Positions 1 through 64,000 of a stretch of DNA of 64,000 bases are shown piece by piece. Source of the stretch: Leucosporidium creatinivorum. Lineage: Eukaryota > Basidiomycota > Microbotryomycetes > Leucosporidiales > Leucosporidiaceae. The position numbers and the translations under genes are program-made. Below the pieces are notes generated by a model that was not told the DNA's origin, did not search any database, and saw only the letters and a list, made by a program, of their open reading frames with translations. The DNA is taken from assembly GCA_001600635.1 (NCBI GenBank), contig BCKL01000009.1:606755-670754 (forward strand), given 5' to 3'. Position 1 is the stretch's first letter, and every line of letters begins with the position of its first letter.

Positions 1-868
1 CGTTAATGACACGGCGGTCGAGCTCGGCGATGCTGTCCTGCGAGGTGACGAGGACGGGATACTCGTCGGCGAAGGAAACTGAAGGGTGGTGGTTGTAGTC
101 GAACGAGGCTCCAGGGAGTCCCTGGACGAAGCCGGTCGCGCTGGCTTCACGAAGCTCCTCACCGCGCTGGATGAGGAGGACGGGGCGGCCCATGTACGCC
201 GAGAGGGCGGCGCGGAGCTCGGGGGTGCCGACCGAGTAACCATCGACGTGACCGCCCCAGAGGGTAAAGTCGGGGTGGTGGTCCTCGGCTGGGAAGGTGG
301 CTGGATCGGGTCGGGCGAGGGAGATGGTGTGCGCCGAGGAGGGAGCGTCGTCGGTGGCAGGGACGATAATGGTGAGGAGGTGGCGCTCAAAATCGATGGC
401 GGTTTCGATGAGGATCATCTGTAGTGCTACATGTCAGCTCAAGAGCTCAGGCCGAGCGAGAAGGGCTCGTGCCCCCGACGCGCCGTCGAAGCGCCTTCCT
501 AGCAGACTGACCTTGGGGATTGTACGAGCAGTGAGGAAGCGGTGAGACTCTTCTTCTACGAGCATGAACTCGCGGTCGTAGCGCAATCCGGAGGGCGTGA
601 CTTCGGCGCTGTCCACTCGGATCCCACGGCAGCTCTGCGCGCACAAGCTTGGTCAGCGAGGCACAGAGAAACAAGAGCAGTGGACGAGCTGTTACCTTGA
701 CAGGGAAGACTGTGGAAATGTCTATCGTCAGCTGGGAGGTCGTTCGGGCTCGACGAGCGACGACTCACTCATCAGCGTCTTGACGGTGATCGCCTCCTCC
801 TGCTGAGCTGCAGCGCCCGTCCATGATGCGAGAGAGTTGGTGAGAGCACTAGGAAGCCAGCGTGACAT
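1..868 (-). CDS. MOSC domain-containing protein (mARC/molybdenum cofactor sulfurase C-terminal-like), partial
   Basis: The gene runs off the left edge, so only the N-terminal part is present. The ATG at 868 opens a short leader, then splicing joins 'VKTLM' to 'IFPVK' and then to 'SCRGIRVDSAEVTPSGLRYD', the hallmark of the MOSC N-terminal beta-barrel domain. 'HRFLTARTIPK' is spliced across an intron at about 421-515 to 'MILIETAID', and the frame stays open to base 1. Family members bind the molybdenum cofactor (mARC N-reductases, MOCO sulfurase C-terminal domains). The MOSC core with its cofactor cysteine would lie outside the window, so the subfamily cannot be decided. The leader has no clear transmembrane helix. 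Exons were joined by eye on GT-AG borders. Confidence 0.82.
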
Positions 869-1144
869 CCTGGAGGTAGCGAGCGACGACGGCGCGAAAC
901 CCGAGTGAGGCGACGGAGACAAAGAGAGGCGTGAGACGTTCGCGCCTTTACGAGGGATGCCGTGAACGAGTCAAGACTGAATTAGGTGAGCTGTAGGCGG
1001 GCAGTGCGGCGGAGAGATGAATCTACGAAGTCACGCGTGCTTTCTCATAGACAGGAGCTGAAGAGGAGGCTGCTCGCTTCTCGGCCTTCTCGGTCCTCCC
1101 TCTCGGCGAAGGCTACTGCTAAAGCTTCCTAACGTTACGACAGC

Positions 1145-4100
1145 TCAAGTAGAAGGCTTCTCCTCCTCTACAGCCTCCGACACCAGCTCCAGGATCTGTC
1201 GCATGTCCTTGCCAACGTTCTTGGGGTCCTTCGAGATGACCTGCCAGACCGGACCGTGGTGAGGGTCGGCGGTGATGGCTTTTGCGAGCACAATCTCTCT
1301 GTGGGCCTGGATGAGAAGTGGAGTCAGGGTATGTAGCGAACGAGAGTGGAGTGGCAGGCTCACCTCCGTGCCATGGTTCTTCTCGAAGCGCCACCACCAG
1401 CCCCAAGCGTCGCCGTAATCGCCGTCAGCGGTGATGGCACGCCCGAACCAGTCACGCGCCTTCTCGACCTTGCGTTCAGACCAGAAGAGACGAGCGACGG
1501 TGACGATGACGGCGGGCGAGTTGTTGGTCTTCTTGAGGGCGTCGACCGAGCGAGACTTGCGAGTCGGCCGAGGTTCGCACCAGACCGAGTAAGAGTGTAG
1601 GAGACCTGAGGCAGGAAGAGTTTGTAGTGCTATGAAGGAGCAAGGTCAGCGAGTGCTCAAGTACAGAGTCCAACGACGACTCACCTCGCGCGAGCATTCC
1701 CTTCGCAGCTCCACTTCCATCGCGCTCTTCGACTCGTACGCTCTCCAACCACAGATCCTCGCTCTTTCCGTTGAGTCCCCTCGCCTTCTCCAGCAGAGCC
1801 CTGGCCTTGATCCGTACGCCCATATCCTCCTCGAGCCTCGAGCTCATGAGCCAAAGCGGGACCGACTGAGGGCACTTCTTGACGCCGGCGGCGAGAGCCT
1901 CGCGAGCCTCCTTCTTGGCCGGTGGAGTTTGCGAAAGGAGGAGCTGAGCGTGGATGAGGTGGAGCTTGTCGCAGGTGGGGTACTGCACGAGACCCGCCTT
2001 GACGGTGGAGAGGGCCGACTCGGGAGTGCCGTGCTGGCGCTCGAAGACGGCCGACTTGACCCAGATCTGCAGAGGGGAGGCGAAGGGGTCAGCCTTACAC
2101 TGCAAGAGCGGCGCAGCGAACGAACGTACCCGCTCGGTGCCAGCAACATCCCTCGCGCGAGCCATGAGCTGCCTCGCCGCCTCGATCTCCTTGTTCTCCG
2201 CCTCAAGCTTGATGGCAGCGAGCCAGATGCCCTCGCTTTCCGGGTTGGCCTCGAAAGCGCGACCGAGGATGGCACGAGCTCCGGGAACATCGTCGGCGAG
2301 CCACGACTCCTTGGCGGCCATGAGCTAGAAAGAAGGGCAGGTAAGTTGAGTCTTCGACGGAGAGCAGATAGGCGAGATCTCACCCAGAGGACCTCGGCGT
2401 GTGGTACCGAGGCAACAGCACGGTCGAGCAGAGCGAGTAGAGATTCCCTGCGAGTTGAAAAAGGGACGAAGTCAGCGCCGAGCTACCAACAGCAGCGATG
2501 CGCCAACTCACCGCGTGCCGTGCGCCTTCTCCAACTCCGCTGCCCGCCTCCAGATGGCCTGCTTCTGAGGGAAGACGTTCAGAGCGTAGGCGTAGATGGC
2601 CCTCGCGGCGCCGATGTGACCCTTCGTCTCCATCGACTTGGCATCCTCCAACCAAACGTCCTGCCTGTCCTCCTCCTCGATGTCGAGATGCAGCGTGGCC
2701 TTGATGATGGCCTGGCTGGTGACCACGCTACCCTGCGACTCGCACTTCTCGGCCTCTTGCAGCCACTGCTCCCTCGATAGCTCGGCTCCGTTCTTCTTGA
2801 GCGCGGCGACTCCATTGGCGATGATGGCGTCGACCTGACCGTTGTTGCCCTCCTGCTCCTGCAATCGACCAGCGGCAATCCAGATCTCGTGCGAAGTGGG
2901 AATCGTCTTGCGCGCCTTGTTGAGCACTTGGCGAGCGCGGTCGGGCGTTTCGAGACGGGCGAGGGCGAGCCAGAGCTCTTGCGAGTGGGGGATGACCTCG
3001 ACGGCGCGAGCGAGAAGAATACGAGCGTCTTCTGGGTTCTCCTCGAGCTTGACGGTCTCCTTCCAAAGCTTGACGGAGGCAGGGATGTACTCGAGAGCTG
3101 CGAGCGGACGGCGAGGTCAGTTCTGGGACTGTGGAAGAACGAGCAAGAAGCTCACCTTTCCGCAGAACACGCTTCTTGGCCTTGATCTCGGTCTCCAGCT
3201 CGACGGCCCTCATCCAGATGCGCACCGACTGAGGCAGCTCCTGCACGGCGTTGGCGAGGATGACCTTGGCGTTCTCGTTGGTCTACAGCAGGGCAAGAAG
3301 TAAGCGTCGGTACCCGCTAGCGATCATAAGTGATTCGACTTACGTTCAGCTCGCTAGCAGCGATCCAGACGTCCTCGTTCTTGGAGCAGTGCTGACATCC
3401 CTCGGCGATGATCTTGCGAGCTTGCACCGACTTTCCAGCGACGTTCTCGAGCCATGCAGCGGCCACCCATCCTGGTGCGTGTTTGGGGTTGGTCTTGATG
3501 AGGGATTGGAGAAGGGCACGGGCACGCTTGATGTCACTGCGAGCGAGGGAGGTCAGCTCGGGTCGCGTCTAATCGGCCAGAGAACGTACCCAATCTCGGC
3601 GGAGCTCTTGAGCACCTGGGTGTCAAGTCCAGAAAGGTAGCCCTTGGGGTCGATGGTCGTCTGGCCCGAAACCGAGTCGGTTCCGGCCTGCTGCTCGAGC
3701 TTGATCGACAGCATCTTCTCACGAGCTTGTCCAATCTCGGCGAAATCGGTGAGGGCATCTGCTGGAGTCTCGAGGCCGTTCTGTAGGTGGTCGAAGGCGT
3801 CAGCGATGGAAGAAGAACCAAGGCGACCAAGACTTACGCTCATCTGCTCGGCGTCGAGGGAGGACTCGAGCGCGTTGCGATCCCTAGCACCGACAAGGAT
3901 GCTATCGGGTACGACGTATCCTCGTCCCTCCATTCGAGGCTTCTTGACGCGGTTACCGATGAGGTTGTTGACCTCGGCTGCGAGAGGAAGGTCGAAGGAG
4001 GGCAGCCGGTCAGCCCCGTGCTCGTCCTCGGGCCACAGTCAGCCAGCGAGAGAGCACTCACGTAGACTATCCCACTGCTCATCCGTCATGTCCGCCAACC

Positions 4101-4734
4101 CACGCTTCAAGTCGGCGAACTGACTCTGAATCGTTGGCCTCTCCGCTCGGAACTTGTCCTCCTCCTCCTTTTCCCTAGCCTCCCTACGAGCCTTGCGGCG
4201 CTCGTCAATCTTGGCATCGACAAACTCATAGATGCGATCTGCCTCCTCGTCGTCGGCCTCGTAGACCATGCCTGTGAGAATCGTCGAGGTCAGCTCAGTC
4301 GCGCTCCCCCTGCTTATACGGCTCTCCGCTGCTGTCCAGCAGCCCAACGACTGAGCGAAACTCACCAGCAAACAGTCCCGTCTCATTCTCTGGATCCTGA
4401 TATTGATCCGGGTCGGCCTCAATCTCCTCCCCCCTGCCTCCCTCCTTAGCCGCTCCCTCTGCTCCCTCCTCGGGCGCAGCTTCTCGAGCAGGTCCGATAT
4501 CCGACCGTGTAGTGAATCCAGAAGCTCCACGACCCAGTCCAGCGACGTAGGCGGCCGGGGCCTTCATCTTGAGCTGTGTGGGCGAGGCGAGCGCGCGGTC
4601 AGTGACTTGATGCAGCTGCGGCACGAGAGCTGGAGAACGTACGAAGGCATATTTGTCGCCCTGCAGTAGGTGTGCTGTATGAGGGAGTGGTCAGCTAGCC
4701 ATGCTGCGCCCTAACGGCGAGCCGACGCACCCAT
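1145..4734 (-). CDS. PRP6: Pre-mRNA splicing factor PRP6/Prp1 (U4/U6.U5 tri-snRNP)
   Basis: PRP6 bridges U5 and U4/U6 in the nuclear tri-snRNP. The N-terminus carries the PRP1_N signature '[16 protein letters not shown]', followed by an acidic stretch ('[12 protein letters not shown]'). Nearly all the rest is HAT/TPR-like helical repeats, recognisable by recurring 'IW..A...E' and 'A R.I..RA' patterns ('LWLESVRVE', 'IWLAAIKLE', 'EIWIAAGRL', '[10 protein letters not shown]'). The C-terminus ends '[13 protein letters not shown]'. The spliced product is roughly 900-950 residues, the usual length for PRPF6. At least nine introns are visible. The best start model gives a 4-nt coding first exon (ATGG) spliced to '[11 protein letters not shown]', then to '[14 protein letters not shown]'. 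Family assignment is firm; internal exon borders are approximate. Confidence 0.93.
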
Positions 4735-5255
4735 GTTCGAGAATCAGGCGTCGAGGACGTCCAGCAAAGCAGAGGGGCGGGCGAGAGCTCAGGCGAAAGC
4801 GTGCAGCGGTGCTTCGTAGCTGGCGATGCTGCGTTGAGCTCTGTACGAAGCTAGGCAAGTGTCGAAGACGAGACGAGGTAATTTGTGGAGAGCAAGAAGC
4901 ACGACGGGCGACTTCGAGCAGGTCGTCCAGTTCGAATCGCTTCGCAGATCTCTCGCTCTCCTCCTGGGTTACACCGAATCACATTGTGACTTGCGCAAGT
5001 AATTCGATGGCTCAGACTACGCGGTACAGAAAGAGAGAAAGCTAAAAAAGGCGGGGGGAAGTGTAATAGAGGAGGGAGTAGCGAAAGGGTGAGAGGAAAC
5101 GAGGTCTGTAAGAGAGCGAGGAGAAGAGGGGGGAGCTGTGCAGAGGGTGGTGAGAAGAGGAAGGAGAAGGATGGAAAGCAAAAAGCAGCCGTCTAGGTCG
5201 AGCAAGCCCGTCCCAAGCCGAGCCGCCTCGTGAACGCCGAAGGGGCTCGAGCCGC
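4735..5255. other. Intergenic: PRP6 upstream / RHO1 downstream region
   Basis: About 520 bp between the PRP6 start and the RHO1 stop, both on the minus strand. It should contain the PRP6 promoter and 5' UTR and the RHO1 3' UTR. The 5041-5200 part is purine-rich on the plus strand (a pyrimidine-rich tract on the transcribed-sense minus strand just past RHO1). No convincing gene or RNA is seen. Confidence 0.5.
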
Positions 5256-6305
<1,050 letters not shown>

Positions 6306-6795
6306 GATCCTAAAGAGGTGTTAAAGGGAGGGAGAGACGCCGAAGACGAGGGACGGGTTTTGCGAGGTGCGGGAGCTGTAGCGAGTGAACGGAGGGGCCA
6401 AGAGTCAGCTATACTGTGATATGATACAAATGTAGCTTGCTATGCGCGCTCCTACTGCTCTTGTAGAGCGAGAGAAGCGGGAGAACGAGGCGGTGGGTCG
6501 AGACGAGAGCTTGTTTGATGGGCTGTGCTTGGAGGACGACTTACCCTGCTTTGTAGTGAAGAGGTGCAGAGTCCGGGAGAAGCGACGACTAGACAGGCGA
6601 GAGAAGTCCTGTACGAGAGTCGAAAGGCGGAAGGGAGAGACGAGGAAGCGAAGGCGGGAGAGGGAAGGAGGGAAAGCAGCGAGCTGAGCGTTGCGCGAGC
6701 GGTGTTCGCTGAGAGAGACAGAGAAACGCTGGTTCGTCTCCGACGTCTTCCTTCGCTTCACCTTCCAATCGATCTGTAGCTCATCAGCTCCCAAC
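6306..6795. promoter_or_regulatory. Divergent intergenic region between RHO1 and the HAD dehalogenase
   Basis: The ~490 bp separates two genes transcribed away from each other, so it should hold both promoters and 5' UTRs. No TATA box or known operator can be assigned with confidence. Polypyrimidine-rich stretches precede both ATGs. No additional gene is seen. Confidence 0.45.
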
Positions 6796-7808
6796 ATGGC
6801 TACCAGCTCGCCTACCCCTGTGTGCTTCGACGTGCTCGGCACTTGCTTCGGCTTTAGTGACGCAGCTCTCGCGCTTCAAACGGCTTTCCCTCGCCTTTCG
6901 AGCACTATCGCTCAGGCTTTGGTGGATGACTGGTTTCATAGTGCTCAGCGTGATTTCACTTGTGAGTTAACAGGCTTTGCCAGGCTTGTTCGAGCAAGCT
7001 GACCCCGCATCTTCGTCCAGATCTCAGCATGAATGGCGACTACACGTGAGCAGAAGCGCCACAGGAGCTCCAGCGATATATCTAGATCACCGCTGATCGT
7101 TAAACCACCGCAGACCCATCGCCAGCGTGCTCAAAGGCTCGCTGCCCCGCATTCTCTTGAGCGCCGGCCTACTCGCTTCACCCTCTGCCGCCGTCGAATT
7201 CGACATCACCCCCATTACCTCCACCCTCACCTCTCTCCCAGCCCGTCCTTCCCTCGCCGCCTGCTCCAACCTCCTCTCAAGCTCTGAACCCTCCTTCCGC
7301 CTGCTCGCTGCAACGAATGGCGCCGCCGAAACGACCAGAGGGCTCTTCGACCGAGCCCTCGGCGAAGAGGAAAGCTCGAGGTGGGAGGTGTTCAGCTGCG
7401 ATGAGATCAAGGTGGCCAAGCCAGCGCAAGAGGTGTATGAGGCCGTGTGGAAGAAGCTCGGTATGGAGAAGAAGACGGCTCGGGCTGGCTGGTTCGTCGC
7501 TTCGCACTCGTGGTGAGTTTTCAAAGTCGCGTCTGTGCTCTGACACTCGACGCTAATGTAACCTACGCGTAGGGACCTTCACGCTGCGAAGAAAGCTGGG
7601 TGAGCGCTGCTCGGCGATCCTTCTCTTTTTTCGAAGCTCACTCTGAGCTCTTCCTTACAGCTTCCAAACCGCTTGGGTGTCCTACGAGGAGCACGTACCT
7701 CTGGATTCGCTCTTCGGCGCCCCCGACATCATCGCCGTGGATCTCGAGGATGCTGCTCGGCAGATCATCGTCAAGGAGGCCGACAAAGCCAAATCGACCT
7801 TCATGTAG
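6796..7808 (+). CDS. Haloacid dehalogenase-like hydrolase (type II 2-haloacid dehalogenase-like)
   Basis: HAD-superfamily hydrolase. Exon 1 starts 'MATSSPTPVCFDVLGTCFGF'. The motif I aspartate is in 'CFDVLGTCFGF', where the usual second acidic residue (DxD) is G/T-like, as in L-2-haloacid dehalogenases. Later pieces include 'RLLAATNGA' (motif II region, T/N), 'DEIKVAKPAQEVYEAVWKKL' (motif III lysine in 'KPAPEVY' form) and 'GWFVASHSWDLHAAKKAG' (motif IV region, V-A-S-H.WD.HGA). The order and spacing are those of the haloacid dehalogenase subfamily. Introns interrupt at about 6962, 7044, 7514 and 7600. The gene ends 'ADKAKSTFM'. Natural substrate cannot be told; many fungal members are not true dehalogenases. 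Confidence 0.85.
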
Positions 7809-8689
7809 CTGAGGTTGAGGGACTCTGAGGGTCGGATTGCTGTATGTGGTTGTGCCGCAAAGCAGTACTGCTCTGCTTCGATGTAAATCTGACGATCAGA
7901 GCGCCCTTGCGCGTTTCGCACCGAGAGCTCGGCGCTGACTTCCCGGATTGAGAACTCCCTGGTTGCGGCGGAGGTAGCTCGTTCGAGCCTACATTACAAG
8001 ACGACTTGAGAGAGTGTCTATAACGCTACATCACTCTCACTTATTTTTCAACTCTCAAGCACCCAAAAACGAGCTTTCGGCGATCCGGCTCGGCAGCTCT
8101 GTAGCAATCCTTTTTGGCCTCTTGAGTCTGCTGCTGTGCTGTACCGAGCTCCAGATTGTCCCGCTGCCCCTCACCTGTCCCTCATTCGCCCTCAAGATCT
8201 TGTTGTCTGGCCCGGAGAGCTTCGCTTCGGCGTTGAGCAAAGAGGAGCCGTCTGAACTCGGTTCTGTAGCTTTCTACGCGGTTGGAAATTGAATACAATT
8301 TCTCAGCATCACAGGCGAAAATGTCGTGATCCCTTTGATGTCATGCAGGCCGGGGAAACCGAACGCTGGGCAGCGGGCGGGAGACTTTGAGAGGCGACCG
8401 AGCGCCCTCAGCTGACCGCAACACGCAAGGCTTTGAAGAGCTGTAGTGCGACGATGAGGGTGTTTGGAAGCTCGGGAGTGNGNTNNTAATGTAGCTACAT
8501 ATGATGGGCTGCTCTGGGCGTTGAGAACAGTGAATAGGACCCTCTCCAGCCCGAGCAATTGCTCCGACGGAGGAATCTCGTGCGAAGGCGAAAGTGGTCA
8601 CGAGCTGGTGCAGAGCAGAGAGCAGTTCTTTGTTGGAGCGTTCACCTCTTGCTTTCCTACGATTCACTGCTCTCCCCAGCTCGACAACG
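7809..8689. other. Intergenic region with ambiguous bases
   Basis: About 880 bp between two plus-strand genes. It includes the dehalogenase 3' UTR, several copies of the TCGGCG core seen throughout the window, and an unresolved spot with N calls at 8481-8486. Directly after the N calls is a 12-bp perfect palindrome (atgtagctacat, 8489-8500). No convincing coding region was found. Confidence 0.5.
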
Positions 8690-9845
8690 ATGATCAACCC
8701 TACACTGCCGCCCGAGTTATTAAACCTCATCATCCCGCTGGCCATCCCTTCGCCTTCGCGGGCCTCTTTGCGCGAGCGCGCGGCCGTCCTGTCGTCGCTG
8801 TCGCTGGTCAGCAAGACCTGGCACGCCTATGCTCAACCACAACTCTACTCGCACTTCCGCCTCACCGACAAGCGCCTGCGTCTGCTGGCCAAGGAGCTCA
8901 AGCAGCGGCCTCGAGGTTCGACCGCCGAACACGCACCGAGCGGGTCACGAGCACACCAGGCGAGGCAGGTCAAGATGGTCTCGATGGGCCGGTGGGTCGA
9001 TGATTATGGGGCAGGACTCAAGACGGTGTTGAAAGAGTTTGAAGAGGTCGAGGAGGCCTACTTGGAGGGCACAAAGCAGTGGGGCAGCCTGACCGCCGTC
9101 GCCATGCTTCCCAGTGAGTTGTAACTGCTCGGCTACATCCGGTCGAGCTTCTTGCTAACCTTGTCTACCACTTACAACAGAGCTGGAAACGCTACACCTC
9201 ACTCGCGTCTACAACTTCCTCCCTCCGCCGAACGGCTTCCCTCTCCTCCGCCGACTCTCCCTTGCTTTCGGCCTCGACAAAGGCATCGACTGGGCTCTCC
9301 TCCTCCCTCGCAACGTCCCCAACCTCACTCACCTCATCCTCGACCCCGCGGACTGGACCTTCGCGCAAGATCCTTGCTTCCTCTCGGCGTTCGCTCGCAT
9401 CGCTCCGAAGCTGCAGGCTCTCTGCCTCGCCGGCGCAGATCAAGGAGGCGTCGACTTTGATCAACTCCTGAGGAAGGCGATCAACCTCAAGCATCTCTAC
9501 ATTCATACTACCTCTGACTCGCTCGTCAACGACCTCCACGCCCTGCCCTCGGCGCTGGAGTCCCTTCGCATCTCCTCCACCTCGGCCTCTCCCGAAACGC
9601 TCGCCACCCTCCTCACTCGCTCGAAGGAGGTCCCACACTCCCTCTCCACCCTCAAGCGCCTCACCGTCCCCAACTCGACCATCAACGGCTGGGATTTCCC
9701 GACCGAGACGTCCACCAAGGCGAGGAAGGTCATCGAGGAGTGGTGCGCTGTCAGAGGAGTCGAGTTGCGCTTCTTGTCGAAAGGAGGGATGCAGCTGGAG
9801 GACTGGGTGCCCGATGAGGTGGTCGTCAAGATGGAGGATTGGTAG
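8690..9845 (+). CDS. F-box/LRR-like protein
   Basis: The N-terminus 'INPTLPPELLNLIIPLA' followed by 'SLSLVSKTWHAYAQPQLY' is an F-box-like pattern (L-P-x-E-L-L ... L-V-S-K-x-W). One intron at about 9113-9180 joins 'TAVAMLP' to 'KLETLHLTR'. The rest is a run of irregular leucine-rich segments ('LRRLSLAFGL', 'LTHLILDPADW', 'LQALCLAGA', 'LKHLYIHTT', 'LKRLTVPN'). Such proteins usually recruit substrates to SCF ubiquitin ligases, but no substrate can be inferred. The gene closes 'VKMEDW'. It is one of seven F-box/LRR-type loci in this window and is not close in sequence to the three-copy family at 24.8, 26.5 and 40 kb. Confidence 0.75.
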
Positions 9846-10147
9846 TTGAGGAGCGAGAAGGGAGGGAAGCCTTCGCCGAAACCCACACTAGCCCCTGATA
9901 CAGACACTCGAATACGAAGCAGACATACGAACGCTCACCTACTTGCTCGAGATGAGTATTGAGAGCACGAGGTGAAAGGCAGCACAGTAGAGCGACAAGT
10001 CTGGCCTTCGCCGACGATGGAAGCAGCATGCGCCGAACAGGCTGACTCTCGCACGATGCGCTCTCCCTTCTCACGCTCATACAAAGTACAGACACTGACA
10101 TTACTCTATGAGTCTACGCAAAGCCACGCTCAATGGACCTCACTCCA
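9846..10147. other. Convergent intergenic region
   Basis: About 300 bp between the stop codons of a plus-strand F-box-type gene and a minus-strand MFS gene. It is expected to hold both 3' UTRs. No gene, RNA or repeat was identified. Confidence 0.5.
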
Positions 10148-12840
10148 TCAGACCTGTTCGGCGCCCTTCTTCTCCTCGGCCTGCTCTCCACCTTCAGCCT
10201 TCTCAGCCAACTGGGTATCGACTGGTGCTCCCGATGTGCTCTCAGCATCTGTTTTCGCTTCAGGCAGCTTGATGGGCAAGTTTTTGATGAAGAAAGCCAG
10301 GACGATGGCGAGGCCGGCGATGGGAACGGCGAGGATGAAGACGCTGAGAAGCCGATAAGTGTCAGTTGATGCAGCGGAGAGTACGTTGTGCTCAAGGCTG
10401 AGAGGCTCACATATTGAGCGACTCGACGTAGGCTCGAACGACGGGCGCAATGTCGGCCGGCGACAGCTCGGTGTAGATGTTCAGAGGCGACTCTTTGATG
10501 ACGGAGATGGGGGCGTTCGGAGCGAGAGCGGGAACCTGTAGAGAAAACGGGTCAGTTGATTGATTGGAAGACGATGAAGCAAGCGTAAGAGCAGGAAAGA
10601 TCATCGCCGAGGCGTCGAGCTCCCGTGCACTTCGAGCGAGAACAACTCACCCTTTGGTTCAGCATACCGGAGAGGGCGGCTTCTGCGCATGCAAGGCCGA
10701 CGACACCACCAAGGAACTGTCCGAACGAGGCCATCCCTGTAGCTTGACCGAGAAGCCGAGGGTGGTCTCTAAATTCGACCTGCATGGCGAAGAGCGAGTT
10801 TTGGAAGGCTGTTGGAGCGCAAGCGAGAGGAGAAGTTTTGAGCGCTGACCGACCGCTGTGCAGAGAGGACCTACGAAGACCAATGCCGATGCCTGCGAGG
10901 ATTTGATAGCCGATGATTCGGGCGTTCGAGCTGCCCTCGTTGATCTGCAACATTGGAGAGGTCAGCGATGCTCTTAGTAGAAAAGGAGGGGGCGAGAGAA
11001 CGCACCGTGTAGAGGAGCCCGCCGGCGACGGCGAGGATGGGAGGTCCGGCGATGAGGAAGGGCCAGTAGCGGTTCACGATGGTAACAAGGCGGCCGGAGA
11101 TGATGAGGGTGAGGACAGTGCTGAGCATGAAAGCGATGATGTCGATGCCGGACTTGGTCGCCGAGTGTCGACGGGTGACTTGGTAGAAGATGGGAAGGTC
11201 TGCGCGAGAATGAATGTTAGCCAGCGCCGAGAGGGAGAGGAGACCGAGAGCATCACGCACAGTAGGTGAAGATGAGCATGGCGAATCGAGTGGTGAAGGA
11301 GAAGAAGATGATGGCCCAGACGGAGCTTTTCAAGGTAAACGGTCAGCACACATCGTCTCGGCGCTGAAGAGCGAGCAACTCACTAGCTCTTGAAGAGAGA
11401 GGGCGGGACCATCGCTTTGTCACCGAGGTAACGTTGCCAGAAGAACAGCGCGACCGCCAACACGGCCGCGAGGATGAGGGTGACAATCACGGCTGCCGAC
11501 TTCCAAGGTTTCGTGTTGCCGCCCCACTGAAGGCCGAGGATGAGACAGGTGACGGAACCGAGGACCAGGGTCGCGCCGAGCCAGTCCATGTGGAGCAGCT
11601 TATGAAGCCTGGCCTGCGTGGTGTTCTCCTCGGGCTTCGAGCCGAGCGGAGGGGCTGCCTTGAGGAGGAACGTGATGGCGACGAGGGTCACTCCGCCGAC
11701 GGGGAGGTTGATGTAAAAGCACTGTAGGGGAGGCACAGGGTCAGTAGGGTGTTAGAAGTAGGATGAATATCCGAACGAACCCAGCGCCACGAGACCTGCA
11801 GATCGCGAAAGGGTCAGTGTGAGCAGAGAGCGAGCATCATCGCCGAGCGAACGTACATGATCCGTGAAAGCTCCGCCGATTAGAGGACCGATGATGCTGG
11901 AGAGTCCAAATACGGCACCGAACATCCCAAACAGCTTGGGGCGGTCCTCAAGGCGAGTCACTTGGCCGAGGATCGTGATCCCGGCGATGACTGCGAAGAG
12001 GCAAATGTCAGCGAGCCGCTCCTTCCATAAGGAGAGAGCCATACGCACAGATACCAGCAGCTCCGACCCCTGAAAACGCTCGACCGAAGATCAGGACGTT
12101 GACGTCGTTACAGCTGCCGCAGATGTCCGAGCCGACTTCGAAAATAGTGACTGCCGCGAGCAGGCAGTACTCTGTGGAACGAGGGAGAGAGTCAGCGCTC
12201 GGCCAGAAATGTGCAAGCGCACCCTGAACCTACTCGCAGGGAAGATCCGAAGGATCTGGCCGAAGATGAGAAGGAAAGCCGTCTCTGTGAAGCGAAGGAT
12301 GGTGAGCTCGGCGATTCTCGCGACGTGGGCTGATCAGTGAAGCTGGTCGGCTTCGACTCGCGAGTGAGAATGAAAGAGCTTGATACCCATCCCTGTTGAC
12401 TGAAGGCGTCAAAATCGGAGGCGATCTGTTGGAGGAGCAAGGGGGAAGAGCGCCGAGAAGCGGAGGAGGGTGGTCATGTCGAGGCGTGCAGGAGAGGCGG
12501 GAGGGTCAGCAGTGCATGATAGCGGCAGATACAGGCCTGTCCATACCCTCGGGAGAGCAGTAGCGAGAATGGTCTGATCCAGCGCGATGAGAAGGATCGA
12601 AAGGAGCATTGCCGTGAAAACGAGGGCCAACTTCTTGCCTGTCCAGTGTAGTGCAGGGTCAGCTTGATACGTTGAAAGTAAAGAGCTCGACTCACCCGTC
12701 AACAGCAAGCTCTCGTCGACTGGAGGAGGGCCAACAGGTGGGGCGGCCGGCGAGATCTCCTCCAGCTCCTTCTCGGACGTCGACAGCTTGTCGTTGGTGA
12801 GGGTGACAGTAGGAGAGTGTGGTGCAGCAGTACTGGTCAT
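10148..12840 (-). CDS. MFS transporter, 14-TM drug:H+ antiporter (DHA2) type
   Basis: Plasma-membrane exporter of the major facilitator superfamily. The N-terminal tail is hydrophilic. TM1 then carries the DHA2 signature 'LIALDQTILATALPRIASDF', followed by 'QQGWVSSSFIL', 'FGQILRIFPAKYCLL', 'RAFSGVGAAGI' (motif C region), 'GQVTRLEDRPKLFGMFG' (motif A-like loop), 'GPLIGGAFTDH', the 15-nt micro-exon 'VSWRW' and 'CFYINLPVGGVTLVA'. Later helices include 'LGATLVLGSVTCLILGLQWG' and a final helix 'LSVFILAVPIAGLAIVLAF', followed by a charged tail rich in E, K and Q. There are about a dozen short introns. The ATG at 12840 begins 'MTSTAAPHSP'. Basidiomycete relatives are often labelled aflatoxin-efflux-like, but no toxin cluster is present here, so the substrate is unknown. 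Confidence 0.9.
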
Positions 12841-13291
12841 GTTGATAGACAGCAACGAGCGAGATGCAGGAGAGAGATCAAGAGGAGAGCGCAAAGGCTC
12901 CAAAAGTGGCCTTCGGCTGAACCCTGCTCGACACGCCAGCCCATCGGCCGAGGTCTGGATTCCGATGCGGCTGCCGGCTGACGAAGCCCTCTGCTCTCGG
13001 ACGGAGGCGCCGAAGAGGGGCCTACATGAGTGCTAGAGCAGAGAGAAGCAGCGGTGAAGAGCGAGCAGCTAGACGTCGAAGGAAGAAAGTCATCTCGACC
13101 GATTCCTTCGGTCTTCTCGCTGGTGCTTGGCGAAAGGCTTGGGGCTGATCTCCGTAAGGCAAGGACAGGAGGCTCGACTGTAGCTGAGTAGATAGCACAA
13201 GGCTTCCCTCAAGACGTGAGCGAAGCTGGAGCAAGCAGAACCTCCGTGCTATTGTCCCCTCCGCCGAGGGCCAAGTCGAAGCGCGAGGGCA
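12841..13291. promoter_or_regulatory. Region upstream of the MFS gene
   Basis: About 450 bp between the MFS start and the stop of the next minus-strand gene. It should contain the MFS promoter and the 3' UTR of the Bqt4-like gene. No recognisable regulator site or extra gene. Confidence 0.45.
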
Positions 13292-14854
13292 CTAGCGAAC
13301 GTAATCTTTGACAGACGGCCAGACTACAGCCAACAGCAAGGCCGCGAGTAGCACAACAACAGCATTCATGTGCCCTCCTGCCCCCTCCGCCCTCCTTTGC
13401 CGCTGCTCCCTCAGACGAGTGCGCTGACCCTGCTCGGCGGAGACCAGCTCGAGTTGGCGCTCAAGCTGCTCGACCCGCATGGCAAGGGAAGCGACTGAGA
13501 AATCCCCTTCCTCCTCATCATTCTGCTCCCCACCATCACTTCGAGCACTCAACAGCTGCTCCAGCCCTTCCTCCAACTTCTCCAACCTCCTCGCAACATC
13601 CATCTCTCTCGCCTCTCTCTCCAGCGGCTCCTCTTCCACCTCCCCCTTGCTCGCTCCCCTTTTACTCGCCACCTCCCGCTCCCTCTCTAACCTCCATTCC
13701 CTCCCCACAAACCTCGCCAAAGCATCCACCAACCCCAACCTGCCCTTCGCCCACCCCTCGTCCGAGCCGCTGAGGATCTCGGCGCGGGTGATGGGCAGGT
13801 TGGGGAGTGGGTAGAGGTTTCCTCGTGCTCCTTGCGCATCGGAAGGCGATGAGGATGGAAGGAGCGCGGTGAGAGAAAGGAGGGAGAGGACGGTGGTGAA
13901 GAGGAGGGAAGGGGTCAGGTCGGTCGAGCCCTCCTGGAGGTGTAGGCTCGAGGAGGCGGAAGGCGAGGAGGGCGAATCCTCGTCGTCGCGGTAGGCTTCG
14001 TATTCGGTTATTGTCCAGTCGATGAGGTGCGAGTAGAGGGCTGCGAAGGTGGTGGGGAAGGAGGAGAGGGAGGCCGAGCTGGGCGAGAGATGGGTGGGGA
14101 GGAGGGTGCGGACTTGGAGGTTACTTGGAAGGAGGTGGATGCGAGGGAAGGTGGTGCTGTAGTGAGATCGATCAGTCAGTGGGGTCGGGCTCCTCATAGA
14201 GAGCTGAGAGACTCACGAGAGCATCGCCGAGGTGCTGTAGCGAGCGGGGTCAATTCGGTCGCTTCCGATCTTCCAGCTATAGCGATGGAAGGGTCAGCCA
14301 GACAGCTCAAGCATCCAATCCCACCGAGACTCACTTGTGCACCATTCCTCCCTCCTCACGATCCTCGACCGAGAAAGCTCGGCGAGTCTCCCATTCGAGG
14401 AATCCTGCCAGCTCATCGATGACGCCCAAGTCCTCTGCGATAGTGCGAGCAGTCTTGAGTGGGACCCAGATATCGATGACTGTGGTAGCCGAGGGTATCA
14501 GCGGACGGACTGGTGAGAGGGCCTGCTTCGAGACGAGCGCCGAGCAGCAGACGGACTGACAAGGTGCGATTCCGGCGAGGGTGGAGTCGAAAGCGGGGCG
14601 TCTGAGTTCGGGGTAGAGTAACAAACCCTCCAATGGTGAGATGCCGACTGCTAGGAAGATACGAGCGAGCGAAACGAAGGGTTCCCTGCGAGGTGCGAGA
14701 GAGAGGTCAGCTCGGTGGGGAGCTCTGGCTCGGAGCTCGACGGACCTGTGCTCTGGATCCAGGATCCTGACTATTGGTACTGTAGCTACCTCTGCTCCCT
14801 GCCTGAGATCCTGCACCTGTACATGTTTTTCGCCTGGCTGCTGTGCACGCGCAT
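13292..14854 (-). CDS. APSES/KilA-N-type DNA-binding-like protein with C-terminal membrane anchor (Bqt4-like)
   Basis: The N-terminal part reads 'REPFVSLARIFLAVGISP', then across an intron 'FIDIWVPLKTARTIAEDLGV', then 'IDELAGFLEWE'. That order resembles the APSES/KilA-N fold ('YVSLT..L.AAGI ... GTWIPLE.A..LA...GI...L.PLFE'). The middle holds low-complexity S/E-rich sequence and a likely coiled coil ('RRLEKLEEGLEQLL', 'RVEQLERQLELVSAEQ'). The protein ends in one hydrophobic helix, 'AVVVLLAALLLAVVW', then 'PSVKDYVR', a tail anchor. This architecture matches S. pombe Bqt4, an inner-nuclear-membrane protein that tethers telomeres. The start at 14854 is the first in-frame ATG after an upstream stop, and exon 1 is the least certain part. 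It could instead be an unrelated tail-anchored protein. Confidence 0.55.
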
Positions 14855-15393
14855 CGCCTGCTTGGTGACGTCGGAAAAGCAGGTGGGCGACGAGGCAAGG
14901 TGTAGGCGAAGCGGAAGAGGCTATTGGCGGGAGGAGGCAGAAGTGAAGAGGTACAGAATCAGGTGGGAGCGGACGGGGTGCCAGCTTGTCGTGATCCGCT
15001 GCTGCTCGAGAGGGTCGAAGCGGAGGAGAGACGCTCGGCATCTGCACTTTTTGCCCTTCTCTCTCTTGCCATTCGCTGCTCGCTGCCCTCGGGTCTATAC
15101 AGCTACAAAAGTGAGTTTGATTGCTCTCTTATCGCTGCTATCGTCCTACACCCCAGCCTCCCCCTGCTGCTCCGAGCGCGAGACAGCACAGCCTGACTGA
15201 GCAACAAGCGGTTCCTCAGCCCCGAGTCTAACTTGAGAAGGAAGGGGCACAGGCTGGGGAGTTACACGAAAAGATACCGTCGCTACCGACTCGGGAGGCG
15301 GAGCATGTCTGGCCCTTCTACAGCACAGCAGCACGACCCTGACCGCCGTCGCTTTCCCCGCTCACCTCTTTCTCTTCCTTTCCCTCGCTAGAC
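14855..15393. promoter_or_regulatory. Divergent region between Bqt4-like gene and mucin-like gene
   Basis: About 540 bp between divergent starts, expected to contain both promoters. Polypyrimidine tracts precede the plus-strand ATG at 15394. Some of the left part could belong to an unrecognised first exon of the minus-strand gene. Confidence 0.4.
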
Positions 15394-16908
15394 ATGTCGC
15401 AAGGCTACTACCCTCAACAAAATTATGCCTACAGCGATTCTGCTCCCACCTACGCTTCTCCTTCCCAAGGAGGCCATGCCCACTCGCTCTCCGACCCCTC
15501 CGCAGGACAAGGAGGACCGCAACAGCAGCCCTACTCGGCCGTCCCGCTCTCCCACGACCCAGAGATGCAGGACCTCTCTACTCGGCCGTTAAGCGGAGGA
15601 GAAGTCGGAGGTGCATCCGCCTACTGGGAGGGACCTTCGGCGCGGAACAGTGCTGGAGGATCCGCCTTTGACGCCCCAGATTGGGAGGGGGAGTACGGCA
15701 GCGGGATCCCATGGTACAAGCGGAAGAAGGCATTGCTCGCTGCGGCCGGTGTGCTGCTAGTAGCTCTCGCCGTCGCTCTCGGTGTAGGACTCGGAGTAGG
15801 ACTCGGCAGCAAGAAGAACAACTCGACCGACGAGGCAGCTCGGCTTTCGTCCATCGCCAGCGCTAGCGAGGCCAGTCGGACAGCCAGCGTCGGATACTCG
15901 CTCTACACTAGCACGATGACCAACAGCGTCGGATCCGTCACCGAGGTCGTCAGTACCGACACGAGCGCCCCTGCCGCCCAATCGACGACTACGACTGAGC
16001 CGGCGCCGACCAGCTCCAGCACTTCCCAAACCACCGAAGCACCGCCCGCCTCTTCCAGTAGCTCCATGACCCCCGACCCTACATCCTCCTCGACGACCGA
16101 GTCCTCCTCCGAAACTACACCGCCCCCGAGCTCGACCACCGAATCCTCGAGCTCCCCGTCCTCGAGCCAGACCACCACACCACCTCCTTCGAGCTCGAGT
16201 ACCACCACGGACGCTCCTACAAGTACGAGTGAGCCGTCTTCTTCAAGCTCGTCCTCCCCGTCGTCCTCCTCCTTCTCCCCTACAACAAGTTCGTCTCTCC
16301 CTCCTTCGTCGTCTTCTGTACCCCCTTCCTCTTCATCCACCTCCTCCGATCCACCTTCTTCCTCTTCCTCTTCCTCCTCCTCTCCGCTCCCGACGTCTTC
16401 AACGTCGTGTTCGTCCCCTCGCCCTCACCCTTTCCCAACCTCTCATTTCGATGGCTAACCCTCGTTTCCTCAAACAGCACCCGAAAGCTCCTCAAGCAGC
16501 ACGACTACACCAGCGGGAGACACAACATCCGCCGCAGAGTCGACGACGAGCGCGGCAACCACCAGCGCCCCCGGAGAGTCGAGCTCAGCCACCCCGACCG
16601 AGGGCAACGCCGCTGCCACTCCGGCGCAATCTACCGACTCGAATGGAGGATCGTACGTCTTCACCACCCGCCCAATCGTTAGTATTGCTTTCCTCTGAAC
16701 CCCGAGCTCATGCCTTCCCTGCCTACTTCTTGCTCCTCTTCAACGAATCTTCAAGGACTAACCCGACTCGTCGGCTCGCCTAATAGGTCAATCCGGGCGG
16801 CTTCACCATCGGTACTCTCACTGGTGCGCTCTACTGTGCTCCCTGTCTTCGTCGGAGCGTCGCTGACCTCGCTCTCGATCAGGCTACGTAACGGTCACCG
16901 GCGCCTAA
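15394..16908 (+). CDS. Mucin-like single-pass membrane protein, Ser/Thr-rich
   Basis: The first ~110 residues are hydrophilic and rich in Q, P, G and S ('MSQGYYPQQNYAYSDSAP'). A basic stop sequence 'WYKRKK' is followed by one helix, 'ALLAAAGVLLVALAVALGVGLGVGLG'-like and glycine/valine-rich (residues ~112-137). About 200 residues of nearly pure S/T/P/E low complexity follow, ending past an intron in 'SYVFTTRPI', 'VNPGGFTI' and 'YVTVTGA'. With the basic side before the helix, the Ser/Thr domain should be extracytoplasmic and heavily O-mannosylated, a wall sensor or mucin-like layout (reminiscent of Mid2/Wsc logic, but no WSC domain). Splice borders in the low-complexity part (donor near 16405, acceptor near 16489) are uncertain. 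Confidence 0.7.
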
Positions 16909-17443
16909 GCCTCCGACCGACAGACACTTCACCCCCCTCCCCTCGCGAAGAGCCGGCTCTTCCCCTCCTCTCCCTCGCATACAGCATCTTCGCACCACAG
17001 ACACTCTTCTAGCCATGTATTCTCTCCCATGTTCATGCCCTCCCCGTCACGACTAGCAGAGAGGCTCGGCGTAGCTCTCTTTACATCCCCCTCCTCACGC
17101 CCTCACGCACTCTTAGTACCTTTGTCACCCTATGTACAAACATAAACGACTTCCCTATCTCTGCGCCGGAGAGCGAGAGATGAGAGCGCGAGTGAAAGAC
17201 AGCTCGGCGCCGAACTTCTCGCTGGCTGAGACGAGAGGCGAAAGGTGAGATAATGTGGATATCAGTGGGAAGCTATCTTATTGGGCCGTAATATACACCG
17301 ACTGTCTTCCGACCTCCTCTTCGATCAACGACGAACCCTCCGCCCTTCCTCGGCTCGCTCGCCTCAACGACCCCTTCATCCGCCTCCCTTCTCTCTTCTT
17401 CCAATCCAATCCAGCCTCGCTTTCCGCTGCTTTCACCTTCGCA
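16909..17443. other. Convergent intergenic region
   Basis: About 535 bp between the mucin-like gene and the Zn2Cys6 gene, tail to tail. It holds 3' UTR-like, pyrimidine-rich sequence; 17330-17440 is strongly C/T-rich. No gene or RNA recognised. Confidence 0.5.
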
Positions 17444-18541
17444 CTACATCCGCTCCACCTCTCTTCCTCCTCCCATCCTCCCCTCCCTTCTCCCGCTCGG
17501 CGCTCCTCCATCCTCATCCTCCTCCTCGCCCGGCACAGGCGGCGCCACAGCCACCGGCAGCGAAGGTGGCGGGAAGTAAGGCATCGGGTGATAATGGACT
17601 ACTCCTGCGGCGGCAGAAGACGGAGAAGGGAGGAGGGCGTAGTGGAATTGAGGTTTGGGAGGGGAAGGCCGAGGGAGGGGAGGTGGGTAGAGGGAGGCTG
17701 GTAAGGAAGGAGGAGGGTCGTAGAGGTGGTAGGATGTCGAATGAGGGGACATGGACCATGGTGTTGGGCGAGGCTGAGGAGGTGGTCGGTAGAGGGCTTG
17801 GAAGGAGGCGTAGGAGAAAAGCGAAGAGGGTGGGTCGGCCGGAGGCAGCTCACGAGGGCGGACGGAAGATAGGCGATGAGGATTCTTGGGAGAGGGGTGC
17901 AGCGCGAGAGCTAGAGGAGGGAGCACGGAAGGGGTGTGGGTCCCGCTCGGCGCCGAAGGCGAGCTGCCGCTCTCGGCGATGAGGATCCTCGACTCGTCCT
18001 TCTCCGATCCGACTCGGTCAACGCCCTTGGACTTGCTCCGCAGATTCTCCACCACAGAAGTGAGTCTCTCGATCCCCAACCGAGCGGCGCTGAGGGTGTC
18101 GGTTCGTCCTCTGCAAGGGCGCCCAGCAGGTGAGCTTCTCCTGAGAAGGAGCTGATTCCTCAACAGCGACTCACAGAGGCGGTACACCGGGATATACGCA
18201 ATCCTCGGAGCGCATGACGCAGTGAGCGCATGGCAGCTGGCGAGAGCACTGCAGACAAGAGAGCGGGAGGAGGGTCAGCTCGGTGCCTTTGTCCGTCCTC
18301 CGCGTCGTCGAGTGATCTGAGCCGAGATGGGCGAGCTCACCTTCACCTTGCGGACCTTGCACGAACTACAGCTCGTCTGCCGATTCCCATACTTCGCCGC
18401 CTTGGTCGTCAGTCTCGCTGAACGACCTCCCTCCTCAGCGTCCCTCTCGGCTCTGCCACCGCTCGCTTCTCCTCCGGTGCTGAGCGCGCGTGATGCATCT
18501 TGAGTAGTCTCGGAAGCGGTCGAGTGGGTTGCTTTGGGCAT
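17444..18541 (-). CDS. Zn2Cys6 fungal-type transcription factor
   Basis: The ATG at 18541 begins 'MPKATHSTAS'. After a ~55-residue S/E/G-rich leader comes a complete Zn2Cys6 binuclear cluster split by an intron: 'SCSSCKVRKVK' joined to 'CSRQLPCAHCVMRSEDCVYP' (spacing C-x2-C-x6-C-x5-C-x2-C-x6-C). Downstream 'LGIERLTSVVENLR' could be the start of a dimerisation helix. The rest is proline/serine/tyrosine-rich low complexity with 'PPLPRPSPPKP' and a C-terminal acidic/glycine-rich end. No fungal_trans (middle homology) domain is visible, and at about 330 residues it is short for the class. Target genes cannot be inferred from its neighbours. The end at 17444 assumes no further 3' intron. Confidence 0.85.
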
Positions 18542-18861
18542 AGTGAGGCGAAGCACGACGGAAAGTCGACACGCCGAGCGGCGACAAAGGCGAGCGGAGA
18601 GCGGGCGAGCCAAAGGCGGAGAGTGGTGGTATACCGCTGAGAGCAGGACAGTAGTTTCTAAGCGTTCCGTAGCAGCGAGCTGAGCGTTGTACGTCGTCGC
18701 CGAAGGGAGGACGAGGTCGTGAGCGGAGGCAGAAAGGTGAAGCCTTCGCTTCGGGCCTCGGAGTCGCTTCTTGCTGCGTTTCGGACCGACTCGAGATGAC
18801 GGAGAGGTCTACAAAGCTTAGTGTACAGCAACAGGCGAGAAGTACTAAGCATCTACACCTC
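18542..18861. promoter_or_regulatory. Region upstream of the Zn2Cys6 gene
   Basis: About 320 bp between the Zn2Cys6 start and the stop of the next minus-strand gene. It is presumed promoter plus the 3' UTR of the PHAF1-like gene. Nothing else is seen. Confidence 0.4.
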
Positions 18862-20646
18862 TCAGAAGAGCCACACCGTCTCGATGTCGCCCGAGCCCGT
18901 CACCTCCAGCGCAATACCAGGGAAGCCGTGGATATCTGCGAGAGTGGACCTCGGTCAGCGCCTTCTCTACTGTAGCAAAAAAAAAACAGAGAGTGGCGCA
19001 CCCGTCGTCTTGCCCTTGACAGGTCCCTCGCCGCCATCCGCCGCTCGGTCCAGCACCATCGGCCGCTCAATCTCCTGTTTTGGCGTTGCTGACGACGGCC
19101 GCGAGATCTCCAGCTCTGCCGTACGACCCCTGCCCTTCTTGCCTCCCACCTTTGACCCCATAGATGCGGGACTGCCCGACCGGATCGAATCAACCGAACC
19201 GACTCGCGAGTCTCCATCTCCGATGACGCTCAGAAGACCATCCGTACCAGGGATTGAGCGAGGTGCAGTCGTATCGGCACTTGAGCCCGGCTTCAGTAGC
19301 TCGGCGAGGGAGCTGAAGGCGTCCAACGAGCTTCGGCGCTCCCCAGTCGAGTCGACCAGCTCCCAGCGACAGCGCGAGGTCCGACCGAAGTTGATCTCGC
19401 CTGGGAGATTCGAGTGGAGGACGATCTTGAGTAGGGTGTGCTTTGTGGGGTGGAGGAGGAAGGTGAGGCCGAGGTGAGGGTGTGAGACGAAGTAGGCGTT
19501 GGCTGTGGAGCAGTGGGAGTCAGCTCGGGCGCCAGCAAGCCAAGCAGACAAGTGCCGACGTACGTTGGAGAGCAGGATCCACCGAAGAACGCGAATCGTG
19601 AATCGACATGCGATCCTTTGACGAGTAGAAGAGGTCAGCTCGGCGAAGCTTCAAGCTTCAAGTTGGGGAGCGAGATACCGCCGACTCACGTCCTCCTTCC
19701 AAAACGTCCGCACAGGACTGCCCAGGTCGCACATGAGATCTTCGCTCGTCGTTACGCCTATCTTGAGCATGACGGGAGGTGTTGGAGTACCATCACCACT
19801 GTGGAAATGGAGCGAGACCGAGGACGGCTTGCGAAGTGAGTCGAGCTGTGGACGAAGGGTGAGCTGGGCCGCGAGTGAGACGCATCAACAGGGCTCACCT
19901 TGATTTCAGCGAACAGCAGATCGCCCTCGGCTACAGTTGGCGACGCGGGCAAGACGGGATGAAGCCACACCTGGTCGACCGAGATGTTCGGCGGCGTCGG
20001 TAGAGGCGTGAGGATGATGCGAGATAAGACCGAGCCTGTTCGGTAGATGATTAGCAGGCTATGTTGACGGTTGGGACTCCGAACTCACCTCCATTGGCCC
20101 TCCGAGCCACTGCAAAGGCCACGCCGGGATAGCTGAGCACCTCCTCGGCCTCGTCGCTTTCTCGCCCCGAGCTGTACGTCGGCCCCATCACTCGGCGCAC
20201 CGTCTTGAAAACGTCTTCTTCCTCATCTGATCCGCCCTCCCGCAGAGCCTTGCCTCTGTAGGCGACCCATGACCCAGCCTCGCCCGTGACCTCGATACGC
20301 GTGAGGCGTTGCGAGAGGGGATCGAACAGCAATGCGAGTGGGGGCGAGGTGAGCAGTAGATGGATCTCGGTCGTCGAAGGAGCCTGTAGATGACCACAGT
20401 CAGCTGCTGGGCTTCCGGCATGAGAGATAGGTGGGGGGAACTCGCCTCGTCGTCCCAAATGAGCTTGGCGGAAGGATATGCATCACGCTGGCTTCGGACG
20501 AGGTTCAGTACAGAGAAGAGGGTAGTGCCTGCTCGGCGGAGAAGTATCAGCTTGTCAATCGAGCTGAGTAGCTTGAACAAACGCGACTCACCCAGCGCGA
20601 ACGGCCCCAGCGCTTCTCCTGGCAGCAAATCCAGCGGGCGGATCAT
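18862..20646 (-). CDS. PHAF1/UPF0183 family protein (phagophore assembly factor-like)
   Basis: UPF0183 family members (human C16orf70/PHAF1, Arabidopsis AT3G51130) associate with autophagosome formation sites. Spliced pieces read in order: 'MIRPLDLLPGEALGPFALG', 'TTLFSVLNLVRSQRDAYPSA', 'IHLLLTSPPLALLFDP', 'LTRIEVTG', 'PGVAFAVARRA', 'MCDLGSPVRTFWKED', 'RMSIHDSRSS', 'NAYFVSHPHLGLTFLLHP', 'HTLLKIVLHSNLPGEINFGR' and 'SRCRWEL'. The C-terminal exon ends 'DIHGFPGIALEVTGSGDIET' and 'VWLF'. The 'CDLG.P...W.KED.RM.IH' and 'L..DFLF....V.K..LH.N.PG...F..Y.RC' patterns are diagnostic of the family. A ~120-residue Ser/Gly/Arg-rich insertion near the C-terminus looks lineage-specific. About eight introns. 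Confidence 0.88.
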
Positions 20647-21172
20647 GTTGGTAGTGAGTCAAGCTTATCGCCGATGTAGCTTTGTAGTCGAAGGCGAAGA
20701 GGTGAAGTCAAGCAGAATGTGGGGAGAGTTGAAGGCTGCCTCGTCTCTTGTGCTCCTACACTTCATCGCTTCTCGTCGTCTCGCCTTCCGACTCGTACTG
20801 GACAGCAGCGGATAGTGCAGAGCTACTTTACCGCCCCACAGCTTCCGTACACGCCTCTGCCTCGTCCGCTCGCCCGCTCGCTCGGACGCTCGACCCTCTC
20901 GCTGTGCGGTGCTCGCTCTGCAGAAAGGTCAGTCGCTCATCCAGGGATAGAGAGAGCACAGAAAAGCAGTCGCTCACTCACACACTTTCTCGTGCAGCTC
21001 AACGTCTTCGGTCTACCGCGCTCGGCGCTGCTGCTCTCCGCAACTCTCTTGCTCGTCTAAGGTGCGGTTTCGTGTGCGGGCTCTGCGATGAAAGCGACTT
21101 TACTGATATCCAGTTCAGTCCTACAGCTCGATCTCTCCCTCCGCCTCACTTTCCATCCCCTCCTTCGCCGAT
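20647..21172. promoter_or_regulatory. Divergent region between the PHAF1-like gene and an F-box-type gene
   Basis: About 525 bp between divergent starts. It is expected to contain two promoters and possibly a 5' UTR intron for the plus-strand gene (CT-rich sequence precedes 21173). No additional gene recognised. Confidence 0.4.
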
Positions 21173-22553
21173 ATGCCCTGCCCATCCCTGCCGACCGAGC
21201 TCCTCACCCAAATCATCTGCGAGGCCGCTATCGAGCTTCCCGAAGGAGACACCTACCAGCGCAACAAGGACCTTCGCTCCTTCTCCCTGGTCTCATCGCA
21301 GTGGAGGGCCATAGCTCAGGCCGAGCTCATTCGCCTGCCGACCGTTGGCACCCTACAAAGAATCCGCCAGCTCACCCACAAGATCTTGGTCGAGCCGCGC
21401 CTTCAGAGGAGGATGAAGCACCTTCGATTCTTGCCCAAAGGCAACGACGAGGGGCCTCTCGAAACGGCTTTGAGCGAAGTGCTCTTCGCTTCGAAGGTTG
21501 ACCTCGAATCGGTGTCGATTTGCTACCGCAACGTCTACCAGCGCAAGTGCCTTTGGCTCTGGATGTATTGGTGGAGTAAGTCTCACTCGTTTTAAGCAAG
21601 AACGTCCCGCTGACCTCTTCGTTTCTCCAGCCTGCTCTCATCTCACTTCGCTCGCCATCTCACACGCCGAGCTTCAGGTGCCTACGGAGGACAGCTGGCG
21701 CGAGATCCTCTTCCCAAATTTCAAGACTCTCGATCTGCGCCGCGTAATAATCACGACGGACGACGACGATCACTACTTGTGGAAGCTCAACAATCGCGCG
21801 TCCGAGATCGTCCTCCCCCTCGGCGACAGGGCAACCACTCCCGCTCTCCGTACGCTTCGCATCTCAGCCTCGGGATATGGAAGTCTCAACATTGGCGACT
21901 TTGTCGACCTCGCCGACCAGATTACCAACCTCTCCCTCGGCGTGTTCTCGGACCACGGCTTCCTCGAACCCGAGCTACTCGAAAAGTTCACCGCCCTCCA
22001 GACGTTCGAAGTGGATTGGCCGCTCGACGAGGACGTTCCCTGCTGGCAGCTCAAAGCGTCGGGTAGTCCTTTAAAGGAGCTCAGGGTCCGCGACCGCCAC
22101 GACCGCCATCTCGAAGAGAACGAATGGGATGAGATCGACGGCACCGAGGAGATCATGCATATCGAATGGAGTCCAGAGCGCGAGGGTCACGGAGGAGAGA
22201 TCAAAAGGCGTGCTAGTGAGCCCGAGGAGCAGGAGACCGAGGAAGAGGAGGAGGAGCGACTCGAGCTTGAGGATGAGAAGCGCTCGGAGGAGGACTACTG
22301 TCGCTTCGAGCGCCTTGAGCACATCGCCCAGAGGCTCTGCGACTCGATCGAAGACTTCCCCGAGCTTCGTACACTTGTCCTCCCCCCAAAATTCGCCACT
22401 GCACTCGCCGCACTCGACGAGTACCTCGACTACTACGAAGCTCCTCGACTTGCTGCTCAGTGCGAGGAGCTCGGCATAGAGATCAAGATTGAGGAGCGTC
22501 GCTGGGAGACGGACCTCGCTTACAAGCAGTTCGCTAACCCTGCTAGGAGCTGA
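21173..22553 (+). CDS. F-box-like protein with acidic region
   Basis: The start 'MPCPSLPTELLTQIICEAAI' followed by 'LRSFSLVSSQWRAIAQAEL' is an F-box-like pattern. An intron at about 21574-21630 joins 'WLWMYWW' to 'TCSHLTSLAISHAELQ'. The rest has leucine-rich segments ('FKTLDLRRVIIT', 'LRTLRISASG', 'ITNLSLGVFS', 'LKELRVRDR'), a strongly acidic stretch ('EEQETEEEEEERLELEDE') and the conserved-looking end 'RTLVLPPKFATALAALDEYL'. A likely 3' UTR intron starts two bases after the stop (gtgagt at 22556, acceptor near 22617). It probably acts as a ubiquitin-ligase substrate adaptor; target unknown. Its layout resembles the gene at 60.7-62.0 kb. Confidence 0.72.
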
Positions 22554-23062
22554 GGTGAGTCCTTCCCTTCTCTCCTCCACCTTCGCCGATCTTAGGCTGA
22601 CCTTCGCTATCTGCAGAACAAGCCAGGACGAGCTGGGAGCGAAGCTGATGTAGTTAATCGAGAACCGTGTGGTGTCGCTGGAGTACGCTCCCGTTTGCTT
22701 TGGGCTAAGGTGAAGGTCGAGCGACCGTTCGGCGAGCTCGGCGAAGTTCAGCTGCGAGGGCAAGTGCTTTGCTACAGCCGTCGAGAGCAGATTCGAGCTA
22801 CCATCATGATGTCCCTCACACCACAAGCGAGATGGACGCTTTCTGCACCTCTTCGACTCGGGGATCAGTGAGTGCATGCGAACTTCTCGTCGAAGCTCAA
22901 AGATGGGCGCGCCTGGCTCGCCTCTTTCTTTCCTCCACCTCACTCGTCGTGCGTCTCATCTCTCGCCTTCTCGTGCAGCACAGCACCTCAACACACACTA
23001 CAGCCAGCTAACCTCGTCCACCACCTTGCTCTCCTACAGTAAACTTTTCCTCACTCGCAAAA
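22554..23062. promoter_or_regulatory. Upstream region of the eEF1B gene
   Basis: About 510 bp containing the 3' UTR (with a probable intron) of the preceding F-box-type gene and the promoter and 5' UTR of eEF1B. The last ~110 bp before the ATG is strongly pyrimidine-rich, typical of highly expressed fungal genes. No extra gene recognised. Confidence 0.45.
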
Positions 23063-24116
23063 ATGGGATTCGCCGCTTTCACTTCGCCCGCCGCCCTTCA
23101 GGGACTCGAGGCTCACCTCACCCACGTCTCCTACATCGAGGGGTAAGCTATCTCTGTCCTGCCACAGCGCTAGCTGCTTGTCCCGAGCTCTCGGACGCGC
23201 TTTCGCCCTTTCCCCTTCCACGCCGCCCTCGCTCCCAAGTGTGATGATTACAATACTGGTCCGTGTTGCTTAGTAAGGGATTAAGACCCCGCCATACACG
23301 ATGCAGAGACCATTTCTAGTACCTCTGACTTGATTCCCCGACGACCGCTCTCACAACTCCACGTGCTTTTTTCCCCTTCGAACCGAGCGCTGACCTTTCG
23401 CCCCCTCTACTATCGACCTACACTCGACTCGACTTGTGCTCGCCCGCCAACTCAGATACGCCCCTTCGCAGGCTGATGTCGCCGTCTTCAAGGCCCTCCC
23501 TTCCGCTCCCGACGCTGCCACCTACCCCCACTCCGCCCGCTGGTACTCGCACGTCCAGTCCTACGAGGCCCAGCACGAGACTCTCCCCGGAGATGCCTCC
23601 AAGGATGCCACCGCCTACGGACCCTCCACCTCGGCCGCCGCCCCCGCCGCTGCCCCCGCCGCCGAGGAGGACGATGAGGATATCGACCTCTTCGGATCCG
23701 ACGACGAGGAGGTTGATGCCGAGGCCGAGGCCCTCAAGCAGAAGCGTCTCGCCGACTACGCCGCCAAGAAGGCCACCAAGGTCGCTGTTGTCGGCAAGTC
23801 CGTTGTCACCCTCGACGTCAAGCCCTGTGAGTTTTAGCGCTTTCTCTGTCTTCCCGAGAGCCTGTAGCTGACCCCGCTACTTACAGGGGATGACGAGACC
23901 GACATGGCCGCCCTCGAGGCCAACGTTCGCACCATCGAGAAGGAGGGCCTCGTCTGGGGACTTTCCAAGCTCGTTCCCGTCGGCTACGGCGTGAAGAAGC
24001 TCCAGATGACCGTTGTCATCACCGACGACGTCTCGCTTGACGACCTCCAGGACCAGATTGCTGAGGATGAGGATCACGTACAGAGCAGCGATGTTGTGGC
24101 CATGCAGAAGCTCTAA
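23063..24116 (+). CDS. EFB1: Translation elongation factor 1-beta (eEF1B alpha, EF-1 guanine nucleotide exchange factor)
   Basis: Cytosolic exchange factor that reloads eEF1A with GTP. Exon 1 encodes '[20 protein letters not shown]' through 'IEG' and is spliced over a 313-nt intron (23143-23455) to '[14 protein letters not shown]', the GST-C-like N-terminal module. The acidic linker '[16 protein letters not shown]' is the family hallmark. The catalytic domain has '[16 protein letters not shown]', '[20 protein letters not shown]', '[13 protein letters not shown]' and ends '[14 protein letters not shown]'. A second, normal-length intron falls between 'VKP' and 'WDDE'. Codon use is strongly biased to C-ending codons (GAC, AAG, GTC, CTC), fitting high expression. 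The long first intron carries a snoRNA (separate entry). The 3' end has been copied downstream at 25.8 kb. Confidence 0.97.
23236..23332 (+). ncRNA. snR18: Intronic box C/D snoRNA, U18/snR18-like
   Basis: It lies inside eEF1B intron 1. Box C is GTGATGA at 23241-23247, box D is CTGA at 23325-23328, and directly outside them CAAG (23236-23239) pairs with CTTG (23329-23332) as a terminal stem. The guide GGTCCGTGTT (23258-23267) is complementary to the universally conserved large-subunit rRNA segment AACACGGACC. It sits one base before a degenerate D' box, CTTA (23269-23272). By the D+5 rule the methylated base is the A of 'ACACGG', adjacent to the C. That fits the known U18 target pair (yeast 25S Am649/Cm650, from memory). 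In S. cerevisiae snR18 also lives in the EFB1 intron. The boxes and guide are visible in the sequence; the name rests on guide match and host gene. Confidence 0.85.
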
Positions 24117-24241
24117 GCGGGTCTTTTAGTTCGAAACCCGACTCCCTGACGAAGTACCCTACCCCCATGTTGATGCTATTACACTACACGAGTTCCCACT
24201 CGACGTCGACATGGACCCTGGCTCGTCTGGTCCGCGCCGAG
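24071..24241 (+). repeat. Direct repeat, copy 1: eEF1B 3' end (source copy)
   Basis: This 171-bp segment spans the last 46 bases of the eEF1B coding region and its 3' UTR, and recurs in direct orientation at 25810-25980. Aligned by eye there are only four substitutions and no gaps (about 98% identical). Two of these convert the stop-containing CTCTAAG to CTTCAAG in the downstream copy. It contains a small 3' UTR stem (CGGGT...ACCCG around 24119-24140). Confidence 0.95.
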
Positions 24242-24754
24242 AGCGGAGAGAGTGAGAGAAGTGCGAGCTAAGAGGAACGACCCCTCGCCGAGCTGAGCTG
24301 AGCGCTGTTGTGCGCTCGTGAGGCTTGGTCGAGGGAAGAGCTCATATCCATCGCTAGAATGTAGCTCCATCCTACAGCTCGTGCTGAGAAGCAGCGCAGT
24401 GATGTGTCGCGGGACTCGGATTTGGGGCTCGACGACGCCGAGCTGAAGAGTTGATGGGCTTCGGCAGGTCGATAGGTAGGCGGGCAAGGGGTTGAGCGCG
24501 TAGCGTAGTAGTCTATAGCATATCTGCTCTCGTCTCCAGTTGCAGCGGCTGAGAACAAGCGACCTTTCTCACTTTGAGGACTTGCTCAAGCTCGCCCCTT
24601 CGCCTCTTGATCTCCTCCCGTCACCTCGCTCGCTTCTACTCGACCGCTCGTGAGGCTCTACGGCCACTAGCAGCTACTATAGAAGCAGTGAGTACTACTC
24701 AACATCTCTCTCGACCTGCTCTGCACCCCACTAACTCACTCGCTCGCTCTACAG
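24117..24754. other. Intergenic region holding duplication relics
   Basis: This region holds the eEF1B 3' UTR (part of the 171-bp repeat), a relic of the 3' end of the WD40 gene (separate entry) and, from about 24590, the duplicated 5' UTR of the F-box-like copy A. That 5' UTR includes an intron whose acceptor CTCTACAG abuts the ATG at 24755. No independent gene seen. Confidence 0.7.
24391..24495 (+). pseudogene. Relic of the WD40 gene 3' end, copy A
   Basis: This stretch aligns by eye with the last ~105 bases of the WD40 gene (minus strand, 40646-40749), for example 'GACTCGGAT', 'GAGCT', 'TTGATGGG', 'TTCGGCAGGTCGATAGG' and the TGA. One base is missing before 'TTGATGGG' relative to the intact gene, so the frame is broken. 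Copy B at 26121-26230 shares that one-base loss. There is no upstream WD40 body here, so this is only a passenger fragment of the F-box duplication. Confidence 0.8.
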
Positions 24755-25420
24755 ATGAACGAACCCGCCGCGCTTAAGCTGCCTGACGAGACGTGGCTCG
24801 AGATCCTCGGTCAGCAGGGACTGGACTACCAAAATTTAAAGTGTGCTTGTAGGGTGTGCAAACGTCTTAACAAGCTTGTCAAGGTGCGCGAGAGCAGCAT
24901 GAGCAGCGGGCGGAGCTCGAGGGGAAGCTGACATCTGCTACTCTGGGTGCTACAGGATACCTCGCTCGAGGGTCTCCTCTTCCGCGCTGCTCCTACTACT
25001 CTCAAGAAGGGCACTTCGGTCGAGATCCACCCCCTGCTCGAGCAGACGATGATGACCTATATCGACTCGAGAGATGCCATCGTCCTCGGCGAGCGCACCG
25101 ATACCGAGTACAATGCGCACAAGCTTCGCAGCGCCAAAGACTTTGCCACCTCCCCCTCGACCAGATGTCTCATCATCAAGATGGCCAAGGGCCTCAAGCT
25201 CGAGAAGGAGACCGGCGTGACGGTTAGAGACGTCTTGAAGGCTGTGGGCAAGATGTGTAAAGAGCCCTATGCTGGAGGATACTCGGGATATGCGACGGGC
25301 TCCAGTACCTTCACCTGGCGCGATGCGCTGGGCGATCATAACGGCTGGACCGGATGGCAGGAGGCCAAGGTCAAGAAGGAGGGCGAGGTCACCCTCAACC
25401 ACAACCACTTCGACTCCTAG
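24755..25420 (+). CDS. F-box-like protein, duplicated family copy A
   Basis: Two coding exons. Exon 1 encodes an F-box-like module, 'LKLPDETWLEILGQQGLDY' then 'LKCACRVCKRLNKLVK'. Exon 2 (from about 24956) starts 'DTSLEGLLFRAAPTTLKKGT' and continues with 'VEIHPLLEQTMMTYIDS', 'TEYNAHKLRSAKDFATSPST', 'GVTVRDVLKAVGKM' and the C-terminal motif 'NGWTGWQEAKVKKEGEVTL'. The reading frame is intact. Exon phase, the 5' UTR intron ending at the ATG and a 3' UTR intron just past the stop are shared with copies B (26.5 kb) and C (40 kb). The likely role is an SCF-type substrate adaptor. The C-terminal domain is not one I can name with confidence. Protein sequence is closer to copy C than to copy B. Confidence 0.75.
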
Positions 25421-25809
25421 CTGTGTTCGGCCTGGAAAGTTGTGAGTGGGTTTACTGAAGGCAGCGGAAGACAGCAGACGTTGACCTTCCACCTTCGCAG
25501 ATCGAGCTCGGCGATGGACGCTCGGAGGCAAGCTTTCGCGTAGCTCGTTCTGCTGCTGCAATCACTTTCCGCTTCCAGATATGGGGCGAGAGGAGCCACT
25601 TTTTCTCCTCCCTCCGCCTGTTCATACGAGCGTCTCGCCTTCAGACCCTCGCTGTCCGAAGCGCCGAACTGGGTGGCTTCGCCGAGACATTTTGGGATCT
25701 GCTCGCTTCCTTCGTGCTCCCTAAGCTCGTCGAGTATATCTAAAGGCACTCTAGCTCCCATCCTAGCTACACAGAGCAAGCCGCCCGCTGCACACGCCTC
25801 GTTGACATC

Positions 25810-25980
25810 GGATCACGTACAGAGCAGCGATGTTGTGGCCATGCAGAAGCTTCAAGCGGGTCTTTTAGTTCGAAACCCGACTCCCTGACGAAGTACCCTA
25901 CCCCCATGTTGATGCTATTACACTACACGAGTTCCCACTCGACGTCGACATGGTCCCTGGCTTGTCTGGTCCGCGCCGAG
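25810..25980 (+). repeat. Direct repeat, copy 2: eEF1B 3' end fragment without the gene
   Basis: Near-identical to 24071-24241 (four differences in 171 bp by eye), offset 1739 bp. It contains the last 15 codons of eEF1B with the stop changed to CAA context, followed by the 3' UTR, but no upstream eEF1B coding sequence. The abrupt left border (homology starts at GGATCACG) marks a duplication breakpoint inside the eEF1B last exon. Confidence 0.95.
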
Positions 25981-26120
25981 GGTGACAAGGGAGAGAGAAC
26001 GTCAGCTGCCCCTCTCGCCGAGCTGCTTCGCCGAGCCTTGCTTCAGGCTGGTTTGGGCTCTTTGAGGCGAGTCGAGGCAGATGCAGCGCTATACTGTAGC
26101 TCAATCTTGGAGCTCGTGTT

Positions 26121-26230
26121 GAGAAGCAGTGCAGTGATGAGTCGCTGGATTCAGATTCGGGGCTGGGCAACGCCGAGCTGAAGAGTGGATGGGCGTCGGC
26201 GGGTCGATAGGCAGGCGAGCGAGGGGGTGA
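26121..26230 (+). pseudogene. Relic of the WD40 gene 3' end, copy B
   Basis: It aligns with the final codons of the WD40 gene at 40646-40749 (minus strand): 'CAGATTCGGG', 'GCCGAGCTGAAGAG', 'GGTCGATAGGCAGGCG' and 'GAGGGGGTGA'. Just past the TGA, 'GCTGTGTGTAGCAG' is closer to the original locus than copy A is. A one-base loss relative to the intact gene breaks the frame. It is a non-functional passenger fragment. Confidence 0.8.
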
Positions 26231-26498
26231 GCTGTGTGTAGCAGCGTAATCTGTAGCTTGACAAGCTTTCTGTTCACCTGCAACGAAAATGAGCCAGCTT
26301 GACCCCTCCGAGGACTTGCTCAAACTCGCCGTCCAATCCCCTTCGGCCTCTTCATCTCCTGCCATCACCTCGCTCGCTTCCCTTCGACTGCTCGTGAGGC
26401 TCTACGATCGCTGGTAGCTACTACAGCAGCAGTGAGCACTTCTCACAGCCTCTCCATGCCTGCTCTGCTCCGCACTAACGCGTTCCCTCGCTCTACAG

Positions 26499-27218
26499 AT
26501 GAACGACCCCGCCGCGCTCAAGTTACCTGACGAGACGTGGCTCGAGATCCTCGGACAGCAGGGACTCGACTACAAGGACCTCAAGTGTGTCGCGAGAGCT
26601 TGTCGACGTCTCTGCAAGCTCGAGAAGGTGCGTATACCGTCGACCGAGAGGACGACTCGGCGCTGACCTTCGTTCGCTCGGCGTGGCCACTCAGGACTCG
26701 TCGCTCGACTCGCACGCCTTCCGCGCTGCTCCAGCTACCACCAAGATCGCGCAGGGCTCCTCCGTCTCGATCCACCCCGTGCTCGAAGCCACCTGGCTCA
26801 CCTACATCGACTCGTACTGCGCCATCGTGAACAACTACACGACCGACACGGAGCACAACGTCTTCGACCTTCGGTGCAGGAAGGAATTCACTACTTCGCC
26901 TGCTACGAAACGCCTCGTCATGATATGGCCTTGGGAATCAAGATCAAGAGGAAGAAGGGCGTCAAGGTCAAGCACGTCCTCCTCGCCGTCGCCGAGATGT
27001 GGAAGCAGCCCGCTCCAGAAGATCTGGCTCAAAAGCTCCTGAGGAAGAGGAGGAAGGACAAGAAACGCTCCGCATGGGATTGGTTAGATGAGGAGGAGGA
27101 GACAGTCACTTGGTGGGACTTGTGTGAGGAGCGGAGGAGCTGGATGGGGTGGGAGGAGGCTGAGGTGCATAAGGATGGAGAGGTCACGATTAGGAATCGC
27201 GAGTTCGATTGGACTTGA
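26499..27218 (+). pseudogene. F-box-like protein, duplicated family copy B, frameshifted
   Basis: Exon 1 encodes 'MNDPAALKLPDETWLEILGQ' and 'LKCVARACRRLCKLEK'. Exon 2 begins 'DSSLDSHAFRAAPAT' and runs in one frame to 'SPATKRLVMI' (about 26925). The family homology then continues in another frame from 'MALGIKIKRKKGVKVKHVLL' to 'RSWMGWEEAEVHKDGEVTI' and the TGA at 27218. Compared with copies A and C a single base is missing between about 26918 and 26928. Because the sequence on both sides remains protein-like, the lesion is either recent or a sequencing error. No short intron with proper borders rescues it. Coding divergence from copy A is large despite the nearly identical eEF1B tail beside it. 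Confidence 0.72.
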
Positions 27219-27484
27219 CGTCGTACTGTCGTGTGAGTCTCCTGTAGCGCTCAGGATCTGAGGCCGCGGGATGCTGAAGCCTGCGCCTCGCAGACAGAGC
27301 TCGGCGATGAGATTCGAGCGGCGTTGCACTCAGCTCTTCGCTGCTGTAATATGCTGTCAAGCGATCGAGATATCGTACAACACGAGGGCTGTCATTACCG
27401 AGCGAGAACGGGAAGCAAGCCCTTCAGCTCCCTCCTCCACTCATTGCCGACATCAAAACCCTGTCTTGCGAACGGCGACACCGC

Positions 27485-28958
27485 TCAGAGCGCGAGAGCC
27501 TTAATGGCCATCTGCATAGCTCCATCTTTGGAGGCGTTTCCTGTGGCGGGGTAGCGACGGTAGGGAGGGTAGAGGAGGGAGGAAGGGAGAAAGTCAGCTC
27601 TCGGCGAGCGAAAGGGAACCAAAAAAGAACGACTCACCTCCGATGAAGCCGGCGGCGTGGACGAAGACGCATCCGGGAATACCACTGAGCTCGGAAAGAG
27701 CCTCGTCGCGAACTCCGCGCCACCTGTTGTGATTAGATCGAGGGTCCAGTCAGCTCGGCTCGCCTTGTCTCGACCAAGAAAGGCTGCTACAACTCACCCC
27801 TCGGGGAGGGCCTTCCTGCTCTCGAAGCTCTCGGCGCTCTTGGGGACGGCCTGGACGCGCCACTTGCCGGCGGGGTCGCCCTCGGCGTAAAGGACGTAGA
27901 GGGGGAGTTCGGCCTCGGGGATGGCCAGCTCGGTTTCGAGGATGTGGAGGTGCTCCTGTTGTTGCAGAGGGGAGTGAGTCAGTGGTGAGGAAGAAGGAGG
28001 AGGTAACGAAGAGGGATGGACGAACCTTCCAGGGCGAGAAGGAATCAAAGACGAGAACCTTGCCCGAAGGGTGGACCTGCTTCCTCTGCTCCACCGCGGC
28101 GAGGACGATATCCCTAGCAGGCAACCAGGCCTTGGCAGTGTAGTCGACCCTCTCCAAAAACTCCTTGCCGGCCAACTGGCTCGCCTGCTCGAACCTCTCA
28201 TCCAACAGCTGATCCGAGCTCTCCTCGTTCCAACGGGGGTTGAGGTGGCCCACGCGGGAGGAAATGTCGGTGCGCGAGCGGTAGAGGGGGACCGACTTGT
28301 GGTCGGGGAAGGCGTTGATGCCGTTGTCGATGCCGTCGAACGCTTCGATAAAGTCGGCGTAGAGCTTGGGGTAGAGGGTTTGGATGGTGGGGTTGGAGAC
28401 GGGGAGGGAGAGGATGATGGAGAGGATCTCTTGCCCGAAGTGCCTGTGTAGTGCGGTAGGAGTGAGGTGCAGAGGTGAAGGCGGGGGGGAGCGAAGGAGG
28501 AGGAGGGGAGACGAGAAAGAGACAGTCAGCTCTGTAGTTCAGTCATCACTGCAGCAGTGCAGCATACAGCAAGCTTCGCAGCTTCTCACTCACTTGTAGA
28601 CGAGACCAGCCGAGCTCAGCTTGGTGACGAAATCACCGCCAAAGACCTCGTTGAATCCTCGCTGGTGGTGGTCGAAGCGGAGCGCCTCGGCGTCGTAGAC
28701 TCCTCCTACATCGACTACAACGGTGCAGTCCTCGAGGATGGCAGGGTCCCTAGAGCGGACCAAGTCGGCGCTCTTGTACGTAGGCAATTGGCGCAAGAGG
28801 AAGACGGCGAGAGCTTCGTCGGCGTGAAAAGTGCCAGAGTGAGTGCCGATTAGAGGGGAAGTGCGAGCCTTCTTGGCGATAGGAGATTGAATAGAAGACA
28901 TGTTGCGAATTGAACTAGTTTGAAGTGGTCGAGAAATGCGAGGTAAGAAGCGGAGCAT
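27485..28958 (-). CDS. MYG1: MYG1 family exonuclease (UPF0160)
   Basis: MYG1 proteins are DHH-like 3'-5' exonucleases acting on RNA in nucleus and mitochondria. The motif 'IGTHSGTFHADEALAVFLLR' is diagnostic. It is followed by 'DCTVVVDVGGVYD', 'RFDHHQRGF' (DHH-type metal site), 'KLSSAGLVYKHFG', 'FIEAFDGIDNGIN', 'SRVGHLNPRWNE', 'VLVFDSFSPWKEHLHILE' and 'WRGVRDEALS...GIPGCVFVHAAGFIGG' to the end 'AMQMAIKALAL'. The ATG at 28958 gives an Arg-rich, amphipathic leader ('MLRFLPRISRPLQTSSIRN') that looks mitochondrial. A second ATG at 28901 would skip it and leave the basic 'AKKAR' near the N-terminus. The two starts could serve dual localisation. About five introns. Confidence 0.93.
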
Positions 28959-29367
28959 GAGCGTAAGGAGGCGCCAAAGCGCAAGTCGTCGAGCTGAGCA
29001 AGGGTTGGCTTCGTACTCCTCTCTGCTTGGCTACATTTCGACGGTTACGGGATCACCTACAGAGCTACTCAACTAGCTCACCTCTCAGCGATACTCGGCT
29101 ACAACTCACTCTCTCATCGGCCGCCTCGAACCGCCCCCCTTCGCTCGCTCCCCTTCCCACCTTCAACTCCGTCTCTCGCCTCTCTGCAGTCAAATAGGAC
29201 CAACTTATCGACCTACAGCTCCCTCTCGCTGCTGGCTCTTCGCACCACTACCACTCCCACCTCACTCACGCGACGTCACTCGGCTTCGTCTCCACGCGCC
29301 TAGCGCTCGAGCTCAGCTCTGTACGGGAGGGGAGTTGCAGGACAACAGCAGAGCAGCTAGGGACATT
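28959..29367. promoter_or_regulatory. Divergent region between MYG1 and the LDB17-like gene
   Basis: About 410 bp between head-to-head starts, so it should carry both promoters. It is pyrimidine-rich toward the LDB17 side. No gene or RNA recognised. Confidence 0.45.
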
Positions 29368-32136
29368 ATGGAGTTTGGAGCAGAGTACACCTTTTCCAAT
29401 CCAGACCAATTCTGGTCAGGTGAGTCCTCCCCCTTGGCGCTGCTCGGACTCGAGGGCGGAGTCGCCGCCGTCTCAGCTCGGCCCAAGTGCTGTAGAGCGC
29501 TACAGAGGAGCGACGTAGATCAGACAACTGATCCCTGCTCCCACGTCTACCCTGCTACAGAATTGGAGGACTTGATCTCGCTCTCGCCCATGTCATCCTT
29601 GGCGGAGCTCGACTACGCTCTGAGGAACTACATCGCCTTTGCCTCACATTTCATGGGTGCGCTACATGCCTCTCCTCGCTTACCCTACCCCTACTAACAC
29701 CTCTCCCATCACAGACGAGTACCTCTCCTCCCCCACCTCTCTCGACTCGGCGCTCCTCGCCCTCCTCTCCGCTCCTTTATTCACCTCGCACGTCGACCGT
29801 CAAACAGCCAACATAATCAGCACCATAACCCCCACGGCCTCCTCCTCCTCGCTCTTCATCTCCCTCATGCTAGTCCTCCATCTCGGGATGGACAACCCCC
29901 TCGCTTCCTCCTCTTCCCTCCTGCACGCCGATTCCCACGGAGGAGGCAATAATAAAGTCTTCCGAGCGATGCGGGGGAAATGGAATGAGGTTGTACCCGT
30001 GCTGATGAAGTGGGTGTGGGATGCGGATGTCGTGTTGGAGGTGGTTGAGGCCGAGGAGGGGGGGAGTGGGAAGGGCAAGGGAATGCAGCAGCATGTGAGG
30101 GGCAAGGGGGAGATGATGCCTGCCGAAGGATGGGAGGAGAGAGTAGGGACCGCGGCGACGAGTGTGCTGTATGAGGTTTGTAGGGTGCAGAGGCTCAACG
30201 CCGATGAGCTTTGTGAGTTGACTGCTTTCGGCGATGATGAAGGCGGCTCTGCTGTATATCGATAGCTGACCTTTGCTTCATTGAACCTTTCTCCCCCCTT
30301 TCCCTCGCCGTTGTCGTGCTCTCCCATCCGCCATCGCTCTTCTGCCCAATGTCCTCTCACCTTCGCCGAACCCAGCCCTCTTCACCTACCCCTTCATCTC
30401 GCACCTCTTCTCCCTCGTCGAACGAACCCGAGAGCATGAAGACGAGACTTTCAACTACACGCTAATCAAGCTCATCATCGCCCTCAACGAACAATTCATG
30501 GTCGCCGCCTTGCCACCGCCGGGCACGGGAGGGGGAGGAGATGGAGGAGCAGGGACGCTGCCGCCGCCGATATTGCCGACTGTTAAGCATGGGAAGGGTG
30601 GGAGGGGAAAGGCGGAGGGGGAGAAGCATGAGAGGGGAGCAAATTTGGTGTTGGAGTGCTTGAAGGCTAAGGAGGGGGAGAGCAAGACGTTCGGGGAGAA
30701 CATCATCTTCATCCTCAATCGAGCTAGTGCGTCCCTTCTGTCTCCTCTCTCCCTCACTATCTCAGCTGACCTCCGCCGAACAGACGGCTCGCCCGACTCC
30801 CTCTGCGTCTCGCTCCTCGTCCTCAAGATCCTCTACCTCCTCTTCACCACCTCGGGCACGCAAGAGTACTTCTATACCAATGACCTCTGCGTCTTGGTCG
30901 ATGTCTTTATTCGCGAGTTGTGCGATTTGGGAGAGGAGAGTGAGGGGGTGAGTTCGGCTTTCCTTGATTTGGGGCGGGGGCGGGAAGTGGGAGGTTGGAA
31001 GAGGGTTCCAGAGCTGACTGTTCCTTACATCTCCCTCTCCCTCTCACTCGACTCGTCACTCCGCCAATTCCACGCCGTCGAACTTCTCCTCACTTCCTCG
31101 CCTCCCATCCCAACCCACGGCCTCTTTCTCACCCCTCCAATCACATACCTCCACTCTCACATCACCACAGCTCAAACACACCTACCTCCGCGTCCTGCAC
31201 CCCCTCCTCATCAACACCCAACTGCGCCTTTATCCCTACAAACGGCCCCAACTGCGCCGAGTCCTCCTCTCTCTCATCTCCTCCTCTCACTACCGGGAAT
31301 GCGACCCCACGACCCGTCGACTCGTGGAACGGAACCTACGGGGTAGCTGGTGCGAGGGGCTGAATGACGAGAGTGTGGCAGAGGGGGAGAGACGGGCGAC
31401 GGAGAGGAAGGGAAGTGGGAGTGGGGAGAGAATGGGGTTGGGGTGGAGTAGTGGCATGGGAGGGCGAGGATTGATGAGTAAGGAGGCGATGGGGAGTACG
31501 TTGAGCGTCGATGCGATTGCTCAGGCGCAGGATATTGGAAAGGGAGCGAGGAGGAAGACGTCGGGCTCTTCGGCGTCGGGATCGTTCTCGGAGCCTGCTG
31601 GAGGGGGTTTCGGCGGAGGAAGCGCAGTGGAGAGGACGATATCGGGCTCCTCGGCCACGAGCATCAGCGGCTCGCCACTCTCCAACTCGGTCATCCTCGA
31701 ACCCCTCATCGAAGGTCAACCGGCTCTCACCCTCTCCACCGCCTCCCTCCCTTCTTCTTCGCACAACGCCCCTCCAACTCTCACCGACTCCCCACCCACC
31801 ACTCCCTCCTCCCTCTCCTCCTCCCTCGAGCTCCCACGCCGTCGACGACCCCCTCCCCCTCCCTCCTCGAGCGCCACCCCCTCCCGCCCTCTCACTCCTT
31901 CCCACCTCTCAGCAGCCTACGCCACGGGAACAGTCGCAGTACAAACGATCCAACCTGGTGGACCGCCTGCGATCCACAGCGAGGGCAGAGGGACGGGGAG
32001 GAGACAGGCTCCGGCGCCGCCTGTTGCCGCCGAGGGATGTGGGAGGAAGGCGACGGCGAGTCAGAGGGAGAGGGAGGTGGCGAGAGGGTTGGAGGAAGAG
32101 ATGGAGAGGAGGTTGAGGGGGTTGCAGGTGGAGTAG
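29368..32136 (+). CDS. LDB17: SPIN90/Ldb17-type actin patch protein
   Basis: The SPIN90/Ldb17 family works at endocytic actin patches and activates Arp2/3 without a mother filament. The start is 'MEFGAEYTFSNPDQFWS', then 'ELEDLISLS'. The armadillo-like core includes 'FNYTLIKLIIALNEQFM', 'NLVLECLKA', 'FGENIIFILNRADGSPD', 'SLLVLKILYLLFTTSGTQEY', 'FYTNDLCVLVDVFIRELCDL' and 'LKHTYLRVLHPLLINTQLR', the best-conserved signatures of the family. The C-terminal ~250 residues are low complexity with PxxP stretches ('RRRRPPPPPSS', 'RRQAPAPP') likely to bind SH3 partners such as type I myosins or Bzz1, and end in a basic/acidic helix. At least six introns; the intron near 30211-30370 is the least certain. 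Confidence 0.88.
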
Positions 32137-32442
32137 CTGGGCTCGCTGGTCGAGAGAGAGGGAGGGAGCGTTCGATCGTCGTGTTCTTGTATACCTTACG
32201 CCGCGTTGATTCTTACTGCATTACTCTTCTTTAGCAATAATATCGTCCTTGTTCCTCCCTCGCAATACTTAATTCTGCATCGCTTCAGCACAGCTGCCTC
32301 GGCCGAGAGCGATGCGGTCAAACGTCCCCCCTCGCGGACTTGTTCGCTCCTCTGCAGTGCATCTTCTCGAAGAGATTGTGTCGTCTTTCCTTCTTCCCTT
32401 TGCTTCTGTCCTTCCTCTTCTTCCGCTTTTTCTCTCAACAGC

Positions 32443-33754
32443 CATGACCGAATCGCCGAAGCCGTTCTCGGCGCGAGAGGCTTGCGAAGCAAAATGGTAC
32501 GCCTTCCGGCGCAGCCACATCTGAAGCTCAATACACTGACTTCATCGTCTCGTAGGGCTAATCTGACCGTTTCCAACATTGCACTGGGCCCGAGATTCGC
32601 GCACGTCGAACCCTTGGCCGACCAAAACCTGCCCGAGGAAGTCAACCCCTACGTCGTTGACCGCGTTCTGAAGAAGATGCTCGACTTCCTTCGCCTCTTT
32701 GGAGAAGAACGTAACCACCAACTTGCGTTCAGCATCATGAATCCCAACTCGGAGCGGTGGAAAACAGTCATTCACTACGTGAGGAAGGCGACAGCCGTTC
32801 AGCGGAGCACGTTTATTAAAGCCAAGAGCATCAGTACTGGATTGAAAAAGTATGTCCTCTGTCCCTTGCTACGAACTGATGCCCTACACCAGGTCTCGAC
32901 CTCTCGGTGGAGTGGGATGGCTGATTCGAACTCGGAGGTTGCTCAGCTCGGCGCTGACCTGGCCGACGGCTGATGCTTCTCCAGGTCTGATCGAAAGGTT
33001 CTGTACAAGCACATCATGGGTCCGCTATCCGCAGGAAGGCCCTTGGTCTACGTAAGTTCCAGCCCCTCCGTTCGAACGGAAGACAGTCGCTTACCATCGC
33101 CGAACCTTGCAGCTCATGGAGCATGCCGAGCCCGGTAAGAGACGCTGTCACACTCTCCATCTCCTACCTACCAACACTGAAAGCTCGTATCACAGTTCTC
33201 TACCGCTACGTGTCCGTGAAGCAGGATTTTATGCTTCACACCATCAAGAGTCCTCGAGCTCTCGACCCGAAAGAACCGAACTCGGACTTCGTATCCCCGC
33301 TGCTTTGGGTCGGACACCGAGATTGGCACAAGTTGGACCAGTGGGAGAAAATGAACGTAAGCTCTGAAATTCCCGGTCGCTTCTCGGCGAGGACTTTTGA
33401 GCGCTGAACGATCACCGAGCACTGACTTTGTTCCTCAAACTGCTGTTATACCCCGCCTTCTACCTAATCTGCACCGTATCAATAACTATAGGTTGTCCTT
33501 GAGGCCCAGAGGTACTTTGTTGTGAGTCGCCTCAGCATTTGCCTCGCCGTGTCGGGCTGACTTTGCCCTTCCTCTTCGTAAAGAGATTCACGGCTCTGAA
33601 GCGCAGTCGTAAGGCAGCCGGGTCACACAGAAATACCGAACCTTCCGAGTCTGTAGAGGCCAGCATCGGTCACAGGCATGTCCCTTCCCTCAGCCCTCGA
33701 CAGGCGCGAAGGAGCGGCGTTTCGCAGGAGCAGCTGAGGGCGCGGTGGGCTTGA
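32443..33754 (+). CDS. Hypothetical protein (orphan)
   Basis: A multi-exon gene I do not recognise. Pieces in order: 'MTESPKPFSAREACEAKW', 'ANLTVSNIALGPRFAHVEPL', 'NPYVVDRVLKKMLDFLRLFG', 'WKTVIHYVRKATAVQRSTFI', 'SDRKVLYKHIMGPLSAGRPL', 'LMEHAEP', 'VLYRYVSVKQDFMLHTIKSP', 'SPLLWVGHRDWHKLDQWEKM', 'VVLEAQRYFV' and a basic end 'SQEQLRARWA'. There is no signal peptide, transmembrane helix or known catalytic motif. Consistent GT-AG borders with CTGAC branch sites and maintained frame support a real gene. One intron (~142 nt, after 'TGLKK') is long for the region. The small exon 'VVLEAQRYFV' is about 30 nt. It ends tail to tail with TSC10, 54 bp apart. Confidence 0.6.
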
Positions 33755-33808
33755 CGAGGCCGGCGTTGGAGAAGAGGATCATGGATATAGACGCTGCGAT
33801 ACAGTCTG

Positions 33809-35164
33809 CTAGTTGAGCGCGGCCAGCCGCTTGCCCTCCTTGCGAACCTCCCCGTCGGCCGAGAGCATCCTCCAAATCGGCATGGCGATCTGTCGAGAGA
33901 GAAGGTCAGCTTGCGCCACGAGAGATGGCGACAAGAAAGCGTACAGTCCCTGCGATACCCCAGAACGTATCCTTGAGGACGTTGTTGCGAGGAGTGATGC
34001 CTCGGCTGTTGCGGAGCATGTGGCCGACGGGCTCGTAGGTGATGTAGTAGTCGTTACGCTCCAGTCCTCCACAGGAAGCGAAGAATCAGCGTTGAGCTTT
34101 ACGACTGGAGCAAACTTGACCGAGCCTACCTCGAATCATGTGCGCAGCGACCTGCTCGGGAGTCATGCCTTCGTCGGGGCCCTCAATCTTCTTGCAGATC
34201 TCGGGTTTGAGCTTCTGCTCGTTCTCGAAGCCGGGGGAGAAGATGGTGGCGGGGAGGAAGAGGTGGACCGAGATGCCGTAGAGTTGCAGCTCGTTGCGAA
34301 GCGAGTCGGCGAGACCTGCTCGGCGAAGGGAGAGGGTCAGTTCGATAGCCCTTCGACTGACGAGCGACACTAGAACTCACCTCGGATAGCAAACTTGCTC
34401 GGCGAGTAGCTCGAGTACCCAGCAAAGCCCATCAACGCCATCACACTCGCCGTGAGCACCACCTTGCCTCGGACCTTGCCCTCCTTCATCCTCCTCACGC
34501 CCTCATGCACCGTACACAGCGCCGTCTTGAAGTTCCACTCCATACACTGCCAATGCTGCTCCGCCGTCATGTCGGCGAACATGCCTGGAACGCAGCCCCC
34601 GGCGCAGGCGAAGATGTACTCGGGCGCGAGCGAGCCGAAGGGGAGACAGGCGGCGTGGAGGGTTGCGGCGGAGGAAGCGGGGGAGGTGAGGTCACAGGAG
34701 TAGGAGGCGAACTTCTGTGAAGGGGATTGGCGGTGGGACTGTAGGGGAGTAAGGACAGAGGGACGCGTCGAGAGGCGCGAGCGCGTTCAAGGTTCGTCAG
34801 CGAAGGAGCGCCTGTAGCTAAATAGCGGGGCTCACCTCGAGCTCAGCGAGAGCTTTGTCAAGCTTGGCCTGACTGCGAGAGACGATGGAGACGTGCGCTC
34901 CTCGGTCGGCGAGCTGGCAGGCGAGCGCGAGGCCGAGTCCTTCGGAGCCTCCTCCGATGTAGCAGTGCTGGACGGGAAGAGGTAGCAGTCAGCTCTTGAT
35001 ATTTAGCCTACAGAAAGCCTGCAGCTGCTCACCTTGCCCGCTGGGTTGAAGTAAGCGGTGCGCGAGAAGAGGCCCATGAGCAGCGAGACGGAGAGAGCGC
35101 CGACGGCGAGGGCGAGGACGAGCGGGCTGGTGAGAGCGCTGCCGAGGAGCGATACCAGAGTCAT
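33809..35164 (-). CDS. TSC10: 3-ketodihydrosphingosine reductase (TSC10/KDSR)
   Basis: ER enzyme that reduces 3-ketosphinganine to dihydrosphingosine with NADPH, the second step of sphingolipid synthesis. It has an N-terminal membrane helix ('LTSPLVLALAVGALSVSLLM'). The Rossmann motif 'HCYIGGGSEGLGLALACQLA' is the G-G-S-x-G-x-G form typical of this family, followed by 'RGAHVSIVSRSQAKLDKALA'. The catalytic region is 'KVVLTASVMALMGFAGYSSY' then 'SPSKFAIRG' (Ser and YxxxK). The C-terminal part has 'LRNELQLYGISVHLFLPATI', 'MTPEQVAAHMIRG' and 'SRGITPRNNVLKDTFWGIAG', ending 'GKRLAALN'. Length and order are normal for KDSR. It is transcribed divergently from the fluoride channel gene. Confidence 0.93.
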
Positions 35165-35309
35165 GTACAGCTGCAGCGAGCCGTGTTGGAAGCGAAAGCG
35201 AGCGACGAGAATGAACCAGGAGAACAACAAGGGCAGCGCGAAGCGGAGCGCTCTTTCCCTCCCCACTACATCGTCTCGGGTCGCCGACAGCTCGGTACAG
35301 CACCGGGAG

Positions 35310-36622
35310 ATGGTAAAGGATCGAGCTACAGGACCGCCGATACGCTCTAGCACTACTGGGAAGCACGACGGCTTCGCACCAAGCGCTCTCGAAAAGGGTC
35401 GCGAGGCTCGTTCAGGTTCAACTGCCTCGAACGGCCGGGGTGGAGCGTCAAATCGGGCCAATGACGAGAATGAGAGTGGCCGCGAGGGAGCCGGACCGGA
35501 AGCACCAACGCTGGAGCGCGCAGCACCCTCTGCTCGCTCGCAGACCCGCCCCGAGCAGGAGAAGCCTAAGGAGGGGGTACTACTTCCATTACTCTCCACC
35601 ATCTCTCTCCTCATCTTTGCTACCATCTGGGGTGTACTCGCTCGTTTAGGCCTACTCTGGATCGGAGGATTCGCCGAAGGAGAGGTCTTCAGCCTGATTT
35701 GGGCTCAAATGGTGGGGTGTCTGGTGATGGGACTCGTGGTAGAGAGGAAGAAGGGATTAGAGAAGTCGTGAGTGTCCCTGCGTAGCGCGTGAAACGCTCA
35801 GAGCCCGACGCTGACCTTCGCTCGGTGCTCTCGGCGCAGATACCCTCCGCTCTTTGTCGCCTGCGGGACGGGCTTCTGCGGCTCGTTGACCACGTTCTCG
35901 AGCTGGATGCACGATGTCTTTGTCGGCTTTGCCAACGTCGACAAGCCCGCGCTCGGCCGATTCAATGGGGTAAGCTGCGACGCCTTGCTTCTCTAGCTCG
36001 GCGCTGATGATCTCCATTCGACCAGTTCATGTCCGGCGTGGCCATCACCATTGTTACACTTGGCTTATCTACAGCATCCCTCACCGTGGGCGGCCACCTC
36101 TCCTCCTTCCTCCCTCGCATCCACCTCCGATCCCTCCACTCTCCCCGAGCCCATCTCCCCCTCATCGCCCTCGGCCCACTCTTCTGGCTAGGCTCCATTT
36201 TCCTCCTCGCCTTCGGTCCCCACTCCTGGCGACACCGCGCCACCTTCGCCATCGTGCTCGGCCCACCGGGCACCCTCCTGCGCTACTACTTCTCGCGCCA
36301 ACTCAATCCCCTCTACCCCTCCCTCCCGCTCGGCACTCTCGCCGCCAACACCCTCGCCGTCCTCATCTTCGCCATCATCGCTCTACTGCAACGCACACCC
36401 GGCGTATCGAGTAACGGCTGCGCAGCCCTGCAGGGCGTGCTCGACGGGTTTTGTGGAAGCTTGAGCACCGTCAGCACGTTTGTCGTTGAGCTGAGGTCGC
36501 TGGGGAGAAGGGACAGCTATCGCTACTTTAGTGTTAGCTGGATGGTGGGTCAGGCGTTGATGGTGTTGATCTTGGGGAGCTGGTTGTGGAGCGGGGACCG
36601 AGGAGAAGTGTGCTCGGCGTAG
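35310..36622 (+). CDS. FEX1: Fluoride export channel FEX (two fused Fluc/CrcB domains)
   Basis: Plasma-membrane fluoride channel. Domain 1: 'LLIFATIWGVLARLGLLWIG', 'LIWAQMVGCLVMGLVVERK', then 'CGTGFCGSLTTFSSWMHDVF' after an intron. Domain 2: 'LGPPGTLLRYYFSRQLNP', 'PLGTLAANTLAVLIFAIIAL', 'GVLDGFCGSLSTVSTFVVEL' and 'YFSVSWMVGQALMVLILGSW'. The paired 'GFCGS.(T)TFS/STF' motifs and the inverted duplicate in one chain are the eukaryotic FEX layout. About 85 charged, Ser/Glu-rich residues precede TM1. I used the ATG at 35310. An in-frame ATG at 35211 would add 33 residues and leave only 46 bp to the divergent TSC10 start. Introns at ~35768-35839 and 35970-36026. Confidence 0.92.
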
Positions 36623-37197
36623 ACCAGAGGGAGGGCGTAGGAACGCGACGAAGTGCTCGTCTTGGTCTCTAGAGTCTATTAGATTCGTGGTGAAGTATGT
36701 TGTTGTCTCATCATCAGCTCACAAGCGGGGAGGAGGCGAGCGGAGAGGGAGAGCCGAGGGAGGAGCTGACGGTGGTTTTGAGGCGCTGTACAGCAGGTTG
36801 CGTCTCTGATACAGGATAGCTCCCCTTAGACGAGCCAACGACTCTAGTTGCACTTGCTGCACCCTCACAATCTCGGCCGAGGATGCCAAGCCTGCTGTCG
36901 AACGAGGTGATGCGAGCCTCGAGTGGTTCGACCTCTCTCTTCCTCCTCCCACTCACTCGTCTCTCTCTTCTCTCTCTTCTCTTCCTCTTTCTCTCTTCCT
37001 GTAGTGCTTCAACGAGACGCTGGTCGTGTAAGTAGCCCTCTCTGCACTCTCTTGCACCTCAGCTGCAAGCTGCAGCTCGCCACAGAAACTCATTGACCTT
37101 CTCCCTCTTCTCTTCTCCCTCTTGTAGCTTCCCCATCCCTTCCCAGCAGCCCTTCATACCTTCTTTGTATTATACTCGACCTCACACATCGACCAAC
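36623..37197. promoter_or_regulatory. Region between FEX and the ferritin-like gene
   Basis: About 575 bp between two plus-strand genes: the FEX 3' UTR, then promoter and 5' UTR of the next gene. A strongly CT-rich block (36940-37000), a GTAAGT-like donor (near 37029) and a later TTGTAG acceptor (near 37128) suggest a 5' UTR intron. No coding gene supported. Confidence 0.45.
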
Positions 37198-39353
37198 ATG
37201 CTCCTCTCACTCGCCAGCAGCTCCCTCCTCCTCCCTCTCGCTTCCGCCCTCCTCGCTCCCACTCCAATTATCACTCCCAGCCCGCTGCTCAAGCGAGACC
37301 ACGACTTGAACATCCACCACAAGCGTCAAGGCCTTTCCCTCCTCTCTTCTGGCGCACTTCCCGCCTCGGACGTCTCGCAGATGATGGCCAGCTTGCTCGC
37401 TTCTGAGTCAGCGAGCGCGATGCAGGCTGGGCCTAGTGGTGAGGCGAGCAGTGGAGGAGTGGCTAGTGTGAGTGGAGATTTGAGTGGGGCTGGAGTAGCC
37501 AGCGGGAGCGTGGGGGCGTTCTCCGAGTCGGCGCTGGCGACCTCTTCGGGCGAGGCGAGTTTGACGAGCGACGCGTCGAGTGCTCAGGCCACTGCGACGG
37601 CGACGGCGACCGGCGAGTCGAGTGCTGCTGGAGGAGGAAGCACGTCAATGAGCGTGAGTGCGACGGAGACGTCGGCTTTGGGATCGGTCGAGGCGGCTGC
37701 TACGGGATCGACTCTCGAGGCTTCGGCGACGGGCATGATGGCTTCCCCTCCTCCACCTCCTCCTGCTGGCTCCGAGGTCAACATCGACGTCACGTAAGTG
37801 CTCCCTCCTGCGAGCTATCAGAACACCGAGCTGAGCTGCGTTCCCTCACACGCAGCGTCTTCAACCTCGCCCTCACCCTCGAGAAGCTGGAGAGCTCCTT
37901 CTACGAGCAGGCCCTTAAGAAGTTCGACGTCTCGGCCTTGATGCAGGCTGGCCTCACCGAGATCCAGGCGACCATCATCATCGAGCAGATTCAGGTCATC
38001 GTCGTTGACGAGTTCTCCCATGGTGAGCTGCTGCCGAGCGAGGAGACGAGTCAGAAGGAGCTGATCATCGGTCTGCTCTCTCTCTCCTCCGCAGTATCTG
38101 CCATCACGGGAGCGCTCAAGGCTGCTGGCGCGACGCCCTTCGACGGCTGCATCTTCAACTTTGACTCGGCGCTCTCTGATGTGAGCCGTTCAGAGCTCCT
38201 CACCCGCTGCTCACCTCCGCTGACCGCCGCTTCTCACACGAACAGCCTCTTACCTTCGTCTCGGTCGCCAGGACGCTCGAGGCGGTCGGCGTGTCTGCCT
38301 ACATCGGCGCTGTGAGCTCTTCTCGGTCGTGGCTGGGCGAAAGTCGGGAGGAAGAGAACTCACCTTGCTACGCTTCCCAGGCCCACCTCGTCACCGACCC
38401 GATTCTCCTTACGGTAGCAGCATCGATTGTGACCCTGGAGGCGCGCCATCAAACCCTCCTCAACGTCTTCAACGGGGCCAGCGCCGTCTCGCAGCCATTC
38501 GACATTGCTCTCGCGCCTCAGCAGGTCCTCGCTCTGGCGGGCGGCTTCCTCCAAGGATGCCAGGTGAGCATCGTTGGGTTCCGACATCATCGTCGACGAG
38601 CGAGCTGAACTCTAGCTCTCGCAGGCTTCGGATCTCGGTCTCGTCTCCAACCAGCCTCTGTCCATCACCGGCGACAAGGGAGCCACCTCCTTCTCCATCG
38701 GCACCAAGCTCGAGTTCTCGTCGACCATCACCATCGACCTCCAAGCCTTCTCCTGCCAGATGATCCTCGGCGGAGCCCCCGTGGCGCAGGTCTACCCGGC
38801 TCACTCTTGCTACGTTCCCGAGGGCGTCGATGGACCAGTCGCCGTCTACCTCACCAACACCACCACGCCACTGCAGAGCAACATCATCGATCAAGCCGCG
38901 GGGGCGATTCAGGCTGGTCCTGGGTGAGTCTTGACCTTGCTCGAGATGAACGCCGAGACGAGCGCCGAACTGACCCTCGCTCCCGACGGCGCAGACTCAT
39001 CTTTGTCGACTACAAGACGACTGCTCTCGGATCCCTCTTCAGTGGAAAGGGGTGGGGTCACCTCTCGGCCGACATGGGAGCCCTCTACGCTTCCAAGATG
39101 AACGGCGACGAGAGGGTCATCGAGATCGTCAAGCGGCGTACCGTCACTGACACCGAAGGCGAGTTGCCTGTCGTCTTTCCTCTGCACGGGAGCTGACTTT
39201 GGTGCTCGCTTTTCCACCACAGCGGTCATCATCGCCGATCATGGAGGCAAGAGCGGCAAGAGCGGATCTCAGCACTCGCCGAGCAGCAAGATGGTCAAGG
39301 TCAGGCGCGGCGCGGCGGGTGTTGGAGGTGCAAGGGTGCTCGGATGGGAGTAG
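37198..39353 (+). CDS. Secreted ferritin-like domain protein (Rds1-type stress protein)
   Basis: The N-terminus is a signal peptide ('MLLSLASSSLLLPLASALLA'), followed by 'KRD' and 'KRQ' sites that look Kex2-like. Then come ~110 residues of S/A/G/T low complexity ending in 'SPPPPPPAGSEVNIDVT'. The four-helix ferritin-like core follows: 'VFNLALTLEKLESSFYEQAL', 'IIEQIQVIVVDEFSHVSAIT', 'GALKAAGATPF', 'FVSVARTLEAVGVSAYIGA' and 'IVTLEARHQTLLNVFNG', with acidic and His residues at metal-ligand-like positions (E in helix 1, 'DEFSH', 'LEARH'). The C-terminal beta-rich part includes 'FLQGCQ' and 'LFSGKGWGHLSADMGALYAS'. The family (S. pombe Rds1, Ascomycota Rds1) is induced by nutrient and temperature stress. 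Extracellular or wall location is inferred. About seven introns. Confidence 0.82.
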
Positions 39354-39689
39354 GGGAGGGATTGCTTGTTAAAGTCTCGTAGTCTCATAGCTCGATGCTG
39401 GAAGAACTCGCTCCGTTTCGACTCGGTCTCTTTCGCTCCGAATCGCTCGGCTTCCTAACTCGGCTCGTCTTTCCTCTCTGCTTCTCTACGCGGCGGAGCA
39501 GAACTCGCCAGAGCTACACGGCTGTAGATTCGTTGAACACAGATCACAGATTGCTCAGGTAGAAGCGTTACGCAAAGCTTGTCCGTCCGTCGCCATCGCC
39601 GAGCTCGGCCTGCGAAGAAGACGGGATGAGCTCCTCGCCTCGCTCGTTCGCCACCGACGGAAGACGTACCATTGGTGTGTATCTCGACG
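39354..39689. other. Convergent intergenic region
   Basis: About 335 bp between the Rds1-like stop and the stop of F-box-like copy C (minus strand). The right half (39520-39690) is the copy C 3' UTR. It shares 'GAGCTCGGCGATGG' and 'CAAGCTTT' with the 3' UTRs of copies A and B, just after a probable 3' UTR intron acceptor. No gene seen. Confidence 0.6.
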
Positions 39690-40375
39690 CTACGGATCGA
39701 AGGGGCGGTGCTTGAGGGTGACTTCGCCGTCCTTGAGCACTGTCGCCTTCTGCCATCCCATCCATCCGCGCGCTCGATACACCACCGCCCAATAAACCTC
39801 CCCATCCTCGTCGCCGTACTCCAAAAACATGTCCTCTCCGACCATACGGTCGGGCACACGCTGATACCAGGTTCCGCTGAGCTCCTCCAGAACGTCTTTG
39901 ACCGTTACGCCGTTCTCCTTCTTGAGCTCGACGCCGTCAGCCATCTTGATCATGAGGCGCTTGGTTGAGGGCGAGGTGGCAAAATCCTTGGTGCAGTGAA
40001 GCTTGTGCGCGTTGTACTCGGTCATGGTGCGGTCTCCAACGACTGGGGCTTCTCTCCAATCCATCCCGGTGATCATAGTCTCCTCGAGCAAAGGGTGGAC
40101 CTCGACGGAAGCCCCCTTCTTCAGAGTAGTAGGAGCAGTGCGGAAGAGGAGAGCGTCGAGCGAGGAGTCCTGTCGCGCCGAGAATACGTAACGAGCGTCA
40201 GCTCCCCTCGTGCCGCTCCCTTCCAGCTCGCACTGCTCTCGCGCACCTTGACGAGCTTGTTGAGACGCCTGCAGACCCTCGAGGCACACTTGAGGTCCTT
40301 GTAGTCGAGTCCCTGCTGTCCGAGGATCTCGAGCCACGTCTCGTCAGGCAACTTGAGCGCAGCGGGGTCGTTCAT
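39690..40375 (-). CDS. F-box-like protein, duplicated family copy C (probable source locus)
   Basis: Two coding exons. Exon 1 (from the ATG at 40375) encodes 'MNDPAALKLPDETWLEILGQ' and 'LKCASRVCRRLNKLVK'. Exon 2 begins 'DSSLDALLFRTAPTTLKKGA', then 'VEVHPLLEETMITGMDWREA', 'TEYNAHKLHCTKDFATSPST', 'GVTVKDVLEELSGTW', 'DMFLEYGDEDGEVYWAVV' and 'RGWMGWQKATVLKDGEVTL', ending 'HRPFDP'. Compared with copy A it has extra acidic/aromatic residues before the C-terminal W-x-GW motif. Because its 5' side is the intact 3' end of the WD40 gene, whose fragments accompany copies A and B, this is the likely donor locus. Role: probable ubiquitin-ligase adaptor, unproven. Confidence 0.78.
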
Positions 40376-40645
40376 CTGCAGAGCGAGCGAGCGAGTTAGT
40401 CTGGTGCAGAGTAAGGTGAAGTAGGCTGTGAGAAGTACTCACTGCTTCTGTAGTAACTGTCAGCGGTTGTAGAGCCTCACGAGCGGTCGAAACAGCGGCG
40501 AGCGAGGTGATGGCGGGAGTCTGAGATCAAGAGGCGAAGGGAGAGGGCGAGTTTGAGCGAGTCCTCGGAGCGGAGAAGCTTGCTCAGTTTCGGTGCAGAC
40601 AAAGGCAAGGCGTGTCAAGCTACAGAATACCCTGCTACACACAGC

Positions 40646-42644
40646 TCACCCCCTCGCCCGTCTCCCTATCGACCTGCCGAATCCCATCAACTGCTCGAGC
40701 TCTGCATCGTCCAGGCCCGAATCCGAGTCCTGCTCCACATCACTCCACTCCTCCCCGCTTTCGAAATCATCATCCAAGTGAGCATGCCTCATGTCCACCT
40801 CCCCCACCTCCCCATCCTCATCCTCGCCCATCCATCCCCTGCCGTGCCCATCGCGCCACAGCGCATCCTCCCTTCCATCATTATCCTCTAACAACGCATC
40901 AAAGTATTCCAACGCCGCCGTATCTTCACCAAGACCTAGCTGCTCTTCCTCGTCCTCGTCGCGGGTGTCCAGGCCGGCTTTGTTCGGTCGAGGTTTGCGA
41001 GGGATGAAGGGCGCCGAGAGGGTGGAGAAGGGCGTTGGGGAGTGGACTACGACCATCTTCTCGATGCCGGAGGTGAAGAGGAGGGGGAGGGAGGGGTGGA
41101 AGAGCGCGGTGTTGACGATGGAGCGGTGGGTGGAGAGGATGTGGGAAGGAGTGGAGAGGGAGACGGGGATGGTGAAGTCGGGGAAGGACTCGGTGCGGGT
41201 GTCGAAGGCTGTTCACGATGAGTAGGGGATGTCAGTGAAGTTGACGCTACTCGAAAAAGATGCAAGATCACTCACCGACGTTCGGTACATCACCAGTGAA
41301 CCAATCCTTCGCAGTATCGCCCGGCGCTCGCCTGCCCTCCCTCATCGCCTCAAGACTTGGCACCTCCCACACATACGCATTGAAGTCGTCGCTCCCCGCT
41401 GCATACCACAGCTTATCGCCGCTCCCACCAAAGCTGCCATGCTTCGTGGTCGTCGTGTTCCTGTAGCCCGAGGTCTCCGTTCTCGGCGATGAAAAAGTTG
41501 CGAGTGGTTCGGGGGAAGAGAGCTCGAAGAGGGTAGGGTAGAACTGTGACATGGTAGCGCACAGTAAGGAGCCGTTGGGCGAAAAGGTGATGGAGGAGGA
41601 AGATGGCGCGGCAGGCTGATAGGTAGTGATCTCGGTGGTGGGGAGGAGAGGATTCGGTTCGGCCGGCGCGAGAGGCTTGAGCAGATCGGTGCAGTACTGT
41701 GAAGGCGTGAAGGGTCAGCGATACGGATTGGGATGGCACGCAGCTCTGTTGAACGACAACAGGCGACTCAACCCACTTTGAGGACGGCGACTTCACTTGC
41801 GAGACGACCCTCCGCCGCCGAATCGCCGAAAGCCATGCGTGCGTCGTGCAGCAGCACCCTTCCATCTCCATCGGCGGTAGCGAACTGAGTCGGCTGCAGA
41901 GGATGATAGACCACATCGTTCATCTCTGTCCGCTCTGCAAGGATACCGACTGCCCTGCCCTCGGTCCTTGTGTCGAACGACTGCACCGTGCCGTCCTCGC
42001 TGGCGGTCATGAAAAGATGGGGGTCGGAAGGGTGACACCGTACAGCGTGCACGCTGTCGTCGTGGTCGATCCAGACGTCGGTCGGTGCTCCTGAGGGGCC
42101 GGTCGAGCTGGAGGCGGCCGTCTCGAGGTCGTGCATGAGGATGGTGGCGTCGGCACCGGTGGAGAAGAGCTTGCGATTGTCGCAGTCGAATGAAATGCTG
42201 AAGATGTTGGCCTGTGTGCAGAGGGAGGTGAGCTTCAAGGCGCTCGGCGAAGACTTTGAGCATCAGGGAAGGGCCTTTCGACGACTCTCGAGTCCCTGGA
42301 AGCAGTGCAAGAACTCAGGAACTCACTCTTGCGCCTCTGTACCTCGCTACAGGCTTCTGCTCCCCTCCCAGATCCCCCAAAATTGACCAGAGCTGCACCA
42401 CCTTGTCATCTCCGCCGCTTGCGAGGTACTTGCCGTTGCCGTTGGAGCAGCTCAGAGCGTTCACACACGACTCGTGCGCCGTGAGCGAAGTGTGGTGCGG
42501 GAAGCCAGCAGCGTAGCGAGAGGAGAGAGCCGAAGCTGCTCGTCTCGCAGGGTGAGCGAGAGCAGGGTCGGCGAATGCTGTAGCTCTGCGCTTGCCTAGA
42601 GCGTTGGTGGAGGGAGTTGGAGGTGCCAGATTGACGAGTTGCTG
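40646..42644 (-). CDS. WD40-repeat protein, DCAF-like (CUL4-associated factor type); 5' end unresolved
   Basis: WD40 blades are readable in order: 'LTAHESCVNALSCSNGNGKY' with 'LASGGDDKVVQLW', 'NIFSISFDCDNRKLFSTGAD', 'DDSVHAVRCHPSDPHLFMTA' with 'SEDGTVQSFDTR', 'NDVVYHPLQPTQFATADGDG', 'SITFSPNGSLLCATM', 'LWYAAGSDDFNAYVWEV' and 'HRSIVNTALFHPSLPLLFTS'. The 'C..NAL.FS..G..L.SGGDD' first blade and 'ANIFSISF' second blade resemble DCAF5-type substrate receptors of CUL4-DDB1. A long acidic tail ends 'GLDDAELEQLMGFGRSIGRR'. The first confident exon starts at or before 42644. No ATG lies in it, so a short upstream exon holding the start is likely between 42645 and 42953. Its last ~105 bases were copied twice to 24-26 kb. 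Confidence 0.8.
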
Positions 42645-42951
42645 CTGAGCGAAGAGGTGACAGAAGACGTAAGAGAGCAAGAGAGCTCGCTTCGCTTCTC
42701 TCCCTCTTCCTTCTCACTCGTTAGCCAGGTTCAACTCGTTCCGCACCTTCCGCTTCAGCTAAACGGCTACAGCTGTGCCCTTGCCCCTCAAGGAGATCGT
42801 CAGCCTTCTCTCCTCTGCTCCACAGCAGCTCATCAGGTGCGTCTCTCCCCCGCCTCGCTCACAGCTCTCTGCTCTCTGCACTAACTCACACCGTCGCCGG
42901 CAGCAGCTTGGAAGCAACCCACACCCTCCAGCACGTTCTAGCCGCCTCAGC
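42645..42951. promoter_or_regulatory. Divergent region between the WD40 and SRAP genes
   Basis: About 300 bp that should contain the missing first exon of the minus-strand WD40 gene plus the promoter and 5' UTR of the plus-strand SRAP gene. Candidate minus-strand ATGs exist at 42833 and 42953, neither confirmed. Confidence 0.4.
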
Positions 42952-44815
42952 ATGTACGTCGGCAGTCGCACTCAAGCGAGCTCCACACTGACCTCAGGCT
43001 CTCGCTCTCTCCAGGTGCGGTCGCTTCGCTCTGGCTCGTGACGGCGAGTGAGTAGTGTGCGGTCTGATAGCTCCAACATATGCTGACCCTCCCTTTTCAG
43101 CGACCTCGCCCACGACCTCCAACAGCAGCTTTTCGGTCATGACGACGATCTCGGACAAGAGCAGGAGGAGGCCACTCCCGACGACGAGGAGCAAGCGCAG
43201 GCTGAGCAGGAGCAAGAAGACGAGTCGGAGCGTAACGCTGCTGAGGCCCTCGCCGAACTCGAGGCTGGAGACGGCGCACCTGTCGCGTCGGGTTCGAGTG
43301 GAGCGTCGGCGATGAGGAGGGAGGCGCCGGGCAAGTCGACGAAGGGCAAAGGCAAGGCGAGTAAGGGAAAGTCTGCGACCAAGAGGATTGATTGGTCGAG
43401 TACGGCGGTCAAGGACAGGTTCGAGAAGAAGTACAACGTGAGTTCTCGAGTTCGGCCGAGGTCAGCTCGGTGGCGCTCAGGTGTCCAGCTTGAGTTCGGC
43501 CAACATCGAGCTCGGCGCCGCTCAGGATCTTGGCCCCCTCTCACTCACCTACTGATCACCCTCCTCGCGTCCCACAGGTCGCTCCCAGATCCTGGGCGCC
43601 CGTCATTCGCCAAACGAACCCCACCACCTTCCGCATCGACTCGCTGCAGTGGGGTCTCATCCCTTCCTGGTCCAAGGAGCCTCCGCAAGGACCTCAGCAC
43701 ACCATCAACGCTACATGCGAGAGGCTGTTCGAAGGAGGAGGGACGTGGGGCTCGGTGCGCGACCGCAAGCGCTGCGTAGTCATCACCAGCGGTTTCTTCG
43801 AGTGGCAGAAGAAGGACTCGAAGACAAAACTCCCTCATTTCGTCAAGCACAAGGACGGCAGTTTGATGCTCATGGCGGGATTATGGGACAAGGCCGAGTG
43901 AGCTCTCATCCTCTCTGAGCGAAGATGTGAAGGCTGACGACCCTCTCGCCTCCGCAGCTACAAGGGCGCCTTCGAGGAGGTCTCTACCTTCACCATCATC
44001 ACCGTCCCCGTCTCGAAGCAGCTTCGCTTCGTAAGTCTATACAGCTCGCTTCCGCTGCGCCTCGCTCACCACTATCCACTGCTCGCAGCTCCACAACCGC
44101 ATGCCCGCCATCCTCACCTCGCCCGAGGAGGGCCTCCTGTGGCTCAGCGACAAGCCTTGGTCCGCTCCCATCCAGAACCTTGTTCGCACCCACGAAGGAG
44201 AGTTGGAGTGCTACCAAGTCACGCCCGAGGTCGGCAAAGTGGGCACCCAATCCCCTCAGTACATCGAGGTGAGTCGACGTCCGAGCTATCTACCTCGCCT
44301 TGAGTAACGAGCTGACCTGTCACTGTCGCCAGCCTCTCGCCAAGAAGAAGGGTACCCTCTCCAACATGTTCGCCAAGCAGATGGCCTCCTCGCCGACCAA
44401 GAACCCCGCTCCCGCCTCCAGCTCGGACTCTCCCTCCAAAGCCAAGTCCTGCGGCGGCTCGACCTCCTCCTCGCTCATGAGCAAATCCCTCTCCGCCTCC
44501 TCGTCGCACTCTACCTCGACCTCGAACGACGAGAAGCCCAAGGTCAAGAAGAAGAAGGAGAGAAAGGAGTCGAGCCCGCTCGAGACCAAGGCCAAAACGA
44601 TGGCTCGCTCGTTCTCGGATGTCATCGAACTCTCGTCGGACGAGGAGGACGAAGACAAGGACAGCAAACCCACTCCCGCCAAGAAGGCCAAGGTCGAGGA
44701 GAAGGCTGGAGGCAAGAAGGGCTCGTCGCCGAGCGGGAAGGCCAAAGCCGAGATCAAGAAGAAGGTCGACAAGGAGGGGAACAGCAAGGTGGATAGCCTT
44801 TTCAAGAAGAAGTAG
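42952..44815 (+). CDS. SRAP-domain protein, HMCES/YedK-like (abasic-site DNA-protein crosslinker)
   Basis: HMCES shields abasic sites in single-stranded DNA by a covalent link to its N-terminal Cys2. Here 'MCGRFALARDG' is formed by splicing AT (42952-42953) to GTGCGGTCGC (43015 on), so the intron splits the start codon. Domain pieces: 'VAPRSWAPVI', 'SLQWGLIPSWSKEPPQG', 'TINATCERLFE', 'KRCVVITSGFFEWQKK' (active-site Glu), 'LMLMAGLWDKAEY', 'STFTIITVPVS' and 'FLHNRMPAIL' (active-site His). A ~95-residue acidic/basic insertion lies between Cys2 and 'RFEKKYNVAPR'. The ~165-residue Ser/Lys-rich tail contains 'DVIELSSDEEDEDKD', a SUMO-interacting-motif-like sequence, several KKK clusters (nuclear localisation) and ends 'SKVDSLFKKK'. 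Five to six introns. Confidence 0.92.
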
Positions 44816-45098
44816 CTTGTCGAGACGGGACGTGCTTGATGGTCGTACAGTGATTGCGCTTCGTTTCTCCTCCTTTCTCCTTTCCCGCCGTACCCCCTTG
44901 GTCGTTGTACATCTTTCGCCTGATAGCTTTCCGCAATACCAAACTCGTTCGTGGTGATTCGGTATCGTCCGAGCTGTTCCAGTACAGCTTTGAGAACGCG
45001 CCCCACTTCGACAGGAAGATGCTCTCCCTCTCTTCCCCTCCTCCGCAACTCTCGCTTCTCCTCGTCTCGTCTCCACGCCCAGCAGCCACTCGCACACC

Positions 45099-46164
45099 AT
45101 GTCCCGCCCATCCCGCACCACTCGGCTCGTTTACAAAGAGGTCGCAGGGCACCAGATCCACCTCGAGGTCTGGCTTCCGGCTGACGCGACCGGACCAGTA
45201 CCCGCTGTAGGCTTCCTGCACGGCGGAGGTGAGCTCTGGTAGCTCGAATCACCTACACGGATCCCTACTTACCATCTTCACACTCGCAGGCTTCTTCGAC
45301 GGCGCCGCCGGGGATGCTTCGGACGTGAACCTGCTCGCTACTCTCGCCCGAGGATGGGCCTTCGTCTCGCTCGAGTACAGGCTGGTACCGCAAGTCTCAC
45401 TGGATGAGATTGTCGAGGATGTGAAGGATGGAGCCGAGTTTGTGCAGAGTGGGAAGCTGGACGAGGCGCTGGGAGGAGGAAAGATCGACGGAAGCAAGTT
45501 CGCGCTGTATGGTGCTAGTGCTGGTGAGTTCAAACAGACTCCCTGATGCTATGCTGTACCCTTTGCTAACCTCCGCTTGGCCTTCACGCACCCAGGTGGC
45601 ACCCTCGCCCTCCTCGCCGGCTACCAACTCGCTACCCCTCCCTCGGCCATCTTCGCTCTCTACCCCGCCAGCGACATCACCCACCCCTCCTACACCGCGC
45701 CCGTCAACTTCCCCTCGGGCCCCATCTCCCGCTCCTCAGTCGAGCAATACCTTGACCCCTCGGGCCCGGTCGTCTCCCACGCTCCCGCCAACGTCGATTT
45801 CTCGACCTTCACCGCCAAGGATCGGACATTGGCTTGCTTCTGGGCTGTGCAGGAGGGCGTCGTTAGTCCTATGGCCACGAGGACGACGGATGAGGAGGAG
45901 TTGAAGCGATTTGTGGCTAAGAATTGGGTGGAGAAGGGCGTTGAGGTCCCTACGGTCGTTCTGCATGGTGGGGAGGATAAGATGGTACCCGTGGGAACGA
46001 GCGAGGAGCTCGTCAAGGTGCTCAAGGAGCATGGAGTTGCGGCGGAGATGATCAAGGCCGAGGGTCAGGATCATGGGTTTGACCTCGTCCCGGGCGTTTG
46101 GGGCGACGAGGAGAAGATGAAGGTGTTCGAACGGGCGAACGATTTTGTAGCCAAGTATCTGTAG
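45099..46164 (+). CDS. Alpha/beta hydrolase-3 family esterase/lipase-like protein
   Basis: Three exons encode ~295 residues. The oxyanion-hole motif is 'GFLHGG' spliced to 'GFFDGAAGD' (HGGGF). The nucleophile elbow is 'YGASAG' spliced to 'GTLALLAGYQ' (G-x-S-x-G). The acid and base residues are probably in 'TVVLHGGEDKMVPVG' (Asp) and 'GQDHGFDLVP' (His), all in canonical order. 'LEYRLVPQVSLDEIVEDVKD' is the usual D-Y-R-L-x-P...x-D element of the hormone-sensitive-lipase-like (HSL/arylacetamide deacetylase) group. It has no signal peptide, so it is likely cytosolic. Natural substrate unknown. The ATG at 45099 gives 'MSRPSRTTRLVYKEVAG'. Confidence 0.9.
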
Positions 46165-46382
46165 AGCTGGCAATGGATGAGAAGCAGTCTATGATCGCGC
46201 GTGATGTCGAGGACTTCGCCGAGAGCGACCGAGAAAGTGCGCGAGAGGAAAGCTGAAGCTTCTCGGCGCAATCTGAGAGATCAGGGAAGCTACTTCCATA
46301 TTTCCTCAATACATATCACCTACTCGGCTCTCTTCCGTAGCTCAGGCCGTACGCTCGTTCTCAGCGACCCATCGCCGAGCCC

Positions 46383-47523
46383 TCACTCCAGGTCATCCAC
46401 ATAGCCCTCCCAGCCTTCGGCTTCTACTTCCCTGCTCTCTACTTCATACCACCTCACCTCCACTCCTCGTTGACTGCACAGCTCGGCCAATTTCCTTCTT
46501 CCTTCGGCGCCCCAGCCTTCGGAGATCACGCCGTGTCCTGCCTTGGGGATCCAGAGGCTCTTCAGCTCGCTCAATGCGAGAATATCGGTCCGGGAGAGAG
46601 CGCTGACCGCATTGCTGGCGAGCCCTTTGAGAGCTGCAGCAGTCGGCCGGGAGGCAAGGAGTCGGACCGTGTGGAGAGGGCAAGGAAGGGAGCCGAGGGA
46701 GATCAATCCAACCAGGGAGAACGTGTGGAGCTTTGTGCATAATACGAGGAAGGGTTCAAATGGCGTGGGAGAATTGGCGACTGTCTCTGCGTCGGCACTG
46801 AGTTGTGCGCCGAGCAGGAGGGTGGTAAGATTCGGAGCGAGGGTTTCCAGCTGCGTCACATCAGAGGATGTGAAGTGGAAGTCGGGGAGAGAGAGGTGTC
46901 TAAGGGCGGGTAATGAGGTGGGATTGAGGAGCATGGTGTGCCCCGCCAAGTGGTCGTTCATGAGATTCAGCCGAGCGAGCGAGGGGAGGATTGGAGGAGG
47001 AGCGTCGGCCGGAAGAGGTGCGAACTCGATGTAGTGGAGGTGAAGATGGGTGAGATCTGCAATAGCCATGTATCAGCGAGGCAGCTGCACCAAAGCTGCA
47101 GTTCGGCGCACCTTTGGGCAGCTCGAGTGCCTCGGCATTGAAGTTGTCGATACAGGAGAGGTAGAGCTTCTCCACACCTCTGCATCTCTCTACTACTCGT
47201 ATCGCCTGCTCCGAATCTCCAAAAGCTCCTTCCTATCTTGCTTCTGCTCCCAGCCACAGCGAGCGGACGAACCCCGCCCGCTCCTCTGGATCCGCGCAGG
47301 CTTTCAGCGAGTTGACAAAGCGCTCAGCGTGAGCAGCAGTAGGTAGAAGAACGTGCGAGTAGAGCAACGGCGTGCAGATGTCGTGGAAGAGGCGCGATAC
47401 GCCTGAGAGCTCGAGTAGGAGCCATCGCCGCTCCTGCTGTGTTGCGAAGCCGGGGCGGGGAAAAAGAGCGAAGTTGATGGTGGGGAGTAGCAGCTCGATC
47501 GGTAGGGTCGGTCCTGCTTCCAT
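46383..47523 (-). pseudogene. F-box/LRR-like gene with an in-frame TAG
   Basis: Exon 1 starts 'MEAGPTLPIELLLPTINFAL', then 'LELSGVSRLFHDICTPLLYS' (F-box-like) and 'AGFVRSLWLGAEAR', which is followed at once by TAG (47233-47235). In the same frame family-like sequence continues, 'EGAFGDSEQAIRVVERCRGV' and 'EKLYLSCIDNFNAEALELPK'. An intron follows, then 'DLTHLHLHYIEFAPLPADAP' and LRR segments to 'YVDDLE'. 'FVRSLWLG ... V...C.GVEKLYLS' is how such basidiomycete F-box/LRR proteins usually read, so the stop looks like a point nonsense change (or a base error). I could not find an intron that removes it and keeps frame. Nothing else in the gene is broken, so any loss of function is recent. Confidence 0.6.
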
Positions 47524-47928
47524 GTCGAAGTGCAGAGCAGTGAGCGGTAGGATCCGAGGGCAAGACGAGGTGAGGAGAGTCGCGCTTCTGGCTGCTCGCC
47601 TGAGAGTGATGCGAGGGCTACAGAGAGCAAGGTAGATCTAAATGAACTCGAAAGAGCTTCTCCAGCGTCGCAAGCTGCTAGAGAGCTACAAGACCCCTCT
47701 TCGGAGGTCAAGCCTCGCGTCTCCAGGTTTCGCTCCTGCTACAACTCGACTTCTGCACCTCTACAACTTTTCGCTCCGTCTTGTAGCGACGCTTTGGGTT
47801 GACCAGCGTATCGTCCACTCGGCTACACGACCGCACACCAGCCTCGAGCCCTCCCGCAGCTCTCCCAGCCTCGCTCGCTCGCCCTTCAGCTCTCGCCTTC
47901 GCGTGCAGCTTCCGCGCCTCCTACCAGC
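47524..47928. promoter_or_regulatory. Divergent region between the LRR-type gene and the coiled-coil gene
   Basis: About 405 bp between head-to-head starts. It is expected to contain both promoters; a pyrimidine-rich tract precedes 47929. No further gene recognised. Confidence 0.45.
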
Positions 47929-50645
47929 ATGGCACCTCTACCGAATGGACAGGCTCCAACCGGCCTCAGGCAGAGTACGTCGCGTCTCCCGGGTAGAGAG
48001 GGCAAGCCCATCCACAGCTCGAACCAGGCGCCTCTTCCAGCAGCAGCTCGGGCTCCTTCAGCAGGTACTCCGCCCCATCCGAAGCCAGCAGCACTTCCTT
48101 CTACCACCAACTACGACGAGGAAGTCAAGCAGTTCACGAGGTCCGTTCTCGAGCTTGTTTGCTCCCTCGACGCTTCTCTCGGCGCGCGCTGACCTCACTG
48201 TCGGGCTACAGCGACCTCCTTGACCTCCACAAATCCGCTCAGCATGCTCTCAACCCACAACACTTTAACTTCACCCCAGAAGTGACCCGCCAATCCCTTC
48301 AATACGAATGCCGGCGCTCGAGTCGTTCGCTCCTTCGCCTCGTAGCTAGCGCCAGCAACATTCCTCCACCCAAGCTCGACGACTTGGAGAAGAAGATGAT
48401 CTCCAGCAAGGACGATTCCAAGCTCGGCCAGATGGAGGGCTGGATGAAGGAGATGAAGGACCAGATGGCGGCGATGCAGAGGAAGCAGGACGAACTCGCA
48501 GCGGAGAACCAGGCGCTCAAGTATACGGTGCAGAATGGCAAGGCCGAGCTCCAGAAGTCGCTCCAGGCGAGCCAGACGGCTTATAGCCAGGGATTGACCG
48601 GAGCCGTTCGCGCCGAGCTCTCCGGCGACCTCGCTCGACGAGTCGAAGCGGCCATCAAGACCGAGGCGCACAAAGTCGTCAACAGCATCTTCGCTCAGAA
48701 GGTGATGGAGCTGACGGGCAACATCGAGGGCATGCTCGGCAAGGCGTGGGAAGAAGGCAACACGGCGTACGCCAACGACACGAGCACTGCGCCTCAACCT
48801 CATCTCAACCCTCACGCCCATCGCGGCGGCGGCCATCCTCCTCTTCCTCCCCCTCCTCACCCCAACGGCAACCACGCCTCGGAGGTCCTCACTCAAGTCC
48901 AGTTCAACGAATACCGGGTCGACGCCAAGAACAAGCTCCTCCTCCAGTTCAAGACGTTCGACGATCAGATGAACGCCAAGGTCGAGAAGCTGGACGAACG
49001 CTACAAGCTCAAGCTCGACAGAATGCAGAGCAGGGTCAACAAAGTCACCGCGGGAGCGTCGACCGCTTCCGCCGAAGTATCGCCGGTCGAGGGGGAGCGT
49101 GACGGATCGGTCGGCGCGGCGACGAGGAAGAGGGCTCGAGTGGACGGAGAGGGAGATGCGACGATGCAGGGCGTGGAGACGAACGAGACGGAGGTCGCCG
49201 CTCGGGAGCTTCTCGCCAACGAGCTCGGCAAGATTAAGAAGGACCTCGCTACCCTTAAGGCCCAAGTCGACGCTCAAGCCAAAGCTCCCCCACTTCTGCT
49301 TCCTCCTCCTCCTGCCGCACCGATTGTCGAGCCCACTCTACCGCCCGCCGGTCCCTCCGCCGCCTCGCTCGCCAACTACGTCCTCAAGTTCACCTACTCC
49401 AACAAGATTGACGAGCTGGATGCTCAGATCGCCGAGCTCGAGAGGGCGTCTCAATCGACGAACAAGCTGGTCAGGGAGCAGAAGACCAAGGTGAACCTCG
49501 TCTTTGGCGCTGAGTGGAGGCGAGGAACGACGCTGACGGTTTCGCCATTTCGCAGCTCGTGGAGGACTTCGAGCAACAGCTGGACGATGTCAAAGATGCG
49601 CTGGGATCTAAGATCACCGCTGCCGCTGAGGTGAGTCCTCTTCAAGCTCTTCTCGAATCCTTCGCCGAGCTGACTTCTCGTTCGGCCCTGTCCAGCGCGC
49701 CGCTCGTGCATCTTCGAGCCAGCCTCCAGTACGTCTATACGCTGCACAAGCATGCCTCCTCCCCCTCGCCGAGCTACCTCACCGAGCTGACCGAGCTGAC
49801 CCACCCTCCGCTTTTGGCAGCCGCTTTCCATCGACGACGTGATCGCCCAAGTCGACACTCGCATCAACGAGCTCGCCCTCGACACCGTCGAAGACCGTCT
49901 CGCCACCGTCGCTCAAGACGTCTTCACCCTCGACCGAAACGTCAAGCAATTCGAGAGCGACATCGTCGAGAACGTCAAGATCATCACGGCGACGCAGCAA
50001 GAGTTGGGCGAGCTCAAAATTACCCACGAGGAGGACTACCGCGCCGTGCAGATGCTCGTCGAGACTAGTGGGAACGATGTGATGGCCAAGATGGAGAAAA
50101 GCGTCAAGGAGATGGATCTCGGGGAGAGGGTCGGGACGGTCGTTAAGGATGAGGTTGCGGCGGTGCTGAGTGGGGAGAGCGTGCAGAGATTGATGCAGCC
50201 GGGGTTGGAGAAGGTGGAGAAGGAGGTGGAGAGGAGGGTGGGCAAGGTGGAGGAAGAGGTCAAGGGCGTGCAGGAGAAGGCTGTCGTCACGGAAGGGTGC
50301 GTTCGATTCCCTCGCTCGCTCGCTGAGTAGATGCTGACCTCTTCCTTTCTCCTTTGCCTCCCTACGTCATACCCAATCCACAGCAACTACGCCCGCCACG
50401 AAACCCGCCTCGCCAACTTCGAGACCCAGCGCACCGAGACCAACTCCTACATCGCCAAGGTCGACGCCCAACTCACCAGCGTCGGCACATCGATGCGCGG
50501 CGTCCTCCAATTCCTCTCCGCCCCTCAGCCCCAGCCCCAGCCTCAGGCCGTCCAGCATGCCGGTTCGCCGACCCAGCAGTTCTCGCCTCAGCAACAGCAG
50601 CAGATGATGGTCGCTCAGCAGCAGGCGATGTACCAGGCACAACAA

Positions 50646-50676
<31 letters not shown>

Positions 50677-50681
50677 GTTGA
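47929..50681 (+). CDS. Large coiled-coil protein with C-terminal polyglutamine
   Basis: It begins 'MAPLPNGQAPTGLRQSTSRL' with a Pro/Ala-rich leader, then 'NYDEEVKQFTR' spliced to 'DLLDLHKSAQHALNPQHFNF'. Long heptad-like stretches follow: 'MEGWMKEMKDQMAAMQRKQ', 'ELAAENQALKYTVQNGKAEL', 'DQMNAKVEKLDERYKLKLD', 'IDELDAQIAELERASQSTNK' and 'KVEKEVERRVGKVEEEVKG'. They are broken by a His/Pro-rich linker and a basic 'RKRARVDGEGD' (nuclear-signal-like). The last exon ends in a Q-rich domain with a 13-residue Q run before a final Arg. No known domain is recognised. Structural or scaffold role, possibly nuclear, is only a guess. Introns near 48138, 49492, 49632 and 50298; the low-complexity 3' end is the least constrained. 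Confidence 0.7.
50637..50677 (+). repeat. CAA/CAG trinucleotide repeat encoding polyglutamine
   Basis: A run of CAA and CAG codons at the very end of the coiled-coil gene, starting with interrupted CAA units and ending in a pure CAG stretch before CGT TGA. Such tracts are length-variable between isolates. Confidence 0.9.
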
Positions 50682-50983
50682 GGCGGGAGTCGGCTGGAAG
50701 AGCAGATGGGAGTCGTTCGCTTGACGTTGATACCCCTCGATTGTGTCGCAGCAGCAGTAGTACATTCTTGTAGTACCCTTTGTGTGTCGTAAATGGTAGC
50801 TCTCGCTTTCTGTGTCTCTCTCGGCGCGTGGAGCGAAAGTGAAGAGCGAGCGAGATGAACGCCGAGAACGGCTTGCGACGCGACGACAGCGCCCTGTGGT
50901 GAAGTAGATGTGTCACTAACAAGTCTTCCAGCGCGGCACTAAGTTTGATTGATCTTTATAGCCCTCTTCGCCTTCACCGCTCC
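50682..50983. other. Convergent intergenic region
   Basis: About 300 bp between convergent stop codons (coiled-coil gene and short-chain dehydrogenase). Presumed 3' UTRs; nothing else recognised. Confidence 0.5.
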
Positions 50984-52046
50984 CTACCAGCCGACCTCCT
51001 TGCCGTCCTCCGTGAAGAAGCGGCCGTTCCACTCGGCGGTGACCTTCGTGAAGATGTTGTTGACCCTATGGAAGCGGGACAGGGTCAGCTGATCCTTGAA
51101 GTGACTTGGGTAAAGGGCTACGCACGCAAGAGCACCAGCTTCCTCGACAAAGAGGGGAGCGGGGCCGTCGACTCCGCCGTTCATGTCGGTCTTGACCCAT
51201 CCGGGACTGAACGAGACGACAGCAAAGCCGTCCTGTTTGGTACAAAGAGGATGAGACGACTCTAGAGAAGCCGGGAAAGGCCGTGCTCACCTTGCCGAGC
51301 TCGTTGGCGAGCTTCAGGTTCCACATATTGACGGCGGCCTTCGAGGAGCAGTCTGAGAGTCACACTTCGGTTATCAGCTCTGCAGTAAGCCAACTTGGGG
51401 GATGCTGCTCACACATGGGAGCCACGGTAACTTTGGCCATAGGCTCGGAGAAGGAGCCCATGGTGCTCGAGACGGTGATGATCTGCTTCCTTTGTCCTCG
51501 GCGGAGGAGGGGGAGGAAGCCGATCGTCGAGCGGGCGACGCCGTAGACGTTGGTTTGGATGTCTTGCTCGAACTGGTCGATGGTGCTAGAGGTATCATAG
51601 GGTCAGTGAGGAGCGAAGCGGCTCGGCGAAGACGAGCGAGCAGGACATGGCACACGTTTGAGAAGGGAGCAGAGTGTAGCCGTCGACGGCTACTCCAGCG
51701 TTGTTCACAAGTACATCCAGGCCATCAGGCAAGAAGCCCGAGCCCTCGAGAGTAGTCACAGCAGCCTGCACACCTCTCAATCGGGTCAGCCAACTCTCGC
51801 CGACGCTGAGCTCATCGCCCCCCTCTCCCTCACCTTGACGCTCTCCCCATTAGTCACATCCAACTCCAGAATGTAAACGCGCCCCTCGTTTTCATCCTGC
51901 AGCTTCTTGAGCTCGGTAGCGGAGGAAGGCTTGCGCGCCGTTGCCACGATCTTGATCTCGGGTGACGCGGCGAGGAGTTGGCGGGTATATTCGAGTCCGA
52001 GGCCGCGGGAGGCGCCGGTGATGAGGTAGGTGGTTGTGGGAGACAT
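50984..52046 (-). CDS. Short-chain dehydrogenase/reductase (SDR), C-factor/carbonyl-reductase-like
   Basis: NAD(P)-dependent oxidoreductase. It starts 'MSPTTTYLITGASRGLGLEY' (TGxxxGxG cofactor motif), then 'KIVATARKPSSATEL', 'VYILELDVTNGESVK' and 'LDVLVNNAGVAVDGYTLL' (NNAG). 'QIITVSSTMGSF' holds the catalytic Ser, and 'APMYCSSKAAVNMWNLKLAN' holds YxxxK, where the intron falls inside the Tyr codon (ATGT|GTGAGC...CAG|AC). 'FSPGWVKTDMNGG' (PGWVxTDM) is typical of the C-factor/sniffer subgroup. The end is 'GRFFTEDGKEVGW', the usual 'G.F...DG..I.W' terminus. Length (~255 aa) is typical. No signal peptide. Substrate unknown. Four to five introns. Confidence 0.9.
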
Positions 52047-52524
52047 CGATAGGAAGGGGTGAAGATGGGAGACGAGAGGTGGAAGAGAAAGAGAGCGAGG
52101 AAAAGGTGGGGCGGAACGGGAAGCGGCGGCAGAGGCTCGGCCTTGCTGTCAGCAAGCCTCGTTGGTCAGCGTGTTTCTCATCCTCATCAAGCTGCTCCGA
52201 TATCTTGGCGTACAGCAATGCTCGGGATTATTGTAGAGGAGAGAGGAAAAGAGCGCGAGCGTTGGACTTGGGAGTACGTTCCATCGGCGCTTGCTCTTCG
52301 CCGAGCCCGAGAATCGGTCGGCGTTAAGACTCTGACGTCTCGAGAACCGAGCCGACGGGGCATAGTCGAGTAGCGAAGCGACTAGTGTTACAGAAAAGTA
52401 GAAGCGGAACCATCTCGACTCAGAAAGCACGCCGACACAAGCTCATCTCAACCTCGGCCGGACAGCAAGCGCGACTCCCCTCGGCGTCAACCTCTGGAAA
52501 GCAGCGTTCTCTCTCCACCTCTCT
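52047..52524. promoter_or_regulatory. Region upstream of the SDR gene
   Basis: About 480 bp between the SDR start and the stop of the next minus-strand gene. It is presumed promoter, 5' UTR and neighbouring 3' UTR, and includes a GA-rich plus-strand block (52060-52130). No gene recognised. Confidence 0.45.
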
Positions 52525-53345
52525 CTAACCCATCCTAGGCGCCTTGAACTGATCCCTCACGCTAGCTTTGGGCTTCTGCACACAGTACGCACGCTCATCA
52601 GCTCTCGTCCCTCTCTTCCCTCCCTCCCTCATCGCCGAGCTCTACGAAAACTCACCTCCTTCCACCAAAACATCTCATGATCGACATACTCCCTATCCCC
52701 GGCACAATCCCTCGTACCATCGTTGTCGTTAAAGTCGGGATCGCGCTCGTGAGGGTAGCGGTCGACGTCGAAGAGGGAGGCCGGGAAGGCTTCTTCGCCG
52801 AGGTAGCGGTGGGGGGTGAGGTTGGGGTGGTGGAGGGCGGCGAAGCGCTAGTGGAAGGGGAGAGATACTGGTTAGCTGGCTGTAGGACGCTAGAGACACT
52901 GTATGGCAATGGTGCAGTGAGAGAACGAGAGACGAACCTCGGTACGGAAGCCGGGCTCGGGCGAGGGCGTCGTGCCGCGGTAGAAGTCTCCACCAGGCTG
53001 CACCTTCGACCAACCGGGGATGACCATCTTCTTCCTCAGCTCTTGTTGGAGGTAGTCGAGCTCTTGCTGAGGCTCCTCCTGCTCGGCTTGGTTCTGAACG
53101 ACGACGTTCTGCTGGCCCTGTTGAGCTACAGGTTGGAGAGGAGGAGGAGCGAGCTGAGGTGCACCGTCGTCGTAGGCGGGAGGAGGTGCTTGCTGCTGCT
53201 GCTGGTTGGCTCCTTGAGGCTGCTGCTGCTGAGGAGGCCAGACGAAGCGAGGGAGCGAGCTGGAGTCGAGAGAGCGAGAGCGCTGAGGGCGAGTGGCGGC
53301 ACGGGAGGGTGCTTGATTGGGTGCAGAGGCCATATTGATCTGCAT
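52525..53345 (-). CDS. Hypothetical Q-rich protein
   Basis: A three-exon gene I do not recognise. Exon 1 starts 'MQINMASAPNQAPSRAATRP' (a second ATG four codons later is equally possible). It has Q/P-rich low complexity ('PPQQQQPQGANQQQQQAPPP') and then a more ordered part, 'ELDYLQQELRKKMVIPGWSK' and 'DFYRGTTPSPEPGFRTE'. Exon 2: 'RFAALHHPNLTPHRYLGEEA', 'VDRYPHERDPDFNDNDGTR' and 'YVDHEMFWWKE'. Exon 3: 'PKASVRDQFKAPRMG' and stop. The conserved-looking parts (hydrophobic and charged, no low complexity) span both intron junctions in frame, which supports a real gene. No transmembrane segment or known motif. It shares a ~240-bp divergent promoter region with MCM5. Confidence 0.6.
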
Positions 53346-53589
53346 TGAGGTGCTGTTGTAGTCTGCAGTCGATTCGAAGGCCGAGCTGGAAAATGTGGTC
53401 CAAGCTCAAAAGAGCCGGCGCGTCCAAGTCGACTCGGACGCGTAAAGTGCCGCTCGCTTCTTGCCCTCCAACTCTCACCTCGTCTCTTCTCTCGCTTCTC
53501 GACTCGCTCAGCAGCAGGCAGCTCTTTCTGTAGCTCTTTACCTTTCGACTCGTCTCCCCTCTTTACTACTTTACACTCGACTTGCCAGG

Positions 53590-56679
<3,090 letters not shown>

Positions 56680-56979
56680 GGAGGAGGGAAGGGAAAGCCG
56701 AGGCGAGGGCTCAATGTTCTGTACCGATTCCGATATCCTGCTAGTCTGTGTTTAGCTCTGTTTACCGCGTCTAGGGTGTATCATGTAAGATCAGCAGCGA
56801 CTCTTATCCAAAGTCGCGACTCGACTAGGCGAACGAGCGCTCTCGGCGAACGAGCGAGGGGAGTTGCTGCGCGAGGGTATCAATGCTTTTCACAAAAGGA
56901 GGGAACGAAAGGGGGTCTGCGGAACTGTATGCTGCTACGACGGAAACGATCTCTTCAAGCCTACTACTCATCTCCAACC

Positions 56980-58603
56980 TCAAGCCGAAGCCGCCACGGG
57001 CGCTCCTCCTCCACCTCCTCCCGCCCCATCGACTCCCATCTTCAACAACGCCTCACACCTCGCCGCGATGGACTCGGTCAACTGCAACGTCTGCCTAATC
57101 TGCAGATCCCACCTCTTGGTCGCGGGCGCGGTCCCTTGCTCCTCCTTTTCCTCATCCTCATCCGCCGCCGCCGCCACATTACTAACCGCCCCATCCCCCT
57201 CCTTGGACTCGGCGTCGAAAATGATGAGTCCCTCGGATTGGTCGAGCGAGGCGTGCAGGCGACCTTGTTGGATCATCGTGCGCGCCATGGCTTCGGCGGC
57301 GGAGGGGCGGAGGGCGAGCAGGAGACCGAGACCTTGGAAGGTGATATTGTTGTAAACGCGCGAGGCGGAGAGGACGTTATGCTCCATCACTGCGCGGTCC
57401 AACACCGTCTCGGGGCCTTTCTTGCCCTCCTCCATCTCGGCATCGGGCGCGAGGACGACTCCCGCCGTAGGTGCCAGACGGGCGAGCTGGTGCGGTTGGA
57501 GGGTCGAGGCGAAGGCGGTTACTTCCGAGGGGCGGATCATTTGGTCGAGGAACATTTTCGACAGGATCGAGTAGTAGGGGGTTTCGGCGCTGCGTTCATC
57601 GCGGAAGAGGGAGGAGAGGATGCGAGAACGGGTGGGTCCGGCGGGGGCGAGGACGGCGCAAATGATGGCGGCGCCGCTTTTGTGGTAAGAGCGTGAGAGG
57701 GCGAGGTCAGCGACCGCATAAGATGAGCTCGGCGCCGAGAAAGCAAGCTTACAGGGTCTGGATACGCTCGTTCTCCTCAATGAGAGGGTTGTAGCTGATC
57801 TCGTGGTACTTGGAAGCGGCCTCGGCAAACTTGCGGTTGTAATCGAACATGCGAGCCTGGGAGGCCTTGAAGTGGAGGAGCAGTTCGGGATCCTTGACCG
57901 AGTGGACGATCAGAGTCGCGCGGTTGAAGAACGTCTCGGCGGTGACAGAGTCCTCCTCCTCGAGCAGCATGCGGACGATGCGGACGTAGACGCGCAGCTT
58001 GTCTTCGTCGGAGCTGTGAGAGTTGGGGAGTGAGCAGAAGCGCGACGCGGAGGAGAGCTGGGTTGCTCACCGTCCTCCAGACTCAAGAGGGATCCCCATG
58101 AGCACCTTGGCGGCCTCGCTGTACTCCTCGTCATTCTCGAGCAGCTCGGCGTACTGCTCACGCAGCGAGCAGACCTGTTACGCAGAAGGAGAGGCGACTC
58201 GAGCGTTAGCTGACCGCTTCCAGCAGCTGTAGCTCGGAGGAGAGTCGACTGACCTGCTCCTCAAACGTAGTGACCCTCTGCTGCAACTTGGGCAAGCTCA
58301 TAGCCATGACCTGCTTCCTCGTCTCCTGGTCTCCAATGTTCTTGAGGTTGGCGACGTACTCGGTGAGGGTCTGGCGGGCGACGATCTGAGGAAAGTCGGC
58401 GTGTAAGATGGCATCGAGGAAGAGGCTCAGATCTTGTTGGAGTGAGCTGGACGAGCTCAGAGTTGACGAGAAGAGCGAGAGGCAGGCGGCCGTCTGTGGG
58501 GCGAGCAGCGCGTAAGTGAGCCGTGTAGGATGAGCTGTAGGGTGATAGGGCGCACCTTGTCCTTCTGCGGGAGAGCGGCAATCTTCTGTAGCTGAAACTC
58601 CAT
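56980..58603 (-). CDS. CSN4: COP9 signalosome subunit 4 (CSN4)
   Basis: PCI-domain subunit of the COP9 signalosome, which removes NEDD8 from cullins. Exon 1 'MEFQLQKIAALPQKDK', then 'DLSLFLDAILHADFPQIVAR', 'VCSLREQYAELLENDEEYSE', 'AAKVLMGIPLESGGR', 'DKLRVYVRIVRMLLEEEDS', 'AETFFNRATLIVH', 'FDYNRKFAEAASKYHEISYN' and, after an intron, 'SGAAIICAVLAPAGPTRSRI'. The PCI/winged helix reads 'VMEHNVLSASRVYNNITFQG', 'LGLLLAL', 'AEAMARTMIQQGRLHASLDQ' and 'SEGLIIFD', which is diagnostic for CSN4. The C-terminal part has a low-complexity acidic insert, then 'LQLTESIAARCEALLK'. About five introns. Only ~100 bp separates its start from the divergent CCDC47-like gene. Confidence 0.94.
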
Positions 58604-58704
58604 CGCGCTGTAGCCGAGTCGAGACGAGGTTAAGGGGAGAGGTCAAACCGGCTCGCATCTCTCGCTCATCCTTTCCGCTGCTCAAAATCGGCTTTCAACT
58701 CACC
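58604..58704. promoter_or_regulatory. Short bidirectional promoter region (CSN4 / CCDC47-like)
   Basis: Only 101 bp lie between two divergent start codons, so the promoters must overlap or the transcripts begin with very short leaders. No specific element could be assigned. Confidence 0.5.
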
Positions 58705-60422
58705 ATGCGGACCAGGACAGCATTTCTTGTAGGAGGATTAATCTGCTTGTCTACTGCTGCTACTGCTCAGGCTGCTTGGCCGTTCCGAGAAGCTGGTGAG
58801 CTACTCTCTTGGCGCTCTCTCTCGCTTGCTGACCGTTGTCATCGCTAACAGCCACTACAGCAGCCACCCCTGTAGAATCATACGCTCCTCCTCCTGTGCC
58901 CGCTGCTACCTTCGACGAACCCATCCCCTTCCGCGACATCCTCAGCGACTCAGCAGCTCCCCCGCCTCTCCCCACCGCCAGCAGCAACGATGGCTCAAGA
59001 ACCTACAAACTCGGCTCCCTCACCATCCGCCTCTCCGACTTTATCATGGAAGCCTACTTCCTCGCCCTAATCGCCCTCTACACCCTCCTCTCGATCCTCG
59101 GCGGCCGAGCCAACAGATCCCACGCCTCGGCTTGGATGGAGGCCAATCTCCCTACTCTGCAAGACGAGTTCGCCGGAGTAGGAATGGGAGATGTTGGCAA
59201 GGTGTTCGCGCAGGATGGAGGGGACGAGTTCTTGACTTATGCGACGGGGAGGAGGGGGGTCGTCAGTGCTTGGACGACGGTGAGGACTAAGGCGAGGCAT
59301 GATATCTTTACGAGGGTGTACCATGCTCTCAGAAGTATGATGGACCAGACTTACGTCTCGGGGGAGGACCGGATTGTAGGTGATAAGATTGCTAGCCCGA
59401 GAGCCGAGCTGACTTTCCTCGGCGCTCCTTCGCAGACCATCGACATGAAGCTCAAATCACCTCAGGGAACCCCAGGCGCCAAGTTCTGCTTTGCTATAGC
59501 CGATCGCAAAGTCCTCCGCCTCCTCCGGGACTCACGCTGGGACCTAGTGAGTCCTCTCGCCCTCCTCCTCCATCGCCGAACTCCTTCTAACGCTGCTCCC
59601 CCCGCAGACCACCTTCACCACCACCTCGGACACTACTCCCAACGTCGACCCATCCCTTATCATCATGTCCGAGAATGGAGAGGTCACCAAAGCGATGCTA
59701 CAGCCCGAGACTGGGCTACACAAAGCCGTGGGCAAGGGCGCCGACCTCGCTTGGTTCGAGAGCATTGTCCTCACGGATGGACCTGCTCAGCAGCCTAGCG
59801 AGAGGCGAGCTCCCCTTCGGCTCTCCTTCTCACCTACCGCTGACGTGCTGACTCGCTTCGAAACCACCTACAGCAACCCCACCCTCCCCACCGACTCTTT
59901 CCATCTGATCCTCACGCTCCGTCTCCCGCCGAAGAGCCGCTCCGGAGAAACAGCACCCTGGCTCTCCCTCGCCTGCAACATCGCCGACGTGCTTTTCCTC
60001 CGACCCAAGCTTCTCCCCGAGGTGCAAACCACCAAGCTCGTTCGTCTTTCCTCCTTCTCCTCTCCCTCTCTGCTACATCACTGACACCGCCGTTGGCCAA
60101 GCAGAAGAAACGCCGCTCCGACTCTCTCGCCGTATTCACCAAAGCGCTCGAGGCATCCAAGAAGCTCAGTGCTCAAGAGCAGAAGGAGGAGCTCGCTGCG
60201 AGGAGGGCGAAGAAGGAGAAGGAGAGGGAGGAGGAGAGGTTGAGGGGGATGACTAAGGGGGAGAGGGTCAGGTATCTTGTGAGTTTGACGTTCGGCGATG
60301 GGTGAGGGCAGAGCAGCGGGAGGAGAGCTGACCTCGACTGGATTTGACCCGAGCAGGCTAAGCAGGAGGAGGCGAAGAAGAAAGAGGCCATGAAGAAGTT
60401 GAGGGTTAGGGCGAAGCAGTGA
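58705..60422 (+). CDS. CCDC47-like ER membrane protein (DUF1682, PAT complex)
   Basis: CCDC47 family proteins sit in the ER membrane at the ribosome-translocon and help insert multipass proteins. It has a signal peptide 'MRTRTAFLVGGLICLSTAAT', a short lumenal Pro-rich part, then one helix 'FIMEAYFLALIALYTLLSIL' followed by 'GGRANRSHASAWMEANLPTL'. The cytosolic DUF1682 core reads 'DGGDEFLTYATGRRGVVSAW', 'KLKSPQGTPGAKFCFAIADR', 'LIIMSENGEVTKAMLQ' and 'WFESIVLTD'. The C-terminus is a highly basic coiled coil ('LSAQEQKEELAARRAKKEKE', 'KKKEAMKKLRVRAKQ'), the ribosome-binding-like tail of the family. Five or six introns. A 69-nt segment at 59805-59873 may be a GC-AG intron or a 23-residue loop, since both keep the frame. 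Confidence 0.88.
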
Positions 60423-60662
60423 AACCCTTAATCTAGTGTACTTCTCTTTGCACGCCGAGAGCAGAGGAGAGCAGGCGAGCAAGCCCAGCGAAAACTGGCG
60501 CCGAATTGATATCTCGCTCGTGAGGCGCTCTGGAGTTGATACATTGGTTTCAAAACATCCAAGCTACAGCTACAAGTCGCTATAATATCGTTCCTGCTTG
60601 AGACAAGCTGGTCAGCATCGCGGGAGATGAAGGAGAGCCGAGCTCACCAACGCCGAGAACGT

Positions 60663-61987
60663 CTACAGCTCTTCGATCTCGCGATAAAGGCCAGGCTGTT
60701 TCCAGTCTGCGAAGTAGTGAGGGTCGTCAGCTTGTAGTCGAGTAGCTGCGGGTGAGAAGAGCTCACCATCGCAAGTCTGCCACCACTCGTCCCCGTGATC
60801 ATGCTCGTACAGCCTTAACCGCTTGCCCAGCAGTTCGAGACCCGCACTGAGCAGCTCAAGCCCCCTCTCAAACGTCTCCGTCATGTACTCTGTCTCTAAC
60901 GCCCTCCCCATCGTGAGAACCCACACGTCGTTGATCGCTACGGTGTGGAGAGCTGGGCACGGTTTGACGGCGTCGAGGATTTGGGTCGTTAGGTCCTCGT
61001 GGACGTCCCGGAAGGAGGAGCCGCCGGGGACACACGGGTCTAGCACGAGGACCTCGAGTGATGGTGGAAGCATTGGCGCTTCGTATTCGTCTGGATCCGA
61101 AATGCGCCATCGTTCGGTAGCGCAGAGGCGGAGAAATCGGAGGGAGGTGCACTCGGGCAGGAAGTCGAGTAGGTCGTCCGAGATCTCCGTATCGCCTACA
61201 AGAAGGTGGAGCGTCTCCAACTGGCGGCATAGGGGCCAGAGGGCGCTGGGTAGGGAGTCGTACTCCTCGAAGTCGTCTTGGAATTCGTAGTCTTCGCTGA
61301 TTCGTATGGCGAGGTGATGGAGGTTGGGTAGGGTGCTGGGGTTGAGCAAGTAGGACCAGGGACCGAAGAGACCGCCGTTGAGGTAAGGGGAGATGAGGGT
61401 GAGGTGCGTGAGGTTGAGAAGAGGGTTTGGCGGTCGAGGAGGGATGTGCGATGGGCCTGTTCCGTAGAGCTCGATCCAGCTGCAGCGGAGCTCGTTGATC
61501 TCTGTAAGTCAATCGTCAGCTTAAGCTGCGCCGCTCTACTAGCATACCACTCACGATCGAAAGCCGAGAAATCGAAAGCAGTCAAGCCGAGCGCCGAGAG
61601 GCAAACGAGCTCGACATTGGGGCAGTACGACAGTGCTCGGTCGACGAAATGAGCGCTGTACACACTCTTGTCTTTTGGATCTGCCGCATGACCACACCAT
61701 AGCGACCTAGCTCGGTTGGCCCATCCCTTCCTCCGCTTGCCGATGAGCTCCCACAGCATGTCCTCTGTCTCCATATCGCCGATCCAGATTTCGCTGTACA
61801 TTTCCGCTTGTGCTATCTCGTGCCAGATGGAGGAGACGGTCGAATAGGTGAGAAGGAGGTGGTAGCGATCGCGGAAAGTGGTAAAAGCGAGAGGTGGGAG
61901 GGAGAGGCGTATAATGTGTTCGATGAGCTCTGTTGGGAGCGTAGGCAGTGTGATCTGTAGTTTGGTAGCCGCCAGTGCCGTGTCCAT
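60663..61987 (-). CDS. F-box/LRR-like protein
   Basis: It starts 'MDTALAATKLQITLPTLPTE' then 'LIEHIIRLSLPPLAFTTF' and 'YSTVSSIWHEIAQAEMYSEI', an F-box-like pattern. An intron at about 61502-61555 joins 'AFDFSAFD' to 'EINELRCSWIELYG'. Leucine-rich segments follow ('LTHLTLISPYLN', 'LHHLAIRISEDY', 'LETLHLLVGDTE', 'LRFLRLCATERW', 'LEVLVLDPC'). The tail after 'WWQTCD' may include a 66-nt in-frame intron (60699-60765) before 'DWKQPGLYREIEEL'. It is transcribed divergently from the MYND gene with only 87 bp between starts. A ubiquitin-ligase adaptor role is likely from family logic; no target can be inferred. Confidence 0.72.
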
Positions 61988-62074
61988 GCTGGCGAAGCGG
62001 AGACGAGTGGATTGCAGGAAGGAGAGAAGCGGAAGCGAGCAACGCGTCTCTTAACTTCCTCCCTCTACCTCGTC
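61988..62074. promoter_or_regulatory. Short bidirectional promoter region (F-box-type / MYND genes)
   Basis: 87 bp between divergent ATGs. No specific element recognised. The spacing implies shared or overlapping control. Confidence 0.45.
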
Positions 62075-62982
62075 ATGTCGCGCATTCGCACTTTCAGCTT
62101 TGTGGAAGCACCAGAAGCTGATCCTTCACAGCCCTCGCCCGCCGGACCCGCCCCAGACGCCGACGACGATGTAGCCTCGCCGTTACCATCACCACCGCTC
62201 ACGCTCGCCTTGTCGCGCAAAGGCTCGTCCTACATCCTCGTCCATCCAGCACCCACATCAGCGTCTGCCCCAAATGAGCGACAATACGCCATCATCAACG
62301 CTCTCGTGCAGGCGGATCCGTTCCCCGAGCCGGGCGAAGGAGGGAGGTCCAGGTTGTGGTTGAAGATTGGTGCAGGCAAGGCGGGCGAGGTCGGAGGGGA
62401 GAATGAAGGGTTGTTGGAGAAGCTTGTTGCTGCTGGCGTGGTCAAAGAGTGAGACTTCGGCGTTCTTGAGGCAGGTTGGGGTTCGGCTGACCCTCTTTCC
62501 TCTGCAGGACGGGCACGACGGCCAAGCAGGGCATCGTCGACTATCCGCTGGTTGAGCTACTGCTACCCTCCCACGAGCTATGCCATGCTTGTGCTTGCTG
62601 TGGAGCTTTCGAGACCCAGAAGGAAGGAGATGAAGCGCCGACTCGCTTCCTTCGCTGCGCACGATGCAAGCAGGCTTACTATGTACGTCTTGCGCTTTGG
62701 ATCTGTTCACACGACATGTCTGACCCCTTGTCTCTCTCTCTCGCAGTGCAGCACCCTCGTAGGCCGTGCAATCGGCGTGTCTCGACCTCGGCGATCCTTT
62801 AGCTGATCCGTGTCAACTTGCAGTGCCAAGGTAAGGACTGGAAGGCGACGCACAAGCCCAACTGTCTCGATGTACCAGGTGACGACGACGCGTCAATAGA
62901 GGAAGCACGGCGGAGAGCGCTGCTGAGGTTGTTCGGCCGGACGGTAGCAGCTCGCGTAGGGCCTCGAAGCAAGATGGACTAG
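62075..62982 (+). CDS. MYND-type zinc finger protein
   Basis: The first ~125 residues ('MSRIRTFSFVEAPEADPSQP' through 'LLEKLVAAGVVK') show a small ordered part ('YAIINALVQADPFPEPG', 'LWLKIGAGKAG') but no known domain. After an intron comes 'GIVDYPLVELLLPSHELCHA', then the MYND finger: 'CHACACCGAF', 'FLRCARCKQAYYCSTLCQGK' and 'DWKATHKPNC', with the full C-x2-C ... C-x2-C ... C-x3-C ... H-x3-C ligand pattern. Two introns flank a 12-nt micro-exon that encodes C-S-T-L inside the finger. The protein ends 'RVGPRSKMD'. MYND modules bind proline-rich partners. The protein's process is unknown. About 240 residues. Confidence 0.85.
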
Positions 62983-63083
62983 AAAGACTGTTACAGCATT
63001 ATCGAGACATAATTGTGCACTCCAGTCGAAGTAACGCACTCCCACTGAACTCTTCCCCTGACCTCACCGAGCAGCCCGAATCA

Positions 63084-64000
63084 TCAAGCCGACCCGCTCG
63101 CCGCCAACGCCGAGTCGCGAGGGAGGAGCCTGCGAAGGATCTTGCCAGCGGGGCTGTGGAAGCACAAGGAGAGAGTCAGCTACCTCGTAGAAGTGACACA
63201 TACAAAGCTCGAGTCACCTCTTGGGGATCACGTCGACGAAGCAGATCCCTCCGCCGAGACGCTCCCAAGGCTCGACCTGCTCGTTCACGAAGGAGAGGAT
63301 CTGCTGGGCGATGGATGACGAGCGATTCTCTTTGGAGACGACGACGAAGGCGCGAGGCACTGTGGAAGATGAACAGGTGAGAATTGGCTTCGCAGTCAGA
63401 CTCAGCCGCGCCGAGCGGAGGCGATTCAGACTCACCCTCGCCATGAGGTCCATCGACCTTCGTGACTCCAACATCCTGCACCAGAGGATGAAGAAGCAGG
63501 ATGGCCTCGAGACTGGAAGGAGCGACATCGTGTCCGTCGACCTGTGCGACGAGATGAGAGGTCAGCGCCGGGCTTGAAAGAGTGTTGCAGACACCAACGT
63601 ACATGGATAATCTCGCTCTTGCGGTCGAGCACAAAGTAGGGACCCTTACTGCTCCTCTTGGCGAGGTCTCCAGTGTAAATCCTGCGCGATGGGCGAGTGG
63701 GAGAGGCCCGTCGGGCGAGGTCAGCGCCAAGCTTCGACGAGAAGCAGCCAAGCAGTCGCAAATCCAACTCACCAGCCATCCCTGATCGTCTCCTTCGTAG
63801 CCTTCCCATTCCCGAGGTACCCCAAAGTCATACAGCTCTCACTCCTAACGATCAACTCGCCCACTTGCTCATCGCCGAGCTCCGCTCCCTCGCCGTTGAC
63901 NATCTTGACTTCGACGCCGGGACCAGGAACGCCGACGCTGCCATTGGGCTCTGTCATGTCGAGTGGCGGACTCAGGCTCATGGACGTCTCGGTCATCTGC
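63084..64000 (-). CDS. AMP-dependent acyl-CoA synthetase (ANL family), C-terminal part, cut by window edge
   Basis: Adenylate-forming enzyme that ligates CoA to a carboxylic acid. The right edge cuts it, leaving the C-terminal third. Visible in order: 'MTETSMSL' (A5-like 'GMTE' motif), 'NGSVGVPGPGVEVK', 'GEQVGELIVRSESCM'-type A7 region with 'GELIVRS', 'TLGYLGN', 'IYTGDLAKRSSKGPYFVLDR' and 'KSEIIHV' (A8 hinge 'DR.KE'), 'VDGHDVAPSSLEAILLLHPL' (A9), 'VPRAFVVV', and 'PAGKILRRLL' (A10 with the catalytic Lys). The spacing resembles 4-coumarate-CoA-ligase-like fungal enzymes. Introns at about 63735-63776, 63545-63600, 63380-63435 and 63156-63220. One base is N at 63901. Substrate not inferable. Confidence 0.88.

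Follow-up and report, generated by a model that had tools for sequence, protein, structure and literature searches.

The F-box gene fog-2 and its paralogue ftr-1 belong to a host and a protein family other than those considered here. Sections of the literature on this C. elegans pair describe ectopic gene conversion between the paralogues (PMC3966223, PMC3449122, PMC9121179), and the passages concerned also give a tendency of surviving conversion tracts in Caenorhabditis towards 50-200 nucleotides (PMC3966223) and class fog-2 among partial duplications that involved recruitment (PMC3449122). The locus described here likewise harbours paralogues with short conversion tracts, the two sharpest of which measure 103 and approximately 170 nucleotides. 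As in the partial and chimeric duplicates treated in part of PMC3449122, the duplication seems to have ignored gene borders and taken a part of an adjacent gene, which was later joined to the end of a third gene; here, however, the pieces of the WD40 and eEF1B genes are located upstream, outside the predicted new protein. Compared with fog-2 as depicted in that source, the locus differs in that the extra sequence is the 3' coding end of a neighbour and lies upstream of the gene. These processes are well known, and the locus is ordinary in kind and a clear example of them. Our literature searches on F-box together with Leucosporidium and on DUF6699 returned nothing that we judged to describe this locus, a statement limited to these searches. 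The reading which we consider probable, and hold with good confidence, is an old DNA-level duplication overlapping a neighbouring gene, followed by tandem copying behind eEF1B and then by patchy gene conversion.

Organisation of the three copies

The window (the whole stretch of 64 kb that was analysed) contains a unit composed of the 3' end of a WD40 gene, a leader with an intron, an F-box gene and its 3' UTR. The copies are A (24390-25550, plus strand), B (26125-27350, plus strand) and C (39560-40752, minus strand). The features of the locus are:

23063-24116, plus: eEF1B gene (EF-1 beta, 226 aa, three exons; PF00736 EF1_GNE 2.7e-30, PF10587 1.4e-13), source of the block before copy A
24072-24241, plus: eEF1B 3' end and downstream sequence, the block recurring before B (two places returned in the genome search)
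24242-24389, plus: linker and left extension, common to A and B, without match in C (shuffle tests)
24390-24497, plus: WD40 relic of copy A, from the 3' coding end, with a one-base loss (alignment)
24595-24690, plus: 5' leader of copy A, conserved as far as the donor site of the leader intron and partly also present in the paralogue D (alignment)
24755-25420, plus: F-box gene of copy A, encoding 197 aa in two exons, 24755-24883 and 24956-25420 (PF12937 8.1e-07)
25550-25809, plus: spacer holding the 3' end of an open frame whose stop ends at 25743 (the genome search returns only itself)
25811-25980, plus: eEF1B 3'-end relic before B, stop codon not kept (compared with 24072-24241)
26081-26230, plus: left extension of copy B, followed from 26125 by the WD40 relic (alignment)
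26499-27218, plus: copy B F-box gene, exon 1 26499-26627, exon 2 from 26695 with a frame break (nearest protein P0007)
39690-40375, minus: F-box gene of copy C, encoding 202 aa in two exons, 40375-40247 and 40169-39690 (PF12937 3e-08)
40646-42667, minus: WD40 gene, DCAF5/WDR22-like to judge from how two relatives are named, with 41208-40646 as its last exon (WD40 PF00400 2.5e-21); 42667 is where reading began, not an assigned start codon

Self-BLAST of the window (E up to 1e-5) yielded four off-diagonal matches: 24071-25267 with 25810-27011 (73%), 24390-25241 with 40752-39884 (77%), 26125-26786 with 40752-40084 (78%) and 25342-25421 with 39768-39689 (75%). When the genome (27.7 Mb, 63 contigs) was searched at the DNA level with the unit of A, the copies A, B and C were matched, C in two pieces, and no further place was returned, the place counts of this search being lower bounds. 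Both searches confirm the three places (24.39-25.55, 26.12-27.35 and 39.5-40.75 kb) that had been proposed by the sequence-only reading. That reading had also claimed a segmental duplication and had named a break of homology at the WD40-tail/F-box junction as the dot-plot outcome that would speak against it. In self-BLAST and alignment, homology runs unbroken across this gene border in all three copies and the introns are retained, which argues for duplication at the DNA level. Retroposition was rejected, since the introns are kept in A, B and C.

In front of the unit, A and B have eEF1B sequence and a linker in common. None of 500 shuffles was as good as the match between the two linkers, and the same holds for the left extension (0/500). 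This extension of approximately 50 bp has no match in C: 395 of 500 shuffles were as good for A and C, and 91 of 500 for B and C. For the spacer behind A, a comparison of 90 bases revealed no recognizable counterpart downstream of B (37 of 500 shuffles scored as well), contrary to the prediction of a simple tandem duplication.

Helitrons and Pack-MULEs are kinds of transposons that capture gene fragments. Capture and spread of the gene pieces by such an element would explain that pieces of unrelated genes are joined, and an imperfect inverted pair (26015-26035 with 27287-27307, 16/21) loosely brackets copy B. However, this pair is only 76% complementary, none of the nine inverted pairs listed in 23900-27700 brackets A in a similar way, and no more than three places were returned by the search of the genome (a lower bound), so that we regard a transposon origin as extremely improbable. 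The borders of A and B lie within the diverged linker.

The WD40 gene and its relics

At copy C the WD40 tail belongs to the coding sequence. Its last 35 residues agree at 34 positions with P0037, the L. creatinivorum orthologue, to which the WD40 gene is 89% identical; the stop of this gene is located approximately 270 bp before the F-box ATG. C is therefore the likely source of the relics at A and B, in agreement with the donor proposed earlier, and the WD40 relic is the one feature that gives the direction of copying. The alignment, in which the relic spans 108, 107 or 106 columns depending on how it is made, also contains the one-base loss that A and B had been said to share. In one frame of A the last 13 relic codons read MGFGRSIGRRARG, as in the WD40 protein. 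The changes private to A fall at codon positions 1, 1 and 3 and those private to B at 3, 3 and 3. We did not take this pattern as a coding signal, and a coding rescue of the relic in A or B was rejected. For P0037 and the F-box proteins P0001 and P0004 of L. creatinivorum, the longest contig given is in each case one of 33,747 bases, and gene order in the related species is deduced from these equal figures.

The F-box genes and their proteins

Of the copies, A and C were scanned for domains, and both contain an F-box above the curated cut-off of PF12937 (29.2 bits for A and 33.7 bits for C; cut-off 24.3). For DUF6699 (PF20415) the scores of 14.6 (A) and 18.3 bits (C) are below the curated cut-off of 24.1, while 10 of 20 relatives match this domain at E 0.01. 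This suggests at most a distant relation of A and C to DUF6699. In Microbotryomycetes, F-box proteins with a DUF6699-like remainder (PF12937, PF20415) have the F-box at the N terminus, and the E/D-FATSP motif, which is strongly conserved, is shared with them; A and C differ from this family in scoring under Pfam's DUF6699 cut-off.

An F-box is expected to bind Skp1. Going by the family, the products would be substrate adaptors of SCF ubiquitin ligases. Conservation is maintained in the exon with the F-box, whereas exon 2, whose DUF6699-like product presumably binds the target, diverges. The structure model of P0001 matched Skp1-bound F-box chains weakly (best E 1.4), and in a fold search with the second domain none of the 37 listed matches reached E 0.001. 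A sequence search of solved structures gave six matches at E up to 1, with F-box chains from 0.056; the best match (E 0.016), a chemokine, was taken as chance.

In copy B the frame is broken in exon 2 near 26918 and relatives are resembled on both sides of the break, which is either recent or an assembly error. A fourth paralogue, D, is located on the contig of A, B and C, and no WD40 relic was detectable there.

Age of the copies

A protein tree speaks against a recent triplication of these genes. Since a tree of 16 rows was poorly settled (7 of 13 inner branches open) and had long branches for D and one outgroup, we used an exon-2 protein tree of 10 rows, from which D and five outgroup rows were dropped and in which four of seven inner branches are open. 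In this tree the partner of B is P0007 from another genome (100/99), the B-type clade also includes two L. creatinivorum sequences (99/99), and a clade of A, B and C is rejected (AU p 1.3e-60). Therefore at least the split between B and A/C predates the species split, and a lineage-specific triplication has to be given up: judged from these proteins, A, B and C are not a recent triplication. Ancestry of all copies, which had been named as an argument against the duplication, is found for B versus A/C; as to A versus C, the grouping of A with P0006 is absent from the best tree and not rejected (AU p 0.375). No clear C-type protein of L. creatinivorum was seen in this tree.

Probable patchy conversion between the copies

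Directly past the relic stop, B is nearer to C, as had been noticed before: identity is 0.82 between B and C, 0.65 between A and B and 0.62 between A and C, and 21 of 29 informative sites back B-C. The coding exons hold B-C and A-C patches. This switching of partners along the unit, with 0/5000 permutations as uneven (for segments drawn after seeing the alignment), bears out the earlier view that more than one event, or conversion, was involved. At silent sites, B-C divergence is 0.11 in codons 1-31 of exon 1 and 0.87 in the first part of exon 2; for A-B and for A-C it is 0.73 in the former stretch and 1.14 in the second part of exon 2. Short high-identity tracts, partner switching and diverged flanks, by which ectopic conversion is recognized, are all found. 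In P0004 of L. creatinivorum, two F-box halves are identical over the first 48 residues (48/48) and visibly differ in the remainder; thus, homogenisation of exon 1 may recur.

Could a single recent duplication history suffice, without conversion, if the differences reflect only selection that acted unevenly, with exon 2 evolving fast and exon 1 and the relic slowly? Selection on exon 1 and the leader is plausible, and the equal silent divergence of A-B and A-C in exon 1 and late exon 2 is compatible with it. But the silent divergence of B-C falls in codons 1-31 of exon 1 only, partners switch along the unit, the eEF1B relic differs at only 4/170 positions although it has no coding duty, and the tree rejects a lineage-specific triplication. 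We consider this explanation largely refuted already and very unlikely.

The eEF1B fragment in front of copy B

The block 24072-24241 and its counterpart 25811-25980 differ at these four positions, compared with 95/181 in intron 2 and the 3' UTR of A and B, so the block was probably re-copied recently. Identity steps sharply at both of its ends. Among the segments of the A-B alignment it ranks first (0/2000 permutations), by a test in which every pair and setting gave 0/2000, so that it flags ordinary uneven selection too and by itself does not separate conversion from selection. The earlier statement that the unit sits behind eEF1B sequence at A and B holds for its presence; at B, the eEF1B piece seems to be of far more recent date than the unit that follows. 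With a mild yardstick, half of the A-B divergence of the relic, the block is moderately unusual (p 0.0035), and constraint instead of conversion therefore keeps a place.

One form of such constraint would be a structured RNA or another functional element, for which the high identity of a non-coding stretch speaks. Against a structured RNA, the window contains no tRNA, a search of Rfam (E up to 1) gave nothing in the block, and the block folds no better than shuffles (z +0.48); unstructured regulatory elements may still be involved, and altogether we see very little probability in this alternative. The single Rfam match of the search (E 0.61, under its gathering score) is located at 25298-25494.

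A separate late insertion of the fragment before B, instead of a converted remnant of the tandem duplication, would be consistent with the sharp steps at both ends, with the coincidence of the block's left edge with the edge of A-B homology and with the spacer lacking a counterpart after B. However, A and B have homologous linkers between block and relic (0/500), which argues for a shared, old junction. We regard a late insertion as unlikely, though less so than the functional element.

Proposed history

In the history that we prefer, duplication followed by conversion, the last approximately 107 coding bases of the WD40 gene and the complete F-box gene approximately 270 bp downstream would have been copied from C to a place behind the eEF1B gene, now approximately 15 kb away. 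The composite of eEF1B end, linker, WD40 relic and F-box gene would then have been duplicated in tandem, giving A and B. These steps would predate the split from L. creatinivorum and the source of P0007, as the tree shows for B versus A/C and as we infer for the rest. Later, short ectopic conversions would have re-copied patches: the eEF1B end into the relic of B, recently and over approximately 170 bp; between B and C, the post-relic region and the first approximately 100 bp of exon 1; and between A and C, early exon 2.

A possible promoter function of the WD40 relic

In the relic, 16 of 108 sites differ between A and B, neither of which is read as WD40, compared with 66 of 121 silent sites (Fisher 2.5e-10; for B-C the whole of exon 1 is omitted, as the converted patch lies in it, and for the other two pairs, A-B and A-C, exon 1 codons 32-43; silent-site counts are rounded and p-values thus approximate). 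Compared with the A-B intron and 3' UTR sites (95/181), the value is 8.6e-11 (relic length 107). No single pair dominates the informative sites (11, 9 and 5), and the A-B differences by codon position (4, 5 and 7) show no clear bias. The relic ends approximately 260 bp before the F-box ATG. Because introns and silent sites have diverged far more than this non-coding relic, a promoter function is suggested. It is tempting to speculate, although we hold it to be somewhat less probable than its negation, that the WD40 3' coding end also serves as a promoter for the F-box gene downstream of it and was for that reason included in the copying, and that the relic may still be a promoter in A and B and be conserved as such.

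If this is true, a promoter buried in the coding end of a neighbour has to be duplicated in the form of coding sequence and afterwards persists in a regulatory role, which would be one reason why fragments of neighbours survive beside duplicated genes. The locus is a compact, readable case of duplication that ignores gene borders and of conversion after which segments within a gene differ in age, so that reliance on one tree or one identity value misleads.

Copies of the F-box unit and their gene layout

Self-comparison of the window (E up to 1e-5) revealed four off-diagonal matches, every one of them part of the F-box unit finding. In a DNA search of the species' own 27.7-Mb genome with the unit of copy A, the copies A, B and C were the sole places matched, a count which is a lower bound; the window lies on a contig of 872,580 bases. 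The duplicated units proposed by the sequence-only reading were confirmed. The features are:

24072-24241, eEF1B block (eEF1B 3' end and downstream sequence)
24390-25550, plus strand, copy A; F-box protein of 197 aa, one intron within the coding part
25811-25980, second eEF1B block, in front of B
26125-27350, plus strand, copy B; gene at 26499-27218, layout as in A and C, exon 2 frame change near 26918
39560-40752, minus strand, copy C; F-box protein of 202 aa, one intron within the coding part

A leader intron runs up to the ATG in both A and C, and from conserved borders we infer a 3' UTR intron in both. In B the relatives are still resembled on either side of the exon 2 frame break, which could mean that B turned into a pseudogene recently or that the assembly contains an error there. 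Copy C is located approximately 270 bp downstream of the WD40 gene stop, while A lies downstream of eEF1B and a second eEF1B end is found upstream of B.

Origin and age of the copies

At C, the WD40 tail is in frame up to its stop, and 34 of its 35 last residues are identical to the L. creatinivorum orthologue. A and B harbor a non-coding remnant of this tail (the relic) with a common one-base loss, share about 50 bp to its left which have no match in C, and are homologous in the linker from the eEF1B end to the relic (0/500 shuffles as good). The intact tail at C and these common features of A and B suggest that the two descend from a single composite, and the composite from a C-like source.

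For both the F-box and the WD40 proteins, the top-ranking relatives with a species name come from Leucosporidium creatinivorum. Homologue searches yielded three proteins with C as query and 36, including the same three, with an alignment as query. In the 10-row exon 2 tree, B was grouped with the F-box relative P0007 (support 100/99) and also with two L. creatinivorum sequences (99/99); both groups recurred in the 16-row tree (100/99 and 97/99). By path length, no row is closer to A than P0006, yet the best 10-row tree lacks an A+P0006 pair. The earlier interpretation stands in outline but fails if taken as a recent triplication: a constrained A+B+C clade was rejected in the 10-row tree (AU p 1.3e-60).

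For P0037 (WD40) and the F-box proteins P0001 and P0004 the same longest contig of 33,747 bases is listed, and we take their genes to lie together on one L. creatinivorum contig. P0004 (L. creatinivorum, 389 aa) contains two F-box halves in a single gene model, with the first 48 residues identical (48/48), and looks like two adjacent F-box genes fused in one model.

Unequal ages and probable conversion

The preferred partner switches along A, B and C (0/5000 permutations as uneven, over ten segments chosen after the alignment was seen).

Informative sites in segments of the A/B/C alignment
Segment; AB; AC; BC
Relic; 11; 9; 5
Post-relic; 5; 3; 21
Exon 1, first 93 bases; 1; 2; 12
Early exon 2; 20; 54; 16

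In codons 1-31 of exon 1, silent sites diverge by 0.11 between B and C, and by 0.73 in each of the pairs A-B and A-C. The eEF1B blocks of the A and B sides differ at 4 of 170 sites, and intron 2 plus 3' UTR of A and B at 95 of 181. The block was the top segment of the A-B alignment (0/2000 permutations), although it was less extreme against a yardstick of half the relic A-B divergence (p 0.0035). All pairs tried gave 0/2000 in the best-segment test, which is thus sensitive to ordinary uneven selection as well; the case for conversion is carried by the difference in silent divergence and by the eEF1B block, which is non-coding. Short conversion tracts fit the unequal ages within copies and the identical starts of the two P0004 halves; in Caenorhabditis paralogues, surviving tracts commonly measure 50-200 nucleotides (PMC3966223).

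In the favored history, an old duplication at the DNA level was followed by tandem copying behind eEF1B and then by patchy conversion, probably with recent re-copying of the eEF1B end. We consider this history quite likely, if slightly less so given that the block is less extreme against half the relic divergence and that the best-segment test singles out no pair.

Other sequences and the F-box protein

The spacer between A and B (25550-25809), which in genome searches returned itself only, holds the last approximately 57 residues of an open frame, with a weak match (E 0.025) to an ORF at 21498-22553; the 54 residues scanned gave no Pfam match. A fourth F-box paralogue, D (L016 1300-2150), is located at about 728.2-729.0 kb of contig C9, which also carries A, B and C; in our reading its exon 2 contains a separate frame break. 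Nine more F-box protein matches at E up to 1 (L015, L017-L020, L022-L025; L019 and L024 are probably exons of one gene) lie at 176-401 kb of contig C10 and form a loose cluster of more distant F-box relatives.

The AlphaFold2 model of P0001 (20 of the 36 sequences found) had a mean pLDDT of 86.5. In the structure search with this model none of the 37 matches reached E 0.001; Skp1-bound F-box proteins were among the best rows. DUF6699 was matched in 10 of 20 relatives at E 0.01. From F-box family membership follows a predicted role as SCF substrate adaptor.

Possible function of the WD40 relic

A relic without duty in A and B should drift like introns or silent sites. However, A and B differ at 16 of 108 relic sites, whereas among silent sites 66 of 121 have changed (Fisher 2.5e-10). 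The same contrast gave 1.4e-6 for A-C and, without exon 1, 1.4e-7 for B-C, both involving C's WD40 tail, which is under coding constraint. In D, part of the leader is present and no match to the relic was detected. A generally young 5' half fails to explain the conservation, since in A-B and A-C exon 1 has changed at 9 of about 19 silent sites, but relic and leader together at 33 of 204 sites (p 0.003). Exon 1 lies approximately 260 bp from the relic. The low relic divergence hints that the relic in A and B may carry some function, although patchy conversion that left out exon 1 is another possible explanation.
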